Origin: Candidatus Eremiobacterota bacterium
GTDB lineage: Bacteria > Vulcanimicrobiota > CADAWZ01 > Ess09-12
Assembly (NCBI GenBank): GCA_031082125.1
Contig: JAVHLM010000003.1
Span: forward strand, 186,001-250,000
Length of the DNA: 64,000 nucleotides
Direction: 5' to 3'
In this document: positions 1-64,000 of the stretch, in pieces
How positions within the stretch are numbered: the first letter of the stretch is position 1
How the letters are laid out: each line of letters opens with the position of its first letter
The notes under the pieces: model-generated
Database searches by the model: none
What the model was told of the DNA's origin: nothing
Seen by the model: the letters and a program-made list of their open reading frames with translations, nothing else
Translations under genes and position numbers: made by a program

Positions 1-192
1 ATTCTCCGCTTCTTGCTGCAAATTTCCCCGCTTTATCAGGTTGCAGATTCGAATTTTTTATCGATATCCATGAGAAAACAAGAGGTTATCGCATTTCATT
101 GCACATTCATGAAGATGATTCGCCTTGGCAGGCTTTTATCCTTTCAGGAACCACTCTCCTTTTGCATGGGAAAGGGTTCCAAGGCAAAAAAA

Positions 193-216
193 AAGAGCAG
201 GCATTAACCTGCTCTT
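193..216 (-). terminator. Rho-independent terminator of the pilMNOPQ operon
   Basis: A perfect 9-bp stem (193-201 with 208-216, loop of 6) lies 22 bases past the pilQ stop. Read on the minus strand it is followed by a run of T (complement of 186-194). This is the usual form of an intrinsic terminator and closes the pil operon. The plus-strand bases 1-192 beyond it hold no gene I can support. Confidence 0.85.
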
Positions 217-237
217 CTTTGATACGGGATGAGATCG

Positions 238-2253
238 CTATTGAACCATTATCCTCGGGGTGATCATGATAACCACTTCGTTCTTGCTCTTTGAACGGGT
301 CTCGTTCTTGAAGAGCTGCCCGATGATCGGGATATCACCAAGAAGAGGAATACGGTTCTTGGTCACATTCTCGGTCTCTCTCAGCAATCCGCCAAGCACC
401 ATCGTATCGCCATCCTTGACTCTCATGTAGACATCGGCAGTCCTGTTTGCCGTGTGAGGATACTGGTTGTTGATGAGGTCAAGCAGGGTGGAGATGTCGG
501 GCTTGATATGAAGGCTCACATTGCCATCGGGAAGTACCGTGGCGGTGATGTTGAGCTTCGTGCCTATATCAACATAGATAACCTGATACTGACCGGCGCG
601 GGGATCATAGTATACCACGGGGTATTTTTCACCGATATGAATCGTGGCTTCTTTGCCGCTGATGGTCGTCACTTTGGGTGCCGCAAGCACCTTGGCTTCT
701 GATGCGTTGATAAGGGCATTGATCTGGACAGACATCTGAAGAGCACTTCTGGTGAAGTAAGTGATCGGGATCACACCACCGGTCGTATAGCTCAGGCCGC
801 TGATTGCGCCTGGACCAGTACCGGTGGGATTGCTCTCAGTGAAGGTGGTGTTCATGAGGACGCCCTGTGTTCCACCGACACCCCATGAGCCGCCGAATGA
901 TTTCTGCCCTGTCTCGGTGAGATCAACGACCTTCACATCAAGAGATATCTGCTTAAGATTTGCATCGAGCTCATCGAGATAGTCTTTGCACTGTGAGATT
1001 GCTGAATCATCGCCGGTCACAATGATGGCATTGAGCCTTTCATCGTAGTTGTAAGTAAGAGTCGGCACCAGTTTCTGGAGGGTAGCGATGATGTCTCTCG
1101 CGACAGCGGCCTTGAGAGGAATGATCTCCGTCTTTGGCGGCGGAGGGGCCGGCACAGCCACATCAAGCTGCGAGGCAAGAGTCTTCATCTGCTTGATGGT
1201 GTTGGGATCAGCTGTCACGATAAGGGCATTGAGCCTTGAATCGGGCTGAATCTTTGCATCAGGGTAGTTGCTGGAAAGCACTCCCTGCACATCGCCGGGT
1301 TTCGCATTTTCCAGGGGAATGACCTGAGTGGTTTCATCGCCCTTTTTCACCTTCATGATATTTGAAGGTATCTTGTCAAGCACTTTTGAGTCGCCTACGA
1401 TAAGGGTGCTGTCAACCTTTTTGTAGTCATAACCGCTCATCTTGATGATCAGATTGAGGGCACCTGTGGCAGGCACGTTTTTCAGGGTCATGGTTACTGC
1501 GCCGCTTACTGAGGGATCAGTAACAAGGTTCAGGTTGAGCTCCTTCGCAAGGATCTTGAGAACGTAAATCAGGTCAGCATTGACAAAATCCATGGTGACC
1601 ATTTTCTCTTTGGGAGCCTCTGCCTTTTTCTTTGCCACGGGCTTATATCTGGGAGCCGCGGGCTTGTAGGCGGGCTGTTCATAAGTTTCCCTGGGCTGGG
1701 CCTGGGCAGTATGCTTCGGGGTTGCAGCCGGCTTATCAGGCGTCACAGCGGGTTTCGTGACGGGTTCTGTGGGAGCTTCGGTGGCCGTAGTTTTCGCAAC
1801 GGCTGTCGTTGCTTTCGCCGTGGAAATCATAGCTGTTCCAAGCTCAACAGTGAAACCCCTTCTCCCTGCCGCTGCGATTACTTTGTAATCGGGCTGCGAC
1901 ACGACATTGATGATAACCTTGACTGTTCTTGCCTTATCGGTTGCCTGGATGACTCTTACATCCTCGATCAGGCCGTAGTTCACCGCAATGCTCTTCTTCA
2001 GCTTTGATGAGAGCACGGCAGGATAGACTTCCAACACAATTGCCTTGGTCGGAGTCTTTGTCCGGTATGAAGTATAACTTATTGCTTCGTTTGCGTCAAC
2101 GATAACCTTTATGGTTCCCGTCCTATCCATTACTTTCACACTGTTGACTGTCGCATCAGGCGATGCATATGTCGGTGACACCAGTACCAGTGCGAAGCAA
2201 AGGATAAGAAGCCCGAGAATCATGTTCTTCCACCCTTCGTTCCTTTTCAGCAT
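238..2253 (-). CDS. pilQ: Type IV pilus secretin PilQ
   Basis: Outer-membrane secretin through which the pilus leaves the cell. I place the start at the ATG at 2253, because AGGAGGTGG sits just upstream and the next residues form a signal peptide (MLKRNEGWKN, hydrophobic core, cleavage near YA-SP). The longer frame to 2316 lacks a ribosome site. The 671-residue protein has an AMIN domain (about 30-140) that binds peptidoglycan, an Ala/Pro/Lys-rich linker (about 150-225), an STN domain, two N1-like repeats (each ending in LNA(L/I)IVT), and the secretin channel domain, ending with VPLLGDIPIIGQLF and VVIMITPRIM, both classical secretin signatures. It is the last gene of pilM-N-O-P-Q. Function is known for the family; the reading here rests on domain order and synteny. 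Confidence 0.95.
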   Translation of the reverse strand: MLKRNEGWKNMILGLLILCFALVLVSPTYASPDATVNSVKVMDRTGTIKVIVDANEAISYTSYRTKTPTKAIVLEVYPAVLSSKLKKSIAVNYGLIEDVRVIQATDKARTVKVIINVVSQPDYKVIAAAGRRGFTVELGTAMISTAKATTAVAKTTATEAPTEPVTKPAVTPDKPAATPKHTAQAQPRETYEQPAYKPAAPRYKPVAKKKAEAPKEKMVTMDFVNADLIYVLKILAKELNLNLVTDPSVSGAVTMTLKNVPATGALNLIIKMSGYDYKKVDSTLIVGDSKVLDKIPSNIMKVKKGDETTQVIPLENAKPGDVQGVLSSNYPDAKIQPDSRLNALIVTADPNTIKQMKTLASQLDVAVPAPPPPKTEIIPLKAAVARDIIATLQKLVPTLTYNYDERLNAIIVTGDDSAISQCKDYLDELDANLKQISLDVKVVDLTETGQKSFGGSWGVGGTQGVLMNTTFTESNPTGTGPGAISGLSYTTGGVIPITYFTRSALQMSVQINALINASEAKVLAAPKVTTISGKEATIHIGEKYPVVYYDPRAGQYQVIYVDIGTKLNITATVLPDGNVSLHIKPDISTLLDLINNQYPHTANRTADVYMRVKDGDTMVLGGLLRETENVTKNRIPLLGDIPIIGQLFKNETRSKSKNEVVIMITPRIMVQ

Positions 2254-2377
2254 TGTGACTTTTCCACCTCCTGTTGTTGAATCATCATCTGGTTCAAATT
2301 TCCACTTTATTTTCAATCTTGCTAAAGTGTCATTTGTGAATTTGAATAGTACTGCTGCGCTTTACTGCGCACTCTGG

Positions 2378-3265
2378 TTATTTGGTACCACCTCCCGGAG
2401 CACCACCCTGAGGAGCGCCGCCACCCTGAGGGGCGCCTCCACCTTGAGGAGCACCACCCTGAGGAGCGCCGCCACCCTGTTGCTGGGGGGGTGCCATCTG
2501 AGGAGCGCCGCCACCCTGCGGCTGCGCTGGCCTCTCAGGAGCCGGTAATGTGCTTTTTTGTTGCTCTTGACCCTGTTGGCCCTGACCTGATTTCCCGCCG
2601 GCAGTAGGATATGCCGACGACTGCTTTATTTTGATCACAAAATCCTGGCCGGACCATGAAAGGACCACTTTATCTGCGGAAATACTCTTCACGGTATATT
2701 CGCCCACTTTTTCACCCTTTGACACCATGAAGCTGGGGCCACCGCTGGTAGAAGAGATGATGGCATAATTCTTGCCGCCTGATACGAAGGTACCGGTAAC
2801 CTGTACCGGTATATTCTGTTGTACCGGTGCAGCCTGTGCTGGCTTCGTAGTCGGCCCAACGGGTGCAGCAGGGGTAATCTTCACCTGCTGCGTAGGTTTC
2901 TGCGTAGGTGCCGCCGTGACATTTGTCACGGGCGTTGTCGGTTGCGCGACCTGGGCACCGCCAAAAGGCAGGAAAGGATCTCTGCGGCCTTTGGTCAGTG
3001 AATAAGGGGCTGCATCTGCAGCCTGCTTCGGTGCCTCAGGCGTTGCCAATGCACCGGCTTCTTGAGTCGGTGAGGGCGATGCCTTGGTAATAGTGACGGT
3101 GTCCGTGGCTGCAGGAGCACCGGTCGTCTCTGATGTCGATGAGGGCTTCGAACCCTGCTGACAGCCGCTGGAAAATACCACGACACAGGCCAGCAGTACT
3201 ACCGCGATACCTGTCGCCACTCTTATGATAAGCTTTTTAGTAGTACGGTCACTTGCTGTTCTCAT
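2378..3265 (-). CDS. pilP: PilP-like type IV pilus assembly lipoprotein
   Basis: PilP links the inner-membrane PilN/PilO complex to the PilQ secretin. The 295-residue protein begins with a charged stretch, a hydrophobic segment (about 11-33) and a Cys in FSSGC, a weak lipobox, so it may be a lipoprotein. A low-complexity Thr/Pro/Ala linker follows, then GRRDPFLPFGG, the conserved RDPF motif of PilP, and a C-terminal beta domain (about 155-220) as in PilP. The last 55 residues are Pro/Gln/Gly repeats of the GGGAPQ kind, which is unusual for the family. It overlaps pilO by 4 bases. Order between pilO and pilQ supports the call. Confidence 0.85.
   Translation of the reverse strand: MRTASDRTTKKLIIRVATGIAVVLLACVVVFSSGCQQGSKPSSTSETTGAPAATDTVTITKASPSPTQEAGALATPEAPKQAADAAPYSLTKGRRDPFLPFGGAQVAQPTTPVTNVTAAPTQKPTQQVKITPAAPVGPTTKPAQAAPVQQNIPVQVTGTFVSGGKNYAIISSTSGGPSFMVSKGEKVGEYTVKSISADKVVLSWSGQDFVIKIKQSSAYPTAGGKSGQGQQGQEQQKSTLPAPERPAQPQGGGAPQMAPPQQQGGGAPQGGAPQGGGAPQGGGAPQGGAPGGGTK
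2385..2540 (-). repeat. Imperfect tandem repeats coding the Gly-Ala-Pro-Gln tail of PilP
   Basis: The plus strand shows repeated copies of CACCCTGAGGAGCGCCGCC-like units (also CACCCTGAGGGGCGCCTCC). They encode repeated GGAPQGG blocks at the end of the PilP-like protein. Such arrays can change copy number by slippage. Confidence 0.8.
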
Positions 3266-3903
3266 TGCCCACCTCCCTGTCGCAGGTATGCCGTTATCGG
3301 TATGGTGATGTTAAGAGGAGGAGATCCGCCTTCCTTGGAGCCACCCGAGGGAGAAAGAGAGATCCTGTTGATTGTGACAAGTCTCTTCAGCTTAAGAGCA
3401 CCGAGCTGCCTCAGGAAATCGATGACTGTCGCATATCTTCCCGTGAGCTGCATCTGGAATGTTCTTGTCGGGTAGCCCGCAAGAGCTGTAGGTCCTGTAT
3501 CGGCCTCTTTCTTCGCAGTGCCGCCTACGGTAGTCAGTGCTCCCGGAGTAAGGTTGTTGATAATGAAATCGGGGTCACCCATCCTTGTCCTCTCTTGCTC
3601 TACAAGCCTTTCAATATCTGCAATATAGGATGGCACGAACTCTGATTCGGTCTCAGGAGTAAGCTGCTCCTGGATAACAGCCTTGAGTTCTCTTTCAAGC
3701 TGCTTCTTCCTCTCTGTTTCCTGAGGAAGGGCCTTTACAAGAGCCTGGTTCTTCTCATACTCTCCCTTTTTATCATTGAGGGTTGTCTCGAGCTGCTTTA
3801 TTTCAGCAGTTTTCTTCTGCCAGTCCACCAGCCAGAACCCCAGACCAATAAGGATTATAATGAATATCGCCAGTACTATCTTCATTGGTGTTGGTAGTGC
3901 CAT
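3262..3903 (-). CDS. pilO: Type IV pilus inner-membrane protein PilO
   Basis: PilO pairs with PilN through similar folds to form the periplasmic alignment complex between PilM and PilP. The 213-residue protein has one N-terminal membrane segment (about 8-28, ends at VDW), a coiled coil of charged residues (about 29-75), and a C-terminal ferredoxin-like half containing YPTRTFQMQLTGRYATVIDF, the typical PilO region. The ATG at 3903 is 6 bases after the pilN stop. Its stop overlaps the pilP start by 4 bases, so the two are probably translationally coupled. Confidence 0.9.
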   Translation of the reverse strand: MALPTPMKIVLAIFIIILIGLGFWLVDWQKKTAEIKQLETTLNDKKGEYEKNQALVKALPQETERKKQLERELKAVIQEQLTPETESEFVPSYIADIERLVEQERTRMGDPDFIINNLTPGALTTVGGTAKKEADTGPTALAGYPTRTFQMQLTGRYATVIDFLRQLGALKLKRLVTINRISLSPSGGSKEGGSPPLNITIPITAYLRQGGGQ

Positions 3904-3909
3904 TGCTCA

Positions 3910-4572
3910 TCAACTCCTTTCCTGGCTCACAAGCTTCACCTTGCCGTTAAAGCCGCTGGGGCCTTTTTCTGCACCCTGGGGATTGGTCTGCTCTGCTGCC
4001 TTGGCATCATAGGTCAAATCAATGCCAAATGAATAGCTTGTATAAGTTGTTCCACCCACTGCGGTGGAGCCCCGTCCCGTGCTCGACAAAGTAGAACTTC
4101 TGAAATAGCGTGATTTCTGGATTGCTTTCATAAAGCCAGAAATTGATTCGAGGGGCCTGATGCCCGGCATCTCAACTGCAACCCCTGAGAGCGCCACCTT
4201 TGCCTGCCCCGGCTCAATTGATATACTGCTTACCCACATATTCTTCGGCAGGAGAAAAGAGAGTTCGTCAAGCAGGTTGCTGTATCTTATCGGATCGTAA
4301 CGAAGGCTCTTTACGGTGTTTATCTGCGTCTCAATTTCTGCGTTCTCTTTCTTCAATTTCTCGATAATCGGCAACTGCTGCTGGAGGCTCTGAATATCCT
4401 GTTCAACCTTGGATATATCTTTTCTCTTATCTTCGATATCTTTTTCCAACTTAACGCCAAAATAGTAAAATACAACCACTGATGCTGCTATGAGCACAAT
4501 CATGATTGCAATTACCGGATCAAACCCGAACTTCTTGCGTTCAGTTGGCAAAAGATCCACTTTAATTGCCAT
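3910..4572 (-). CDS. pilN: Type IV pilus assembly protein PilN
   Basis: Bitopic inner-membrane protein whose short cytoplasmic N-terminus binds PilM. The 220-residue sequence starts MAIKVDLLPTERKK, which contains the conserved (I/V)(N/D)LLP PilM-binding motif, then has a membrane segment (about 20-42), a coiled coil (about 43-90), and a periplasmic domain with SFLLPKNMWVSSISIEPG, as in PilN/GspL families. AGGAGGTGAC precedes the ATG at 4572. It lies between pilM (54-base gap) and pilO. Confidence 0.92.
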   Translation of the reverse strand: MAIKVDLLPTERKKFGFDPVIAIMIVLIAASVVVFYYFGVKLEKDIEDKRKDISKVEQDIQSLQQQLPIIEKLKKENAEIETQINTVKSLRYDPIRYSNLLDELSFLLPKNMWVSSISIEPGQAKVALSGVAVEMPGIRPLESISGFMKAIQKSRYFRSSTLSSTGRGSTAVGGTTYTSYSFGIDLTYDAKAAEQTNPQGAEKGPSGFNGKVKLVSQERS

Positions 4573-4626
4573 ATAGTCACCTCCTGTTCTTGATTTACCT
4601 TGTCAGTCAATGCAAAATTATAATGC

Positions 4627-5733
4627 CTAACCCATGCTTCTCATTGCAAGTCCTAGGACAACCATCAAAGATGGGGCTAACTCTTGCAGTTCTTCAGGGG
4701 TATAGCCCGGAACATTTGAGATATTTATGGATTTCAATGGATTTGCAACCTGACACTGAACTCCCAACTCATTAGAAATATAAGCATCAATATTTTTAAA
4801 CTTGGCTGTTCCACCTGAAAGAACCACTACATCTACTGATTCGCCTCGGTATCTTGAGCGATAGTAATCGAACGAGCGCTGTATTTCCGTTATCAGCTCT
4901 GTCAAAACCGGGATTATCACGTTGAAAATCCTCATCGTTGTAGGTGCTACAGGTGTTGCATCTTTTTCCACCCGTATTACTCCCTTATCCTTTTTGATTT
5001 TCTCCGCTTCTTCAAAACTCAGATTCAATGACTGCCCTATCGCTTTGGTAAAACTATTACCGGCTACGAGCACAGTCCTGTTATGCCGCAGAACACCGCC
5101 CTTAAAAATATTAATGCTCGTTGACGATGCACCCAAATTTATGAGAGCTATTGTCTGATTAAAGACATCGGGATCAACGCTCATCTGTAATGACCTTACC
5201 AGCGCAAAGGGCTCAAGGTCTATGGCCAATGGATTAATGCCGGCAAACCTTATGACATCCTGGGTGTTTTTCACCATCTCATTCGGCGCAGCAACGAGGA
5301 GTACCTCCATTGATTTCTCATCACCTTCTATGTCCTTCCGCAATATAGTTCCCTTAATTTGGGCTTCCGCAACTGAGTAGGGTAGATATCTCTCTGCTTC
5401 AAACTTAATGGCATGCTGCAGTTCTCGTTCTGTCATCCGTGTCATATTGATCGGCCTTATGACCACAGACTGGCCAGAAACAGCACCAACTACTTTCTGC
5501 ATATTAAGCTTGTTGTTCATAATCAACTGCTTAACGGTATCACCCAGTGCCCTAGGATCGACAATCGCCCCGTCCTTGATCGTCATTGCAGGTGTCGGCC
5601 CGATGACGAGGCTCGTCATTTCAAAGTCTTTCTCTCTCTTGGTGCTTAACTGTACTATCTTTATGGTGTTACACCCCAGATCTAACCCACCAGTTACTCC
5701 CTTCCTTGCGAAGAGTTGCTTCAAAAATCCCAT
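4627..5733 (-). CDS. pilM: Type IV pilus assembly ATPase-fold protein PilM
   Basis: PilM is a cytoplasmic actin-like protein that docks on PilN and connects the membrane complex to the motor. The 368-residue protein shows the actin/FtsA nucleotide-binding pattern: GGLDLGCNTIKIVQLS (phosphate 1, about 16-31), LINLGASSTSINIF (phosphate 2, about 195-208), and VVLSGGTAKFKNI (adenosine motif, about 308-320). The length is normal. A good ribosome site (GGGAGGTGAA) precedes the ATG at 5733. It is the first gene of pilM-N-O-P-Q, so the operon promoter should lie in 5734-6206. Confidence 0.95.
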   Translation of the reverse strand: MGFLKQLFARKGVTGGLDLGCNTIKIVQLSTKREKDFEMTSLVIGPTPAMTIKDGAIVDPRALGDTVKQLIMNNKLNMQKVVGAVSGQSVVIRPINMTRMTERELQHAIKFEAERYLPYSVAEAQIKGTILRKDIEGDEKSMEVLLVAAPNEMVKNTQDVIRFAGINPLAIDLEPFALVRSLQMSVDPDVFNQTIALINLGASSTSINIFKGGVLRHNRTVLVAGNSFTKAIGQSLNLSFEEAEKIKKDKGVIRVEKDATPVAPTTMRIFNVIIPVLTELITEIQRSFDYYRSRYRGESVDVVVLSGGTAKFKNIDAYISNELGVQCQVANPLKSINISNVPGYTPEELQELAPSLMVVLGLAMRSMG

Positions 5734-6206
5734 CTCTTTTCGTTCACCTCCCTTCTTTAAGTTCTCTCAATGCATTCTTACCAAATTCTGACTTGAAAAT
5801 TTCTTTCCAAATCCCCCGGAATCCTCATGCCCATCAAGGTTGCATGCAAGCAATACCCTACGAACATTCTATGAAAGATTCTATTGAATTTTGAAAACTC
5901 CTTCTTTCATGAAATCACATTTTTTCTTTGCCATGACATACTTTTTTAAGGTGATCATCAAATATTTCATGCCCTGGAGGCCTCCTTCTCCGTTGACCGC
6001 AAAAAACACCACCATGAAAGGGATTCTTGCCAGGCGGAATCCAGGATGTGTCCCTTTTGGAAATGTATCATGTACATGGTAGTACATGAGCCGCCTTGAA
6101 GTGGTCATCATGATGCTTCAGAAACATCCCGGGGATTGTCATGAGATAAAGCGGGAAGATGACTGGTTCCAGTGCAGCCAGAGAAGCAGCACCAGGGGAC
6201 TGCGAC
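5734..6206. other. Intergenic region upstream of pilM with inverted repeats
   Basis: 473 bases between the prepilin peptidase stop and the pilM start. I see no convincing gene: the longest frame (76 codons, minus) has no family resemblance. The region holds CATGTAC-N6-GTACATG at 6069-6088 and the palindrome TTGCATGCAA at 5840-5849, which could be operator sites or small hairpins. A weak TTCAAA-18-TAGAAT pair on the minus strand near 5867-5896 is the only promoter-like element. The pilM promoter is expected here but not proved. Confidence 0.4.
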
Positions 6207-7130
6207 TCACATTGAAGAGCCAAAGAATAGCATAGACTGAAGCTCGCACACCGCAGCAAGAAGCCTGTCACCCCAGATAAGCGTGATAAAGGCGGCAAGA
6301 GCCATGAAGGTGCCGAAAGGCACCGGGTCCTTTTTCTTCTTCATCCTGACGATCAGGAGTGGAACGGCATAGAAAGAGCCGAGAAAGAACGACACCACGA
6401 ATGCCACCAGGGCCCATTCCCCACCCAGGAACGCTCCAATAAGGCCGGCAAACTTCACATCACCACCGCCCATGGCTTCCTGGCGGAGCAGAAGGGCTCC
6501 AAAGAAGGCGATACATGAGAAGGTGAGGTACCCGATGGCTATTCCCGCGAGGGCATCAGCCACATTCCACCCTGCTGCCGACAGACGGGGAGGGTTCTGA
6601 AAGAAGGAAGCATAAAGAGCAGCAGCGGTATTGCTTTTATGCACAAAGAAGCTCCCCACGACTCCCGCTATGGTTCCGGGTATGCTCACGCAGTCAAGAA
6701 TAAGCCAGTGATCAAGGTCAATGAAAAATATCACGATGAGCAGGCCGGTAAAAATGAAATAATAGACATATTCCAGGGTGAAACCGCCATAATACCGGAA
6801 AAGAAAGACGCTCAGGCAGGCGGTGAGAAGCTCTATGAGAGGATATCTCCACGATATGTGGCGGTAACAGTAATGGCACTTCGCCCCCAGCATGAGATAG
6901 CTCAGGAGCGGGATATTCTGCCACCATAGGATTGGCTGCCCGCAGGAGGGGCATGATGATCCAGGAAAGACAATCGAACGGCTGAGAGGCAGGCGGTAAA
7001 TGCAGACATTGATAAAGCTTCCCCAGAGGCTTCCCCATAAAAATATGAACAGAAGGCTCAAAGGCGAGTCTGGTGAGCACCAGAGAGCTCTCATATTATC
7101 GAATACGCTGCCATCCATCATACCAATCAA
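6207..7130 (-). CDS. pilD: Prepilin leader peptidase/N-methyltransferase
   Basis: Integral membrane aspartyl protease that removes the prepilin leader before the conserved Phe and methylates the new N-terminus. The 307-residue protein has an N-terminal domain with two cysteine pairs, CPSC and CHYC, typical of the bifunctional enzyme. The two catalytic aspartates are in FIDLDHW and GGGDVKF, and about eight hydrophobic segments are visible. Its start overlaps the stop of the upstream O-antigen-ligase-like gene by 4 bases (7127-7130), so the two are co-translated. It would process both pilins in this window. Confidence 0.95.
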   Translation of the reverse strand: MIGMMDGSVFDNMRALWCSPDSPLSLLFIFLWGSLWGSFINVCIYRLPLSRSIVFPGSSCPSCGQPILWWQNIPLLSYLMLGAKCHYCYRHISWRYPLIELLTACLSVFLFRYYGGFTLEYVYYFIFTGLLIVIFFIDLDHWLILDCVSIPGTIAGVVGSFFVHKSNTAAALYASFFQNPPRLSAAGWNVADALAGIAIGYLTFSCIAFFGALLLRQEAMGGGDVKFAGLIGAFLGGEWALVAFVVSFFLGSFYAVPLLIVRMKKKKDPVPFGTFMALAAFITLIWGDRLLAAVCELQSMLFFGSSM

Positions 7131-9130
7131 TCTCCCTTTTCATTGAGGGGCACTCTCATCCGCCTTTCAAGGTCGAGGGCCTTCTGATGAGAGGGTTCAG
7201 AGAGAAGCACCTTTTTTACATGGAACGAGGCCTTTCGATAATTCTTCATCTTCCAATAATATAGAGCCAGATTGTAATGAAGCACCGCGGAATCGGGACT
7301 GCGCAGGAGGCCTGCCTCATAGTAGCGCAGCGCCTTGTCATCCATGCCCATGCTCCCGTAAAGATTTCCCAGATCGTTATAAAACAGAGGATTGTAGGGA
7401 TCCATCTCTATCACCCTGCGATAATTCTCCTCTGCGCAGGGGAAATACTCTCTGTCATAATTCTCTGCCATGTACCCGCAAAACCTTCCAATGTCAGCAT
7501 ATGGGTAAGGATCATAGGGATTAAGGGAGCTTGCCCGGCCGTAGCTTGCCATGATTTCTTCAGGGAGCTCCTTGAAGGGTTTTTCCCTGAAAAGGGCTTC
7601 AAGCATCTTGCCCTGATAGAGATGGTTTTTATAGGAGAGCGGTTCTTCCCGGAGAACTCTTTCATAGGCAGCAATGGCCTCTTTCCACCTTTTTCCTGCC
7701 TCATACTTCTTTGCCTCGTTGAGGTAATAACTGGCAACCACAGGTTTTACCGCGTCTCTTATGGCAAATATGCAGTATAGCACTGTCATGACTAGAACCA
7801 ATTTCTGGAAAAAGGTTAGCTTATTTTGAACCTGACGCGACGGAGGGGGGGGTATATAAGCGATACTTACCATGGCAAGCATGAAACACCATAATACATT
7901 GGTGACCATGGTTGAGTAAAGAAAGAACACATGGCAGTAATAAGCGATAAAAGTCCCTGAGACCGCTATCCATTTAAGCTTCTCTGAATATTCGCCTTCA
8001 CGGCTCACACGCTTCAAAATGCAATAGAAGACAAGTAAAAAAAGAACGCCGTAAAGCACGAGACCCGCAATCCCCATTGAGGATGCCGTTTCAATCACCT
8101 CATTATGGCACGACTCCGGAAGGGCTACTCTCCCCCTGTTTTCCAGGGGCTCAAAATAACGGTACTGCGAGAAAATATAGGGATAGGAGCCGGGACCCGT
8201 GCCAATATAAGGGTGGCAGTAAAAATTGGCAAGGCCGATCTTCCAGAGAAAAAGCCTGTCCAGGTTAATCTCTCTGAAAGAAAAAGTATCACGAAGCCGC
8301 TTGAGAATGGAAAATTCCCTCTTGGCGCTGCTCTCGGCGCTCCACAGAAGCAAAAAGGCCACCAGGGCAATCAGGCAGACCGCCACTATCTTCTTTCTGA
8401 CTTCAGAGCCCACATGGCTCCAGGCAAGAAGGATCATCACCAGATGGGAGATGCCCAGGGCAACCCAGGCTCCGCGGGAATGGGAAAAGAGAAGGGCCAC
8501 CAGCAGGGTGAGCCATATGACCGCGAAAATGATTCTTCGATAAGGCTCCTTCCTGAGACTTCCGTCCACAAGAAAAAAGGTGCTCACCGGAAGGACCATG
8601 ACCAGGAACCCTCCGAGAAAGGTAGGATTTCCCATCGTGCCGATTGACATTTTCCTCACCATCTCGGGTTGAGACCATTCCACCCCCGGCAGGTCAATGC
8701 CAAAATGCTGCAGCAGCGCATATACAGAACAGATAAAACCCGAAAACACCATGGCAAGAAAATAATCCCTGTACTCATCTTTCTTGAGATTCCTGACCCA
8801 CATGAGGTAAAGTATCACTATGGGGAGGAATTCCACCGCCGGTATGATGCAGATCATGCGATAGGGAGAGACCAGGGCTGCCACAAAAAACACAAGGCAG
8901 TAAAACACCACGATACACGCAATGCGGGATCGCCACGAACGCTCTTCTTCTCCGGAAAAATAAAGGTAGAGAGCGAGGGGAATCATCAACAGGACAAGGA
9001 TCTTCAAAACAGCAAGCTTGATAACGGCAAAGGAGCTGTAAAGATGGGCAGAAAATACCAGCGGGACCAGCAACACTATCAAAAGTGAACAGGCCTTAAA
9101 GATTTTCTTGGGATATCCCGCCTCTTGCAT
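7127..9130 (-). CDS. O-antigen ligase-family membrane protein with C-terminal TPR repeats
   Basis: 667 residues. The first 440 or so form 10-12 membrane segments with the Wzy/WaaL-type signature: HSRGAWVALG (about 217-226) and, after a periplasmic loop, GTGPGSYPYIFSQYR and ESCHNEVIETASSMGIAGL, which hold the conserved Arg/His residues of the O-antigen ligase superfamily. The C-terminal 210 residues are soluble tetratricopeptide repeats (for example NPLFYNDLGNLYGSMGMDDKALRYYEAGL). Members with this layout include pilin glycan ligases (PglL/TfpW-like) as well as polysaccharide polymerases. Being cotranscribed with the prepilin peptidase and next to a pilin gene makes a pilin O-oligosaccharyltransferase an attractive guess, but it is only a guess. 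Confidence 0.75.
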   Translation of the reverse strand: MQEAGYPKKIFKACSLLIVLLVPLVFSAHLYSSFAVIKLAVLKILVLLMIPLALYLYFSGEEERSWRSRIACIVVFYCLVFFVAALVSPYRMICIIPAVEFLPIVILYLMWVRNLKKDEYRDYFLAMVFSGFICSVYALLQHFGIDLPGVEWSQPEMVRKMSIGTMGNPTFLGGFLVMVLPVSTFFLVDGSLRKEPYRRIIFAVIWLTLLVALLFSHSRGAWVALGISHLVMILLAWSHVGSEVRKKIVAVCLIALVAFLLLWSAESSAKREFSILKRLRDTFSFREINLDRLFLWKIGLANFYCHPYIGTGPGSYPYIFSQYRYFEPLENRGRVALPESCHNEVIETASSMGIAGLVLYGVLFLLVFYCILKRVSREGEYSEKLKWIAVSGTFIAYYCHVFFLYSTMVTNVLWCFMLAMVSIAYIPPPPSRQVQNKLTFFQKLVLVMTVLYCIFAIRDAVKPVVASYYLNEAKKYEAGKRWKEAIAAYERVLREEPLSYKNHLYQGKMLEALFREKPFKELPEEIMASYGRASSLNPYDPYPYADIGRFCGYMAENYDREYFPCAEENYRRVIEMDPYNPLFYNDLGNLYGSMGMDDKALRYYEAGLLRSPDSAVLHYNLALYYWKMKNYRKASFHVKKVLLSEPSHQKALDLERRMRVPLNEKGD

Positions 9131-9260
9131 GGCAGCTCCATGAGAAGAATATTGAGTGTTTCGTCCTTCGGGTCACTAATCCTCTGCTTTCACTCCCCGG
9201 TATGGGCAAGGCCGCCCTGTGCAGCTTTTAAAGGGCGTCGCCAAAAAAACATAAAAAAAA

Positions 9261-9281
9261 AAGAGCCCCACTGGAGCTCTT
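9261..9281 (-). terminator. Terminator after the pilin gene
   Basis: Stem 9261-9269 with 9273-9281 (one mismatch), 20 bases past the pilin stop. Read on the minus strand it is followed by nine T (complement of 9252-9260). Good intrinsic terminator; it separates the pilin from the downstream ligase/peptidase genes. Confidence 0.8.
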
Positions 9282-9300
9282 TTCTGTTCTTCTGATACTC

Positions 9301-9702
9301 TTACTCTATAAGGCCCTGAACTGCATCATACTGAGGATATGATGACTTGCTGGTGCCCATAACCGACGTGTGGTAACTGCCACTGCACCAGGTTGTGTAC
9401 GCATCGGGTACCGTAGTGTACACATAAGAATAAGGATCTGTGCCTGCTGAAGCACATGTAGGAATCTGCTTAAGATAATTGGGCGTTACACCAGTCTTGG
9501 CACTGGGATACCTGCCCTGATTGTCAGTGGAATACATCTCCATTGCAGTACCTATGTTCTTCAGGTTGCTTTTGCAAGCGGTAAGCTGGCCCTGTGCACG
9601 AGCTCTAAGGAAATTAGGCACCAGAATGGCTGCCAGAATAGCAATAATTGCGATAACGATCATGAGCTCGATCAGGGTGAAACCCTTCTTCCTCTTTAAC
9701 AT
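9301..9702 (-). CDS. Type IV pilin (prepilin), probable major pilin
   Basis: 133 residues. It begins MLKRKKGFTLIELMIVIAI: a short positive leader, the GF cleavage site, Glu5 of the mature protein and the hydrophobic N-terminal helix, all diagnostic of class IV pilins and pseudopilins. The rest (about 105 residues) has two Cys (in TACKSN and PTCASAG) and a third in TWCSGS, and ends YDAVQGLIE. GGAGGTGAAATAG lies before the ATG. It has its own promoter and terminator, as expected for a highly expressed pilin. It resembles the second pilin-like gene at 43238-43663 along the whole length. Whether it is the major pilin or a pseudopilin cannot be told from sequence. Confidence 0.9.
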   Translation of the reverse strand: MLKRKKGFTLIELMIVIAIIAILAAILVPNFLRARAQGQLTACKSNLKNIGTAMEMYSTDNQGRYPSAKTGVTPNYLKQIPTCASAGTDPYSYVYTTVPDAYTTWCSGSYHTSVMGTSKSSYPQYDAVQGLIE

Positions 9703-9764
9703 TCTATTTCACCTCCTTTCACTTTTTTATCAGGAATTTCCCCACTGTTTTTCCTGCAATTCCT

Positions 9765-9793
9765 ATTATAGTATACTTGGGGAAGAAAATCAA
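9765..9793 (-). promoter_or_regulatory. Sigma-70-type promoter of the pilin gene
   Basis: On the minus strand TTGATT (9793-9788), a 17-base spacer and TATAAT (9770-9765). Transcription would start near 9758 and give a leader of about 55 bases before the pilin ATG at 9702. Confidence 0.75.
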
Positions 9794-9817
9794 TAGTTCA
9801 AGGTAAGTAGAATTTGA

Positions 9818-9835
9818 AAAAGGAGTAGTCCTTTT
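9818..9835 (-). terminator. Possible terminator after the sigma factor gene
   Basis: Perfect 7-bp stem AAAAGGA/TCCTTTT with a 4-base loop, 33 bases past the sigma gene stop. The minus-strand read ends in TCCTTTTTC. Short and A/T-rich, so only moderately convincing. Confidence 0.4.
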
Positions 9836-9867
9836 GACCTATGGAGAGCCCGGCAGAGCACTTTCCC

Positions 9868-10632
9868 TCAGTTTGCCCTGAAAAATTTTTTCATTCCTTC
9901 CACGGCCTTGCTCAAGACCCTCGAAACCTTCCTCTGCGAGATTCCCATTCTTTGTGCTATCTGCATCTGGGTAAGATCATAGTAAAAAAACAGGAACACC
10001 ACCTTCCGTTCAAAAAGCCTGAGATGCTCCAGTGCCTGTTTCAGGAGGATCATCTCATCATCGGGGAGCTTGAATGACTCGTAGGCAGGAGCGATGCTTT
10101 TTTCGAGGTCCCCCTCTCCCACTTCATCGAGAGAAACCCGATGGGTATTTCCCGACTCCTTTGCCTTCAGCACCTCCTTGACCTTGTGCTCGGGGATATT
10201 GAGCTCTCTCGAGACCGCCTCGGTGCTTGGCGGAGTCTGATGCTCCTGGAGGTGCTTCTCGATGAGCCTGTTGACACTCCCTGCAAGCTCGTTGAGCCAT
10301 CTCGGCCTCCTGGCCATTTCCACCTTGTCCCTGAGATAATGCTTCACTTCACCTTCTATCCAGTGGGATGCGAAAGTGGAAAATTTGATGCCCCGCTCCA
10401 CATCATAAAGATCAACGGCTTTGATGAGGCCGATATAAGCCACCTGAAGGAGATCGTCATTGGACTCCCCCAGGTTTCTGTATTTCCTCACCACCGGCTT
10501 CGCCAGGTCGAGATGCCTGCTGATGAGCGTATGCCTCAGAAAAGGATCCCTGGAGCGGGAATAGTCCCTGAAGAGCTCCTCATCATGCCCTTCTGCTGAA
10601 GGAGGTGAATTCTTTTCCATGAGGGTGAACAT
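9868..10632 (-). CDS. RNA polymerase sigma factor, sigma-70 family group 3 type
   Basis: Directs RNA polymerase to a subset of promoters. Region 2 is clear (DDLLQVAYIGLIKAVDLYDVE, then FSTFASHWIEGEVKHYLRDK for 2.3-2.4), followed by region 3 with an HTH (PSTEAVSRELNIPEHKVKEVL) and region 4 (DLTQMQIAQRMGISQRKVSRVL). The layout matches the SigB/SigF/SigG/FliA group and lacks region 1.1 of the primary sigma. I place the start at the ATG at 10632; an upstream TTG at 10704 has no ribosome site and abuts a strong hairpin. No anti-sigma factor gene is adjacent. Its place among pilus genes suggests control of surface functions, without proof. Confidence 0.88.
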   Translation of the reverse strand: MFTLMEKNSPPSAEGHDEELFRDYSRSRDPFLRHTLISRHLDLAKPVVRKYRNLGESNDDLLQVAYIGLIKAVDLYDVERGIKFSTFASHWIEGEVKHYLRDKVEMARRPRWLNELAGSVNRLIEKHLQEHQTPPSTEAVSRELNIPEHKVKEVLKAKESGNTHRVSLDEVGEGDLEKSIAPAYESFKLPDDEMILLKQALEHLRLFERKVVFLFFYYDLTQMQIAQRMGISQRKVSRVLSKAVEGMKKFFRAN

Positions 10633-10708
10633 TTCTTTTCTGTGCTCTCTATACCCTGCTGCACCCCGGACCGGCATCCCGATGGCCCGGTTTACACCTG
10701 GCAATAGA

Positions 10709-10746
10709 AACCACAGAGAGGATAGCTGCCTATCCCCTCTGTGGTT
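10709..10746 (-). terminator. Strong hairpin, terminator of the pilB-pilT-pilC operon
   Basis: Sixteen-base-pair stem (10709-10724 with 10731-10746, one mismatch, loop of 6) located 103 bases past the pilC stop. The minus strand continues TTTCTATTG, so the U-run is imperfect. It separates pilC from the sigma gene. Confidence 0.65.
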
Positions 10747-10848
10747 ATTTCATTATCAGTATGTTCAGGGCGAAGCCCATTCAGATTGTCAAGAGTATGC
10801 CCGGACTCTCCTTTGCTTTCATTCGCTGCCGGTAAATGCCTCTCTCTC

Positions 10849-12075
10849 CTAGTGAAGAGTTCCAATCAGCTGGTAGAGCGGCAGGAACACCGATATAACG
10901 ATGAAGCCTACAATACCGCCCATGCCCACGATCATGATCGGCTCAAGCATCGAAGTGAGCGAGGCGAGCATATATTCCACCTCAGTGTCATAGAAGTCGG
11001 ATATTTTGGATAACATAGCATCCAGGTTTCCTGTTTCCTCACCGACTGCGACCATCTGGGTGACCATGGGAGGGAACATGCCGCTTGAGCCAAGAGGCGA
11101 GGCGATGCTTTCACCTTCCCTGATGCTCTCCCTGATTTTTCCCACTGTCAATGCAATTATTTCGTTACCTGACGCCTTTCCCACGATTTCCAGAGCCTGC
11201 ATGATAGGCACGCCGGAACTGAGAAGGGTTCCCAGCGTTCTGCAGAAGCGTGAGATAGCCACTTTTTTGTTGAGCAGGCCGAACACGGGTATGTTGAGAC
11301 GCAGCAGATCATACTGCTTTCTTCCGAAGGGTGTCTGAATATACCTGTTGAAGGCAAAACCGCCCAGGACAAAGAGGCCAAGGGCAGGGAAGACCACCCA
11401 GGGATTCTTTGCTCCCTTGGTAATCATCATCAGAATCTTGGTAGGGAGGGGAAGCGTAAGATTCATACCCTCAAAAAGTGAAACGAATGTCGGCAAAATG
11501 TATGTCACTAGGAAAAACACGATGCCAAGGGCCATGACCAAAATCACGCAGGGATAAGTAAGGGCTGATTTCACCTTCTTCTTGAGGCTGAAATCCTTCT
11601 CCATGAAGTTTGCCAAACGCTCAAGCACTTCATCGAGCACACCGCCCATCTCGCCTGCTTTCACCATGCTGATATAGAGGGTGCTGAATATGGTGGGATG
11701 CTTGCCCAGTGCGTTGGAAAGCGTTGAGCCGCCTTCCACATCCCTTCTCACCTGGATAAGTGTCTGCTGAAGCTTCTTGTCTTCAGTCTGCTCGGACAGG
11801 ATATCCAGACAGCGCACCATGGCAAGACCGGCATTGATCATGGTGGCAAACTGACGGCTGAACACTGTAAGCGCCTGTTCGTTGACCTTCCGAAGCTTCT
11901 GATACCACGCCATTACATCAGTCTGGCTACCGCTGACAGCTTTTTCCTTGATATTGATAACAGTGTATCTGGATTCCTGAAGCTTCTGGGTAGCGGCCCT
12001 TACGTTGGGCGCTTCAATGGTGTCCCTCCTCAGTTGTCCCGTGGCATCTCTTGCTTCATATACAAAAACGGGCAT
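10849..12075 (-). CDS. pilC: Type IV pilus inner-membrane platform protein PilC
   Basis: Polytopic platform protein that couples the PilB/PilT motors to pilin insertion and removal. The 408-residue length is typical for the GspF/PilC family. Two T2SSF domains are visible: the first starts at FSRQFATMINAGLAMVRCLDIL (about 72) and the second at FCRTLGTLLSSGVPIMQALEIV (about 275). Membrane segments lie near 170-195, 215-240 and at the C-terminus (GGIVGFIVISVFLPLYQLIG). AAGGGAGGT precedes the ATG at 12075. It follows pilT, separated by 141 bases that hold a tiny reading frame with its own ribosome site. Confidence 0.95.
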   Translation of the reverse strand: MPVFVYEARDATGQLRRDTIEAPNVRAATQKLQESRYTVINIKEKAVSGSQTDVMAWYQKLRKVNEQALTVFSRQFATMINAGLAMVRCLDILSEQTEDKKLQQTLIQVRRDVEGGSTLSNALGKHPTIFSTLYISMVKAGEMGGVLDEVLERLANFMEKDFSLKKKVKSALTYPCVILVMALGIVFFLVTYILPTFVSLFEGMNLTLPLPTKILMMITKGAKNPWVVFPALGLFVLGGFAFNRYIQTPFGRKQYDLLRLNIPVFGLLNKKVAISRFCRTLGTLLSSGVPIMQALEIVGKASGNEIIALTVGKIRESIREGESIASPLGSSGMFPPMVTQMVAVGEETGNLDAMLSKISDFYDTEVEYMLASLTSMLEPIMIVGMGGIVGFIVISVFLPLYQLIGTLH

Positions 12076-12093
12076 CTTACCTTGACCTCCCTT

Positions 12094-12153
12094 TTATATT
12101 TTGGTTAAATCAGCAACAATAAGTATTGCAAATGGTATCAGGAACCACCACAT
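12094..12153 (-). CDS. 19-residue hydrophobic micropeptide between pilT and pilC
   Basis: Very short frame, MWWFLIPFAILIVADLTKI. The ribosome site is near perfect (AAAAGGAGGT, 7 bases before the ATG), and the stop TAA is 18 bases before the pilC ATG. The peptide is one short membrane helix with a Trp-Trp start and a Lys near the end. Its place in the pil motor operon suggests a small partner of PilC or PilT. I do not recognise a family. The strong ribosome site is the main argument that it is translated; a leader peptide for pilC is the alternative. Confidence 0.5.
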   Translation of the reverse strand: MWWFLIPFAILIVADLTKI

Positions 12154-12216
12154 AATTCCACCTCCTTTTCATAAAATTTGATGAGGGACATATACAAAAA
12201 CATATTCTGTTATAAG

Positions 12217-13344
12217 CTACTTCTTTCCGCCGGATTTTCCTCCTCCTCCGCTCCCTCCCGAGGAGGTTCCCTCGATCATTCTCCTCAGATCCTCGGGATG
12301 CATGGTATGGTTTATGGCATCCTCGTAGGTAATCTGCTTGCTTAAATAGAGATCAAGGAGCGACTGCTCCATGGTCTGCATTCCTACCTTTGCGCCTGTC
12401 TGGAGCGCATTATACACCTGGTGCGATTTTCCTTCTCTTATAAGGTTTCTGATAGCTGACGAGGCAAGCATGACTTCAACACAGGGAACTCTTCCCACGC
12501 CGCTTGCATGAGGTATGAGCTGCTGCGAGAACACCGCCTCAAGCACTCCTGCGAGCTGGATTCTTATCTGCTGCTGGTGATGAGGCGGGAAGACATCAAT
12601 GATTCTGTCCACTGTCTGCGATGCATCGGAAGTATGGAGCGTTGAAAAGACGAGATGTCCTGTCTCGGCTGCCGTGAGGGTGCCGGAGATAGTGTCCAGA
12701 TCTCGCATCTCTCCCACGAGGATCACGTCGGGGTCCTCTCTCAGGACTCCCCTGAGTGCGTTGAGCCAGCTCTGCGTATCCTGCCCGAGCTCTCTCTGGT
12801 TCACCATGGATTTCTTGTGGGGATGCACATACTCAATGGGGTCTTCGATAGTGATGATATGATTGCTGCGCTCGCTGTTGATAAGGTCGATCATGCAGGC
12901 AAGCGTGGTGGATTTTCCCATGCCTGTTGCTCCTGTGACAAGAACGAGCCCATGGGGCTTTCTTACTATCTCCTCTATGATGCCCGGAAGATGGAGCTCC
13001 TGACGGGAAGGGACGGTGCTGGGAATCGCGCGCAGCGATGCTCCCACCACGCCTCTCTGCTTGAACACGTTAACCCTGAAACGGCCGAAGCCTCTCACCC
13101 CGTGCGAGCAGTCAAGCTCCCAGGTCTTTTCGAACTTTTCCTTCTGTTTGTCATTGAGAATACTATACACCAGCCGCTTCGTATCATCAGGCATCAAGCG
13201 GGCATACTCGGTGGGCACAAGCCTTCCGCTCACTCTCAGCATCGGCGGCAATCCCACGGTAAGATGGAGATCCGACGCATTTCTCTCAACGGTTACCTTG
13301 AGAAGGTCATCCATCGTGAATTTTAACGGTTCTGCCACTGCCAT
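12217..13344 (-). CDS. pilT: Twitching motility retraction ATPase PilT
   Basis: Hexameric ATPase that depolymerises the pilus. The 375-residue protein carries the N-terminal PAS-like region, the Walker A loop GATGMGKST (the usual form is GPTGSGKST), the Asp box IITIEDPIEYVH, Walker B DVILVGEMRD, the His box TGHLVFSTLHT, and the PilT-specific AIRNLIRE motif near the end, which is needed for retraction. A Gly/Ser/Lys-rich tail (GGSGGGGKSGGKK) follows and is not usual. I use the ATG at 13344 because AAGGAG lies 9 bases upstream; a GTG at 13350 is too close. It follows pilB by 24 bases. Confidence 0.95.
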   Translation of the reverse strand: MAVAEPLKFTMDDLLKVTVERNASDLHLTVGLPPMLRVSGRLVPTEYARLMPDDTKRLVYSILNDKQKEKFEKTWELDCSHGVRGFGRFRVNVFKQRGVVGASLRAIPSTVPSRQELHLPGIIEEIVRKPHGLVLVTGATGMGKSTTLACMIDLINSERSNHIITIEDPIEYVHPHKKSMVNQRELGQDTQSWLNALRGVLREDPDVILVGEMRDLDTISGTLTAAETGHLVFSTLHTSDASQTVDRIIDVFPPHHQQQIRIQLAGVLEAVFSQQLIPHASGVGRVPCVEVMLASSAIRNLIREGKSHQVYNALQTGAKVGMQTMEQSLLDLYLSKQITYEDAINHTMHPEDLRRMIEGTSSGGSGGGGKSGGKK

Positions 13345-13368
13345 GCGCACTGTCTCCTTATCTGTTTT

Positions 13369-15105
13369 TTACATTTCCTGGCCTTCGATGTAGACCACCC
13401 TGAGGCATTCCTCGATAGTGGTCACGCCGTCGAGCACTTTTCTCAGACCATCATCAGGCATGGTTTTCATGCCTTCTTCTACGGCACACTGCTTGATTTC
13501 CGCCGTGGAGGCACGCTGGAGAATGAGGCCTCTGACACGGTCAGAGATCATGAGCAGCTCATGAATGCCCGTTCTTCCCTTGTAGCCTGTCATCTTGCAA
13601 TGATCACAGCCTCTTCCCCTGTAGAAGGTAATCTCTGAATCCGTGTAAGCCGTGAGGCCGAACCTTCTCACCGACTCTATAGGCGGTGCATATGATTCCT
13701 TGCAGTTGGGGCAGATACAGCGGGCAAGCCTCTGGGCGAGTATGCCGATTATTGACGAGGAACAGAGGAAAGGCTCCACTCCCATCTCAATAAGACGGGT
13801 AATGGCACCAGCAGAGTCATTGGTATGAAGGGTGCTCAGCACCAGATGTCCCGTAAGAGCAGCTTCAATACCGATCTTTGCCGTTTCTGAGTCTCTAATC
13901 TCGCCGACCATGATGATATCGGGGTCCTGCCTGAGGAATGACCTGAGGGCCGAGGCAAAGGTGAGGCCCGCTTTCATATTCTGCTGAACCTGGTTGATTC
14001 CCTGAATCTGGTATTCCACGGGGTCTTCTACGGTAAGGATATTCACTTCGCCCCTGTTCAGCTTGTTGAGAATAGAGTAAAGGGAGGTGGATTTCCCTGA
14101 GCCGGTGGGTCCCGTCACCAGGATCATCCCGTAGGGCTTCTCCACGACGTTTTCCAGCGCGCTCTGCACATCAGGATAAAAGCCCAGCTTATTGAGACCA
14201 AGCATGACTGAGCCTTTGTCCAGGATTCTCATGACCACCTTCTCTCCGTGGACCGTGGGGACCGTCGAGACGCGGAGGTCGAATTCGCGGTTGTCATGCT
14301 TGAGATGGATCTTTCCATCCTGGGGAATCCTGCGCTCGGCGATATCAAGGTTAGACATGATCTTGATACGGGAGATCATCGGCGCCTGAATGTGCTTGGG
14401 AGGCTGCATCACGTCATGGAGCACACCGTCAACACGGTAGCGCACCCTTACCGCCTTTTGCTCAGGCTCGATATGTATGTCAGAGGCCTTATCATTGATT
14501 GCCTGCGAGATGATAAGGTTCACCACGCGGACAATAGGCGCCTCATCGACAAGTTCCTTCAGTTTGTCGAGAGCAATCTCTTCCTCCACGGCATCATCGA
14601 CTTCAACGGGGCCGAAATCTGCGGCGCTGATATCCTTCACCGTTTCTTCCACTTCGGCAAGATCCGTCACGCCGAACTGCCTGTTGATGGCCTTCAGGAT
14701 AGCGTCCTCCGTTGAAATCACCGGTTCAATGTCAAAGCCGGTGATAAGCCTTATGTCGTCGATGGCGATCACGTTGAGGGGATCGACCATGGCGAGGGTC
14801 AGCTTGTTCTCTTTCTGGGCTATAGGTATGACCTTGTAGCGCTGCGCAAGGTGCTCCGGGATCGAGCGGGCGAGCTCGGGGTCAAGGTCGAAGTCGTCAA
14901 GATCCACGAAATCGACGCCCATCTGCTTGCCTATCACTTCCGTGATATCCTTCTCGGTGACAAAGCCCATGCTCACCAGAATTTTCTGCACGGTTTCATT
15001 GACCCTGTTGCTCTGATCGACGGCTTTCTGGAACTGCCGCTCGGTCACAAGGCCGTTTTCCACAAGGAGCTCACCAATATCTTTTTTCAGAGAGCGAGAA
15101 ATCAT
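13369..15105 (-). CDS. pilB: Type IV pilus extension ATPase PilB
   Basis: Motor ATPase for pilus polymerisation. 578 residues: an N-terminal MshEN-like domain (about 1-150, beginning with repeats such as LLVENGLVTERQFQKAV), then the GspE/PilB core with Walker A GPTGSGKST, IEDPVEYQIQG, Walker B DIIMVGEIRD and LSTLHTNDS. A zinc motif of two cysteine pairs (CICPNC and CDHC, spaced about 45 residues) is typical of PilB. Normal length. First gene of pilB-pilT-pilC, behind a recognisable promoter. Confidence 0.95.
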   Translation of the reverse strand: MISRSLKKDIGELLVENGLVTERQFQKAVDQSNRVNETVQKILVSMGFVTEKDITEVIGKQMGVDFVDLDDFDLDPELARSIPEHLAQRYKVIPIAQKENKLTLAMVDPLNVIAIDDIRLITGFDIEPVISTEDAILKAINRQFGVTDLAEVEETVKDISAADFGPVEVDDAVEEEIALDKLKELVDEAPIVRVVNLIISQAINDKASDIHIEPEQKAVRVRYRVDGVLHDVMQPPKHIQAPMISRIKIMSNLDIAERRIPQDGKIHLKHDNREFDLRVSTVPTVHGEKVVMRILDKGSVMLGLNKLGFYPDVQSALENVVEKPYGMILVTGPTGSGKSTSLYSILNKLNRGEVNILTVEDPVEYQIQGINQVQQNMKAGLTFASALRSFLRQDPDIIMVGEIRDSETAKIGIEAALTGHLVLSTLHTNDSAGAITRLIEMGVEPFLCSSSIIGILAQRLARCICPNCKESYAPPIESVRRFGLTAYTDSEITFYRGRGCDHCKMTGYKGRTGIHELLMISDRVRGLILQRASTAEIKQCAVEEGMKTMPDDGLRKVLDGVTTIEECLRVVYIEGQEM

Positions 15106-15148
15106 TATTTCACCAACTTAGAAGTTTTTCTGCATACTCTTCAGAGTG

Positions 15149-15178
15149 ATTATAACATACTGCGCTGCGGTTCTGCAA
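15149..15178 (-). promoter_or_regulatory. Promoter of the pilB-pilT-pilC operon
   Basis: Minus strand: TTGCAG (15178-15173), 18-base spacer, TATAAT (15154-15149) preceded by TGT, an extended -10. The start of transcription near 15142 leaves a leader of about 37 bases before the pilB ATG. Confidence 0.7.
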
Positions 15179-15204
15179 GAACTTTGTTAGAAGTTCAACA
15201 GAGG

Positions 15205-15738
15205 TCACAAATTTCCTTCCTTGGCCTGTAACATTTTTTTCGGTATTTTAGCCTTCAGCGGGTGAAGAATGCCCTTTTTCTTCATCCTGAACAATATAAG
15301 TTTCTCTGCAGTCCTCTGGAGAATCGTCGCATAGAATTCTCTCTTGTCCACGGGAAGCACCAGGATGGTGAGAAGTCCCAGCCTGTTGCCGCCAAGCACG
15401 TCGGTAAAGAGCTGATCGCCTATCACCACGGTGCGGCCGAACCTGCTGTTGAGCATTTTTATTGCTGCGATAAATGATTTTTTTCTCGGCTTAACCGCTT
15501 TTGGGATAGCGGGAATGTCCAGCAGCTTCTCAAAGTAGCGTACCCTTCCCCTCAGCACGCAATTTGAGACTATGCACATCTTGAAACCCAGGTTCTTGGC
15601 GCTTTTCAGCCACTCCATGAGCTCAGGCCTCATCTCCTTTGAGCGCCACCCTACCAGGGTGTTGTCAAGATCAAAGATAAGGGTATCGTACCCGTGCTCC
15701 TTGAGGTGATGGAGGTCAATAAACTCCACCCTTTCCAT
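15205..15738 (-). CDS. YqeG-family HAD IIIA-type phosphatase
   Basis: Small HAD phosphatase (family members include phosphatidylglycerophosphate phosphatases). The sequence shows motif I DLDNTLVGW with the nucleophile Asp, motif II VSNC, Lys in KPRKKSF, and motif IV GDQLFTDVLGGNRLG. The first ATG is at 15738, but the family's conserved N-terminus (L-x-P-D-x10-13-LKE) is also encoded upstream in the same frame as LLYPDFF, with no ATG, GTG or TTG before the in-frame stop. The true start may be an ATT at 15768, which has GAGGTG 5 bases before it, in the overlap with the udk stop. Substrate not known from sequence. Confidence 0.85.
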   Translation of the reverse strand: MERVEFIDLHHLKEHGYDTLIFDLDNTLVGWRSKEMRPELMEWLKSAKNLGFKMCIVSNCVLRGRVRYFEKLLDIPAIPKAVKPRKKSFIAAIKMLNSRFGRTVVIGDQLFTDVLGGNRLGLLTILVLPVDKREFYATILQRTAEKLILFRMKKKGILHPLKAKIPKKMLQAKEGNL

Positions 15739-15777
15739 GAAAAAATCGGGATAAAGCAGGTCTAAAATCTCTACACC

Positions 15778-16398
15778 TCACATCCCCATAAGAATTGAAC
15801 GGATCTTTGTGGTGAGTATGTCTATTGCCACCGTGTTCTGTCCTCCGCCGGGAATGATGATATCGGCGTATCTCTTTGTCGGCTCCACAAACTGGAGATG
15901 CATGGGCCTCACCACTTCCATATACTGCTCGATTACCTCTTCAACGGCCCTTCCCCGCTCCATGATATCTCTTTTCAGGCGCCTGATAAACCTTTCATCG
16001 GCATCAGTATCGACAAAGATTTTTATATCCAGGAGCTCCCTTATACGCCTGTCCTCAAGTATCAGTATCCCTTCAACGATGACAATCTCCCTGGGCTCTA
16101 TGTGCTTGATCTCCTTCTGTCGTGAATAAGTGATGTACGAGTAAATCGGCAGGTCAATGGCATCACCTTCCGAAAGTCTCTTGATATGTTCAACTAGGAG
16201 ATCATTGTCAAAGGCAAAAGGGTGATCATAATTTATTTTCTTGCGCTCCTCCCACGAAAGGTGGCTCTGGTCAATATAATAGGAGTCCTGGGGGATCATT
16301 ATCACCTTGTCGGGGGGAAGATCCTGGATTATCTTCTTGACCACCGTCGTCTTGCCGGAACCCGTTCCCCCTGCAACACCTATAGTTTTCTTCTTCAT
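15778..16398 (-). CDS. udk: Uridine kinase
   Basis: Phosphorylates uridine and cytidine in pyrimidine salvage. 206 residues from the ATG at 16398. P-loop GVAGGTGSGKTT at the N-terminus, then PQDSYYIDQSH and the NYDHPFAFDN motif with the substrate-binding Asp/His, and IFVDTDADERFIRRLKRDI for the lid arginines; all typical of uridine kinase rather than phosphoribulokinase. GAGGGAG lies 9 bases before the ATG. A GTG at 16419 overlaps the stop of a 30-codon frame upstream (GTGA), so coupling is possible. Its stop is next to the start of the YqeG-like gene. Confidence 0.93.
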   Translation of the reverse strand: MKKKTIGVAGGTGSGKTTVVKKIIQDLPPDKVIMIPQDSYYIDQSHLSWEERKKINYDHPFAFDNDLLVEHIKRLSEGDAIDLPIYSYITYSRQKEIKHIEPREIVIVEGILILEDRRIRELLDIKIFVDTDADERFIRRLKRDIMERGRAVEEVIEQYMEVVRPMHLQFVEPTKRYADIIIPGGGQNTVAIDILTTKIRSILMGM

Positions 16399-16415
16399 CG
16401 CGCCAGACTCCCTCT

Positions 16416-16508
16416 TCACGCCTCAAGGCAGGACTCAGGACCTTCTTTTGAAAGCTTTTCCTTTAATGGAGTATTTTGCATGGCACGGCAAAATCCCTCG
16501 TGACCCAT
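16416..16508 (-). CDS. Possible 30-residue small protein between mltG and udk
   Basis: Short frame starting MGHEGFCRAMQNTPLKEK and ending SCLEA. AGGGAAG precedes the ATG at 16508, and its TGA overlaps a GTG in frame with udk in the GTGA pattern typical of coupled genes. The peptide is hydrophilic and has two Cys. I recognise no family. The spacing fits an operon gene, but a chance frame in a 100-base gap is possible. Confidence 0.3.
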   Translation of the reverse strand: MGHEGFCRAMQNTPLKEKLSKEGPESCLEA

Positions 16509-16521
16509 AAAGGCTTCCCTG

Positions 16522-17535
16522 TCAGTCTTTTCTGTACCTGTGGAGTGCTTCCTGGTGATCATGAAAGGTGGTGGAAAACACGTGGGATCCGTCTCCCTTT
16601 ACTTCATCGACGACATAGTAAAGAGAGGGGACATCCCCGGGGGAACAGGCGGCCTTGAAAGATTTTATGCCCGGATTACAGATCGGCCCGGGAGGCAATC
16701 CCTGATGCAGATAGGTGTTATAAGGTGATTCTATCTCCAGATCGTCAAAGGAAAGGACAGGCTTTGTCCTTCCAAGGGCATACTGCACAGTGGCATCGCA
16801 CTGGAGAAGCATTCCCTTCCTGAGACGGTTGTAATACACTGCGGCAATAAGGGGACGCTCATGGTCAAGCCTTGCTTCCCTCTCCACCAGCGAGGCCATG
16901 GTCACCAGCTCGGGAAGGCTGAATTGAGCGGATAAGGCTGAAGCTTGGTAGAGAGGAAGTATCTGCTCCTCAAACCTCTGAAGCATCTTCTCTATAAGAA
17001 AATCCGGTTTTATACCGCAGGGAACCTGATAGGTATCAGGGAAAAGAAATCCCTCGGGATTCCCGATTGTGAGAGATCCCACCTGGAAAGAGCCCTGCTC
17101 CTTTAAGGCGGTCCGGAACTCTTCCGCCGTCATCACATGGGTAGATTCCAGGAGCACGGCGATATCCTCCACTGACGCTCCTTCGGGAGCCGTGAACGAC
17201 CGCTCCTTTACCTGGCCATTGACGAGCATTTTGAGGATGGCAAGAGAGTTCATAGCCGGGGTAAGCTCATAAGTCCCCGCCTTGATGCGATCCTCGGCCC
17301 GGGCAAGCCTCAAGAGAAGCCTGAAAGAGAGAGCATTGCCGATTATACGCTCATGGGCAAGATTTCGGGATATCTCCGCTGCGCTCTCCCCCGGTGAGAC
17401 CTGAAAAAGCACCGGTGCTCCCGTACCCTGAGGCATTACCATCGAGTAGGCCAAAAACATCAAAACGATGGTACAGAGGATAAAAAGAGCAAAAAGGAGC
17501 TTAAGGAGCTTCAGTATCTTCACAGGGAGCGTCAT
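16522..17535 (-). CDS. mltG: Endolytic murein transglycosylase MltG
   Basis: Membrane-anchored lytic transglycosylase that cuts nascent glycan chains. 337 residues with one N-terminal membrane segment (about 11-33), a LysM-like subdomain, and the YceG catalytic domain with SLVEREARLDHERPLIAAVYYNRL holding the catalytic Glu, followed by LQCDATVQYALG and SPYNTYLHQGLPPGPICNPG, which are signature motifs of the family. The start overlaps the 3' end of ruvX by 35 bases. The ruvX-mltG neighbourhood is common in bacteria. Confidence 0.95.
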   Translation of the reverse strand: MTLPVKILKLLKLLFALFILCTIVLMFLAYSMVMPQGTGAPVLFQVSPGESAAEISRNLAHERIIGNALSFRLLLRLARAEDRIKAGTYELTPAMNSLAILKMLVNGQVKERSFTAPEGASVEDIAVLLESTHVMTAEEFRTALKEQGSFQVGSLTIGNPEGFLFPDTYQVPCGIKPDFLIEKMLQRFEEQILPLYQASALSAQFSLPELVTMASLVEREARLDHERPLIAAVYYNRLRKGMLLQCDATVQYALGRTKPVLSFDDLEIESPYNTYLHQGLPPGPICNPGIKSFKAACSPGDVPSLYYVVDEVKGDGSHVFSTTFHDHQEALHRYRKD

Positions 17536-17968
17536 CCTCCGTCTTTTTCCTGCTGTCCAGGTACTCTTTAAGTATCAGTGATGCAGCAATCTTGTCAGTT
17601 TTCCCTTTCCTTGACTTTCTCCGCACACCGGCATCGATAAGAAGGCCTTCTGCCTCCCAGGAGGTGAGGCGCTCATCAACAAGATGGACTTTAAGGGCAT
17701 ATTCCTTTTCAAGTGCCGAGGCAAGCTCCTGGGATATGAGGGCCTGCGGGCCCAGGGATCCATCCATGTTTTTTGGAAGGCCCACCACTATCTCTCCGAC
17801 GGAGTATTCACTGATTAATGCTCCCAGTTTTTCAATGACCTGCGCAGTATCCTGGACCTCGATGAAGCCCCAGGGGGATGCAATAATGCACAGAGGATCC
17901 GAAAAGGCAATACCTATCCTCTTTGAGCCTACATCTATACCCATAATGCGTCTGTAGTGAGCTGCCAC
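17501..17968 (-). CDS. ruvX: YqgF/RuvX Holliday-junction resolvase-like protein
   Basis: RNase H-fold nuclease family implicated in 16S rRNA 5' end maturation and possibly junction resolution. 155 residues: GIDVGSKRIGIAFSD at the N-terminus with the first catalytic Asp, VVGLPKNMDGSLGP in the middle, HLVDERLTSWEAE with the conserved Glu, and DKIAASLILKEYL near the end with the last Asp. The GTG start at 17968 has AAGGAGTGAG 7 bases upstream. It begins 6 bases after the frame-corrected end of recO. Confidence 0.9.
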   Translation of the reverse strand: MAAHYRRIMGIDVGSKRIGIAFSDPLCIIASPWGFIEVQDTAQVIEKLGALISEYSVGEIVVGLPKNMDGSLGPQALISQELASALEKEYALKVHLVDERLTSWEAEGLLIDAGVRRKSRKGKTDKIAASLILKEYLDSRKKTEDDAPCEDTEAP

Positions 17969-17974
17969 GTGAAC

Positions 17975-18729
17975 TCACTCCTTTCGCTGCACTTTGCTTA
18001 CATCCCTTATAAAAGCGACTGACTTCAGCTCCCTTGAAAAATGCCACTCGGCGTGGCTTTCCAGAATGCCCCTTGCTCTCCTTGCCCGGTCCTCCCCCCC
18101 CCCAGTGATCTGAGCCTTTTGAGCGACGTTCCGGGAAGGACCCTGAGGAGCGTCAGGACTTCCTCGTCCACCGCGAGAGAGCCACGGCTGCTCCCGAGGC
18201 AATTGCCGCAGCACAGCCCTCCCTGCGACGGACTGAAGCGCCTCAGCACCTCACTGTCGCCGCACTCGGCGCAGTGTGTCAAAGAGGGCTCATAACCGAG
18301 CGCCTTGAGAAAATGATAGAGGAGGAGCACGCTCAGGAGCTCAGGCTCGAGTTCCTCCTCAAGCAGATGCAGCGCCTTCTTGATGAGGCGGTAAAGGGAT
18401 GGATGGGGCTCGGAGAAGGGAAGAAAACGGTCAAAAAGCTCAAGGTAATAAAGGCCGTATGAGAGCCTCACCAGGTCCTCCCTGAGCCCGGAGTGGGGAG
18501 CAAGGAGCTGCGCCTGCATGCATTTCTCGATATTTCTTCCTCTTGCAAGGAGAAGGGATACCTCGCTGAAAAGCTCGAATTTCCCCACCTGGGACCCTTT
18601 TACCTTGCGGACCCCCTTCACGATCACCTTAATTTTCCCATAATCAGGTGAGAGAAGGGAGATGATCTCATCACATTCTCCATACTCCTGCTTTTTCAGC
18701 ACTATCCCTTTTGTCTTGAAGAGGGGCAC
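17975..18729 (-). CDS. recO: DNA repair protein RecO, frame broken at a G10 tract
   Basis: RecO loads RecA with RecR during recombinational repair. The N-terminal OB fold (LFKTKGIVLKKQEYGECDEI...) and the zinc motif (HCAECGD ... CCGNC) are clear. The start is probably the GTG at 18729 (GGAG upstream); an upstream TTG at 18774 gives extra residues not seen in the family. In the reading frame as given, the protein ends at 18025 with an atypical tail. The expected RecO C-terminus (ILESHAEWHFSRELKSVAFI) lies in another frame that stops at 17975. The switch falls at ten G (18094-18103); eight or eleven would restore it. Sequencing error or real phase switch. Confidence 0.85.
18094..18103 (-). repeat. 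G10 homopolymer inside recO
   Basis: Run of ten C on the plus strand (ten G in the coding strand), exactly where recO changes frame. Homopolymers of this length slip in vivo and are also a common assembly error. Confidence 0.9.
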
Positions 18730-18793
18730 TAAAGATATCGCTCCATATCCATCAGTAGAAAGGGAACATGGCAAAGGGGAAGAGGCGGAAACC

Positions 18794-20167
18794 TTAATAG
18801 GCGCTGGTGCCTGCCTCTCCCTTCACGATGGCCACGCTGGCGCTGGCACCTACGCGGGTTGCCCCTGCCTTGATCATCTTCTGTGCAGTGGCAAAATCCC
18901 TTATGCCCCCCGAAGCCTTCACTCCCATATATTTTCCCACTGTCTGGCGCATGAGCTCCACGTCGTGGGCAGTGGCACCGCCGGGGCCGAAACCGGTTGA
19001 AGTTTTCACGAAATCGGCACCGGCCCGTTTTGAGAGTTTGCAGGCCATGACTTTTTCCTCATCGGTGAGAAGGGCCGCCTCTATGATCACCTTGACAAGA
19101 TAGCCTGAAGCGGCCTCGACCACGGCTTCAATATCCTTCTCTACCAGGTCATAATTCCCGGCTTTCAGGGCCCCCACATTGATGACCATGTCGATTTCCT
19201 CAGCGCCGTTTGCAATGGCGTCTCTCGTCTCCATGGCCTTGGTGACCGACGTGGTGGCTCCGAGAGGGAATCCTATCACGGTGCACACCTTGACAGGAGA
19301 GCCTTTAAGGCATTCGGCGGAAAGCTTCACATAGCCGGGATTCACGCATACCGATGCGAAAACATACTGTTTTGCCTCTTTGCAGAGCTTTATGACATCC
19401 TCCCTGGTGGCATCAGGCTTCAAAAGGGTGTGGTCTATCATGAGGGCAAGCTCTTTGTTTATCTTTTCCACCCCGGGCGCCGTAGAGATCCTGTCAGCAC
19501 CGGCACCCACAACGGCATTGACTTTTCCGGGGGCAAGGGTGGCGCATTTCCCGCAGCCTGCGCACTCATCTTTCTCCTCCTCGCACTTCGCAGAGGGAGC
19601 TGTCCCTTCTTTCGGGGCAGCTGAGATGCCGGCGCCGGACTCAACGGCAATACCCATTGATTCGATATCCTTCAGGAATTCACTCAGCCTTGCGGCGATA
19701 CCCTTGCTTGAACGCTCGACTCCATCTATCACAGCCACCTTCACGCCGCACGCGAGAGCCTCCATGATGCATTTCACCGGGGGATTCGCCTCCAGAAGAT
19801 AAGCAAGAGTTGAGAGCTGCGAGGGGCGGTATGCCAGATAGTAAATACAGCCGTAAGCACCGAGCCTGGCTTTCAGCGGCGCTCCATCCTCCCAGGCAAA
19901 GACGCTGCCGACAAGGTCTCTCAGGGCCGGATCGCCTGGAAGAGAGGCCTTCCCCGAGAGGAGCACCGAGATGTCAGACCCGGTAAACCGCGTGGTGAGA
20001 AGGGACTGCCATTGGCCCGGCGGGACGGCATCATCAATGATGAGGAGCACCTTCTGCCCCCCCGGTTTTTTCGCCGGGGCATGGGGAACCCTTGGCTCGG
20101 GGCTTCCCTCCTTCATAGTGTCCATCACTTCCCTGGTGATTTTCTCAATGAGATTTTTCATGTCCAT
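18794..20167 (-). CDS. deoC: Deoxyribose-phosphate aldolase with N-terminal microcompartment-targeting and accessory domains
   Basis: Splits 2-deoxyribose 5-phosphate into glyceraldehyde 3-phosphate and acetaldehyde; the signature enzyme of sugar-phosphate-utilizing (SPU) microcompartments. 457 residues, about twice the usual DeoC. Residues 1-20 are an amphipathic helix like an encapsulation peptide. Residues about 38-180 form a flavoprotein-like domain related to the separate protein at 24596-25369. Four Cys follow (195, 202, 205, 208; Cx6CxxCxxC), possibly binding a metal or Fe-S centre. The DERA barrel (about 233-457) keeps the Schiff-base Lys388 in DFVKTSTGF, the relay Lys417 in VKASGGIR, and a C-terminal Tyr as in E. 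coli DeoC. Last gene of the BMC operon. Confidence 0.92.
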
Positions 20168-20206
20168 GTGATCACCTCTCGGCTTTCTATGTCGTCAAGG
20201 GCAGGG

Positions 20207-20665
20207 CTATGACGGATCCTTGAGAAACCTCTGCTCCACTGACATGATCTTATCAACTCTCCTGCTGTGGCGGCCGCCAAGAAATTTCGTGGTGAGCCAG
20301 ACCTTCACAATCTCCTCGGCCATGCCGGCTCCCGTGACACGGCCGCCAAGCGTGAGCATATTCACATCATTATGCTCCCTGCTGTTCCGCGCGCAATAGG
20401 TGTCATAGCAGGGTGCAGCGCGCACACCGGGCACCTTGTTCGCCGTGACGGCGCTTCCAATCCCCGCCCCGTCTATCATTATCCCCAGGGCACCTTGATC
20501 ATGGGAAACCTTCTCCGCCACAAGAAAGGTAATATCGGGGTAATCAACGGGGTCCCTGGAATAGGCGCCGAAATCAACGACCTGGAACCCCAGGCTCTCA
20601 ATGTAGGGCTTGAGCTGTTCCTTCATCTCAAAACCGCCGTGATCAGAGCCAATATAGACTTTCAT
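20207..20665 (-). CDS. rpiB: RpiB-family sugar-phosphate isomerase (BMC-associated)
   Basis: RpiB/LacAB-fold protein of 152 residues. GSDHGGFEMKE at the N-terminus (His9) and REHNDVNMLTLGGRV (His98) are conserved. The usual catalytic Cys of the (I/L)CGTG motif is Asp65 here (GIMIDGAGIGSAV), so either another acid/base is used (mycobacterial RpiB uses Glu elsewhere) or the substrate differs. RpiB together with DeoC marks SPU microcompartment loci, where the enzyme would feed or interconvert pentose phosphates. It has no encapsulation helix. Gap of 39 bases to deoC and 43 bases to the upstream shell gene. Confidence 0.88.
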   Translation of the reverse strand: MKVYIGSDHGGFEMKEQLKPYIESLGFQVVDFGAYSRDPVDYPDITFLVAEKVSHDQGALGIMIDGAGIGSAVTANKVPGVRAAPCYDTYCARNSREHNDVNMLTLGGRVTGAGMAEEIVKVWLTTKFLGGRHSRRVDKIMSVEQRFLKDPS

Positions 20666-20708
20666 GGGCTTGCCTCCCTTTTTACCAGGATTAAGACAAT
20701 TTCATTCT

Positions 20709-21059
20709 TCAGTCGCACTCTAAAAAGGTATTGCTGGCGCCATGCATTGAGTCGATGATCATTTCGGCCTCGTCGGCAAGGCGGGGAATCACGTGGACTG
20801 CGATAAGCTCGCCTACCCGCCGTGCCCTCTCTGCCCCTGCTTCTACCGCCGCCTTCACGGAACCAACGTCACCCCTCACAAGCACGGTTACCGATGCGCC
20901 GCCTACCCTTGCTTCACCGGTAATCGTCACTGTTGCGGTCTTCACCATCGCGTCTGCCGCTTCAACTGCCGCAATAAAGCCTCTCGTTTCAATCATCCCG
21001 AGGGCCTGGCCCGTGCAGTCATTCTTTTTCACAGGTGCCATATTCTCAGTGCCTTTCAT
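20709..21059 (-). CDS. Microcompartment shell protein, BMC-H type
   Basis: 116 residues with one BMC domain (about 18-103): [21 protein letters not shown], then [29 protein letters not shown], and [13 protein letters not shown], the standard signature of hexameric shell proteins (PduA/EutM group). The extra N-terminal 17 residues include a Cys; the second Met (residue 7) could be the start. A short C-terminal tail follows. Forms flat facets of the shell with other BMC-H. Lies between BMC-T and rpiB. Confidence 0.95.
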
Positions 21060-21075
21060 CGCCGTTGGGCAGACA

Positions 21076-21636
21076 TCACAGTATCACTCTGCCCATCATT
21101 TCATGGGGTGCCGGGATAACCACGCTGTGCACAAGCATCCCCTGATCCTTAATAAGTTCAAGCGCAGCCATTGATGCCGACTGCACCGCCCCCACAATCC
21201 CGGTGAACGTGAAGAAGGACTTGCCGCCCATGCCGTTGGCCAGGCGGATTTCCAGCAGCTGCACTTCGGCCGCCTTTACGGCGGCATCAGCGGCATTGAT
21301 AGCCGACGCCGCAGAAAAGGTCTCCACGACCCCGAGGGCATCGAGCCTGTCCACCGCGGTGCTGGCCCTGAGCGCCGGAGCTACCTGGGGATGGACATTG
21401 GGAATCACAAAAGTGTCCACGATATGGAGATCTCCCACCTCTTCCCCTCTTCGCACGGAAGTCCTCACAGCGTCCACATTGCCGGTAACCAGTACCATAT
21501 ATTTCCCCGCGCATATGGGGTGGGCTTCAATAAGATCCACCTCGGCCACTTTCACCATGGCATCGCATACTTCTATGCCCCTTGCGATACTGTTAAGCTC
21601 CACAAAGCCGATAGCAGGATATTGCACCTCTATCAC
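21076..21636 (-). CDS. Microcompartment shell protein, tandem BMC-T (PduT-like)
   Basis: 186 residues with two BMC domains in tandem (about 7-90 and 100-180), forming trimers. The first domain has [18 protein letters not shown] and then HPICAGKY, where Cys42 falls at the loop that in PduT holds the [4Fe-4S] cluster on the trimer axis. The end, [18 protein letters not shown], is also PduT-like. A PduS-like flavoprotein is encoded next to it (185-base gap), as in pdu operons, where PduS and PduT are thought to pass electrons through the shell. I infer the same role here. Confidence 0.93.
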
Positions 21637-21704
21637 CTCTATTCTCTAGTCAGCACCAGAACTCTCTCACTGTCTATTCTCCCCCTCCCGGCTAATTCCT
21701 CCAT

Positions 21705-21724
21705 AAAGCCATGGGTATGGCTTT
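21705..21724. other. Perfect hairpin between the PduS-like and BMC-T genes
   Basis: AAAGCCAT / ATGGCTTT, 8 bp with a 4-base loop, in the 185-base gap upstream of the BMC-T gene. There is no T-run on the minus strand after it, so it is more likely an mRNA processing or stabilising element than a terminator. Confidence 0.5.
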
Positions 21725-21821
21725 CGCCGGGTATGTTCCTCAATTCAGGTCAATAAATTCTAATCCTTTCGCACAGGATGAGCTTTTATTCCCGCCCCTC
21801 AGGGCATCTCTGAAAATCCGC

Positions 21822-23135
21822 TCATCGTTCTATCACAATCTCCCCCTCTGCCTCCATCACCATCCCGGGAATCGAGGCATGGACCCGGGCCGAGAGCTTG
21901 CCCTCAGGGATTTCACCGACAAGGTCCCCCTCGCGTACCATGGCCCCCGCCTTGACGGCGGGAAGAGCAGGTGCCCCCAGGTGCTGCTTCAGGGGGATAC
22001 GAACCCGTGTCGGCATATAGTCCGTCCTCACAAAGGGTGCAGGCGCGTCATAGCGGGAGAGGCCGATCCTCTCCAGGAGGCGTCTCGTGGAGATCTTCCG
22101 CTCGTCGCGGAAGGGGTAAGGCGACACATCGGCCCTCCGGTGAGGGTTTTTGACATTTTTTCCGCCAAGCTCCTTTTTCAGCATGGCATTGATCATCCCC
22201 GGCGAGAGAAAGAGCGGGCATGCGTAGAAGGTGCAGAGACCGCACTCACAACACAGATAAGAGGAGGTGGCGATAGTGCTGTCCGCTATTCCATAGGGGA
22301 TTGATCTCATTATCAGATGGGGCTTCATGGCATGCCCGAGGAGATAGCGCGGGCAGAGCTCCGTGCAGTACATGCACTGATCACAGGAAGCCTTGGATCT
22401 CCTGAGAATCCCGTTTGGGTGCTGCACTTTCCGAAGAATGTGGGGATGCTCCGGGGGAAGGACCAGTATGCCGCTCGTAGTTTTGGTGACAGGATCATTA
22501 TCACTCCCTACCACCCCCATCATGGGCCCTCCCACCAGAATGGTGTAGTCATCGGTCAGGGCACCCCCGGCAAGGGCAATGGCCTCGCCGATCAAAGTTC
22601 CCACAGGGAGCTCGCAGGTGAGGGGATTTTTCACTTCTCCATGGATGGTAAGCCAGCGTCTTGTCACCGCAATGCCTTCATGGGCCTGCGCCACGTTCAC
22701 AAGGGTGGCCACATTGTTCACCACGACGCCCACCTGCAGGGGAATACCCCCTTCGGGTACCACCCTTCCCAGCACCTCGTAAACGAGGACCTGCTCATCG
22801 CCCGCGGGATAGAAGCTCTCCATGGTATGAAGATGGATATTTGCGCATCCTTTAATGGCTTTTTCCAGGGCGCCTTTCGCACTCCTGTACTTGGCCTTGA
22901 GCGCAATGAAACCGGCTTTTGCCTGAACCTGTTCAACGGCAAGCCTGAGGCCCGCGACAATCTTCTCGGCCTCCAGTGCCATCAGGCTCTGGTCACAATA
23001 GAGAAGAGGCTCGCATTCCGCACCGTTGGCAATGACGTACTCCACCTTCGCCTGGTATTTCACATGGGTCGGGAAGCCGGCGCCCCCTGCGCCCACTACG
23101 CCCGCACTCTTTACTTTTTCAACGAGATCTCCCAT
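21822..23135 (-). CDS. PduS-like/RnfC-like flavoprotein with two Fe-S motifs
   Basis: NADH-oxidising flavoprotein related to RnfC and NuoF; in pdu microcompartments PduS also acts as a cobalamin reductase. 437 residues: GVVGAGGAGFPTHVKY and ANGAECEPLLYCDQ near the N-terminus (the NADH/FMN Rossmann-like region), a SLBB domain (VNNVATLVNVAQAHEG), two cysteine clusters CDQCMYC...CP and CCECGLC...CP for [4Fe-4S] centres (about 254-315), and a C-terminal biotinyl-like domain (about 370-437). No adenosylcobalamin enzyme is encoded nearby, so NAD+ recycling for the aldehyde dehydrogenase is the more likely job. AldDH stops 12 bases upstream. Confidence 0.9.
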   Translation of the reverse strand: MGDLVEKVKSAGVVGAGGAGFPTHVKYQAKVEYVIANGAECEPLLYCDQSLMALEAEKIVAGLRLAVEQVQAKAGFIALKAKYRSAKGALEKAIKGCANIHLHTMESFYPAGDEQVLVYEVLGRVVPEGGIPLQVGVVVNNVATLVNVAQAHEGIAVTRRWLTIHGEVKNPLTCELPVGTLIGEAIALAGGALTDDYTILVGGPMMGVVGSDNDPVTKTTSGILVLPPEHPHILRKVQHPNGILRRSKASCDQCMYCTELCPRYLLGHAMKPHLIMRSIPYGIADSTIATSSYLCCECGLCTFYACPLFLSPGMINAMLKKELGGKNVKNPHRRADVSPYPFRDERKISTRRLLERIGLSRYDAPAPFVRTDYMPTRVRIPLKQHLGAPALPAVKAGAMVREGDLVGEIPEGKLSARVHASIPGMVMEAEGEIVIER

Positions 23136-23147
23136 GGGGTGTTCTCC

Positions 23148-24563
23148 TCATACTATCCTTAAATAATCCACGAGCACGCAGCGCCTCTGTCTGGTGAAAG
23201 TCCGTGCTGAAGTCACTCCCTCCCCCGTGGGGGTGGAGATGGTGAGGGTCGTATGGCCTTCGCCGCCGAAGCCCAGGCCTGCGAGAGTAGGGGCATTCTT
23301 GACAAAAATCGTCGCGTTTATCCTTGAGGCCATTTCGCTGAGATTCTCGATATTTCTTGAATGCATGGAGGCCGTGTGCAAGCAGCCTCCCTCGGCCACG
23401 ACGGACCTCTCTATTCCCTCGGCGACATTCCTCACCCGCACCAGGGGGATAAAGGGCATAAGCTGCTCAACATGGACAAGGGGATGATCGGGCGGGAATT
23501 CTGCGATAAGGAGCCTCGTGGTGGCAGGAACATCAAGCCCAATGGCCTTGGCAATGTAATGGGGAGGCTTCCCCACGTAGTCCCTGTTGAGAACTGGCTC
23601 ATGGCAGCCCACGCCGCCCTCCTTGAAGATTATCTTTGTGAGCTCATCGGCCTGGAGAGGCGAGAGCTCAAAGGCTCCCTTCTGCACCATCTCCTCCTTG
23701 AGAGGGGAGAAGATGGACTCCACGGCAAATACCTCTTTTTCGGCTATGCACATGACATTGCAGTCGAAGGAGGCTCCCAGCACAATATCGGCAGCAGCCT
23801 TTTTTATGTCTGCCGTCTCATCGACAAGCACCGGGGGGTTGCCGGGCCCTGCGGCAATCACCTTCTTACCGCATGTCATGGCAATTCTCACAATTTCCGG
23901 CCCTCCCGTCACCACCAGCATCCTCACAAGCGGGCTCTTGAGCAGTTTCTGGCCGCTCGCGAGGCTGGGCTTCTCCACGGTGGTCATGAGATTCGGCGGG
24001 CCGCCCACGGCCTCCACAGCCTCGTTGAGTATCTCAATTGCCTTCTGGGACACCTTCTGGGCCTGGGGGTGGGGGTTGAAGACCACGCTGTTACCTGCAG
24101 AGATCATGCTGATCGAATTGTTTATCACGGTAGTCGAAGGATTCGTCGAGGGGGTGATTGAGCCGATGACGCCGTAAGGGGCCATCTCCACAAGGGTGAG
24201 GCCATGGTCGCCGGAAAAAGCAGTGGGGAATATGTCTTCAACGCCGGGGGTCTTCTCAATGGTGAGCCTGTGCTTCTCGATCTTGTCCTCGACCCTTCCA
24301 TATCCGGTCTCCGCCACGGCGAGCTCTGAGAGAGCCCTAATCTGCTTTATCGCATGATCACGCATGGACTGGATGATCTTCTTCCTGTCGGCAACCGAGA
24401 GCTTTGCAAGCTTTCTCTGGGCCTTATGGGAGGCTTCAATTGCCTCGTCCATGTCTTCAAAGATGCCCCTGCGGGCAGTTACCTTCTCTACCGCCCTTTT
24501 ATCGCTGTACCGCCTCACCACTTCTTCGACAATCCTGCCAATCTCCTCGCGGTTAAGCTCCAT
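23148..24563 (-). CDS. CoA-acylating aldehyde dehydrogenase, EutE/PduP family
   Basis: Oxidises acetaldehyde with NAD+ and CoA to acetyl-CoA inside the microcompartment. 471 residues, the usual family length. Residues 1-20 (MELNREEIGRIVEEVVRRYS) form an amphipathic targeting helix. The aldehyde dehydrogenase fold follows, with PYGVIGSITPSTNPSTTVINN, the nucleotide-site GPGNPPVLVDE, and FDCNVMCIAEKE with the catalytic Cys272. It would take acetaldehyde from DeoC and pass acetyl-CoA to the PduL enzyme of the same operon. Confidence 0.95.
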   Translation of the reverse strand: MELNREEIGRIVEEVVRRYSDKRAVEKVTARRGIFEDMDEAIEASHKAQRKLAKLSVADRKKIIQSMRDHAIKQIRALSELAVAETGYGRVEDKIEKHRLTIEKTPGVEDIFPTAFSGDHGLTLVEMAPYGVIGSITPSTNPSTTVINNSISMISAGNSVVFNPHPQAQKVSQKAIEILNEAVEAVGGPPNLMTTVEKPSLASGQKLLKSPLVRMLVVTGGPEIVRIAMTCGKKVIAAGPGNPPVLVDETADIKKAAADIVLGASFDCNVMCIAEKEVFAVESIFSPLKEEMVQKGAFELSPLQADELTKIIFKEGGVGCHEPVLNRDYVGKPPHYIAKAIGLDVPATTRLLIAEFPPDHPLVHVEQLMPFIPLVRVRNVAEGIERSVVAEGGCLHTASMHSRNIENLSEMASRINATIFVKNAPTLAGLGFGGEGHTTLTISTPTGEGVTSARTFTRQRRCVLVDYLRIV

Positions 24564-24595
24564 GGGAGCACCTCCTCAGCAAAACTTGAATCTCT

Positions 24596-25369
24596 TCATC
24601 TCAGGATGATCTCGACGCCCGTCGCCTCCGCATATTCCCGGGCGAGGGGAGTCACTATCGTGCCCCTCAGAAACTCCAGGCGCCTTTTCCCCTCATCAAA
24701 GGCGGCCTGCACATCAGCCTTGGTGATGACATTGCCAGCCCTGCCCTCCTGGGGCTGACGGGAGAGAAGCTTTACAAGCTCTGTCTCCAGGCTTGCAAGA
24801 GGAATCTCGGTGAGCCCCATCGCCCGCATCACCTCGCAGTGAGCGTTCAGAACGCTCACAAGCGGCTTGGGAAGTCGCGCTGAAAACCTGTTGAGAAATG
24901 AGATCTCTTCCGCACCGACAAGAACCGGCTTCCCTTCCACAAGCGCCTGGAGGGTCACCCTGGAAGGCACGTCATCGGCAATGAGGCTCGCGATCTTGGA
25001 GCAGAGCGTCATGGTCATGACAGGCACTATAAGAAAATCGGCCCCGGGGACAAGGGCTGCCCAGGAGGAGGGGAGGGAGTCATTCACCTTCGGGATCGAT
25101 GAGTCCGGGGGGAGAAAACAATCGCCTCCCCTGAAAAAAGTCCACGCTATGCCAAGGCGGCCGCACCTCTGGAACTGCTCCCAGAAGACCTCCATCTGGG
25201 GCCTTTCATCGGTGAGCACCACGAGCCCCCTGAATGTTTTTGACGGCGGTGCGGGAAGAGAAGCCTGATGAGGAAGGCGCTCCACGCCCTCATAGCCCCC
25301 GTCGGGAAGCGAGGCAAGGCGCTCCATCACCATGGCGGTAATGTCTTCTATGAGATGCTCCAATTCCAT
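24596..25369 (-). CDS. BMC-associated flavoprotein-like protein, related to the DeoC N-terminal domain
   Basis: 257 residues from the ATG at 25369 (GGGGA 8 bases upstream; the longer frame to 25459 has a Cys-rich start with no ribosome site). The first 18 residues (MELEHLIEDITAMVMERL) match the encapsulation helices of DeoC, AldDH and PduL in this operon. The following domain (about 45-200) resembles residues 38-180 of the DeoC fusion: both have LxVLxD near the start and a block like LIVPVMTMTLCSKIASLIAD before a second strand PVLVGAEE. The fold looks like the flavoprotein (PF02441-type) family, but no cofactor motif is certain. Function unknown; cargo protein of the compartment by inference. 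Confidence 0.7.
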   Translation of the reverse strand: MELEHLIEDITAMVMERLASLPDGGYEGVERLPHQASLPAPPSKTFRGLVVLTDERPQMEVFWEQFQRCGRLGIAWTFFRGGDCFLPPDSSIPKVNDSLPSSWAALVPGADFLIVPVMTMTLCSKIASLIADDVPSRVTLQALVEGKPVLVGAEEISFLNRFSARLPKPLVSVLNAHCEVMRAMGLTEIPLASLETELVKLLSRQPQEGRAGNVITKADVQAAFDEGKRRLEFLRGTIVTPLAREYAEATGVEIILR

Positions 25370-25459
25370 TTCATTGTTCCCCAAAACAAAACTGTCGCAG
25401 AGAGAAAAAACACTATTGCAGCAGCCACCTGGAGGGCAGGCGGGCATTTTCAGGCTCAT

Positions 25460-25483
25460 CAGGGCGGCCTTCCGGCCGCCCTG
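25460..25483. other. GC-rich hairpin after the first BMC-H gene
   Basis: Perfect 10-bp stem CAGGGCGGCC / GGCCGCCCTG with a 4-base loop, 66 bases past the BMC-H stop and 90 bases before the flavoprotein-like gene. There is no U-run. It could protect the 3' end of a processed shell-gene mRNA and let shell and enzyme levels differ. Confidence 0.55.
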
Positions 25484-25549
25484 TCAGAGCCATTGCCTTC
25501 CTTTTCCCTGTGGTGCCTCTCCGAAAAGCTCCAGAGGTTTCCCTCAGTG

Positions 25550-25879
25550 CTACTTCTTATCCTGAACGGGCTTCTCTTTTGGAGGAGCAATGGGGAGCAC
25601 ATCATCGAGCTCTTTATGGGGCCTGGGTATGACATGGACGGCCACGAGCTCTCCGATCTTTCTTGCCGCTGCAGCGCCGGCATCAGTTGCGGCACGGCAT
25701 GCCGCCACATCGCCTCTTACCAGGGCAGTTACATAGCCGGAGCCTATCTTTTCCCATCCTATGAGCTTTACATTGGCCGCCTTTACCATCGCGTCAGCCG
25801 CCTCAATCATCGCCACCAGGCCTTTGGTTTCTATCATTCCCAGGGCTTCATACGTTGAAATCACAGTTGCCACCTCCAT
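25550..25879 (-). CDS. Microcompartment shell protein, BMC-H type
   Basis: 109 residues with one BMC domain (about 10-92): [43 protein letters not shown] and [17 protein letters not shown], the last being the usual end of PduA-type hexamers. A C-terminal tail ([14 protein letters not shown]) extends beyond the domain. It is the second gene of the operon, after pduL, and probably the main hexamer. Confidence 0.95.
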
Positions 25880-25910
25880 TTATTTTAGTTGATTATATCC
25901 CATGCAGTCA

Positions 25911-26573
25911 TTACAAAGTGATACCCCTCACCAGGATTCCGGAGGCTCCCGGCTTGAGGGCGCATGCGTTTGCCTCGTCAATATCAAGGTGCATCTCAAG
26001 CGCGTAGGTTTCTTTCACTCTCACCAGCACCCTGTCAAAAATCAGGCCCCGGGGGCCGTCAACAAGGACTCTGGCCCACTCCCCGTCCTTGACGCCGCAG
26101 CGCCTCGCATCGCCCGGAGTCATATGGATATGGCGCTGGGCAATCACCAGCCCCTGCCGGAGGGTCACCGCGCCCTGGGGCCCCACGACCGTGATGCCCG
26201 GCGTGCCCTCGTGGGCACCGGAATCCCTGATGAGTGGCGAGGAGATCCCAAGGGCAAAGCTGTCGGTGAGAGATATCTCGACCTGTGTATAATTTCTTAC
26301 GGGACCAAGGACCCGGACATCCCTGATGACCCCTCCGGGCCCTACGAGGGTGACGGTCTCTTTTGAGGCGAATTCCCCCGGCTGCATCAAATCCCTCATC
26401 CTGGTGAGCTCAAAACCCTTCCCGAAGAGGGCTTCCAGGTCGTCTCTCCTCATATGGACATGGCGGTTCGAGATGTTGATGGGAATCGGGTCGCCGCTCG
26501 AGGTGCAGACCTCTCGCCCTTGAACTTCCCGGACCACTTTCTCCACAATCTTTCTTATCAGCTCTTCTTCCAT
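25911..26573 (-). CDS. pduL: PduL-type phosphate acyltransferase
   Basis: Converts acetyl-CoA plus phosphate to acetyl phosphate and CoA, recycling CoA inside the shell. 220 residues: N-terminal targeting helix (MEEELIRKIVEKVVREV), then the two-domain beta-barrel fold with zinc ligands in NISNRHVHM (His38, His40) and AQRHIHM (His148, His150) and a further His195 in EMHLDIDEANA, all PduL signatures. It is the first gene of the BMC operon. AGGAAGG precedes the ATG. I see no good promoter match in 26574-26743. Confidence 0.95.
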   Translation of the reverse strand: MEEELIRKIVEKVVREVQGREVCTSSGDPIPINISNRHVHMRRDDLEALFGKGFELTRMRDLMQPGEFASKETVTLVGPGGVIRDVRVLGPVRNYTQVEISLTDSFALGISSPLIRDSGAHEGTPGITVVGPQGAVTLRQGLVIAQRHIHMTPGDARRCGVKDGEWARVLVDGPRGLIFDRVLVRVKETYALEMHLDIDEANACALKPGASGILVRGITL

Positions 26574-26743
26574 GGCGCCTTCCTGCTCTTTTTACCGCCC
26601 TGGGGCAGAGATGTTCTTCTTTCGACAGAAATTCTCTTAATCCCTCTTTGTGGCATGGGCTTTGCATTGAAGTCCATGAAGGAATTGCAGAGAGCACAGG
26701 GGTGACCGTCAGGGGCTCATGAGCAGGGAACAGCAGCACACAC

Positions 26744-27955
26744 CTATATGCAGCGTGCAGGCTTTTCCCCTTTTTCAAGCCAGTAGATGAGTTTCGCCGC
26801 GTGATGGCGCACTGCCTGCACCTCGTCACGGAGGAGCATCTTGATGTAGGGGAGAGCTCTTGAGTCCTCGAAGTTCGCCAGCGCATACCCCGTGAGGGTC
26901 CTGATGCGGTAGGACTTGTCCTTGAGCAGAAACAGGAGAGGCTTGAAGGCCCGTTCATCGGGGATGTACTGGAGAGCCCTCACGGCCGATTCCTTTATCT
27001 CCTCATCGCGCGAAAAAAGGGCCTCGATAAGGGCCGGCACCGACTTGCGGTCTCCTATCTCCTCCAGGGCGGCAATGGCATATACCCTTTTTCCGGGCCT
27101 GTGGGAGGCCATTATTTCCAGAAGCATCTCTACGGCCTTGGCCCCGCCTATTTTCCCGACCGCCATGGAGGCATAATGGGCCAGAATCTCATTTTCGTCA
27201 TCAAGCAGTTTTATCAGCTCATCAAGGGCTTCGGGGTTGCCGATTGCACCAAGGGCGAGGGCCGCCTGCATCTTGACGATAGGCGAGCGGGTCTTTTTCA
27301 TAAGCTCCATGAGGGGCTTGAATGCTGATCCGTCAGGGAGTCCCTGAAGGGCCTTGGCGCAGAAATAGGCACTTTTATTATCCTTCAGACCCTCCACAAG
27401 CCGGGGAACCATCGCGGGGCCGGCAAGGCGCCCGAGAAGATCGGACGCCTCCTCCCTTACATAGCTTTTTTCCTCATCATCGAGCACGCGGCTAAGGACT
27501 TCCCTGTCCCACCCTTCGGTTCTCAGGGCGGCGTAGGCTTCCCTGGTCACGCCGTTTCTCATGGCGAAGCTTGTGTCCTGGCAGGTGCTCAGTTTGAGGG
27601 AGCGATAATAGATGGAGAGGGAGTCCTGCATGCCGTTGGCGAGCCTTTTCTTGGCGCGGATCATGGGGTGGGCGAAGCCCTTCATGTTCCCCACTTTCTC
27701 GAGGGTGAGATCTTTCTGCCAGCGGCCGCCCATATTTTCAATGATGACCTCGCCGAGGTAGCTCCCTATAAAGCCTGCCGCACGGTAATAGTGACTCTTG
27801 CGCACCTTGAAGAAGATAGTGATGAGATCGTCAGCGATAAGAAGGGATTCTTCGGAGAAATCGAGCGTGAGCTTGAACTTCTTCTCTACCAGCCTCAAAA
27901 AACCCTCAGCAGACTCGCGGATATTCAACCTGATCTTCAAATCTGCCTTGGCCAC
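26744..27955 (-). CDS. HEAT-repeat protein
   Basis: 403 residues from the GTG at 27955, which has AGGAGG 6 bases upstream; the ATG at 27979 would place that site inside the gene. Residues about 1-150 are a unique domain. From about 160 to the end there are seven or so HEAT/PBS-lyase-type repeats (for example IVKMQAALALGAIGNPEALDEL, ILAHYASMAVGKIGGAKAVE, RVYAIAALEEIGDRKSVPAL). Such repeats bind proteins. It lies between a terminator and the BMC operon on the same strand, but I see no specific link. Function unknown. Confidence 0.75.
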   Translation of the reverse strand: MAKADLKIRLNIRESAEGFLRLVEKKFKLTLDFSEESLLIADDLITIFFKVRKSHYYRAAGFIGSYLGEVIIENMGGRWQKDLTLEKVGNMKGFAHPMIRAKKRLANGMQDSLSIYYRSLKLSTCQDTSFAMRNGVTREAYAALRTEGWDREVLSRVLDDEEKSYVREEASDLLGRLAGPAMVPRLVEGLKDNKSAYFCAKALQGLPDGSAFKPLMELMKKTRSPIVKMQAALALGAIGNPEALDELIKLLDDENEILAHYASMAVGKIGGAKAVEMLLEIMASHRPGKRVYAIAALEEIGDRKSVPALIEALFSRDEEIKESAVRALQYIPDERAFKPLLFLLKDKSYRIRTLTGYALANFEDSRALPYIKMLLRDEVQAVRHHAAKLIYWLEKGEKPARCI

Positions 27956-28090
27956 TATCTGCCTCCTGCACGAGAACATCCGGTAGAAAAGAAGCCTCTC
28001 TCAATCGTGGGAGCCTGTATATCCTATGAAAGAAATTCTCTATGATTGCCTACATTCCTTCTTGGGAGAAGCCTATTATCCGGAAAGAAA

Positions 28091-28120
28091 ATTCTCTGCA
28101 TCCCGGATGATGCAGAGAAT
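28091..28120 (-). terminator. Terminator closing the coaX-to-beta-lactamase-like gene string
   Basis: Perfect 12-bp stem (28091-28102 with 28109-28120, loop of 6) that begins at the last base of the stop codon. On the minus strand it is followed by TTTTCTTTCC. Clear intrinsic terminator. Confidence 0.85.
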
Positions 28121-28908
28121 CATCCCCTGGCACAGGAGAAATAATGGAACACCTCCCTTGATATCTCAGCGATAACCCTGTCTCCTTCAAGAGGATCTTC
28201 AAGGTCCCTGGTAAAAAGGCATATCACATAAGGGTTCCTCTCCAGGAGCACAATGCCGGCATCGTGGCGCACCCCTGTCACCTCGCCGGTTTTATGGGCA
28301 ATTCTTAACTCCTCCGGCAGAAAGAGGGGGATCTTCTCGCGGTACTGCTGGCGCTCAAGAATTCCCAGGACCTCCCCGGCCGAGGTGTGCGAGAGAAACT
28401 CGCCCCGGTAAATCTTCTCGAGAAGGACGAGAGTATCGCGGGGAGTGGTGTAGTTAAAGAACGAAGGATCGGGATGGGATAGCATGAACTTCTTCACAAG
28501 GCGGCTCCCTGTCATCCCCAGGTGCTCCAGGAGAGAATTCACCTGATCCATGCCCACAAGGTCTATGAGCATATTACTGGCAGTATTATCGCTCACCACG
28601 ATCATGAGGGCGGCAAGGTCGCTTACCGTGAGCTCCAGGCCGTCATGGAGTTCCTTCAGCACGCCGGCGCCATCAACCTTAAATTCAGCGGCAAGCCTTA
28701 CCGTTTCGTCACGGCGGCGGAGTCCCTTTTCAATCTGCCGGTACAGCTCTCCAGCTATGGCCATTTTGATAATGCTGGCGGCATGAAAACGCTCTTCCGC
28801 CCTGTGATAAAAAGCCTCGGAGCCTTCCAGGGATTTTATGGCAAATCCCATGGTGCCTCTGAGTGCCTGGGCCATTGCAGCAAGTTTCAGTGCCATTTTT
28901 TCACTCAT
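28120..28908 (-). CDS. Class A beta-lactamase-fold serine hydrolase, cytoplasmic
   Basis: 262 residues from the ATG at 28908 (AAGGA 6 bases upstream). It has the three active-site elements of penicillin-recognising enzymes: SxxK in AASIIKM, SDN in VVSDNTASN, and KTG in AHKTGEV. There is no signal peptide, and the omega-loop Glu (ExxLN) of true class A beta-lactamases is missing: the sequence goes from SHPDPSFFNYTTPRD straight into the next helix. A D-aminopeptidase or other amidase role fits better than antibiotic resistance. It overlaps the D-aminoacylase gene by 8 bases, which points to D-amino-acid or peptidoglycan-fragment metabolism. Confidence 0.8.
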   Translation of the reverse strand: MSEKMALKLAAMAQALRGTMGFAIKSLEGSEAFYHRAEERFHAASIIKMAIAGELYRQIEKGLRRRDETVRLAAEFKVDGAGVLKELHDGLELTVSDLAALMIVVSDNTASNMLIDLVGMDQVNSLLEHLGMTGSRLVKKFMLSHPDPSFFNYTTPRDTLVLLEKIYRGEFLSHTSAGEVLGILERQQYREKIPLFLPEELRIAHKTGEVTGVRHDAGIVLLERNPYVICLFTRDLEDPLEGDRVIAEISREVFHYFSCARG

Positions 28909-30502
28909 GGGCATTCCTTCTGAGGACCCTTCCGGGAAGCGCGCCTGTATGGGTCCCCTGGTCTATTACTACCTCGCCGTTTATGATTACATACTCAATA
29001 TTTTCAGGATATTGGTGGGGATCAAGGTAAGTGGATTTTTCCGCGATCCTGGTTCTGTCAAAAACAGTTATGTCAGCCCACCATCCTTCCCTTATCCTGC
29101 CCCGCCCCGTAAGCCCTATCCTTTCCGCAGGCAGCGACGTCATTTTCATCACCGCATCAGAAAGGCTCAGAACGGAGCGATCTCTCACATAATGCCCGAG
29201 AATCCGTGGATAGGTCCCGTAGGCCCTCGGGTGGGGCATGTCCTCCTGCCTCCTCTCCTCTGCGGAACGGGCGGCGGCATCAGTCCCGAAACACACATAA
29301 GGACGCTCCATGATGGCCACGACATTTTCTTCCGACTGCGTGAAAAAAAGAACCGGCAGGTCAGACTTCTCCATCATTATCAAGCGGATTACAAGCTCCA
29401 GGGGCGTTTTCCCTTCACTGTGCGCTGCTTCTCCTACCCTCATTCCGCTGAATCTCAAGAGTTCCTCATTCTTAAAAGCCGCAAAAGCGATTCTTGTCCA
29501 GTCAATTACCTGATCATTCATTTCCATGGCGAGCCTCCCGCAGGTCTCCTCTTTTTCCAGGTTTCCCAGGAGGGCGCTCTTTCCCCCCTCCCGCACCCAG
29601 GAAGGGAAAAGGGAGGCAATCCCTGTCGATGAGGCGGGATAGGGATACTGATCGGCCCCCACAAGCCCCCCCATTTGCCGTGCCTCTTCTATCATCTGAA
29701 GGACCTGAGGGAGCTTCTTCCAGTTTCTCTCCCCTGAAGCCTTCAGGTGCGAGATTTCGAGCCGGACTCCTGACTTGAGAGCCACCGAAAGGGCTTCTGC
29801 AATGGATTCAAGAAGGCTGTCACCTTCACCCCGCATATGAGTGGCATAGATGCCGCCTGCCTCCTTTACGAGCCCGGCAAGGCTGATAAGCTCATCCTCT
29901 GAGGAAAAAGCCGAGGGCACGTAGATAAGACCCGAAGACATGCCCCATGCCCCCGTACTGAGGGACTCGGAAAGGATTGCCTTCATCTTCACGAGCTCCG
30001 AGGGGCCTGCCCGCCGGTCATCAAATCCCAGGACTCCCCCCCTTATGGTGCCGTTCCCTACAAGCATCGCGAAGTTGATGCCGATTTTCTTCTTCTCAAG
30101 GAGGCGGAAAAAATCATCACAGCTCCTCCAGGAGGCATTGGAGCCAGAAAGCTCGCTCCACTCTCCATTGAACTCTTCAAGTGCTGCTCCATAAAGGGGT
30201 GCCGGCGATGCGCCGCAATTCCCCGCCACCTCGGTGGTGACGCCCTGATGAACCTTGCTCTCGGCCCTTGGGTAGAGCAGAATGTGCTCATCAGTATGGC
30301 CGTGGATATCAATAAAACCGGGGGCTATCACAAGCCCCCGCGCATCAATCGTCCGGTATGCCTTTTTTTCCCCGAGGCTCCCCAGAGCCACTATCTTTCC
30401 TCTCCATATGCCAAGGTCGGCGGGGTACGGGACTGCTGCTGTTCCGTCACAGACGAGTCCGCCCGTGATGGCGAGGTCAATCCTGTCCGGGCTCTTCTTC
30501 AT
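28901..30502 (-). CDS. N-acyl-D-amino-acid deacylase (D-aminoacylase)
   Basis: Amidohydrolase that removes acyl groups from N-acyl-D-amino acids. 533 residues from the ATG at 30502, which has AGGAGG 6 bases upstream. N-terminal beta domain ITGGLVCDGTA, then VIAPGFIDIHGHTDEH with the metal-binding His-x-His, VTTEVAGNCGASPAP with the conserved Cys, LEISHLKASGERNWKK, and a C-terminal WADITVFD...NGEVVIDQGTHTGALPGRVLR tail typical of D-aminoacylases. Its start lies inside the 3' end of the zinc-ribbon gene (26-base overlap). Neighbour of the beta-lactamase-fold gene. Confidence 0.9.
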   Translation of the reverse strand: MKKSPDRIDLAITGGLVCDGTAAVPYPADLGIWRGKIVALGSLGEKKAYRTIDARGLVIAPGFIDIHGHTDEHILLYPRAESKVHQGVTTEVAGNCGASPAPLYGAALEEFNGEWSELSGSNASWRSCDDFFRLLEKKKIGINFAMLVGNGTIRGGVLGFDDRRAGPSELVKMKAILSESLSTGAWGMSSGLIYVPSAFSSEDELISLAGLVKEAGGIYATHMRGEGDSLLESIAEALSVALKSGVRLEISHLKASGERNWKKLPQVLQMIEEARQMGGLVGADQYPYPASSTGIASLFPSWVREGGKSALLGNLEKEETCGRLAMEMNDQVIDWTRIAFAAFKNEELLRFSGMRVGEAAHSEGKTPLELVIRLIMMEKSDLPVLFFTQSEENVVAIMERPYVCFGTDAAARSAEERRQEDMPHPRAYGTYPRILGHYVRDRSVLSLSDAVMKMTSLPAERIGLTGRGRIREGWWADITVFDRTRIAEKSTYLDPHQYPENIEYVIINGEVVIDQGTHTGALPGRVLRRNAHE

Positions 30503-30860
30503 CAACGTCCTCCTCCTGGATAAGAAGACTCCGCTGGGTATCCATGTACTTCTGGAGGATGAGGAGACTGCTCTCAAGATCGCCCCGGTTCACAAGCACT
30601 TCACCCCATGTATCAATGCTGTAATGGTAATCGGCTCTCTCAGAGGCCCGTTTTTGCGAATGAATCACGACAGGAATTCCATTTACTTCCAAGAGTTCCT
30701 TGATACCTGATGCCTCGGCTTCGTCGGCGACACTCATTAACGGCGCAAGCCCCCGGTCTTCCTCGAGTTCGCTTTCGCCCTCATCTTCCAGTTCCGCTCC
30801 ACAATAAGGACAATGCAGATCTCCTACTACAACTTCTTCAAGACACTCAGGACACTTCAT
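30477..30860 (-). CDS. Zinc-ribbon/DUF2007-type protein
   Basis: 127 residues from the ATG at 30860 (GGAGG upstream; the longer frame is not supported). Residues 1-25 are a zinc ribbon with CPEC and CPYC pairs, followed by an acidic linker, then a small domain (about 45-105: LAPLMSVADEAEASGIKELLEVNGIPVVI ... GEVLVNRGDLESSLLIL) like DUF2007, a family tentatively called signal-transducing. The acidic tail EEDVDEEEPGQD overlaps the D-aminoacylase start. Function unknown. Confidence 0.7.
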   Translation of the reverse strand: MKCPECLEEVVVGDLHCPYCGAELEDEGESELEEDRGLAPLMSVADEAEASGIKELLEVNGIPVVIHSQKRASERADYHYSIDTWGEVLVNRGDLESSLLILQKYMDTQRSLLIQEEDVDEEEPGQD

Positions 30861-30949
30861 TGGCTTCCTCCGCAGAAAGACTAGACAAAAGCTCGCACAA
30901 GTGGCGTATGCGTTACCCACTATTTCTTTCTCCCGGGCCACTCTCCTCC

Positions 30950-31780
30950 TTACCTTCGGTCAATAAGCGGCGTGATAACAATCGACATTGCCTGGGACTG
31001 GCGGCTTCGCATGGAACCGAATATCATGGTAATGAGGGAGCTCTGCTCGCCTTCACCGGCAGCAAGCACCGCCGACTGGCCATTCGGCACACGGACAGTT
31101 GCCGAGAGCTTGTCGAATCTTATGGTTCCCCTCTCCCTGTCGGTAAAATAGCTTATCTGGGGAGCCACGGTGAGCTCCACTTCTTCGCCCCTCACGACGG
31201 GCATCACGGCAAAGCCGGTAGAGACCTCCCGGTAAAGGGGGATCTCGGTGATATACCCCAGGGTCTGGGCAAGGGAAAAAAACCATGATGCCTGGGGGAC
31301 ATTCTCCCCGCATGAGATCGATCCCCATGTGCCGCTTATGGTCATAAGGTTCATCGTTCCCTGGACAGAGCTTGACTGGGAGAGGCTTCCCGCCCAAAGG
31401 GCGACTCTCCAGTTGTTGTTCACCGCCATGGCATTCGCCCCCCATCCCGCCTGAGAAAAAGAGGCACTGTCGAAGAAATTCACCCATATTCTCACCTGCG
31501 GCTGAGGCACATCGTGCTCTTTTATGAATTTTGACACCTCCTCGATGACAGAGGGGTAGTCCTTCACGATAAGGATGTTGGTTCTGGCCTCGGAGACGGC
31601 CTGACCTTCCTTCGAGAGGAATATGCGCACCAGCTTCTCCGTGTCCACCGCATTGAGATAGCAGAGGCGGAACACCTTGCTCGTGATCGTTTCGGGCTCT
31701 TCACCGCGCCCCGGGGAGGGCATGGCGGCAGAAAGCGCGATAAGGCACATTACCACTATGATAATCTTGTACTTTGTCAT
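30950..31780 (-). CDS. Short secretin-like exported protein
   Basis: 276 residues with a signal peptide (MTKYKIIIVVMCLIALSAAMP). Residues about 35-95 resemble an N1/STN secretin repeat (FRLCYLNAVDTEKLVRIFL ... ARTNILIVKDYPSVIEEVSKFI). The C-terminal part resembles the end of a secretin channel (EVELTVAPQISYF ... VRVPNGQSAVLAAG ... SIVITPLID). The central channel region is much shorter than in PilQ (about 80 residues between the two parts). It could be a minimal secretin-like outer-membrane component, or a soluble relative. Sits between lysS (21 bases) and the zinc-ribbon gene. Confidence 0.6.
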   Translation of the reverse strand: MTKYKIIIVVMCLIALSAAMPSPGRGEEPETITSKVFRLCYLNAVDTEKLVRIFLSKEGQAVSEARTNILIVKDYPSVIEEVSKFIKEHDVPQPQVRIWVNFFDSASFSQAGWGANAMAVNNNWRVALWAGSLSQSSSVQGTMNLMTISGTWGSISCGENVPQASWFFSLAQTLGYITEIPLYREVSTGFAVMPVVRGEEVELTVAPQISYFTDRERGTIRFDKLSATVRVPNGQSAVLAAGEGEQSSLITMIFGSMRSRQSQAMSIVITPLIDRR

Positions 31781-31801
31781 GGTGCCTTCCGGGAGAGCGG
31801 G

Positions 31802-33313
31802 CTACCCTTTAGGGCGCAGCGCGGGAAACAGTATCACATCCCTGATGGACGGGGAATCGGTAAAGAGCATCACAAGCCTGTCGATGCCGACGCCAATCCC
31901 GCCCGTGGGAGGCATGCCATATTCCAGCGCACAGAGAAAATCCTCGTCGAGGGGATGGGCCTCCTCGTCTCCCGAGGCCTTGAGCTCCATCTGGTACTCG
32001 AAGCGCTTCCGCTGATCAAGAGGATCGTTGAGCTCCGAGAAGGCATTGGCAACTTCAAGATGATGAATGAAAAGCTCAAACCGGTAGGTGAGAAGAGGAT
32101 TTTCCTTTTTCTTCTTGGCAAGAGGCGATATCTCGATAGGGTAATCGGTGATGAATACGGGCTGCACAAGGTGGGGCTCCACGACACACTCGAAGACCTT
32201 GTCGATGAAATGGCCTAGTTCTTCTTTCTTGTGAAAGGGTACGGCGTACTTTTCGGCAATCTCCGGTGCCTTTTTCATATCCCTGAGATCGTCAAGCGTT
32301 ATGCCTCCATAAGTGCGGAGCGCCTCGTCCATGGTAAGGCGGCGGTACGGGGGAGCAAGGTGCAGAGTGGTTCCCTGGTATAAGATATCATCGCCTGTTT
32401 CAAGCTTCCTGCAGATGGCGGCAATGATCTCCTCCGTCATCTCCATCATGCCCTCATAATCTGAATATGCCTCGTAAACCTCGAGCATCGTGAACTCGGG
32501 GTTGTGCTTTGTGGAGATGCCCTCGTTCCTGAAGATCCTCCCGATTTCATAGACCTTTTCCAGCCCGCCCACGATGCATCTCTTCAGGTGCAGCTCCGTG
32601 GCGATTCTGAGATAAAGATCGGTTTCAAGCGCATTGTGATGGGTGATGAAAGGCCTTGCGGCGGCACCTCCCGCGATGGCGTTCATGCAGGGGGTTTCCA
32701 CCTCGTGAAATCCCTTCCCGTTGAGCAGGTCTCTCACCGCCGCGATGAGCCTGCTCCTCTTTAAAAAAGTGTCCCGGGAGCGCTCGTCGGTAATCAGGTC
32801 AAGATAGCGCTGGCGGTAACGGGTTTCCACATCCTTGAGGCCGTGCCATTTCTCCGGAAGGGGATGGAGGGCCTTGGAGAGCAGGGAGAACTCTTCGACG
32901 GATATGGTGAGCTCGCCGCTTCTGGTGCGGAACACTTTTCCCTTCACACCTGCCATATCACCGATATCACAATACCTGAGCAGCGAGAAAAGCTCTTCGC
33001 CAAGCTTGTCCTTGCGGAAATAGAGCTGTATCTGCCCCTCCCCATCAAGGAGAGTTGCAAAAACCGTCTTTCCATGGGACCGTACGGCCATAATCCTCCC
33101 GGCCACAGCCGCCTCGTCACGTTCCTCCCCTATGGGAATCTCGTCATAGAGACGGTGGAGCTCGGAAGTTCTATGGGTCCGTCTGAACTTCATCTCATAA
33201 GGATCGATGCCCCTGGCACGAAGCTCCTTGAGATGGTCAAGCCTCTCATGTTCCTGATCGCTCAGGCTCAAAGAGGACTGCTCTTCTTCCTTGCTTATAT
33301 CGCTCCCCATCAT
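31802..33313 (-). CDS. lysS: Lysyl-tRNA synthetase, class II
   Basis: 503 residues. N-terminal OB fold (VAGRIMAVRSHGKTVFATLLDGEGQIQLYFR), motif 1 and 2 of class II synthetases (YEIGRIFRNEGISTKHNPEFTMLEVYEAYSDY), and motif 3 GIGVGIDRLVMLFTDSPSIRDVILFP. All features of bacterial LysRS. GGGGAGGAA precedes the ATG at 33313. It follows greA with a 170-base gap in which I see no gene or terminator; the greA-lysS order is common in Firmicutes-like genomes. Confidence 0.97.
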   Translation of the reverse strand: MMGSDISKEEEQSSLSLSDQEHERLDHLKELRARGIDPYEMKFRRTHRTSELHRLYDEIPIGEERDEAAVAGRIMAVRSHGKTVFATLLDGEGQIQLYFRKDKLGEELFSLLRYCDIGDMAGVKGKVFRTRSGELTISVEEFSLLSKALHPLPEKWHGLKDVETRYRQRYLDLITDERSRDTFLKRSRLIAAVRDLLNGKGFHEVETPCMNAIAGGAAARPFITHHNALETDLYLRIATELHLKRCIVGGLEKVYEIGRIFRNEGISTKHNPEFTMLEVYEAYSDYEGMMEMTEEIIAAICRKLETGDDILYQGTTLHLAPPYRRLTMDEALRTYGGITLDDLRDMKKAPEIAEKYAVPFHKKEELGHFIDKVFECVVEPHLVQPVFITDYPIEISPLAKKKKENPLLTYRFELFIHHLEVANAFSELNDPLDQRKRFEYQMELKASGDEEAHPLDEDFLCALEYGMPPTGGIGVGIDRLVMLFTDSPSIRDVILFPALRPKG

Positions 33314-33483
33314 TTCCTCCCCGGTCGTTGTCTCTTGTGCCGCCCTGTATTTCAGGATCCGTCTGCGAGAAAAATACCAGCGCAGGCCTTCATGGGAGAA
33401 ATTTCTTTACCATGGAAAAGAAGCCTTTCCGCCGATGAGAGAGGCCTGCCCGCTCAAGGAAGCCCTGCCGTGGGCTCCTCTCC

Positions 33484-33993
33484 TTATATTACTTCAGTGT
33501 CAAGATGCTGCTTCTGATAGATTCTCACCACTTCATATTCCATCTTGCCCTTGGGCACTTCTACCTCGATTTTCTTGCCTTTTTCAGCGCCTATGAGGGA
33601 GTGACCCACCGGTGATTCGTTGGAAATGAAGCCTTTTGAGGGGTCTGACTCCAGTGAGCCCACGATGGTATATTCCACGTTTTTCCCCGTGCCAAGGTTC
33701 TTGAGCGTCACTGTGGAGCCAAGGCTTACCCTGTCCTTGGGGATCTCCTTCTCATCAAGGACCTTGGCGTTGCGCAGGATATTTTCAAGATGCATGATCT
33801 CACCTTCAATGAAGGCCTGCTCGCTTTTCGCATCCTCATATTCGGAGTTTTCCCCGATCTCGCCGAACTCCTTGGCCTGCTTTATTCGCTCTGCCACTTC
33901 CTTGCGGTGGTGGGTCTTGTAATAATCGAGCTTCTGCTGGTACTTCTTGAACGCATCGCGGGTGAGAATTATCTCTTTGCTGGGGTTGGCCAT
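33484..33993 (-). CDS. greA: Transcription elongation factor GreA
   Basis: Rescues backtracked RNA polymerase by stimulating transcript cleavage. 169 residues: N-terminal coiled coil with the acidic tip (GEIGENSEYEDAKSEQAFIEGEI) and C-terminal FKBP-like domain (GSTVTLKNLGTGKNVEYTIVGS ... SPVGHSLIGAEKGKKIEVEVPKG). Normal length. GGAGGAGAG precedes the ATG at 33993. 22 bases downstream of the dehydrogenase-like gene. Confidence 0.97.
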   Translation of the reverse strand: MANPSKEIILTRDAFKKYQQKLDYYKTHHRKEVAERIKQAKEFGEIGENSEYEDAKSEQAFIEGEIMHLENILRNAKVLDEKEIPKDRVSLGSTVTLKNLGTGKNVEYTIVGSLESDPSKGFISNESPVGHSLIGAEKGKKIEVEVPKGKMEYEVVRIYQKQHLDTEVI

Positions 33994-34015
33994 TCTCTCC
34001 TCCTCTAAGGGACTC

Positions 34016-34921
34016 TTAATTCAGTATTTCAATTCTAGGCTTGAGCTCAAGCCTTTTGATAAGATCAAGGTATTCCTCCGCAGTGACTTCCTGCCATCTT
34101 TTCCCGAGCATGGCGAGAAGCACTGCCTCAAGAACGTTGGTGCCGAAAGAGCGGCCCTGGAATTCAGGCGTCGTCGTGATAAGGTACTTCACGCCCCGTG
34201 CCTTCAGCATTTCTATATCTTCGGCAGTCACCGTGTTGGTGATGATATGCTTTCCCGGGAGCTCAGCCGGAAGATACTTCCTGATAAAATGATAATCGCC
34301 GGCGATAAAATCAGCGTTATGGTAATAGTCGCGGTATTTCTCCTCGGGGGGCAGGTCCTGCTTCTTCCCTATGGGGTAGATAAACCCTATGGGAAGCTTG
34401 GAGATTTCCGGAAGGAGCTTCTCGGCATACTCGGCAAGTTCCTCAATGCTGTAGATTGGCTGATCCCTGTCAAGGGAAAACATCATATCGCCAAAGACCA
34501 TTGAGCACCCTGCCTCGATGAATGCCTCGGCCATCCCGAACCTGTCCATGGCACAGACCATGAGAACTTTGCTGTCTTTGAGATGAAAGCGCCCGTCGGC
34601 ATCCAGAATCCTCACCACTTCACGCTCCAGGGTGTTCTTGAGGCCGCTCCCGTCAACGACCGGCGTCTTCTGCACGGCGTTCATGAGCTTGAGGCCGTCT
34701 TTGAGAGCGTACCGCCCTTTCCGAGAGTAGAGGTAAATGTCAATGCCTCCCAGTCCTATGGCATCAACATTTCCATCAAGCTCCCTGAGCAGGGCCTCGG
34801 CCTTTCTCATGTCGCCGTCTGTTCCCCGCCGCTCTATGGAAAATTCCTCTCCCATGATGGGGAGCTCCACCTTGTGATCCCTCTTTGACGAGCCGAGGCT
34901 CACGCTTATTACCCGCTTCAC
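34016..34921 (-). CDS. 'Quinate 5-dehydrogenase'-like protein of unknown function
   Basis: 301 residues. I choose the GTG at 34921 (AAAGGAC upstream, 16 bases after the previous stop), so the protein begins VKRVISVSLGSSKRDHKVEL. In databases as I recall them, relatives carry the name quinate 5-dehydrogenase, but I see no Rossmann GxGxxG and no shikimate dehydrogenase motif, so the name is doubtful. Conserved-looking blocks are DAIGLGGIDIYL, KTPVVDGSGLKNTLER, and VKYLITTTPEFQGRSFGTNVLEA. It forms a tight cluster with an acyl-ACP-reductase-like dehydrogenase, an SRPBCC protein and an aminotransferase, and would act with them. Confidence 0.65.
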   Translation of the reverse strand: MKRVISVSLGSSKRDHKVELPIMGEEFSIERRGTDGDMRKAEALLRELDGNVDAIGLGGIDIYLYSRKGRYALKDGLKLMNAVQKTPVVDGSGLKNTLEREVVRILDADGRFHLKDSKVLMVCAMDRFGMAEAFIEAGCSMVFGDMMFSLDRDQPIYSIEELAEYAEKLLPEISKLPIGFIYPIGKKQDLPPEEKYRDYYHNADFIAGDYHFIRKYLPAELPGKHIITNTVTAEDIEMLKARGVKYLITTTPEFQGRSFGTNVLEAVLLAMLGKRWQEVTAEEYLDLIKRLELKPRIEILN

Positions 34922-34937
34922 GGTGAAATGTCCTTTC

Positions 34938-36083
34938 CTAGGGCACCTTGCTTTCAATCGGGGACTTGCCGCCGCTTCCGTCATCAATGGCGCTCCTGAG
35001 GTAATCGGCCACATTCTGCGACTTCAGCTTTTTCACGCGCTCTATCATCTTGTCGGTGACGAGCTGGTCAAAGCTCCTGAAACCGGCAAGCTTGAAGCCC
35101 TGCCTCTTGGTGATCCTCGTGATCTCCCTCACGTTTTCGATCTTGATGCCCCTCCCGATGCTGAATACCTCGAACCTCTCCTCCATGCAGAGCGCCATTG
35201 TCTCCGCCATGCAGGCGAGCGAGACGTTATCGGGATAACCGAAGTCATAGTTAAGCCTTACATTCTGCGGGATCTCCACGAGGCCGCCCTCTATCACAAG
35301 CACATCGGGACGGAGAAATGCCACTTCCCTGCACACGTCGTGGGGAAGTGAGACATCGCACACCAGGGCACCGCTTTTAAGATCGTGAGCCTTGATGATA
35401 TCGCCCGAGGAACTCGTGGCGGAGACCACAATGTCGGCCTTGTTGATTCCCACAGAGACATCGCTGAACACCGAAGTCTCCCTCCCCGTGGACTGGCGTA
35501 TCCCTTCTGCTATCTTCTCGAGGCGCTTGAGATTCCTCGCCACGAGGACCATCTTCTTGACCTGCGGGGCGAGAAGATGGGCGCAGCAGCTCCCTATGGA
35601 GCCTGAGGCCCCAATCACCGTGGCCGTGGCATTGGAGAGATCTATCCCGAGCCTCTTCGCCGCCTCGACGGTCGCCTCAACGGCAGTGGCTATCGTGTAA
35701 CTGTTTCCGCTTGTGACCGGTATGTCGGGAACCATTTCCGCCATGGCGATACCGCCATTCCCTATAATCGACGTGAATCCCCCGAGGCCCAGTATCTGCA
35801 CTCCTTTGTCCCTGGCGATCTGGGCGCCCTTGCGGAGCTTCTCATAGACAAATTCCTTGGGCATGTTCATGAACTGATGAGGGAAAAGAGGCACGGCAAT
35901 AAACCATCCCTCGACATCCTTGCCGTCTGCAGAGACAAGGCCCTTCACATGAGCCACTTCGTGAGGAGGAGTCCATTCGAGTATTTTCTCAACGAGGGCC
36001 TGGCGCTTGTTGGCGGCCTGGGGGGCCACGCGGGCCACATCGTGCATATCAATGGGATGTACGAAGAAGCCGAATCTCAGCAT
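34938..36083 (-). CDS. Dehydrogenase of the acyl-ACP reductase / COG5322 type
   Basis: 381 residues. The N-terminal part carries VQILGLGGFTSIIGNGG and TSGNSYTIATAVEATVEAAKRLG, followed by a Rossmann fold TATVIGASGSIGSCCAHLLA and VVSATSSS, closely matching the plan of cyanobacterial long-chain acyl-ACP reductase (AAR) and related predicted dehydrogenases. AAR uses an active-site Cys; several Cys are present but I cannot assign it. The C-terminal 60 residues are a basic helical tail. AGAGGAAGG precedes the ATG. Part of the four-gene cluster with the SRPBCC protein (12 bases upstream) and the 'quinate dehydrogenase'-like gene. Confidence 0.7.
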   Translation of the reverse strand: MLRFGFFVHPIDMHDVARVAPQAANKRQALVEKILEWTPPHEVAHVKGLVSADGKDVEGWFIAVPLFPHQFMNMPKEFVYEKLRKGAQIARDKGVQILGLGGFTSIIGNGGIAMAEMVPDIPVTSGNSYTIATAVEATVEAAKRLGIDLSNATATVIGASGSIGSCCAHLLAPQVKKMVLVARNLKRLEKIAEGIRQSTGRETSVFSDVSVGINKADIVVSATSSSGDIIKAHDLKSGALVCDVSLPHDVCREVAFLRPDVLVIEGGLVEIPQNVRLNYDFGYPDNVSLACMAETMALCMEERFEVFSIGRGIKIENVREITRITKRQGFKLAGFRSFDQLVTDKMIERVKKLKSQNVADYLRSAIDDGSGGKSPIESKVP

Positions 36084-36095
36084 GGTGACCTTCCT

Positions 36096-36536
36096 CTACT
36101 TTCCGCCTTCAAAAAACTGCTTGATGCCGGTAAGCATCATATCAGAGTTCTCGCGGACCTTGGTCTGGAGCGTGGGGCCGATGAGCTCCTCGAGATGGGG
36201 TATTCCGAAATCGAAATCCACTGCCAGCACTACCCTGGTTCCCTCGCTGGAGGGAGTGAAGGTCCAGAAGCCTTCGAACTTGTCGAGGTCGCCCTCAGTG
36301 AGCCGGTAGGTGATCTTCCTGTTCTTATCGTCAAATACGTCCTCTTCAATCCATATTATGGGTGTTCCCTCGACGCTGGTCACCCACTCCGACATCTGGG
36401 AGCTCTCCCGCCGCTCAAGCACTTTCACGCTTTCCACGTCACGCATATACTGGGGAAACTTTTCCTGCTCCTTGGCGAAACGGTATACGGCATCTGCATC
36501 TGCTTTTATCACTATGGACGCTTCTACGTATGGCAC
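36096..36536 (-). CDS. SRPBCC/START-like cyclase-family protein
   Basis: 146 residues with the helix-grip fold of the polyketide cyclase/COQ10 group: an N-terminal strand (YVEASIVIKADADAVYRFAKEQEKFPQYM), a long beta sheet (WIEEDVFDDKNRKITYRLTEGDLDKFEGFWTF) and a C-terminal helix (LQTKVRENSDMMLTGIKQFFEGG). The family binds hydrophobic ligands or cyclises polyketides. GGAGGAG precedes the GTG at 36536. The cluster with an aminotransferase and an acyl-ACP-reductase-like enzyme suggests the ligand is a pathway intermediate or acyl chain. Specific role unknown. Confidence 0.75.
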   Translation of the reverse strand: MPYVEASIVIKADADAVYRFAKEQEKFPQYMRDVESVKVLERRESSQMSEWVTSVEGTPIIWIEEDVFDDKNRKITYRLTEGDLDKFEGFWTFTPSSEGTRVVLAVDFDFGIPHLEELIGPTLQTKVRENSDMMLTGIKQFFEGGK

Positions 36537-36560
36537 AAATATCTCCTCCCGGGTGACGGA

Positions 36561-37826
36561 CTATTTTACAAAGGTTTTTTTCGTTTTTTCCACCGCCTTT
36601 TCAAAGACGGCGACAGCTTGATCTATCTCGTTCTTCTCTATGATAAGCGGCGGCTCAAAACGGATAACCTTCTGATTGTTCAGCGTATAGACTCCTGTGA
36701 CTCTTCCGCGGGACATCTCAAAGATTATCGAGCCGCCGTAACTTTCCCTGATCATTTCTACCCCTATCATCAAACCCCTTCCGCGAACCTCGGCGATGAT
36801 ATCGGGGTACCGCTCCTGCACCTCTCTGAGCTTCGCCATGAAGTACTTACCATGCTCCTCAGCGCGGCCGGGGAGATTTTCGCCGGTGATGACCTCGATG
36901 GTGGCCAGGGCCGCTGCACATGCCAGTTGATTCCCGCCGAAAGTGGAGGTGTGGATAAGGGGATTCTCCTGGAAAGGCTTCCATGCTTCTGCCGTGCCTA
37001 TGATGGCGCCTACCGGCATGACCCCGCCTCCAAGGCCCTTGGCAAGGGTAAGCATGTCAGGCCAGACATTCCACTGTTCCACGGCAAAAAAGGTCCCGGT
37101 CCTCCCCATTCCGGTCTGCACCTCGTCGGCAATGAAAAGGACTCCTCTCTCCGTGCATATCTTTCTCACTTCCTGGAGATACCCGTCGGGAGAGACTATT
37201 ATTCCTCCTTCACCCTGGACAGGCTCGACGATAAATGCGGCGGTATTGTCATTGATGGCGCTCCTGAGCGCCTCAGCGTCACCGAAGGGGATCTGCACCA
37301 CGTCCTCGATGAGGGGGCCGCATCCTTTCTTATAGATGTCCCTGCCCGAAACCGAGAGCGCTCCAAGAGTCTTCCCATGGAATGAATTGATCGTGGAGAT
37401 GATGCGGTGCTTCCCCTTGCTTATCCTCGCAAGCTTTATGGCGCCTTCGATGGCTTCGGCGCCGCTGTTGCAGAAAAAGCAGTACTGAAGGCCGCCGCCG
37501 CAGAGAGAAGCAAGCCTGCGGGCGCACTCGCCAAGCTGCCTGTTGAAAAATACCTTGGTCGAAAGCGGCATCTGGTCCAGTTGAGCCTTTACCGCCTTGA
37601 CCACGGCGGGGTGCCTGTGGCCCAGGACAAAAACACCGTAGCCACCTGCGCAGTCTATGTATCTATTTCCCTTTTCATCATAGACATACACACCCTCGGC
37701 ATGACACTCCTCTGCATAGTAGCCGCTGAACTTCAGAAGTCTTGACAGGGAAGGGTTCAAGTGGTGCTTGTAGGCATCCTCTGTAGACGCGAGAGAGGTT
37801 TTCACCCTGCCATCAGTCTCTATCAT
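36561..37826 (-). CDS. Class III aminotransferase (PLP-dependent)
   Basis: 421 residues from the ATG at 37826. Fold type I ornithine/4-aminobutyrate group: YIDCAGGYGVFVLGHRHP, FFCNSGAEAIEGAIKLAR (phosphate site), NSFHGKTLGALSVSG, FIADEVQTGMGRTGTFFA with the cofactor Asp, TLAKGLGGGVMPVGA with the PLP Lys, and HTSTFGGNQLACAAALAT. Closest in pattern to putrescine or acetylornithine aminotransferases; the substrate cannot be set. First gene of the four-gene pathway cluster downstream of coaX, followed after 24 bases by the SRPBCC gene. Confidence 0.9.
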   Translation of the reverse strand: MIETDGRVKTSLASTEDAYKHHLNPSLSRLLKFSGYYAEECHAEGVYVYDEKGNRYIDCAGGYGVFVLGHRHPAVVKAVKAQLDQMPLSTKVFFNRQLGECARRLASLCGGGLQYCFFCNSGAEAIEGAIKLARISKGKHRIISTINSFHGKTLGALSVSGRDIYKKGCGPLIEDVVQIPFGDAEALRSAINDNTAAFIVEPVQGEGGIIVSPDGYLQEVRKICTERGVLFIADEVQTGMGRTGTFFAVEQWNVWPDMLTLAKGLGGGVMPVGAIIGTAEAWKPFQENPLIHTSTFGGNQLACAAALATIEVITGENLPGRAEEHGKYFMAKLREVQERYPDIIAEVRGRGLMIGVEMIRESYGGSIIFEMSRGRVTGVYTLNNQKVIRFEPPLIIEKNEIDQAVAVFEKAVEKTKKTFVK

Positions 37827-37914
37827 AACAGTCCACGCCCTTTCCCATAAAGGTTTCAACGACAGTTCGACATGGTGGGAACTTTTCCTCCTCGTTCACT
37901 TCCTTCAGTAAAAA

Positions 37915-38685
37915 TCACCGCGCTTCCCCGCTCTCCGAGAGAACCCTTATGCCCTCAAGGACAAGAAAAGGCTCCACGGAATCCACAAAGGGAAGGTGAC
38001 TCCTCAGCACATGGGCGAATCCGCCGCACGCGATGACCTTTCCGGGTCTTCCGTAATGCTCCTGGAGGCGCCGCACAATCCCCTCAAGCATCGCGATATG
38101 GCCCAGCATGAGTCCTGACTGGATGCTCTCAACGCTGTTCCGGCCCAGAAGCTTCTGCGGCACTGCAAGCTTCACTTCCGGAAGGTAGGGAATCCTTGCA
38201 CTGAAAAACTCGGCACCCATCCGGAGGCCAGGGCATATTATCACCCCTTGAAAGCTCCCCTCCCCGGTGATATGGGAAAAAGTCGTCGCCGAACCCATAT
38301 CGATTATGATAAGCGAGTCCCGGTGTTTCCTGTAAGCCGCCACGGCGGCTGCTACGAGATCGGCTCCCAGCTCAGATGGAGTTTCAATGTCCAATGTTAT
38401 CAGGTCAGTGTGACTGTGGCCCACAAAGAAGGGAGCGATGCCGAAAAGCTCTCTCACTGCTTCATCCAGAAGGGAATTCAGGCGCGGCACCACGTTAGAT
38501 ATGCCGATAGTGGTTATCTTGTCTTTCGGGACAGCCTTCTCCCTGATGAATTTTCTCACCAGATCGAGGTACTCCCTTTCATCCCTTGCGAGAGAGGTGC
38601 CTACATGGGCGGTGGTGAGAAGGTCCTCTCCCTGATAAACCCCCATGACAAGGCAGGAATTCCCTGAATCCAAAACGAGCAGCAG
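37915..38685 (-). CDS. coaX: Type III pantothenate kinase CoaX
   Basis: First step of CoA synthesis. ASKHA-fold kinase: VLDSGNSCLVMGVYQGEDL (phosphate 1), GADLVAAAVAA, IIIDMGSATTFSHIT (phosphate 2), and IICPGLRMGAEFF, VIACGGFA near the end. The family begins three or four residues before DxGN. GGAGGAG (38697-38691) fits only a CTG at 38685, giving the N-terminus (M)LLVLDSGNS; ATGs farther up (38724, 38748) have no ribosome site and would add about 13-21 residues. I therefore place the start at CTG, with caution. 256 residues, normal length. Confidence 0.88.
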   Translation of the reverse strand: MLLVLDSGNSCLVMGVYQGEDLLTTAHVGTSLARDEREYLDLVRKFIREKAVPKDKITTIGISNVVPRLNSLLDEAVRELFGIAPFFVGHSHTDLITLDIETPSELGADLVAAAVAAYRKHRDSLIIIDMGSATTFSHITGEGSFQGVIICPGLRMGAEFFSARIPYLPEVKLAVPQKLLGRNSVESIQSGLMLGHIAMLEGIVRRLQEHYGRPGKVIACGGFAHVLRSHLPFVDSVEPFLVLEGIRVLSESGEAR

Positions 38686-38749
38686 AAGGACTCCTCCCCT
38701 CTTACCACGGCGCCAAGGCCTCATAGTCAAGAGCATGCCATACGCACTC

Positions 38750-38755
38750 ATTATA
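38750..38755 (-). promoter_or_regulatory. Possible -10 box of the coaX promoter
   Basis: TATAAT on the minus strand. No good -35 is found at 16-18 bases. If used, transcription would begin near 38742, which favours a coaX start at or after 38724. Confidence 0.35.
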
Positions 38756-38913
38756 GACTCTGAATTTCCGATTGGAGGGTGCATGGCGCTTAGAGCGGGT
38801 GTGAGTATATAATGAAAAAAACCGGGATATGCATGGGTTCCGCATGGTGTATCTCCAGATTCTACAGCTCAGGGCAAATTCCTCTTGCCGGATTCAAGAG
38901 TCCCCGCGGGAAA

Positions 38914-38942
38914 TTGACATACCCGTCAATTTCTGCTATAGT
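38914..38942 (+). promoter_or_regulatory. Strong sigma-70 promoter before the M16 peptidase operon
   Basis: TTGACA (38914-38919), 17-base spacer, TATAGT (38937-38942) preceded by TGC, an extended -10. Predicted start near 38949, about 300 bases upstream of the first M16 gene. Confidence 0.75.
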
Positions 38943-39249
38943 GAAAGAAGCAGCAGGCTTATTGTTACGAGTGGTTCGACTGTTGGCATAGACTTTATGA
39001 CTACCGGAAAACTGCTTTGCACATTAACAAGTGGCTTCGGCCACCTAAACAAATCTTGACTGTGGTTCTTGACTGTGGTTCTGGATTGTAGCGTAATGTG
39101 AGACTTGGCCTGCTGCTCTTTCTTTTTCCCCGGGGCTGCTTCCTCTCTCCATCTCTTTCCCTGTGAGAATCATCCATAGAGGCAAGAGGTATTTCACCCC
39201 TCCCGGCGAATTATGACGGACACTCCCCGCACAGAGGCAGGAGAAACTC
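38943..39249 (+). other. Long untranslated leader between promoter and M16 gene
   Basis: Roughly 300 bases without a supported gene. They hold a GTGGC-TTCG-GCCAC hairpin with a UUCG tetraloop (39031-39044) and two adjacent copies of CTTGACTGTGGTT (39055-39080). No known riboswitch is recognised. The leader could be regulatory, or hold a small RNA. The rest of the gap from the coaX start to the promoter (38686-38913) shows nothing else I can support. Confidence 0.4.
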
Positions 39250-40593
39250 ATGAACAGGCATTTGCTCATTCTCTTGACAGTCACCGCTTTCATCCTTCTT
39301 GCCCCCGGGATATACGCCGGTGCAGCCGAAGGCGATATCGTGCAGCAGCGGCTGAAAAACGGCCTCACCATTCTCATGGAGGAGAACAAGGACTCATCCC
39401 TCGTGTCAATAAATGCCTATGTCCGCGTGGGAAGCAAGGACGAGAGGCAGAGCGAAGAAGGCATCAGCCACTTCTGCGAGCACCTTTTTTTCAGGGGCAC
39501 TCAGACCTCGTCAGGGGCTGAGTTCAAGAGCTCTCTCGAGGCTCTGGGCGGCATGTGCAATGCAGAGACATCGAAGGACTATACGAGATACTACATCAAC
39601 ATTCCGAGCGTCCACTGCATGAAAGGCCTGGAGCTTATAACCGATGCCCTCCAGCATGCCCGGTTTGATGAAAAGGAGATAGAGCAGGAGCGCAAGGTCA
39701 TTCTCGAAGAATACTCGATGGGCGCAGACAATTTTTCACGCTTTTTCTATGATACCCTCTTTGAGATGGCTTTCCCCACCCATCCTTACGGGAAAACCAC
39801 CATAGGATTTGAGAAAAATCTCAAAGCTTTTAAGAGAGATGATTTCATCAGCTACCGTAAGAGGTTCTACTCGCCGGAAAACCTCATATTCGTCATAGTG
39901 GGAAACTTCGACAGGGATAAAGTCTCATCATTCCTCACCCAGGCCTATGCTTCAATTCCCCGGAGCTCCTATGGGGAACAGGTCTTTCCCGCTGAAAAGA
40001 GGCTTGCCCAGGTCAAGGAAAAAACGGTAAAGAAAGATATCGATGATTCCTACCTGGCCATGGGCTTTCTCGGGCCCTCGGTGAAAGACAGGGATACCAT
40101 CTACGCCACTGACGTGCTCTGCTTCATGCTGGGCATGGGCACAAGCTCCCTTCTCACAAGGGATCTCGTCGAGCGCAGAAAGCTGGTGAAGGAAATCAGC
40201 GTGAATTTCCAGACCCAGAGAGACGAGGGGCTCATCGTGATACTTTCCACGCTGAAAACCAATGACATCGACACCGTGAAAAAGGAGATACTCGCCGGGA
40301 CGGAGCAGGTAGCAGCGGGGAATTTTACCGATGATGACGTGAAAAGGGCAAAGAACCTGCTGAAGAACAGCTTTATATTCGGCAACGAGACAAATGACGG
40401 GAAAGCATCGAGCATCGGCTTTTACGAAGCCATCGACAGCTATGAGTTTGCCCTTGACTATCCAAGGAATATAGATGGCGTCACAAGGGAAAACCTCATG
40501 AATACGGCCAGAAAGCTCTTCTCATCGCCGTATTGTGCTATAATTGTGAAGCCTGAAGAAAAGAAGAAACGGAAATTTGACGATGAAGAGTGA
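39250..40593 (+). CDS. M16-family zinc metallopeptidase, active type
   Basis: Insulinase/processing-peptidase family. 447 residues with a signal peptide (MNRHLLILLTVTAFILLAPG, cut near YAGAAEG), so periplasmic. The inverted zinc motif HxxEH is present (SHFCEHLFF, about 72-78), with the downstream Glu in the EIEQERKVILEEYSM region, as in M16B members. The C-terminal half is the second, inactive domain. AGGAGAAAC precedes the ATG. It overlaps a second M16 gene that lacks the zinc motif; such pairs form heterodimers like bacterial PqqL-type or YmfF/YmfH enzymes. Confidence 0.92.
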   Translation: MNRHLLILLTVTAFILLAPGIYAGAAEGDIVQQRLKNGLTILMEENKDSSLVSINAYVRVGSKDERQSEEGISHFCEHLFFRGTQTSSGAEFKSSLEALGGMCNAETSKDYTRYYINIPSVHCMKGLELITDALQHARFDEKEIEQERKVILEEYSMGADNFSRFFYDTLFEMAFPTHPYGKTTIGFEKNLKAFKRDDFISYRKRFYSPENLIFVIVGNFDRDKVSSFLTQAYASIPRSSYGEQVFPAEKRLAQVKEKTVKKDIDDSYLAMGFLGPSVKDRDTIYATDVLCFMLGMGTSSLLTRDLVERRKLVKEISVNFQTQRDEGLIVILSTLKTNDIDTVKKEILAGTEQVAAGNFTDDDVKRAKNLLKNSFIFGNETNDGKASSIGFYEAIDSYEFALDYPRNIDGVTRENLMNTARKLFSSPYCAIIVKPEEKKKRKFDDEE

Positions 40594-41926
40594 AAGAGAG
40601 GCTCCCCTCGCGCTGCTGCTGCTCATGGCGTTTCTATGGAGCCTTGGACAGTCTCCCCTGCCGCTTTTCGGGGCAGAGCCGCCTGTGTTCAAAAACATCC
40701 TCGACAACGGTCTTCTGCTGCTTGTGAAACCGGGGGAGACAAAAGATATTGTGGCAGTCTCCATAATAATCAGGTCAAGCGTTTATGATGAAGAGGATCA
40801 GAAGGTAGGTATCAGGTCCCTTCTTCTGGAGCTGCTGCAGGAAAAAATAGCAGGCGAGACCACCGCGGGAGGCATCAGCCTCACCGAGCTCATGGGAGTG
40901 ATGACCCAGACTGAATCCACTGCCGACTATATTGCCCTGAACTTTGTCACTACCCCCCGCCACTACAAGAAGCTCCTGGAGCTTGTGGCAAAGGCCCTGG
41001 TAGATCCCACAATCAGTGACACCCTCTTCACCAAAGTAAAAAATTCGTTCGTGGAGAAGAACAAGGGCGGCAAAGGGGCCTTCTCCACCATCTACAGCAT
41101 TTTTCTGCAGAATTTCTACCGTTACCACCCTTACAAGCTCTCAGAGGAAGCCAATGTCAAGGGCATCGAAAATACCGACAAGAAAAAAGCCGAATCCTTC
41201 TTTGCCTCCCAGGCCACCTCTGACAGGATAGTAATAGCCATTGCGGGAAACGTGAAGCAGGACGAGGTCATGGCGCAGATAAAGAACGACTTCTCCTCTC
41301 TCAGGCCCAGGAAAACCACGAGGGTGGAGGTGCAGTGGGAGCCCCAGACCATTGAGAAAGAGCTTTTTCTCTCCTCTCTCTCAAAAATGTCCTGGATACT
41401 GCTGGGCTTTCCGGCACCCTCATACGGCTCACCTGATTACCCTGCCATGCTTGTGCTGAAAACACTCCTCGGTGACGGCCTCAATTCAAGATTATGGGTG
41501 GAGCTGAGGGAGAAAAGAGGCCTTGCCTACGAGCTGGGCTCTTATTACCCGGAGCTTGAGGGGCCCAGCCATCTGCTTCTTTACGTGATAACGCAGCCGC
41601 AGAACGTGATTGCTTCAAGAAGGCTCATACTCAACGAGATAGAGGACATAAGGGTCCATGGCGTGACTCCCATAGAGCTGGAAGATGCCAAGGCCAAAAT
41701 TTTCGGCGGCTATCTTCTCTCCCGGGAGTCCTCAAAGGGGCAGGCCCTCGCGACGGCCGTATCGGAAGTAATTGGGGGGAAATACTCGCTCGATGTCACC
41801 CTGGAAAGAAAAGTCGAAGAGGTGACCTCGCAGGACATCTCCCTGATGATCAACAAATACTTCCAGGTACCCACGTATCTTGTGGTGAGGCCACCCGGAG
41901 CATACTACATAGACTGGTTCAGGTAA
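40583..41926 (+). CDS. M16-family protein without the zinc motif (non-catalytic partner)
   Basis: 447 residues from the ATG at 40583, overlapping the previous gene by 11 bases. Signal peptide (about 1-32, LPLFGAEPP at the cut). The M16 fold is recognisable (LDNGLLLLVKPGETKDIVAVSIIIRS ... DGLNSRLWVELREKRGLAYELGSYY), but at the HxxEH position the sequence is RSLLLELLQ, so it cannot bind zinc. It keeps the R/Y substrate-binding region (RLWVELREKRGLAY) typical of the C-terminal half. Predicted partner of the upstream active subunit, as alpha/beta mitochondrial processing peptidase. Confidence 0.88.
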   Translation: MKSEREAPLALLLLMAFLWSLGQSPLPLFGAEPPVFKNILDNGLLLLVKPGETKDIVAVSIIIRSSVYDEEDQKVGIRSLLLELLQEKIAGETTAGGISLTELMGVMTQTESTADYIALNFVTTPRHYKKLLELVAKALVDPTISDTLFTKVKNSFVEKNKGGKGAFSTIYSIFLQNFYRYHPYKLSEEANVKGIENTDKKKAESFFASQATSDRIVIAIAGNVKQDEVMAQIKNDFSSLRPRKTTRVEVQWEPQTIEKELFLSSLSKMSWILLGFPAPSYGSPDYPAMLVLKTLLGDGLNSRLWVELREKRGLAYELGSYYPELEGPSHLLLYVITQPQNVIASRRLILNEIEDIRVHGVTPIELEDAKAKIFGGYLLSRESSKGQALATAVSEVIGGKYSLDVTLERKVEEVTSQDISLMINKYFQVPTYLVVRPPGAYYIDWFR

Positions 41927-41944
41927 GGAAAGAAAGGTGTGGTG

Positions 41945-42625
41945 ATGAAGGGAATCAAAATCGCTTTTGACGGTCCCGCTGCATCAGGAAAAAGCACCGT
42001 GGCAAAGGAAGTGGCAAAAAGGCTTTCATACCTCTATGTGGACACGGGGGCCATGTACCGCGCCGTCACCTGGAAAGCGCTGTGCCTTGGCGCTGATTTT
42101 CGCGATGAGGAGGCCATCATTGCCATTGCGGGGCAGTTCCCCGTGGAGCTGAAGCCCAGTACAGACAATGCCCAGGGATATGTGGTCATCATAGACGGAG
42201 TCAACGTGACGGATTTTCTCACAAGTGACGAAGTGAACCTTTACGTGTCAACGGTAGCAAGGATCAGCGGGGTGAGAAAGACGCTTGTGGCAGAGCAGAG
42301 AGCGCTTGCCCGCGAAGGCGGGGTGGTGATGGCAGGAAGGGATATCACCACCGTCGTGATGCCCGATGCCGAGGTCAAGGTCTACCTTACCGCTTCTTCC
42401 CAGGAAAGGGCAAGAAGGCGCTTTCTTGAGATGGAGGAAAAGGGAGAAAATCCTGCTATGGAGGCTGTCGTGAACAACATAGAGCACCGCGACACCATTG
42501 ATTCATCAAGGGAAGATTCCCCTCTTTCCGTTGCCGACGAGGCAACAGTGATTGACAGCACCGGGAAAAGCATTGAGGAAGTGGTTCATCAGGTGATGGA
42601 GCTTGTAAGGACAGAGAGAGGATAA
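41945..42625 (+). CDS. cmk: Cytidylate kinase
   Basis: Phosphorylates CMP and dCMP. 226 residues. P-loop IAFDGPAASGKST, YVDTGAMYRAVTW (substrate site), GRDITTVVMPDAEVKVYLTAS and ERARRR for the lid, then HRDTIDSSREDSPLSVADEA. Typical length for bacterial CMP kinase. I take the ATG at 41945, preceded by AAAGG; a GTG at 41939 is also possible. Followed after two bases by plsC, a common pair (cmk-plsC). Confidence 0.96.
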   Translation: MKGIKIAFDGPAASGKSTVAKEVAKRLSYLYVDTGAMYRAVTWKALCLGADFRDEEAIIAIAGQFPVELKPSTDNAQGYVVIIDGVNVTDFLTSDEVNLYVSTVARISGVRKTLVAEQRALAREGGVVMAGRDITTVVMPDAEVKVYLTASSQERARRRFLEMEEKGENPAMEAVVNNIEHRDTIDSSREDSPLSVADEATVIDSTGKSIEEVVHQVMELVRTERG

Positions 42626-42627
42626 GA

Positions 42628-43236
42628 ATGTTCTATACGGCGGCCCATATTATCCTGAAAGTGATTTTCAAGGTGTTTTTCAGCCTGAAGTGCGAGGGCC
42701 TTCATCACATTCCCTCCGCGGGAGGCTGCGTGATCGCCTGCAACCATGTGAGCTATTTTGATCCCCCCGCAGTGGGAGCGGTCTCAGTCAGGCCGGTCCA
42801 TTTCATGGCTAAGAAGGAGCTCTTCAACATCCCCATCCTGTCGCCGCTCATCAGCGTCCTCGGGGCTTTTCCTGTGACAAGGGGAGCCTCTGACACAAAA
42901 GCAATAAAGCATGCCATCAGGCTCCTCAAGAGCGGCGAGACCGTAGGCATCTTTCCCGAGGGCACACGGTCGGCTACCGGCGAGATAAACGAGGGGGAAA
43001 TGGGGGTATCACTTATCATCAAGCAGTCCGGCGCACCTATTATTCCCTGCGCTATAAGCGGAACCCGATGCATGGTGACCATGAAAGGCATCATTCCCGT
43101 ATTTTCAAAGGTAACGGTTCGGTTCGGGCCGCCTATTTTTTATAAAAACGAAGAAGAGGGAATGTCACACAAGGAGTATATGAGAGTCTTCACCGACAGG
43201 GTGATGCAGGTGCTCAGGTCCCTCCAGGAAGGCTAG
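42628..43236 (+). CDS. plsC: 1-acyl-sn-glycerol-3-phosphate acyltransferase PlsC
   Basis: Second acylation in phosphatidic acid synthesis. 202 residues: one N-terminal hydrophobic stretch, the H(x4)D motif in ACNHVSYFDPP, the glycerol-phosphate motif FPEGTRSATGE, and the later GAPIIPCAISG. Average length for the family. It starts 2 bases after cmk. Its stop is 1 base from the end of the convergent pilin gene. Confidence 0.95.
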   Translation: MFYTAAHIILKVIFKVFFSLKCEGLHHIPSAGGCVIACNHVSYFDPPAVGAVSVRPVHFMAKKELFNIPILSPLISVLGAFPVTRGASDTKAIKHAIRLLKSGETVGIFPEGTRSATGEINEGEMGVSLIIKQSGAPIIPCAISGTRCMVTMKGIIPVFSKVTVRFGPPIFYKNEEEGMSHKEYMRVFTDRVMQVLRSLQEG

Positions 43237-43237
43237 C

Positions 43238-43663
43238 CTACCATTCCACAAGGCCCCATTGATAGCTGTACTGGGGATAGTTGCTGTCAAAGCCGAGCAT
43301 CATATGATGGCTGCCTTCACAATATAAGGTGAAATTGTCGCTGTTGTCGTCATGCTCATAGGCATTCTCATAGGTGTCCGCCCTGGCGGCGGGGCACGTG
43401 GGAATGGTCTTGAGGTAATCAGGGGTGAGATACTTGAGCTCCAGGGGAAATTTCCGCTTGTTCCGTGCCTCGTTTGAATAGAGTTGCAGTCCTGTTGAAA
43501 TGGTCCTGAGGTTTTCGCAGCAGGCTATATAGGTGGTGCGGGCCTTGGCGCGCGTATAGCCCACGACGGCAAAAAGGCAGAAAAGAACGGCAATAATACC
43601 CATCACCGTCACGATCTCGATCAGCGTATATCCCGGGGCTCTCCCACTTCGCTTGTTCATCAT
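43238..43663 (-). CDS. Second type IV pilin-like protein
   Basis: 141 residues from the ATG at 43663 (GAGGTG 9 bases upstream). The leader MMNKRSGRAPG is followed by YTLIEIVTVMGIIAVLFCL, a class IV signal with Tyr instead of Phe at position 1 of the mature protein and the conserved Glu5. The rest has Cys in ACCENL, PTCPAA and LYCEGS and ends YSYQWGLVEW. The positions of Cys and the end parallel the pilin at 9301-9702, so the two are paralogues. It has its own promoter and runs against plsC, far from the main pil region. Confidence 0.85.
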   Translation of the reverse strand: MMNKRSGRAPGYTLIEIVTVMGIIAVLFCLFAVVGYTRAKARTTYIACCENLRTISTGLQLYSNEARNKRKFPLELKYLTPDYLKTIPTCPAARADTYENAYEHDDNSDNFTLYCEGSHHMMLGFDSNYPQYSYQWGLVEW

Positions 43664-43720
43664 TTCACCATTCACCTCTCGGCAGAAATTTTCCACTAGG
43701 AGGAGGCATTTCCCTTTATT

Positions 43721-43749
43721 ATTATAACGTAAAATGCCTTGTGCTTCAA
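43721..43749 (-). promoter_or_regulatory. Promoter of the second pilin gene
   Basis: Minus strand TTGAAG (43749-43744), 17-base spacer, TATAAT (43726-43721). Same architecture as the promoter of the first pilin. Leader of about 50 bases to the ATG at 43663. Confidence 0.7.
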
Positions 43750-43840
43750 TATTAGGAAAGAGGCCTGCCCACCAGGAAAAAAGGGCGGCGGCGGGTAATT
43801 ATGGCACCAGAGGAGGGGGGGCCCGGGGAGGAGGTAGGTG

Positions 43841-45196
43841 ATGGAAAACATCAGAGGACGGGGCGGCAGAATAGCCCAGACAATCGACGGTTCCCCCGCC
43901 GCGAAGGCAGGGCTCCGCAAGGGAGATCTTGTGGTGAGTATCAATGGCATTCCGCTCAGTGACAGCATTGACTATCTCTATCTCACCTCGGGAACGCTTT
44001 TGAAAATCAGATTGATAAGGAGCGGGAAAGCCTTTGAGGCCTTCATAAAGAAGGAAGAGGAAGAGGTCATTGGAATAAGGTTCGAATGTGAGATCTTCGA
44101 CGGCCTCAAGGTGTGCCGTAATAAATGCCATTTCTGCTTCGTGGACCAGGTCCCCCCCTCGCTGAGAGGCACCCTCAAGATCAAGGACGATGATTTCAGA
44201 CTCTCATTTCTCCACGGCAACTTCATTTCACTTACCAATATGGAGGAAAAGGACTGGGAGAGGATAAGGCGCTACCGCCTCAGTCCCCTCTACCTCTCGG
44301 TCCATGCCACGAGACCGGAGCTCCGCGTCAGAATTTTTCGGAACCCCGCTGCGGAGAGGATAAGAGAGCACCTTGAGCGCTTCCGTGGCTGGGGAATAAG
44401 AATCCACACCCAGGTGGTGCTCTGTCCTGGGATAAATGACGGGAAAGAGCTGGAAAGGACAGTCATGGAACTGGCGGAGTTTTATCCCTCAGTCTCTTCC
44501 ATTGCAGTGGTCCCTGTGGGAGTGACGAGGTACCTCCCCAAGGACTCGCCGATCCGCTCCCTCTCCCTTTCCGAAATGAAAGAGACCGTCATGGTTGTGC
44601 ACTCCCTTCAGAAAGGGTTCCGCAGGAGAATGGGCGAAACCCTTGTCTATCTGGGCGACGAATTCTATCTTAAAACAAGCAGAGCCCTCCCCCGCTCCTG
44701 CGACTACGGAGACTTTCCCCAGATAGAGAACGGTGTGGGAATGATGAGAATGCTGATGGGCGAGTTTCGCAGAAAAGCAAGGTTTCTCCCCGCTGCGGTC
44801 TCACCGGCACGGCATGTGAGCATTGTGACAGGGGAGCTTGCTTATTCCCATATCCTGATCATATCGGAGGCTCTCAACAGGGTGCAGGGCCTGAAAGTGA
44901 CTGTCCACAGGGTGAAAAACTCCTTCTGGGGCCCTCAGGTTGATGTGGCAGGCCTCCTCACAGGAGGAGACATTCTCCAGGCACTCGAAAAAGAGGATGG
45001 AGGGGAAAGGGTTCTCATACCCTCGGCATGCCTGAGGGAAGATCTCGTGTTCCTCGATGGCCTCACGCTCTCTGCCCTGGGGAAGCGCCTGGGAAGAGAA
45101 GTGATCCCGGTGAAGCCCTCCTACTCTGATCTGCTCATGCACATCACCAGGCCGAAGGGAAAGGTCTTACCAAAGCAAGGAGGATCCCATGGATAA
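43841..45196 (+). CDS. DUF512-family protein with PDZ-like N-terminus and radical-SAM-type Cys motif
   Basis: 451 residues. The first 70 or so are a PDZ-like domain (GRIAQTIDGSPAAKAGLRKGDLVVSING). Then CRNKCHFCF gives CxxxCxxC, the radical-SAM cluster motif, followed by LHGNFISLTNMEEKDWERI and LYLSVHATRPELRVR, the DUF512 signature. Upstream of der and plsY, the order found in Clostridia. Catalytic reaction not established for the family. GGAGG precedes the ATG at 43841. It overlaps the start of der by 8 bases. Confidence 0.88.
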   Translation: MENIRGRGGRIAQTIDGSPAAKAGLRKGDLVVSINGIPLSDSIDYLYLTSGTLLKIRLIRSGKAFEAFIKKEEEEVIGIRFECEIFDGLKVCRNKCHFCFVDQVPPSLRGTLKIKDDDFRLSFLHGNFISLTNMEEKDWERIRRYRLSPLYLSVHATRPELRVRIFRNPAAERIREHLERFRGWGIRIHTQVVLCPGINDGKELERTVMELAEFYPSVSSIAVVPVGVTRYLPKDSPIRSLSLSEMKETVMVVHSLQKGFRRRMGETLVYLGDEFYLKTSRALPRSCDYGDFPQIENGVGMMRMLMGEFRRKARFLPAAVSPARHVSIVTGELAYSHILIISEALNRVQGLKVTVHRVKNSFWGPQVDVAGLLTGGDILQALEKEDGGERVLIPSACLREDLVFLDGLTLSALGKRLGREVIPVKPSYSDLLMHITRPKGKVLPKQGGSHG

Positions 45197-46499
45197 GCCG
45201 GTAATCGCCATTGTGGGGAGACCCAATGTGGGTAAATCCCAGCTCTTTAACAGGCTGCTGGGAAAGCCTTCGGCAATAGTCCAGGATGAGCCTGGCATCA
45301 CAAGAGACCGGATTTACTCTGAGTGCACATGGGATGGCAGAGCCTGCTATCTTGTGGACACGGGTGGGCTCGATCCCCAGGAGGATGATGTCGTCAAGAT
45401 GCTGGCCCAGAGACAGTCCAGGAAGGCTATCGAGGAATCGACCCTTCTTCTCTTCGTTGTTGACGCGAAGGAAGGGCTCACCCATATTGACCGGGAGATA
45501 TCCGTCGAGCTGCGCAAGATGAAGAAACCCCTCATTCTTGTGGCCAACAAGGTGGACAACTTTGAAAGCGCTTACACGGTCAATGAGTTCGCCCCCCTTG
45601 GATTCGGCGAGGCATTTCCTGTCTCGGCTCTCCACGGCACCAATTCAGGGGAGCTTCTTGATGAGATCTTTTCCAGATTCCCCGCACCTTCAGGTGCTCC
45701 CGAGGCCCCTCCCCTGAGGCTCACTCTCGCAGGGAGGAGAAATGTGGGCAAATCATCACTCATCAATGCCCTTACCGATGAAGAGAGAAGCATCGTGCAC
45801 GACGCGGCGGGCACCACGAGGGACTGCGTGGAAAGCCTCATCACGCTGGCAGGCACGCAGATCCTCGTGACTGACACCTCGGGCCTCAGGAGGAAAGGGA
45901 AAATAGACGAGAAAGTAGAATACTATAGCGCCATCAGGACGCTCAGGGCCATTGAATCATCTGACTGCGTGCTGCTGGTCCTCAATGCCGAAGAAGGAAT
46001 TGTCGCACAGGACAAAAAAGTCGCCGAGCAGATTCAGAAAACCCGCAAAGCGTCTGTGATTGTCGTAAACAAATGGGATCTGATGCAGGACTCTCCGGAG
46101 ACAAACAAGAAAGAGTTCACCATCATGGTAAAAAAAGAGCTCTATTTTATTGATTATTCGCCTGTTCTTTTTATCTCGGCACTCCACCGCAAAGGGATCG
46201 GCAGGATTATCCCCGAGGTGAACGAGGTGATGAAGGAATACCGTAAAAAGATAGAAACCTCGATGGTGAACAGGATTTTCCAGGAGGCACAGAGCCTCAG
46301 GCCTGCACCATCTTACAAAGGTGAGCAATTAAGGATATTCTATGCATTCCAGGAAGGCGTGGCACCTCCCCGGTTCACCCTCAAGGTGAACTCTCCCAAA
46401 CTGGTCCATTTCTCATATAAAAGATACCTGGAAAACACCGTGAGAAAGGCACTGGGATTTATCGGGTCACCGGTGGTGATCACCTTCAAGAAAAAATGA
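45189..46499 (+). CDS. der: Ribosome-assembly GTPase Der (EngA)
   Basis: Essential GTPase of 50S assembly. 436 residues with two GTPase domains in tandem: G1 GRPNVGKSQ with G3 DTGGL, G4 NKVD (first domain), and G1 GRRNVGKSS, G3 DTSGL, G4 NKWD (second domain), followed by the KH-like C-terminal domain (about 350-436, ending SPVVITFKKK). All diagnostic. CAAGGAGG lies upstream of the ATG. Confidence 0.97.
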   Translation: MDKPVIAIVGRPNVGKSQLFNRLLGKPSAIVQDEPGITRDRIYSECTWDGRACYLVDTGGLDPQEDDVVKMLAQRQSRKAIEESTLLLFVVDAKEGLTHIDREISVELRKMKKPLILVANKVDNFESAYTVNEFAPLGFGEAFPVSALHGTNSGELLDEIFSRFPAPSGAPEAPPLRLTLAGRRNVGKSSLINALTDEERSIVHDAAGTTRDCVESLITLAGTQILVTDTSGLRRKGKIDEKVEYYSAIRTLRAIESSDCVLLVLNAEEGIVAQDKKVAEQIQKTRKASVIVVNKWDLMQDSPETNKKEFTIMVKKELYFIDYSPVLFISALHRKGIGRIIPEVNEVMKEYRKKIETSMVNRIFQEAQSLRPAPSYKGEQLRIFYAFQEGVAPPRFTLKVNSPKLVHFSYKRYLENTVRKALGFIGSPVVITFKKK

Positions 46500-46554
46500 A
46501 GAGAACAGACTCCCGACTCTCCAAGAATGGAATTTTCAGGCAAAGGAGTGTGGC

Positions 46555-47202
46555 ATGAGCTCCCTGCTGCTTATCATCCTCTCATACTTTTACGGCTCCC
46601 TGCCTTTCGGGGTGTTCATAGGAAAGAAGCTGAAAGGCATTGACATAAGGGAGTTCGGAAGCGGCAATATAGGAGCGGCAAACGCTTTCAGGACCCTCGG
46701 ACCTGCAGGCGGCATCGCAGTCCTCCTTTGCGATATGTCAAAGGGAATCCTGCCTGTGCTCCTCGCGAGGTTTTTTGCTGCAAGTGATGCCCTGGTCCCT
46801 TTACTCCAGGTGATAGCAGGGGTAACAGCCATCCTGGGCCATAATTACTCGATTTTTCTCAAATTCAAGGGAGGAAAGGGTATTGCCACAAGCTTTGGCG
46901 TCATTATCGCCCTTAACTGGTGGATAGCGCTTATGTGTTTTAGCGTCTGGGGGCTTATGGTGCTCCTTACCAGATACAGCTCCGTGGGCTCTCTCTCCGG
47001 TTCCCTTGCGCTGCCGGCCTTCATGGTGATTTTTAAGCAGCCCGTCCCTTTTATAGCCTTCGGTATCATATCCTGCGCATTCGCCTTTTATGCCCACAGG
47101 GGGAATATAAAAAAGCTTCTCAAGGGCACCGAGCTGAAAATCACTGAAAAAGCGGGAAAAGAAGACGCCCCCCGGGAGGAAAGTGACGCCAGGGCTTCCT
47201 GA
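46555..47202 (+). CDS. plsY: Acyl-phosphate glycerol-3-phosphate acyltransferase PlsY
   Basis: Membrane enzyme that transfers acyl from acyl-phosphate to glycerol 3-phosphate, the first acylation in phospholipid synthesis in most bacteria. 215 residues with five or so hydrophobic segments. The three family motifs are visible: SLPFGVFIGKKLKGIDIREFGSGNIGA, GHNYSIFLKFKGGKGIATSFG, and FYAHRGNIKKLLKGTE. AAAGGAG precedes the ATG. It works with PlsC, which is encoded 3.3 kb upstream. Confidence 0.96.
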   Translation: MSSLLLIILSYFYGSLPFGVFIGKKLKGIDIREFGSGNIGAANAFRTLGPAGGIAVLLCDMSKGILPVLLARFFAASDALVPLLQVIAGVTAILGHNYSIFLKFKGGKGIATSFGVIIALNWWIALMCFSVWGLMVLLTRYSSVGSLSGSLALPAFMVIFKQPVPFIAFGIISCAFAFYAHRGNIKKLLKGTELKITEKAGKEDAPREESDARAS

Positions 47203-47249
47203 GCCTTTCAATGGCAGTGATATTTTAAAGAAAAGAGAGGATATGCCAA

Positions 47250-48371
47250 GTGAGCAAAATGATTGACCTCCTCAATACCATACTGGCGGCAATGGTCCGT
47301 GAAAATGCCTCGGACGTCTATATCAGGGCCGACAGCCACCCCTTTTTCAGAGTCGAGGGAGAGCTCGTAGAGGTGGAGGTGGCCAAGTTCACCCAGGAGA
47401 TGTTGGAGGATCTGAAAGACGACCTGCTGAGGCCTGAGGACAGGGAAAGCTTCAAGAAGAAACCCGAGGCGAACATCACCTATGCCAATCCCAACCTCGG
47501 CCGCTTCAGGGCCAATATCTACGTGCAGCGCGGAACAATAGCCATAGTGATGAGAAAAATCCGCGATGACATTCTGGAGTTCTCCAAGCTGGGGCTACCT
47601 CCGATCCTGGAAAAGCTTGCCCTTATACGAAGCGGGCTCGTCCTCATCACAGGGCCCACAGGAAGCGGCAAATCCACAACGCTTGCCTCCATGGTGCGCT
47701 ACCGTAACGAAAACTCCTCAGGGCATATCATCACTATTGAGGATCCCGTAGAGTTTGTCCACAGCGATATGAACTGCATCGTGAGCCAGCGGGAAGTAGG
47801 AATTGACACCATGTCCTTCCAGGATGCTCTTGAAAGCGCTCTCCGCCAGGCACCCGATGTGCTCCTCGTCGGCGAGATGAGGGATGTCGAGAGCGTCAAG
47901 GCGGGAGTCTATTTTGCCGAGACGGGCCACCTGGTGCTCTCCACCCTCCATTCCAACAATACCATCCAGACCGTGGAGCGCATGCTCCAGTTCTTTCCCA
48001 CGGCAGTCCATGACCAGATACTGCAGCAGCTTTCCATCAATCTGAAAGCTGTCGTGTCGCAGAGGCTCATCAAGAACAAGGATGGCACGGGGCGCCTCCT
48101 TGTCTGCGAGGTCATGATAGTGAACGCCCGTGTCTCCGAGCTGCTCATCAAGGGGGAGCTCAACCAGATAAGAAAGGAGCTCGACCAGTTCGCCTCCGAG
48201 GGAATGGTGAGCTTTGACGTCTCTCTAATCGAGAAGTTCAAGAACGGCGAGCTTTCAGCGGAACAGTGCATGAGAGCCTCGGACAATCCCAATGATATGA
48301 GGCTGAAGCTCAAGACGCTCCCGGTCTTCATTAGAAGCAGCGGAAGAGAGGACGAACGCTATGCACAATAA
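47250..48371 (+). CDS. PilT/PilU-like ATPase, second copy
   Basis: 373 residues. All GspE/PilT core motifs are present: Walker A GPTGSGKST, IITIEDPVEFVH, Walker B DVLLVGEMRD, LSTLHSNN. The AIRNLIRE retraction motif of PilT is not kept (here NARVSELLIKGELNQI), which is closer to PilU-type proteins. So it is likely an accessory retraction ATPase acting with PilT at 12217. The start is a GTG at 47250 (GAGAGG upstream). It overlaps the next, unknown, gene by 11 bases and lies in a string with gatCAB. Confidence 0.88.
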   Translation: MSKMIDLLNTILAAMVRENASDVYIRADSHPFFRVEGELVEVEVAKFTQEMLEDLKDDLLRPEDRESFKKKPEANITYANPNLGRFRANIYVQRGTIAIVMRKIRDDILEFSKLGLPPILEKLALIRSGLVLITGPTGSGKSTTLASMVRYRNENSSGHIITIEDPVEFVHSDMNCIVSQREVGIDTMSFQDALESALRQAPDVLLVGEMRDVESVKAGVYFAETGHLVLSTLHSNNTIQTVERMLQFFPTAVHDQILQQLSINLKAVVSQRLIKNKDGTGRLLVCEVMIVNARVSELLIKGELNQIRKELDQFASEGMVSFDVSLIEKFKNGELSAEQCMRASDNPNDMRLKLKTLPVFIRSSGREDERYAQ

Positions 48372-49137
48372 CGATGAAAAGTGCATTGAAAACGAGGAAA
48401 GCACAAGGGACCGCTATGGTACAAAGATTCCTGTCCGCATCAAATCAGGATTCTTTACCGAGGAGAATCTCCATATCATTACCCAGTGTGAAGAGAAAGA
48501 CATCCCTCTCTCGCAGATTGAGTATGTGTGCCTGGGCGCCATTGAAGAGCTTGTAGGCGGTGCCGAGGCTCCCAAGTCCAATGTGAGAAGCGTCATCAGG
48601 AAATTTCTCTTTGGCGAGAAGACCGAAGATGAGCATGTCAAGCCCACGAAGCGCACTCTCTTCATCGTGGATATCTACGTGAAAGGCCTGGATGCCGCCT
48701 ACCGTTTTGACAGCAGCAACATCAACTACAAAAGCTTTCTGGGCGAGGTGAGCTACATCAGCTTCCACAATTTCAAGCGCCTCTTCAAAACCCTTGTCGA
48801 TCATACCAAGGAGAGCTTCTTCAACAAGTCGGCAGTGGCGCTCCTGATGAAGCGGCAGGACAAGATCACCCGCTACCCGTCGGTCTACGACTTCGAGCTG
48901 GAATGCCAGAACCGCCGCACCAGGCTCAGCGATGAAATACACTGGAAGTCCCTGGGGGAGCAGATAGATTATCTCTTCAAGGACCAGGGGCAGATCGAGG
49001 ATTTCGAGAGCGACGATGAAATCCCTGAAGGGAGCCTGAGGGTGATCGAAGGGATTCCCAATATTGTCGTGGATTCTCCCCCCGAGGAGGATCCCGGCAC
49101 CGATGAAAGGACCGTTTCCGATGAACGCAGCGAATAA
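48361..49137 (+). CDS. Uncharacterised protein coupled to the second PilT-like ATPase
   Basis: 258 residues, soluble, acidic at both ends. I do not recognise a family. It has a compact central region (about 20-200; blocks RTLFIVDIYVKGLDAAYRFDS and YISFHNFKRLFKTLVDHT) and a low-complexity acidic C-terminal tail (EDFESDDEIPEG ... ERTVSDERSE). The start overlaps the ATPase gene by 11 bases, and its end overlaps gatC by 17 bases, so it belongs to that operon. A partner of the ATPase is possible; not shown. Confidence 0.65.
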   Translation: MHNNDEKCIENEESTRDRYGTKIPVRIKSGFFTEENLHIITQCEEKDIPLSQIEYVCLGAIEELVGGAEAPKSNVRSVIRKFLFGEKTEDEHVKPTKRTLFIVDIYVKGLDAAYRFDSSNINYKSFLGEVSYISFHNFKRLFKTLVDHTKESFFNKSAVALLMKRQDKITRYPSVYDFELECQNRRTRLSDEIHWKSLGEQIDYLFKDQGQIEDFESDDEIPEGSLRVIEGIPNIVVDSPPEEDPGTDERTVSDERSE

Positions 49138-49432
49138 CTCCCTCACGGAACGACAGGTTGCCCATATCGCCCACCTTGCAAGACTTGAGATAACGGAGGA
49201 GGAGCTGACCCTTTTCACCAGGCAGCTCAGCAGCATCCTCCACTACGTGAACCAGCTGGAAGAACTTGACACCGGCACTATCGATGCCACATTCACGGTG
49301 AATCCCACGGTAAATGTCATGAGAGAAGATGCCATGGAGCGTTCCCTTCCCGTGGAGGAAGTGCTCAGAAACGCGCCTGACAGGGAAGGCAGCTACCTCA
49401 GAATGCCTCCCATACTTGGCGATGAAGAGTGA
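49121..49432 (+). CDS. gatC: Aspartyl/glutamyl-tRNA amidotransferase subunit C
   Basis: 103 residues from the ATG at 49121 (AAAGGA upstream). NSLTERQVAHIAHLARLEITEEELTLF is the standard N-terminus of GatC, which wraps around GatA, and the C-terminal LRNAPDREGSYLRMPPILGDEE is also typical. With GatA and GatB it converts Glu-tRNA(Gln) (or Asp-tRNA(Asn)) to the amide form. 12 bases before gatA. Confidence 0.95.
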   Translation: MNAANNSLTERQVAHIAHLARLEITEEELTLFTRQLSSILHYVNQLEELDTGTIDATFTVNPTVNVMREDAMERSLPVEEVLRNAPDREGSYLRMPPILGDEE

Positions 49433-49444
49433 AAGGAGGCCCAC

Positions 49445-50938
49445 GTGGAACTCCACGAATTCACTGCAGGCGACATCAGAAAGCTTCTGAGGGAGAGGAA
49501 AATCTCATCCGTTGAGCTCACCAGGGCGTATCTGGAGAGAATATCCGCTCTTGATGACCGGCTGAAGGCCTTTATCACCGTTACCAAAGATATGGCGCTT
49601 GAGATGGCCGCTGCTGCGGACAAAGCTTTTGGGGAAGGGAGGGAGAGTACCGTGGGGGGAATCCCCCTGGCCCTGAAAGACAACCTTTCGGTGAAAGGCA
49701 TTCCCTGCACCTGCGGCTCTTCCATTCTCCAGAACTATGTGGCACCTTATAATGCCACCGTGGTGGAGCGCCTTGTCTCGGAGAATTCTGTCATCATGGG
49801 TAAAACCAACATGGACGAGTTTGCCATGGGCTCGTCTACTGAAAATTCAGCCTTCTTCACTACGGGCAATCCCTGGGACCTCTCCAGAGTGCCCGGAGGA
49901 TCGAGCGGTGGGTCTGCCGCCGCCGTTGCTGCCCGCATGGTGCCGTGGGCACTTGGCTCTGACACGGGGGGATCGGTCCGCCAGCCGGCAGCATTCTGCG
50001 GCATCACGGGCCTCAAGCCCACCTACGGCCTCATATCAAGATACGGCCTTGTTGCTTACGCCTCATCGCTCGACCAGATAGGGATCCTGTCCAGAAACAC
50101 GGAAGACTGCGCGCTCCTGCTCAAGGCAATCGCGGGACAGGACAGGAGAGACTCCACCTCGGCGGGTATTCCCGTGCCGGATTACGAGGCGGCTCTCAGG
50201 GGGAAGGAAGGGAACTTCACCATCGGCATCGTCGAGGAGTTTTTCCAGCAGAGCCTTGATGACGGGATTAGAACCCTCATAGAGCAGGCAGCCCATGTCT
50301 TTGAAGGAATGGGGTGGTCCCTGAAGAGAGTGTCATTCCCCCATATCAGGTATTCCCTCGCCTCTTACTATATCATCGCTCCCGCAGAGGCAAGCTCGAA
50401 CCTTGCCCGTTACGACGGCTCCCGCTACGGCCTCAGAGAGCCCGCGGAGACGACCATCTCGATGTTCAAGCGCTCAAGGGAGAAGGGATTCGGCGCCGAG
50501 GTAAAGCGCCGCATAATGATGGGAACCTACACGCTGAGCGCCGGCTATTATGATGCCTATTACCTTAAGGCACAGAAAGTGAGAACCCTTATAAAGCGCG
50601 ACTTTGACGAGGCCTTCAGGGAATGCAGCTTCATTCTTGCCCCCGTCACACCTACGGCTCCCTTCAGAAAAGGGGAAAACATCGACGATCCCCTCAAAAT
50701 GTACCTTTCAGATATCTACACCGTGTCGGTGAACCTCGCAGGCCTCCCGGGACTGGTCCTGCCCTGCGGCTTTTCAGGGGGCCTCCCTGTTGCCCTCCAG
50801 CTTATCGGGAAGCCCTTCGACGAGGTGACGCTGCTACGCGCCGGGACCGCCTTTCAGCGCGCCACGGATTTTCACCTGAAAAATCCGCCTCTTGGGGAAG
50901 CAGTGCCGGGCGGAAGCATCAAGGAGAGCATGAAATGA
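49445..50938 (+). CDS. gatA: Aspartyl/glutamyl-tRNA amidotransferase subunit A
   Basis: Amidase that supplies ammonia for transamidation. 497 residues. The Ser-cisSer-Lys triad is seen in ALKDNLSVKG (Lys), RVPGGSSGGSAAAVAAR and LGSDTGGSVRQPAAFCG (Ser, cis-Ser). GTG start with GAAAGGAGG just upstream. The GatA end overlaps gatB in the ATGA pattern. Confidence 0.97.
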   Translation: MELHEFTAGDIRKLLRERKISSVELTRAYLERISALDDRLKAFITVTKDMALEMAAAADKAFGEGRESTVGGIPLALKDNLSVKGIPCTCGSSILQNYVAPYNATVVERLVSENSVIMGKTNMDEFAMGSSTENSAFFTTGNPWDLSRVPGGSSGGSAAAVAARMVPWALGSDTGGSVRQPAAFCGITGLKPTYGLISRYGLVAYASSLDQIGILSRNTEDCALLLKAIAGQDRRDSTSAGIPVPDYEAALRGKEGNFTIGIVEEFFQQSLDDGIRTLIEQAAHVFEGMGWSLKRVSFPHIRYSLASYYIIAPAEASSNLARYDGSRYGLREPAETTISMFKRSREKGFGAEVKRRIMMGTYTLSAGYYDAYYLKAQKVRTLIKRDFDEAFRECSFILAPVTPTAPFRKGENIDDPLKMYLSDIYTVSVNLAGLPGLVLPCGFSGGLPVALQLIGKPFDEVTLLRAGTAFQRATDFHLKNPPLGEAVPGGSIKESMK

Positions 50939-52419
50939 GCCCTGAGATAATCATAGGCCTGGAAGTCCATGTGGAGCTGCTCACGGAGAGCAAGCTCTTC
51001 TGCGGCTGCTCCACGAAGTTCGGCAATCCCCCCAATACCAATGTCTGCCCCGTGTGCCTGGGCCTGCCGGGAGTCCTTCCGGTGCTTAACCGGAAGGCTG
51101 TCGAACACCTGATCAGGACTGCCTGTGCCCTTTCCTGCACCATTGCCCCGAGGAGCAAGTTTGACAGGAAAAACTATTTTTACCCTGACATGCCCAAGAA
51201 CTTCCAGATATCACAGTATGACCTCCCCCTCGCCACGGCGGGAAAGCTCTCCATCGTGACTGCGGGGGGGGAAAAAACAATCACGATCAAGCGCATTCAT
51301 CTGGAGGAGGATACGGGGAAGTCCGTCCACAAAGGCACCATCGACTGCTCCCTCTCAACTCTTGAGGACTACAACAGGGCTGGCGTGCCTCTCCTTGAAA
51401 TCGTGACGGAGCCTGACATGCGCTCCCCTGAGGAAGCCCATGTCTTTCTTACGGGCCTGAAGGATATCCTCAGGTGGCTCGCCGTAAGCGACTGCAAGAT
51501 GGAGGAAGGAAGCCTCCGATGCGACGCCAACATCTCCCTTTCCCCCGGGGATGGGGTATTGGGGACAAAAACCGAGATTAAGAACCTGAATTCCTTTAAA
51601 TCGGTGAGGGAGGCCCTCGAGCACGAGGCGGCAAGGCAGCAAAAGTGCTTAGCTTCCGGCATCGCCATTGTCCAGGAGACGCGGGGCTGGGACGAAAAAA
51701 AAAGCGTGACCATTCCCATGAGGAGCAAAGAGGCCGAGTATGACTACCGCTATTTCCCTGAGCCCGATCTTCTTCCGCTGGAGCCCGGTGCCCAATGGAT
51801 CAGGGAGTTCAGGGAGGCTCTCCCTGAACTCCCTGCGGAAAAGCGTGAGCGCTTTGTGCGGGACTACCGCATTCCCTCCTATGACAGCTCCGTGCTCACG
51901 TCCTCACCGGCAATGGCCGATTTTTTTGAAGCGACCGTCAGGTGCGGCGCCTCTCCCAAGGCGGGGAGCAACTGGCTCATGGGAGACATAAGCCGGATCC
52001 TCAATGATAAATCCCTCTCCCTTGATGAGACGCCACTGACGCCGGGGCGCCTCGCAGGGATGATCGATCTTGTCGAGAAGGGAACGGTGAGCGGAAAGAC
52101 CGCCAAGTCCCTCATTGAGGAGATGCTCGCCACGGGGAAAGACCCCCTTGAGATAGTGAAGGAGCGGGGACTGACTCAGATATCGGGCGAGGACGCCATT
52201 CAGGCCCTGGTGATAGAGGTGGCACAAGCCAATACCGAGGCGATGCACTCGCTGAGGAAAGGGAATGAGAAGGTGCGGGGATTCCTTGTGGGACAGGTGA
52301 TGAAAGCGAGCAAGGGCAGGGCTAATCCCTCAATGGTGAACAAGGTCCTTGACGGACTCCTCGGGGCCCTCCCTCTTCCGGAAGCCCGACAGGATGAAGA
52401 TGACCATATAAGGGGGTAG
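50935..52419 (+). CDS. gatB: Aspartyl/glutamyl-tRNA amidotransferase subunit B
   Basis: Kinase and transamidase subunit that binds the mischarged tRNA. 494 residues from the ATG at 50935, which overlaps the gatA stop (ATGA), with AAGGAGAG upstream. Conserved IGLEVHVELLTESKLFCGCS, NTNVCPVCLGLPG, NRKAVEHLIRTACAL, FDRKNYFYPDMPKNFQISQYD, and the C-terminal YqeY-like tail VGQVMKASKGRANPSMVNKVL. The much longer frame starting at 50623 is inside gatA and not used. Confidence 0.97.
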   Translation: MSPEIIIGLEVHVELLTESKLFCGCSTKFGNPPNTNVCPVCLGLPGVLPVLNRKAVEHLIRTACALSCTIAPRSKFDRKNYFYPDMPKNFQISQYDLPLATAGKLSIVTAGGEKTITIKRIHLEEDTGKSVHKGTIDCSLSTLEDYNRAGVPLLEIVTEPDMRSPEEAHVFLTGLKDILRWLAVSDCKMEEGSLRCDANISLSPGDGVLGTKTEIKNLNSFKSVREALEHEAARQQKCLASGIAIVQETRGWDEKKSVTIPMRSKEAEYDYRYFPEPDLLPLEPGAQWIREFREALPELPAEKRERFVRDYRIPSYDSSVLTSSPAMADFFEATVRCGASPKAGSNWLMGDISRILNDKSLSLDETPLTPGRLAGMIDLVEKGTVSGKTAKSLIEEMLATGKDPLEIVKERGLTQISGEDAIQALVIEVAQANTEAMHSLRKGNEKVRGFLVGQVMKASKGRANPSMVNKVLDGLLGALPLPEARQDEDDHIRG

Positions 52420-52424
52420 CTCCC

Positions 52425-54356
52425 ATGAAAGAAGATGCCTTTGACAATATCCCGCTCGACGAAGCCATTGAAAGATGGATTTCAGAGGTTGATTTCAGAA
52501 AAGCCGCGCCATTGAAGTCCCCACAGGCGATAGCCGTTGAAAAGTCCATCGGCAGAGTCACGGCAGAGCCTGTTCTCGCACGGATATCGGCTCCCTATTA
52601 TTACTCATCGGTGTGCGACGGCATATGCGTAAAATCATCCGACACCGTCACCGCGAGCGCAGACGCTCCAATCCGCCTCAAGATCGGGAAGGATGCCTAT
52701 TTCGTGGACACGGGAAGCGCAATGCCGACAGAGTTTGACGCGGTGCTCTCCATCAAGGACGCGCAGCTTCAGTCACTTGAGGAGCTCATCATTGAGGGCC
52801 CCATCACGCCTTGGCGCAATGTGCGGCCCATCGGCGAGGATATGACGGTGCAGGAGGTCATCCTGGGCGCTCATAAGCCCATATCACCGCTTGACATAGG
52901 AGCCCTCAGGGCGGGAGGAGTCTGCGAGGTCCTCGTCAGGAAAAAGCCCAGGGCCGCCATCATCCCCGTGGGAGGCAACCTGATACCTCCCGGAGAAGAG
53001 CCGGCAGTGGGGAAATGCATCGATTACAAGTCACCGATGCTCCTCCACCTTATTGAAAACTCCCTTGGTGACGGGAAAATAACGGGCTTCGTGGCAGAGC
53101 GGATGGAGGACATCAAGAACCTCTTCAGGAAAGGACTCGAGAAGATCGACCTGATTTTCATCATCAGCGGCCCCTCATGGGGCACAGCCCTCATCAAGAA
53201 GTTACTCATTGAGATTGGCGAGCTCATCATAGGGAGCGTCACCATCAACCCAGGTTCGTCCATCTGCCTGGGAATCATAGACGGAAAGCCGGTGATTGCC
53301 CTCCCGGAGCATCCCGTCTCCATCTACCTGGGATACACGCTCTTCGGCAAGCCCGTGATCCACAAGATGCTCGGCCTCGATCATGAGATGCCCCACAGAA
53401 TCATAGCGAGCCTTGGCCGCGGAATCGAATCAAAAAAAGATTATGATGAATTCATAAGGGTGAACCTCGGGGAAGTGAACGGCACCATAGTCGCTCTTCC
53501 TATCTCAAAGGGCGATGCCGTCGTAATGTCCCTCGTGAAAGCCGACGGAATGCTCAGGGTGCCCTCAAAGTGCGAGAGGAAAGAGCCGGGCGATGAAGTG
53601 GAGATTGAGCTTATGCCCCAGGTGAAGGACATCAGGAAAAACATCCTCATGACAGGAAGCTATGACATATGCATTGATGTGTTGAAAAACCAGATAGAGA
53701 AAAACTTTCCCGGCCTCGGCCTTCACTCGGTGAACGTGGGAAGCCGGGAAGGGCTTGCCTCCCTCTCGAGAGATCTGGCCCACCTGTGCGGGATCCACGC
53801 ATTCGACGAGCATTCGGGGACTTATAACGTTCCCCTGGTCAAGGAATTTTTCCCCCAGACCCCTCTCGTGCTGGTAAACCTTTTTCAGCGCAAGATAGGC
53901 CTTCTCACGCGGAAAGGCAATCCCAAGAAGATCAGGGGCCTTCAGGATATCGCGCTGCCCCACGTGACCTTTGTCAGCAGGCAGAAAGGCTCGGGCACGA
54001 GAGCCATCCTGGATTATCACTGTGCACAGCACGCCATTCCAAGGGAAAAAATCCGTTTTTACGAATCGGAGGCAAAAACCCCTATCTCGCTTGCCTCAAT
54101 CATCGCAAGCGGCCTGGCCGACGCGGGCCTCGGAATTCTGCCCGCCGCCAAGGCCTTCAAGCTTGATTTCATCCCCCTTTTCCTGGAATCCTTTGATCTG
54201 GTCTTTCTGAAGCCCTTTCTGAACACTTTCGTCACCCAGATACTGCTGGAAGTGATCAACGGCACCTCATTCAGGAGCGAGCTGGAGCACTGGGGTGGCT
54301 ACGACCTTTCCAGCACGGGGAAAGTCACCTTCGAGCAGGGAGGGTGCAGGCTCTGA
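52425..54356 (+). CDS. MoeA-like molybdopterin domain fused to a periplasmic-binding-like domain, motifs degenerate
   Basis: 643 residues. Residues about 1-400 follow the MoeA plan (KAAPLKSPQAIAVEKSIGRVTAEPV; WRNVRPIGEDM; ISPLDIGALRAGGVCEVLVRKKPRAAIIPVGGNL). The functional signatures are altered: where MoeA has SGGxSxG this has ISGPSWGTAL, and where it has LPGNPVS this has LPEHPVS. Residues about 410-643 are a PBP-like domain (PF12727 type: RKGSGTRAILDYHC, SGLADAGLGILPAAKAF). Such MoeA-PBP fusions are known in archaea and bacteria. With the changed motifs it may be a sensor or a molybdate-insertion homologue of altered use. No other moco genes are near. Confidence 0.75.
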   Translation: MKEDAFDNIPLDEAIERWISEVDFRKAAPLKSPQAIAVEKSIGRVTAEPVLARISAPYYYSSVCDGICVKSSDTVTASADAPIRLKIGKDAYFVDTGSAMPTEFDAVLSIKDAQLQSLEELIIEGPITPWRNVRPIGEDMTVQEVILGAHKPISPLDIGALRAGGVCEVLVRKKPRAAIIPVGGNLIPPGEEPAVGKCIDYKSPMLLHLIENSLGDGKITGFVAERMEDIKNLFRKGLEKIDLIFIISGPSWGTALIKKLLIEIGELIIGSVTINPGSSICLGIIDGKPVIALPEHPVSIYLGYTLFGKPVIHKMLGLDHEMPHRIIASLGRGIESKKDYDEFIRVNLGEVNGTIVALPISKGDAVVMSLVKADGMLRVPSKCERKEPGDEVEIELMPQVKDIRKNILMTGSYDICIDVLKNQIEKNFPGLGLHSVNVGSREGLASLSRDLAHLCGIHAFDEHSGTYNVPLVKEFFPQTPLVLVNLFQRKIGLLTRKGNPKKIRGLQDIALPHVTFVSRQKGSGTRAILDYHCAQHAIPREKIRFYESEAKTPISLASIIASGLADAGLGILPAAKAFKLDFIPLFLESFDLVFLKPFLNTFVTQILLEVINGTSFRSELEHWGGYDLSSTGKVTFEQGGCRL

Positions 54357-54443
54357 CAGGAAGTGGAAAGCCCCCCCCGTGAAGGAATTCCCCAAAAAAA
54401 ATTGAATAGGTAGAGAGAACACGATGAATAGAGGTGCATAGGC

Positions 54444-54704
54444 ATGTCTCTCAGGATACCGAAAGAGCGAAGAGATGTCATAATTTTCTCAAGAAACCAC
54501 AAAATTGAAGGTGAAATCTATCTCCTCATGGACTCCAGGATCTCAGATGAGCTGAATGTGCGCATAAGGGAATTCATCCCTGTCACCAACGCGAAAATAT
54601 ACTCACTCAACGGTGACAGCCTTCTTTACAGTGCCGATTTTCTCTCGGTGAACAAGCATTCCATTGACATGGTCATCACGCACCCGGGCGGAAAAATGGT
54701 GTAA
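54444..54704 (+). CDS. Small conserved-looking protein of unknown function
   Basis: 86 residues, no signal peptide and no Cys. It reads as a beta-rich domain: HKIEGEIYLLMDSRISDELN, FIPVTNAKIYSLNGDSLLYSADFLSVNKHSIDMV. The pattern resembles small proteins classed under DUF6812, but I am not sure. GAGGTG lies upstream of the ATG. It stands between the MoeA-like gene and a DUF2993 gene. Function unknown. Confidence 0.55.
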   Translation: MSLRIPKERRDVIIFSRNHKIEGEIYLLMDSRISDELNVRIREFIPVTNAKIYSLNGDSLLYSADFLSVNKHSIDMVITHPGGKMV

Positions 54705-54731
54705 AACGTCTTTTCTGGTCTCTTCTTCCTT

Positions 54732-54758
54732 GAAAATCCGCTTCCTTGCCGGATTTTC
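54732..54758. other. Hairpin between the small protein and the DUF2993 gene
   Basis: GAAAATCCG / CGGATTTTC, perfect 9-bp stem with a 9-base loop. No T-run follows on the plus strand, so a true terminator is doubtful. Confidence 0.35.
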
Positions 54759-54797
54759 CGATGGACTCCGATAGAAAGGGAATGAGAAGGGGCACCT

Positions 54798-55454
54798 ATG
54801 AAAGAAAAACTCTGCGACCTCGTCAAGGAAATTGTGCTTTCCAAAGCAACTTTTGAGCTTCGCGACAAGGCTCCCGCCAAGGGAATGGATGCGGTCATTA
54901 AAATTGAGAGCCTCGCGATAAATAATCCCCATTTTCTAGGATTTGTCATAGACAACCTCTCCCTCGTGCTCCAGGATTTCACGCCGGGGGCCCGGGAACC
55001 GCAGGAGAGGAGTTTTTCCCGGGTAGCCGTCGAGAGTCTCGCGATAACAATTCCCCAGCAGTGGGTGAACGACGAGATCGAGAAGCAGGAGCAGTCCCTG
55101 GCGGAAAAAGACCTCACTGACATGGCCATCTCTTTTCTTCCCGGGAAAATAGTGGTGCGGGGGGCTGTCAAGAAAGGGGCTTCATTCCCTTTCTCAGTGG
55201 AAATCAAGACAGGAGTGCAGGAAAACAAGCTCATGGCCAAGCTTGCGCAATTCAACCTCATGGAAATACTGCCGCTCCCCGCGTTCATCCAGAACTTTCT
55301 CATCGATCTCTTCAAGGAAAAAATCAGAAGCCGTTTCGTGGACATCAAGAACCATCTCTTTCTGATAGACGTCGTTTCCGCGATCCCCTTTCCCCTTGAC
55401 ATTGCCATAAAAAGCTTCCGCGTGGAAAAAGATTACCTTATCCTGGAAGCCTGA
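54798..55454 (+). CDS. DUF2993-family (LmeA-like) protein
   Basis: 218 residues. The sequence matches the DUF2993 plan: an N-terminal amphipathic region (MKEKLCDLVKEIVLSKATF), repeated beta-strand motifs (AVIKIESLAINNP, VESLAITIPQQWVNDEIEKQ), and KIVVRGAVKKG then KSFRVEKDYLILEA at the end, as in lipid-binding DUF2993 proteins of actinobacteria and cyanobacteria. No signal peptide is visible, unlike many members. Role likely in lipid handling; not proved. Confidence 0.6.
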   Translation: MKEKLCDLVKEIVLSKATFELRDKAPAKGMDAVIKIESLAINNPHFLGFVIDNLSLVLQDFTPGAREPQERSFSRVAVESLAITIPQQWVNDEIEKQEQSLAEKDLTDMAISFLPGKIVVRGAVKKGASFPFSVEIKTGVQENKLMAKLAQFNLMEILPLPAFIQNFLIDLFKEKIRSRFVDIKNHLFLIDVVSAIPFPLDIAIKSFRVEKDYLILEA

Positions 55455-55511
55455 CCACCGGCCGCCTGTCATCACTGTGCCGTACTGCATAAGGGAGCCC
55501 CCCTCCGAGGT

Positions 55512-55540
55512 TTGACAAAGATTTGAAATGGGCATATAAT
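55512..55540 (+). promoter_or_regulatory. Consensus sigma-70 promoter before hpt
   Basis: TTGACA (55512-55517), 17-base spacer, TATAAT (55535-55540). Both hexamers match the consensus fully. Transcription would start near 55547, 32 bases before the hpt ATG, and serve the hpt to purA string. Confidence 0.85.
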
Positions 55541-55578
55541 AGTAGAGTTTTCCAGAAGGTACACCCCGGAGCGCCGCA

Positions 55579-56127
55579 ATGAGGGAAGAAGTAGCGCATA
55601 TTCTTTTTTCCACCGAGGATATCCAGAAAAAAATCAAGGAGCTCGGAGCAAGGATATCATCGGACTACCAGGGCAAGAATCTTATCCTGATAGGGGTGCT
55701 GAAAGGCGCAATGTTCTTCATGGCAGATCTGATGAGGCAGGTGAGCATTCCCGTCATCATAGACTTCATCGGGATATCGAGCTACGGAGAGTCTTCCAAG
55801 AGTTCCGGCGCCGTGCGCATCATCAAGGATATCGAGGAAAACATTGACAACAAGCCGGTCCTCGTCGTGGAGGATATTGTTGACACGGGGCTCACCATGA
55901 ATTATCTTCTCAAGACCCTAAGGCTTCGGAAGCCCTCCAGCATAAAAATATGTGTCCTTATCGACAAGAAGGGGAGAAGGATGCAGAACATCCCACTCGA
56001 TTACGTGGGCTTTGAGGTGGAAAACCAGCACGTGGTGGGATTTGGCCTTGATTACAGGGATCGGTACCGCCACCTCCCTTACCTGTGCACTCTGAAAGAG
56101 TCCCTCCCTCAGGTCAGGATTCCATGA
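55579..56127 (+). CDS. hpt: Hypoxanthine phosphoribosyltransferase
   Basis: Salvages hypoxanthine and guanine with PRPP. 182 residues. VLKGAMFFMADLMRQ (PPi loop), DFIGISSYGESSKSSG (flexible loop Ser-Tyr), VLVVEDIVDTGLTMNYLL (PRPP motif), and a C-terminal DYVGFEVENQHVVGFGLDYRDRYRHLPYL typical of HPRT. Directly behind a consensus promoter. With purA at the end of the same string it forms a purine supply unit. Confidence 0.97.
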   Translation: MREEVAHILFSTEDIQKKIKELGARISSDYQGKNLILIGVLKGAMFFMADLMRQVSIPVIIDFIGISSYGESSKSSGAVRIIKDIEENIDNKPVLVVEDIVDTGLTMNYLLKTLRLRKPSSIKICVLIDKKGRRMQNIPLDYVGFEVENQHVVGFGLDYRDRYRHLPYLCTLKESLPQVRIP

Positions 56128-56237
56128 GGATCAGAAAGCGCAGGAGCCGGTGAGTACCGACGGAGAAAAGAAATGGGGCATGGAACAGGCCGTCCCCAAG
56201 AAGCGGGCGAGGAGAGACTTCTCCAAAGGAGGCAGCA

Positions 56238-56945
56238 ATGAGCAGCCAGATCTGGCAGTTATATAGAATTCAGCTGATTGACAACCAGATTGCCGATATG
56301 GCGAAAAAAATTGAAAATCTCACCAGGGGGGAAGAGCTTCTCGAAGAGCTGGGAAGCCTGGAAAAGTCCCTGGAAGAGATGAAGCAGGAGCTGAAGAAAA
56401 GGCAGACCACTTACAAGGACAAGGACCTTGAATGCAAGAAGTACATCAGCCAGAAGGAGGGCTTCGAAAAGAAGCTTTACAGCGGCCAGATCGCAAGCCA
56501 TAAAGAACTTGAGAGCTGGCAGGCCGAGGTGCAGAACCTGAAAAAGAAGCAGAGTGATCTCGATGATGAGCTGCTTGCCATGCTTGATGAGCTCGATGAG
56601 AGGGAGAAGAGCATAGGCGAGCAGGAGGCCCTGCTCGGGGAGAAAAAAGCGGAACACCAGAGGGCCGGCGAAACTTACCAGGAGAGGCTCGATGCCCTTA
56701 ACGCCGAGGTGGAGAGCCTGAAACAGAAAAGGGAGAAGATGGAGCAGACCGTGGAGAAATCCCTGATCAAGCAGTTTACCGAGCTCCAGGAGCAGCGCGA
56801 GGGAATAGCCGTCGTGAAGGTCCTCAAAGGGATATGCGGAGGGTGCTATATGAACCTCCCTGAAACGTCCCTTAAACGGATACAGGCCAGAGATTTAGAA
56901 TTCTGCAGCAACTGCGGAAGGATTTTATTCGCTGATGGCGAATGA
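56238..56945 (+). CDS. Coiled-coil protein with C-terminal C4 zinc ribbon (CT398/CdsZ-like)
   Basis: 235 residues. About 5-185 is a long antiparallel coiled coil, high in Glu, Lys and Leu. The C-terminus has a zinc ribbon, GICGGCYMNLPE ... EFCSNCGRIL (two CxxC pairs). The same arrangement is found in the CT398 family of bacteria. Some members bind transcription or secretion machinery; the general role is unclear. GGAGGCAGC precedes the ATG. Confidence 0.8.
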   Translation: MSSQIWQLYRIQLIDNQIADMAKKIENLTRGEELLEELGSLEKSLEEMKQELKKRQTTYKDKDLECKKYISQKEGFEKKLYSGQIASHKELESWQAEVQNLKKKQSDLDDELLAMLDELDEREKSIGEQEALLGEKKAEHQRAGETYQERLDALNAEVESLKQKREKMEQTVEKSLIKQFTELQEQREGIAVVKVLKGICGGCYMNLPETSLKRIQARDLEFCSNCGRILFADGE

Positions 56946-57027
56946 GGAAAATTCGTGAAAAAGCTCTCATCATAATGAACCCTGCCGATACTCCAGGGGG
57001 AGAGAGCACTTCAGAAAGGAGCCGCAC

Positions 57028-57315
57028 ATGCCCTACAGACCATGTGTATACCGACAGTCCCAGCTGGGAATTTTTCAGTGCGAAAAGCATTATTATCAGC
57101 ACGCCCATCCCAGCATGTATGATGAGCTCTATGAGTTCTGCATCGCCAATGTCCCTGACCGGTTCTGTCCTCATATAGACTTCGGATTCAACCTTGAAGG
57201 CGAGCCCAAGATTTTCATCAACTGTACCCACACCTACAAGGCCAGGCCCGTGAGAAGCTTCAAGGAATGTGAGGACTGCGATTTCCCTGACAAGGAAGGC
57301 TCATCCCTCGGATAG
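57028..57315 (+). CDS. Small Cys/His-rich protein of unknown function
   Basis: 95 residues with seven Cys and five His (Cys6, 18, 38, 47, 66, 82, 85). GAAAGGAG precedes the ATG, which argues that it is real. Cys-x2-Cys in FKECEDCDF and the many His suggest metal binding, without a clear fold match. It stands between the zinc-ribbon protein and the FAD enzyme on the hpt transcript. Function unknown. Confidence 0.6.
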   Translation: MPYRPCVYRQSQLGIFQCEKHYYQHAHPSMYDELYEFCIANVPDRFCPHIDFGFNLEGEPKIFINCTHTYKARPVRSFKECEDCDFPDKEGSSLG

Positions 57316-57388
57316 GCAGTCCCTGCGGGGATAGAATAATAGTGAGAAGGATTGTACAGACTGCCAGAGTTCTCATGTAACCCAATGG

Positions 57389-57420
57389 TACCCACGGCGA
57401 GAACCCGTTCGCTGTGGGTA
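57389..57420. other. Strong hairpin upstream of the FAD enzyme gene
   Basis: TACCCACGGCGA with TCGCTGTGGGTA (12 bp, one G-U), loop of 8. It ends 31 bases before the TTG start. There is no clear U-run, so attenuation or mRNA stability is as likely as termination. Confidence 0.5.
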
Positions 57421-57451
57421 TTTACTATCTCCACCCGAGGAGGCGAAGCCA

Positions 57452-58867
57452 TTGTCCCATAAGGCATCACCAAAGAAAAACACCTTTGACGTCATCATCA
57501 TAGGTGCAGGACCTGCAGGTCTTTTTGCCGCCATAGAGCTCTCGAGATTCTCATCCTTCGACATACTGCTGATAGACAAGGGAAAAAACATCGAGAAACG
57601 GAAATGCCCTTCCCAGATCTCTGGGAAAAACTGCATGAAATGCAAACCCTGCAGTCTTCTTTTCGGGTGGGGAGGATCCGGCGCCTTCTCGGACGGGAAG
57701 CTCACCCTTACCTCGGAAGTAGGGGGAACCCTCTCGAACTATACCTCTCCAGCAGAACTGGAGAAGCTCACCACCTATGTGGACAATCTTTACCTCAGTT
57801 ATGGCGCTCCGCGGGAGCTCTATGACGCCGATGATGACTACCTCAAGAGCATTCACAGGAAGGCAGTGCTGGCTCACCTCCTCTTCATCCCTTACAAGAT
57901 CAGGCACCTGGGGACCGACAAGTGCCTTGAGGTGGTCAAGGCCATAAGGGACGACCTTGACGAAAAAATCACGATCCTTACCGAGAAAGAGGTAAAGACC
58001 ATCATCGTGAAAAACTCCCAGGCTGTCGGCATCAGGCTTGCGAGCGGTGAGGAGTTCAGGGCAAACTACGTGGTGGTGGCCCCCGGACGGCAGGGTGCCG
58101 AGTGGCTCACGGGGGAAGCGCACCGCCTCAATATCAAGACCCTTATCAACCCCGTGGACCTGGGGGTGAGAGTGGAGGTGCCCGCAGAGGTGGCAGAGCC
58201 CCTCACAAAAAACATCTACGAGTCCAAGTTCCTTTTCTATTCAAAAACTTTTGACGACAAGGTGAGAACTTTCTGCATGTGCCCCTATGGCGAGGTAGTC
58301 ACCGAGTATAGCGACGGGATCCTCACGGTAAACGGCCACAGTTACAAGGAGAAGAAAACCGACAACACAAATTTTGCGCTTCTTGTGAGCAAGACCTTCA
58401 CGGAGCCTTTCAAGGACCCCATCTCGTACGGGCAATATATCTCGCGCCTCGCGAACCTTCTCTCCGGCGGCGTGATGATCCAGCGCCTCGGCGACCTTGA
58501 AACAGGGCGGCGCTCCACCGTTGAGCGGATCCAGAAATCCATTCTCAAGCCCACCCTCAAGAGTGCCACGCCGGGGGACCTGAGCCTGGTGCTCCCCTAC
58601 CGCTACCTCTCGAGCCTCATTGACATGCTGAAGGCCCTGGATGTGGTGGCTCCAGGCATATATTCGAAATACACCCTCCTCTATGGGGTAGAGGTCAAGT
58701 TCTATTCCTCAAGGATTGAAGTGAATGACCGACTGGAAACAAAGATTCAGAACTTCTTCGTGGCGGGAGACGGCGCAGGGATAACAAGGGGCCTGCTCCA
58801 GGCATCCATATCGGGTGTCCTTGTGGCAAGGGAGCTCATGGCCCGGGAAGGGATGAAAGGAGAGTAG
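57452..58867 (+). CDS. FAD-dependent dehydrogenase, COG2509 type
   Basis: 471 residues. N-terminal FAD Rossmann GAGPAGLFAAIELSR with the adenine-binding Asp/Lys region (LLIDKGKNIEKRKCP), a CxxC pair (CMKCKPC) and LFGWGGSGAFSDGKL, then VVVAPGRQGAEWL and, at the C-terminus, FFVAGDGAGITRGLLQASISGVLVAREL, the second FAD motif of the COG2509 family. The start is TTG at 57452, supported by GAGGAGG 8 bases upstream. Substrate unknown. Confidence 0.85.
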   Translation: MSHKASPKKNTFDVIIIGAGPAGLFAAIELSRFSSFDILLIDKGKNIEKRKCPSQISGKNCMKCKPCSLLFGWGGSGAFSDGKLTLTSEVGGTLSNYTSPAELEKLTTYVDNLYLSYGAPRELYDADDDYLKSIHRKAVLAHLLFIPYKIRHLGTDKCLEVVKAIRDDLDEKITILTEKEVKTIIVKNSQAVGIRLASGEEFRANYVVVAPGRQGAEWLTGEAHRLNIKTLINPVDLGVRVEVPAEVAEPLTKNIYESKFLFYSKTFDDKVRTFCMCPYGEVVTEYSDGILTVNGHSYKEKKTDNTNFALLVSKTFTEPFKDPISYGQYISRLANLLSGGVMIQRLGDLETGRRSTVERIQKSILKPTLKSATPGDLSLVLPYRYLSSLIDMLKALDVVAPGIYSKYTLLYGVEVKFYSSRIEVNDRLETKIQNFFVAGDGAGITRGLLQASISGVLVARELMAREGMKGE

Positions 58868-58890
58868 CCGGATCTCATCCGGGAGACATT

Positions 58891-60186
58891 ATGAAAAAAC
58901 CATCGGTATGCGTAATCGTAGGAGCACAATGGGGAGACGAGGGAAAAGGGAAGATAACCCATTACCTTGCAGACCATGCCCACCTTGTCGCACGGTTCGG
59001 CGGAGGGAACAACGCCGGGCACACCATAAGCTTCGGAGGAGAAAAATTCAAGCTCCACCACGTGCCGTCAGGGATTTTCTTCCAAGACAAGCTCTGTATC
59101 CTGGGCAATGGAATGGTCATCGATCCCCAGGTCCTCACTGAAGAGCTTGAAGGGCTGAGAAAACGGGGCATCGGAGGGGAGAACATCCGCATCTCCGACC
59201 GCGCCCATATCATCATGCCTTACCACCGTTATATTGACAGGAAGCAGGAAGAGACAAGGGGAAAACACATGCTGGGCACCACGGGGAGGGGCATCGGCCC
59301 TGCCTATACCGATAAGGTTGCCAGGTCGGGTATAAGGGCTTCTGATCTTCTTGACAGTGAGCTCTTCATGGAAAAAATCATCATCAACCTTAAGGAGAAA
59401 GAAGCGCTGCTTGAAGGAAGCGGTCTCACGGCAGAGGGAATCATTGCACAGTATGAGCCGTACATAGAAGCTATGAAGTCCTCCATTACCGACACCTCTC
59501 TCATTCTCTACGAGGCTATCAAGAAAGGGAAGAAAATATTGATGGAAGGCGCCCAGGGAGCCCTCCTGGACCTTGACTTCGGCACTTATCCCTTTATCAC
59601 TTCCTCAAATGCCATTGCCGGAAACGCCTCTGTGGGCGCTGGAATCCCCCCCTGGAGCATCTCGCAGGTCGTAGGCATCTCAAAGGCTTATACAACCCGC
59701 GTGGGGACGGGTCCCTTTCCCACCGAGCTGAATGATGATAACGGCGGGCACCTGCTGAAGGTGGGCGCCGAATACGGCACCACGACGGGAAGGGCACGTC
59801 GGTGCGGGTGGCTTGACGCGGTGATTCTCAGGTTCGCAGTGCGGATAAACGGCATCACGGAGCTGGCCCTTACCAAGCTCGATGTGCTCAGCGGAATAGA
59901 TCCTCTCAATATTGCCGTGGCATACCGGCACAGGGGTAAGCGCCTGGAGAACTTTCCCGCCGACATGAAGGTCCTCGCCGAATGTGAGCCCGAGTATATC
60001 CAGATGAAAGGATGGACCGGCGATATAAGCGGCGTCCGTGAGATCGCCGCGCTCCCCCAGGCAGCCCGTGATTACATGAAAAAGATCGAGGAACTGCTTG
60101 AAGTCCCCGTCACCATTGTATCGGTAGGAGCCGACAGGGATCAGACAATCGTAGCACCTTTCAGTCTGCTTTCTGTAAGTTCCTGA
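58891..60186 (+). CDS. purA: Adenylosuccinate synthetase
   Basis: Converts IMP, Asp and GTP to adenylosuccinate, the first AMP-specific step. 431 residues with VGAQWGDEGKGKITHYLAD (P-loop), ARFGGGNNAGHTI, GTTGRGIGPAYTDKVARSGIR, ILMEGAQGALLDLDFGTYPFITSSNA, and the GTP-site region KLDVLSG. Normal length. It is the last gene of the hpt string and its 3' end overlaps the convergent archaemetzincin-like gene by 26 bases. Confidence 0.97.
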   Translation: MKKPSVCVIVGAQWGDEGKGKITHYLADHAHLVARFGGGNNAGHTISFGGEKFKLHHVPSGIFFQDKLCILGNGMVIDPQVLTEELEGLRKRGIGGENIRISDRAHIIMPYHRYIDRKQEETRGKHMLGTTGRGIGPAYTDKVARSGIRASDLLDSELFMEKIIINLKEKEALLEGSGLTAEGIIAQYEPYIEAMKSSITDTSLILYEAIKKGKKILMEGAQGALLDLDFGTYPFITSSNAIAGNASVGAGIPPWSISQVVGISKAYTTRVGTGPFPTELNDDNGGHLLKVGAEYGTTTGRARRCGWLDAVILRFAVRINGITELALTKLDVLSGIDPLNIAVAYRHRGKRLENFPADMKVLAECEPEYIQMKGWTGDISGVREIAALPQAARDYMKKIEELLEVPVTIVSVGADRDQTIVAPFSLLSVSS

Positions 60187-60709
60187 GGATCCTGCTCATG
60201 GTTGCCTCGCAGTCCCTGCAGAAAAGAGAGCTTTTTCTGTCGGTGTCGTTCACGCTGTAGGAGAAATACATCACGCAGTCGCGGTGAAAGCAGTGCTTGA
60301 ATCCAAGGAGATGCCCCAGGGCATGGGATGCCTCCTTGAGGGTTCTCGAGAAAAGAAGGTTGGTATCATCGGGGCCTGTTGCAGGGGAAGGCAGGAACTC
60401 TGATATGGAAAGGATTCCCACCTTATCGGCCTGGCGGGAGTAATACATAAAGGCCGCCGTGTCATCATAGAGGTCAATGGCCGTGATGCCCAGACCAAAA
60501 ATCCCGTCATGGGGCAGACATTCCCTCAGTGTGTCACAAAGCCTGCTCACAAGGTATTTTCCCTTCGTTTCGTGGTAAGCCGCCAAGGGCACATCGAGAG
60601 GGCCAATGAGTGAGAACCGGAAGAGGAAGCGCTCCTCAAGGGCAGGGATGATGCCCGCCATAAGCCCCGCGTGAATGGTTCCGACCGTGATAAGATAAAC
60701 TGTTCCCAT
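60161..60709 (-). CDS. Archaemetzincin-like protein with altered catalytic motif
   Basis: 182 residues from the ATG at 60709 (an ATG at 60784 lies at the predicted transcription start, so it is unlikely). The C-terminal part fits archaemetzincin: HALGHLLGFKHC, then HRDCVMYFSYSVNDTDRKS and FCRDC, the family's second metal and Cys box. The catalytic motif should read HExxHxxGxxH; here the Glu codon is GCC (Ala), giving HALGH. All three zinc His remain. So metal may bind, but peptidase activity is unlikely. Divergent to the SCIFF-like peptide gene, with its own promoter. Confidence 0.82.
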   Translation of the reverse strand: MGTVYLITVGTIHAGLMAGIIPALEERFLFRFSLIGPLDVPLAAYHETKGKYLVSRLCDTLRECLPHDGIFGLGITAIDLYDDTAAFMYYSRQADKVGILSISEFLPSPATGPDDTNLLFSRTLKEASHALGHLLGFKHCFHRDCVMYFSYSVNDTDRKSSLFCRDCEATMSRILRNLQKAD

Positions 60710-60789
60710 GGTACCCACAGGGTGACAGGCTGCAGGAATTCGGCCCACCACCGTGAATATGATCGGGAAGAATGTTCCTGCCATTATTC

Positions 60790-60818
60790 ATTATACATGA
60801 TGGGCCCCGGGAGTGCAA
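60790..60818 (-). promoter_or_regulatory. Promoter of the archaemetzincin-like gene
   Basis: Minus strand TTGCAC (60818-60813), 17-base spacer, TATAAT (60795-60790). Start near 60783, giving a 74-base leader to the ATG at 60709. Confidence 0.7.
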
Positions 60819-60874
60819 GACTGCACCCTGGAGCGCGGGATTTCCATAGAAATATTGCATAAAGGAGCAAGGCC

Positions 60875-61036
60875 ATGAAATCAAAGGAAGAAAAACTGGA
60901 GCACATCACCATACTCGCCGAACCCTGGCCTCAGGAAGAGCTTACCGAGGAGTGCACGAAATGCGCCACCTCCTGCCAGTCGGCCTGCAAGACCTCGTGC
61001 ACCGTGGGAAACATTCCCTGTGAAAAGAGACGGTAG
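60875..61036 (+). CDS. SCIFF-like six-cysteine ranthipeptide precursor
   Basis: 53 residues, too short for usual gene calling. AAAGGAG precedes the ATG. The first 26 residues are charged and leader-like; the core has six Cys at 27, 30, 34, 38, 42, 49 (C-x2-C-x3-C-x3-C-x3-C-x6-C). The core string CQSACKTSCTV is the same as I remember for the SCIFF (six cysteines in forty-five residues) peptides of Clostridia, and the end NIPCE also matches. SCIFF peptides receive thioether links from a radical-SAM/SPASM enzyme. No such maturase is in this window, so it must lie elsewhere. Confidence 0.85.
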   Translation: MKSKEEKLEHITILAEPWPQEELTEECTKCATSCQSACKTSCTVGNIPCEKRR

Positions 61037-61041
61037 GACCC

Positions 61042-61536
61042 TCATTTGAAATCGTCCACGTCTTTCACATCAATATCATCCTTGAGCGGATCATCTCCCC
61101 CTGACGAGGAGCCCCCTCCTTGGGAGTCAACATAAACCGCCGCGGAAGAGGGCTCCCAGCGCACGGAGCACCCGAGAGCCTCTGACATGAACCTGAGTGG
61201 AACAAGGGTCCTCTCGTGATGGATGAAGGCTGGGATGGGCATGATTTTTGTTCTGCCGTTCACTTTGGCTTTTGTCGAGTTCACCACGATCACCACCTTG
61301 TGGTTTCCCCTTGCTGCCCTGACGGTGCCGGTGCTTTTCTCATAGGAGATTGCAGCCTTGAAGCGCTCAAGCACTCCCCGCAGCGGGACAAATATGGTGG
61401 CCTGGCTCATCATGGGGGGCACATCGGTCTTGATCTTTTTTCCATCGACGACAAGCTTGATATCCTGGCCTTCACACCGGGCAGCGGTAAATGCCAGGAG
61501 CAGGATTACAATTGCAACGAAGGGCCTGTAGTTCAT
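61042..61536 (-). CDS. Exported protein with copper amine oxidase N-terminal domain
   Basis: 164 residues from the ATG at 61536 (GGAGG 6 bases upstream). A signal peptide with a Cys after it (LLLAFTAARCEG), then one Cu_amine_oxidN1 domain (about 27-140): IKLVVDGKKIKTDVPPMM, IFVPLRGVLERFKA, and RTLVPLRFMSEALGCSVRWE. The domain is a surface-binding module in Firmicutes-like bacteria, not an oxidase. An acidic tail (DDPLKDDIDVKDVDDFK) follows. It ends 5 bases from the SCIFF-like gene, convergent. Confidence 0.85.
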   Translation of the reverse strand: MNYRPFVAIVILLLAFTAARCEGQDIKLVVDGKKIKTDVPPMMSQATIFVPLRGVLERFKAAISYEKSTGTVRAARGNHKVVIVVNSTKAKVNGRTKIMPIPAFIHHERTLVPLRFMSEALGCSVRWEPSSAAVYVDSQGGGSSSGGDDPLKDDIDVKDVDDFK

Positions 61537-61632
61537 CACTTGCCTCCTCTCACAGGGTGCTTATTTTATTATACCTCATTTTTTTCTCGTTCAAAAGGTG
61601 CCGGTTTCTCCATTGCCGCCACACCAAAAATA

Positions 61633-61658
61633 AAGGCCGTTGAGCGTTCAACAGCCTT
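61633..61658 (-). terminator. Terminator after the zinc-ribbon gene
   Basis: Stem AAGGCCGTTGA / TCAACAGCCTT (one mismatch, loop of 4). On the minus strand it is followed by TATTTTTGG. A second, weaker hairpin with T5 lies at 61690-61708, closer to the stop. Confidence 0.6.
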
Positions 61659-61731
61659 GTCTTTTAGGGTGAGGACCCTGACCCCCAAAAAGCGACCCTT
61701 GCGGGCTTCTTAATAAAAAATCGTGCCCGTG

Positions 61732-62031
61732 CTAGCCGGCCACTTCTAACTTGTCATAGCATTCACGGCAGTAAACAGGCTTTCCCTGGGTAGGCTTGAA
61801 TGGAACCTTTGTAGGTTTCTTGCAGGCCTCGCACACCACATCGATAAGTGGCTTGAATCCTTTCTGGCCGTGGTTTGTCTTGTTGTGTTTCCTCGATGCG
61901 CGGCATTGTGGACAGCGGACAGGTTCGTTCTCAAAACCCTTTTTCTCATAGAACTCCTGTTCACCGGCGGTAAAGGTAAACTCCTTGCCGCAATCCCGGC
62001 AGTTCAACATTTTGTCCTGAAATTCTGCCAA
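61732..62031 (-). CDS. Double zinc-ribbon protein
   Basis: 99 residues from a TTG at 62031, with AGGAGG 8 bases upstream. Two metal sites: NCRDCGKEF with CPQC (zf-trcl type) and VVCEACKKPTKVPFKPTQGKPVYCRECYD, a well-known CxxC-CxxC ribbon. Proteins with this layout are found next to translation or RNA genes in many candidate phyla; function unknown. It has its own promoter. Confidence 0.8.
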   Translation of the reverse strand: MAEFQDKMLNCRDCGKEFTFTAGEQEFYEKKGFENEPVRCPQCRASRKHNKTNHGQKGFKPLIDVVCEACKKPTKVPFKPTQGKPVYCRECYDKLEVAG

Positions 62032-62186
62032 CCCCGATTCCTCCTTACCAAATGATTCCGACCTGCATCACCCTGAAAAATCATGGCTGTTACGGTTTCT
62101 CAAGAGATGGTAAAAAAGTGGTCCTCCGCAAGTACCTCTCATTCTGCAACCATTGCAATGACTGAAGGATCTGCAAAGTCTTCCCT

Positions 62187-62215
62187 ATTATAGCATTAAA
62201 TTCTGCCTGCCGCAA
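62187..62215 (-). promoter_or_regulatory. Promoter of the zinc-ribbon gene
   Basis: Minus strand TTGCGG (62215-62210), 17-base spacer, TATAAT (62192-62187) preceded by TGC, an extended -10. Leader of about 150 bases to the TTG start. Confidence 0.75.
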
Positions 62216-62280
62216 GAGATTTTCGAAATTTTTCACAGGCCGTGGAAAAGAAAAGCATCAAAGAGAAGGGCACCGGCTCA

Positions 62281-62556
62281 TCAGAAACGCCAGAGCTCCA
62301 GCATAAGCCAGGCTTCTGCGAGCACGATGAAGGAGGCGATGACACAGAGGACCTTCCAGCGATAGGAAAGGTGCTGCTGGAAAAAGGCCAGAAGCAGCAT
62401 CAGGGAGATAAGCTGCATGATGGCAAGACGGCATGTGTTATGGGTGAGGTAAAAAAAGGGGATGTATTCCGGCCAGAGAAAGAGAAGGCCCAGGAAACAG
62501 AAAAAAAGCGTGATAGTGACCACATTGATATAGAAAATCACTTTTCGCCAGCTCAT
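62281..62556 (-). CDS. Small three-helix membrane protein
   Basis: 91 residues, with hydrophobic segments about 8-28, 43-62 and 68-88. ATG at 62556 with AGGATAGGG upstream. It begins 14 bases after the ftsH stop and should be cotranscribed. I do not recognise a family; a small regulator of FtsH or a neutral membrane protein are both possible. Confidence 0.55.
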   Translation of the reverse strand: MSWRKVIFYINVVTITLFFCFLGLLFLWPEYIPFFYLTHNTCRLAIMQLISLMLLLAFFQQHLSYRWKVLCVIASFIVLAEAWLMLELWRF

Positions 62557-62570
62557 CTGTTACCCTATCC

Positions 62571-64000
62571 TCATGACTCAAAGGCAAGGCGATTCGAGGA
62601 GTTTCCCTCGCCGAAGACATCCTTGAGGGAACCTTCCGGAGGCGTCGCGGCCTCCTGCTCCGAATCAGGCTCCTCTTCCGGCTTCTCTGCAGATTCCTCC
62701 CGGGAATCCCCCTCATCATCAAGGAGTCTGTCGAGCTCCTCCCCCTCGAGGACTTCTTTTTCAAGGAGCACTTCCACGATCTTCTCAAGATCGTTTCTAT
62801 GGCCGTTAAGAATCTCTTTCGCTCTCACGTAGGAGGAGTCAACTATGGCATGGACTTCATCGTCTATGGTGTTTCCCACGGACTCAGAGTAATTCCTGTC
62901 CTCCATGATGTCCCTTCCCAGAAATACCTGTTCATGCTTTTTCCCGTAGGTGAGGGGTCCGAGCTTTTCACTCATGCCGTACTTGGTGACAATGTTCCGC
63001 GCAATCTCCGTGCTCCTCTCCAGGTCATTGGAGGCGCCCGTGGTAAGCTCTCCGAAGACTATCTCCTCGGCGACTCTCCCCCCCAGGAGCTTGATAATCT
63101 CTGCCACGAGCTCTTTTTTGGATCGCAGGTGCTTGTCTTCTGCGGGCATGGTCCACGTGATGCCAAGCGCCATGCCGCGCGGCAGAATCGTCACTTTTCT
63201 CACCGGGTCGGCATCAGGGAGAAGCTTCGCTATGAGGGCATGCCCCGCTTCATGATAGGCCGTGACCTTCTTCTCCTTGTCGCTTATGATCCGGCTCTTG
63301 CGCTCAGGGCCTACAATGACCCTGTCGATGGCCTCCTCGCAGTCCGGCATCTCTATCTTCGACTTGTTGGTCCGGGCGGCCAGGAGGGCCGCCTCGTTGA
63401 GGAGATTCTCCAGATCGGCACCGGAGAAGCCCGGTGTCCTCCTCGCAATGATATCCAGATCCACCGTGGTATCAATCGGCTTGCCCCTTGAGTGGACCTT
63501 CAGGATGGCCTTGCGCCCCGCCACGTCGGGCTTGTCAACCACTACATGCCTGTCGAATCTTCCCGGGCGAAGGAGCGCCGGGTCCAGCACATCGGGCCTG
63601 TTGGTCGCGGCGAGGACTATCACGCCGTTGTTCGGCTCAAAACCATCCATCTCGACAAGGAGCTGGTTCAGCGTCTGCTCCCTCTCATCGTGGCCGCCGC
63701 CGAGGCCCGCGCCGCGCTGCCTTCCCACAGCATCTATCTCGTCCACGAAGACAATGCACGGCGCCGATTTCTTCGACTGCTCGAAGAGATCCCTCACCCT
63801 TGATGCTCCCACTCCCACAAACATCTCGACAAAATCAGAGCCGCTGATGTAAAAGAAGGGCACGCCGGCTTCACCGGCTATGGCCCGCCCAAGGAGCGTC
63901 TTTCCGGTTCCCGGCGCTCCAAGGAGCAGCACGCCCTTGGGTATCCTGGCTCCAAGAGCCTGGTATTTCTTGGGGTACTTCAGAAAGTCAACGACTTCCT
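62571..64000 (-). CDS. ftsH: ATP-dependent zinc metalloprotease FtsH (5' end outside the window)
   Basis: Membrane AAA+ protease that degrades misfolded membrane proteins. Only the C-terminal part lies in the window; the frame runs open past 64000 ([20 protein letters not shown]...). Visible: Walker A GAPGTGKT, Walker [36 protein letters not shown], the zinc motif AYHEAGHAL, and a C-terminal tail. The tail ends with an acidic Glu/Ser/Pro-rich stretch. It is the upstream gene of the small membrane protein. Confidence 0.97.

Follow-up and report, generated by a model that had tools for sequence, protein, structure and literature searches.

SCIFF peptides have resisted functional assignment, and most of the data on them are clostridial and can be read as describing a clostridial or sporulation-linked trait. 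In the closest described systems, the ScfA/ScfB pairs CteA/CteB of Clostridium thermocellum and Tte1186a/Tte1186, a cysteine is joined to the γ carbon of a threonine and the peptide becomes 2 Da lighter (PMC8326336; PMC8172795). The PapA/PapB (freyrasin) system is described in the literature as having Cys-Asp motifs and S-Cβ links. A training-set study collected maturases by their proximity, within 500 bp, to SCIFF genes, with a maturase expected for each precursor (PMC5300114), and work on solventogenic clostridia has connected a SCIFF peptide with quorum sensing (Chen et al. 2020, as cited in PMC8102284). No report of SCIFF in the host lineage considered here was found in the literature searched.

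The window, the whole 64,000-nucleotide stretch analyzed here, comes from contig JAVHLM010000003.1 of a Candidatus Eremiobacterota bacterium (genome G000; 7.43 Mb, 69 contigs, 97.6% complete). A plus-strand frame at 60875–61036 encodes a 53-residue product, MKSKEEKLEHITILAEPWPQEELTEECTKCATSCQSACKTSCTVGNIPCEKRR, with cysteines at positions 27, 30, 34, 38, 42, and 49 (C-x2-C-x3-C-x3-C-x3-C-x6-C), and is preceded by the ribosome-binding site AAGGAG (60862–60867, plus strand), read from the sequence 7 nt before the ATG. The initial annotation had reported a 53-codon frame with a good ribosome site and this cysteine spacing, all confirmed on rereading the sequence, and had proposed a SCIFF-type precursor, a call upheld by both curated family models: the product scores 57.6 bits against NCBIfam TIGR03973 (cut-off 50, E 8.9e-16) and 56.4 bits against Pfam PF13165 (cut-off 27). 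As in ScfA, six cysteines lie within about 45 residues and the core contains CQSACKTSC, here as CQSACKTSCTV. The frame is the only SCIFF match over cut-off in the genome; a second copy was sought and rejected, all other genome-wide matches being sub-threshold. Family alignment divides the product into a lineage-specific leader (residues 1–26, 60875–60952, plus strand) and a six-cysteine core (residues 27–49, 60953–61021, plus strand). Unlike the leaders of ScfA-type precursors, that of the window lacks the clostridial MKHIKT...GG, and instead has PW and acidic residues as do its relatives in the order.

The frame is conserved in related genomes, being kept in all four others of the window's order (G001–G004). 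Comparison of the window with these gives pN of 0.14–0.16 and pS of 0.71–1.04, and the compared block of G001 and G002 differs at six synonymous and no non-synonymous positions. Judged from these substitution patterns, the precursor is under purifying selection, and the family scores mark it as a genuine SCIFF-family member. Scanning the surrounding sequence for promoters and terminators gave nothing above chance.

The precursor lies at a housekeeping locus. On its upstream side are a plus-strand gene (58891–60186) whose product we take to be adenylosuccinate synthetase and a minus-strand gene for an archaemetzincin-like protein (60161–60784; PF07998, 67 bits; NF033823, 102.6 bits, below cut-off) with HALGH for HELGH; on its downstream side is a minus-strand gene (61042–61539) for a protein with a Cu-amine-oxidase N-terminal domain (PF07833, 99.4 bits). 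These agree with the initial description of the neighbors as an archaemetzincin-like protein with a dead motif and a surface-domain protein. Further on, a 99-residue protein (61732–62031, minus strand) consists of a PF13451 treble-clef zinc finger and a second one of another kind, PF23477. The precursor locus of G012, another genome of the phylum, has an FAD protein, the adenylosuccinate synthetase, and the archaemetzincin in common with the window; the archaemetzincin orthologue beside SCIFF in G012 keeps HELGH, so the loss of the catalytic glutamate is lineage-specific. In G001–G004, the precursor has beside it a gene that is presumably hpt and one for a 95-residue conserved Cys-containing protein without a Pfam match, which in the window lies at 57028–57315 (plus strand). 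Members of this protein family (53–87% identity) are encoded in 28 of the 149 phylum genomes, many of them without SCIFF, and the protein was rejected as a SCIFF partner. On these gene orders, the precursor in the window's order is unlinked from the maturase, yet stably placed.

As the initial annotation had noted, no maturase is encoded within the window, since the only convincing match to the maturase model in the whole genome lies on another contig (G000:C2:324560–325630, minus strand; 391 bits, E 1.1e-116), with the next match far behind at 191 bits; the possibility of a maturase inside the window was rejected accordingly. The C2 protein, of about 457 residues with a likely start at MHKLDPGLF, has the SCIFF maturase family TIGR03974 as its best NCBIfam family (391.6 bits), ahead of the look-alike family not_ScfB (343.1 bits). 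It falls short of the equivalog cut-off of 425, and is thus a diverged form; the maturases of G010 and G013, from the same phylum, do pass. As with PapB, to whose related profile it scores 239 bits, the C2 enzyme is of the radical-SAM/SPASM ranthipeptide type, but the window's precursor has no Cys-Asp motif repeats of the PapA kind. The nearest solved protein to the C2 enzyme is CteB (PDB 5wgg, E 3e-91), which is also the top Foldseek match (TM 0.85, 452 alignment columns, N-terminal domain included) of an AlphaFold model with pLDDT 86.3, predicting a CteB fold. A 24-sequence maturase alignment shows no variation in the CX3CX2C radical-SAM motif (CNMHCSYC in the C2 enzyme) or in the SPASM cysteines. 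The N-terminal domain is predicted to comprise three strands and helices that align to CteB, with model positions 1–94, those of the recognition domain, giving no significant profile match; the similarity there shows in pairwise sequence comparison and in structure. About 20 other SPASM-like proteins were found in the genome by the maturase-model search; nine runner-up radical-SAM proteins were rejected as candidates, their best families being different, and the C2 protein is the only SPASM protein examined with the SCIFF maturase as its best NCBIfam family. The genome also holds a second RiPP-type system, His-Xaa-Ser, whose radical-SAM maturase HxsB (L010:865–2334, minus strand, on contig C22) scores 543 bits, well over cut-off. 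With a maturase homologue present and the frame conserved, the peptide call stands, and the claim that the precursor is a stand-alone orphan falls.

Unlike in the ScfA/ScfB systems, the C2 maturase lies directly before a same-strand gene for the pilus platform protein PilC (T2SSF, 203 bits). The same order is found in all five genomes where it is readable (G000, G001, G002, G003, and G010); the G004 contig ends just past the maturase. The gap between maturase and pilC is 103–270 nt in four genomes, and in G002 an apparent duplicated pilC start intervenes: at L048:6961–7311, a short broken copy of the start follows the maturase and precedes the full gene, a local duplication. The genes that come after pilC in G000–G002 carry weak pilin-type N-methylation motifs. 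G013, G008, and G011, which belong to other families of the phylum, have the precursor next to the maturase, the arrangement seen in most clostridia.

The clostridial order examined as a control has the maturase in 56 of 60 genomes. The precursor is directly upstream in 22 of the 30 loci read; in the other eight, it lies 61–96 kb away (five genomes) or on another contig (three). Adjacency, absent from these eight loci as from the window's genome, is therefore no strict feature of the family, and the separation of the two genes is not new. The unlinked clostridial pairs resemble that of the window's genome in the distance of the precursor from the maturase, but differ in having a full-scoring maturase, and no pilC homologue was seen near the maturase in any clostridial locus examined, within short flanks. 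One scan of contigs for relatives named only Bacillota, plus two distant SPASM proteins.

In the maturase tree, the genomes with unlinked genes, G010, G000, and G001–G004, form one clade (support 100/95), with a long-branch warning for the placement of G010 with the window's clade. The precursors of these six genomes have in common CTVGN(V/I)PCEK and a leader end without the GG that precedes the first cysteine of clostridial SCIFFs, and in the recognition domain of the maturases of the window's order the clostridial NSG is one residue shorter and reads CGG or RGG. Such matching changes, seen in alignments, are consistent with a paired leader and reader, of which they would be expected, and are no proof of one.

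Of 149 genomes from the phylum, which we take to be Eremiobacterota, ten have the SCIFF precursor and nine the maturase, each of the nine having the precursor too; the remaining precursor genome, G012, in which no maturase was found, is 62% complete, with SCIFF near a contig end. The maturase thus occurs in 9/10 SCIFF genomes and 0/139 others (Fisher p 1e-13, a value that ignores the kinship of the genomes and so overstates the evidence), and in the window's genome it is the below-cut-off homologue that accompanies the precursor. Heme-copper oxidase (PF00115) is absent from all ten SCIFF genomes and present in 127 of the 139 others; by family, it is missing in 7/7 SCIFF families and present in 8/9 others (p 0.0014). 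The lack of this one oxidase points to an anaerobic life of the SCIFF hosts of the phylum, although it is no proof of it. The window's genome has a BamA match over cut-off, as expected of a diderm envelope and in line with the initial description of the genome as diderm, and the host, lying outside Bacillota and lacking the oxidase, differs in these respects from those of ScfA/ScfB. Elsewhere in the phylum, one large family has six genera with photosynthetic reaction-centre genes, one of these genera being represented by a 3.5 Mb genome in a single contig, and in another family the genomes approach 8 Mb; both features fit Eremiobacterota, whose described members include Vulcanimicrobium, a 3.50 Mb phototroph (PMC9758169), and the Eudoremicrobiaceae, with 8 Mb genomes (PMC9259500).

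We consider it highly probable that the window encodes an ordinary SCIFF ranthipeptide precursor, matured in trans by the diverged enzyme encoded on C2. Because the two genes are unlinked, their pairing rests on co-occurrence, and the precursor could instead be a true orphan that stays unmodified or is the substrate of an unrelated enzyme, with the C2 protein acting on something else. The separation of the genes, the sub-cut-off score of the maturase, and the 20 or so other SPASM-like proteins would all suit such an arrangement, but it appears improbable in view of the nested distribution of precursor and maturase over the 149 genomes, the strictly conserved core, the homologues directly beside SCIFF in G013, G008, and G011, and the C2 enzyme being alone, among those examined, in having SCIFF maturase as its best family.

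Still less probable is a small zinc or iron-sulfur protein that binds a metal or redox cofactor without thioethers. Its six cysteines, the zinc-finger proteins nearby in the window, and its confinement to oxidase-less genomes are as such a protein might show, but strict co-occurrence with a SPASM maturase, and retention of CKTS where the fifth cysteine is dispensable (G008 and G011), argue against it. The clostridial character of the family and its patchy presence in the phylum (10/149) might suggest that the gene was acquired recently from clostridia by horizontal transfer and is now drifting without function; this is scarcely credible, being already contradicted by the purifying selection on the precursor, the synteny kept within the order and in G012, the long branches separating the maturase clade from Clostridia, and a G+C content of both loci like that of the genome.

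For maturation in trans by the C2 enzyme, we infer the thioether chemistry from the work on CteA/CteB and Tte1186. The N-terminal RiPP-recognition domain would bind the divergent leader (residues 1–26), and the cluster held by CNMHCSYC would abstract hydrogen from Thr40 or, with lower likelihood, from Thr43, while the thiol of Cys38 would be held by the open-coordinated auxiliary cluster of the SPASM domain; this thiol would then form a Cys-Thr γ-thioether with loss of 2 Da. The predicted donor Cys38 (60986–60988, plus strand) and the candidate acceptors Thr40 (60992–60994, plus strand) and Thr43 (61001–61003, plus strand) align with Cys32, Thr34, and Thr37 of CteA, and published work is divided over the equivalents of Thr40 and Thr43 (PMC8326336; PMC8172795). 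Among 29 distinct cores collected, Thr43 is replaced by glycine in four clostridial ones (CKTSCG) and the fifth cysteine by alanine in two from the phylum (CKTSAT, in G008 and G011), with Thr40 kept in each; its constancy is partly by construction, because the search pattern fixed CKT, although the cores from the phylum were retrieved with the family model, on which there is no such constraint. These core variants mildly favor Thr40 as the acceptor. The two five-cysteine variants (L041:852–1001 and L043:5963–6115), each from a different further family of the phylum, lie directly upstream of their maturases.

The linkage to pilC might be neutral. That in anaerobic bacteria of the Eremiobacterota type the maturase has joined a type IV pilus transcription unit, with the modified peptide serving pilus assembly, surface sensing, or linked signaling, seems to us rather unlikely; if true, it would give SCIFF a cell-surface role in a diderm. 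Our leading guess, tentatively held and with the chances somewhat against it, is a signaling role in anaerobic lineages, by analogy with that reported for solventogenic clostridia. As far as the papers searched show, the host lineage, the maturase-pilC linkage, and the variants bearing on the acceptor threonine are new. The natural variants CKTSAT and CKTSCG speak to the acceptor question, and an unlinked pair of precursor and maturase such as this one would be missed by cluster-based genome mining. Seven families of this diderm phylum have SCIFF and none of them has heme-copper oxidase, a distribution that speaks for a wider role of these peptides in anaerobes.
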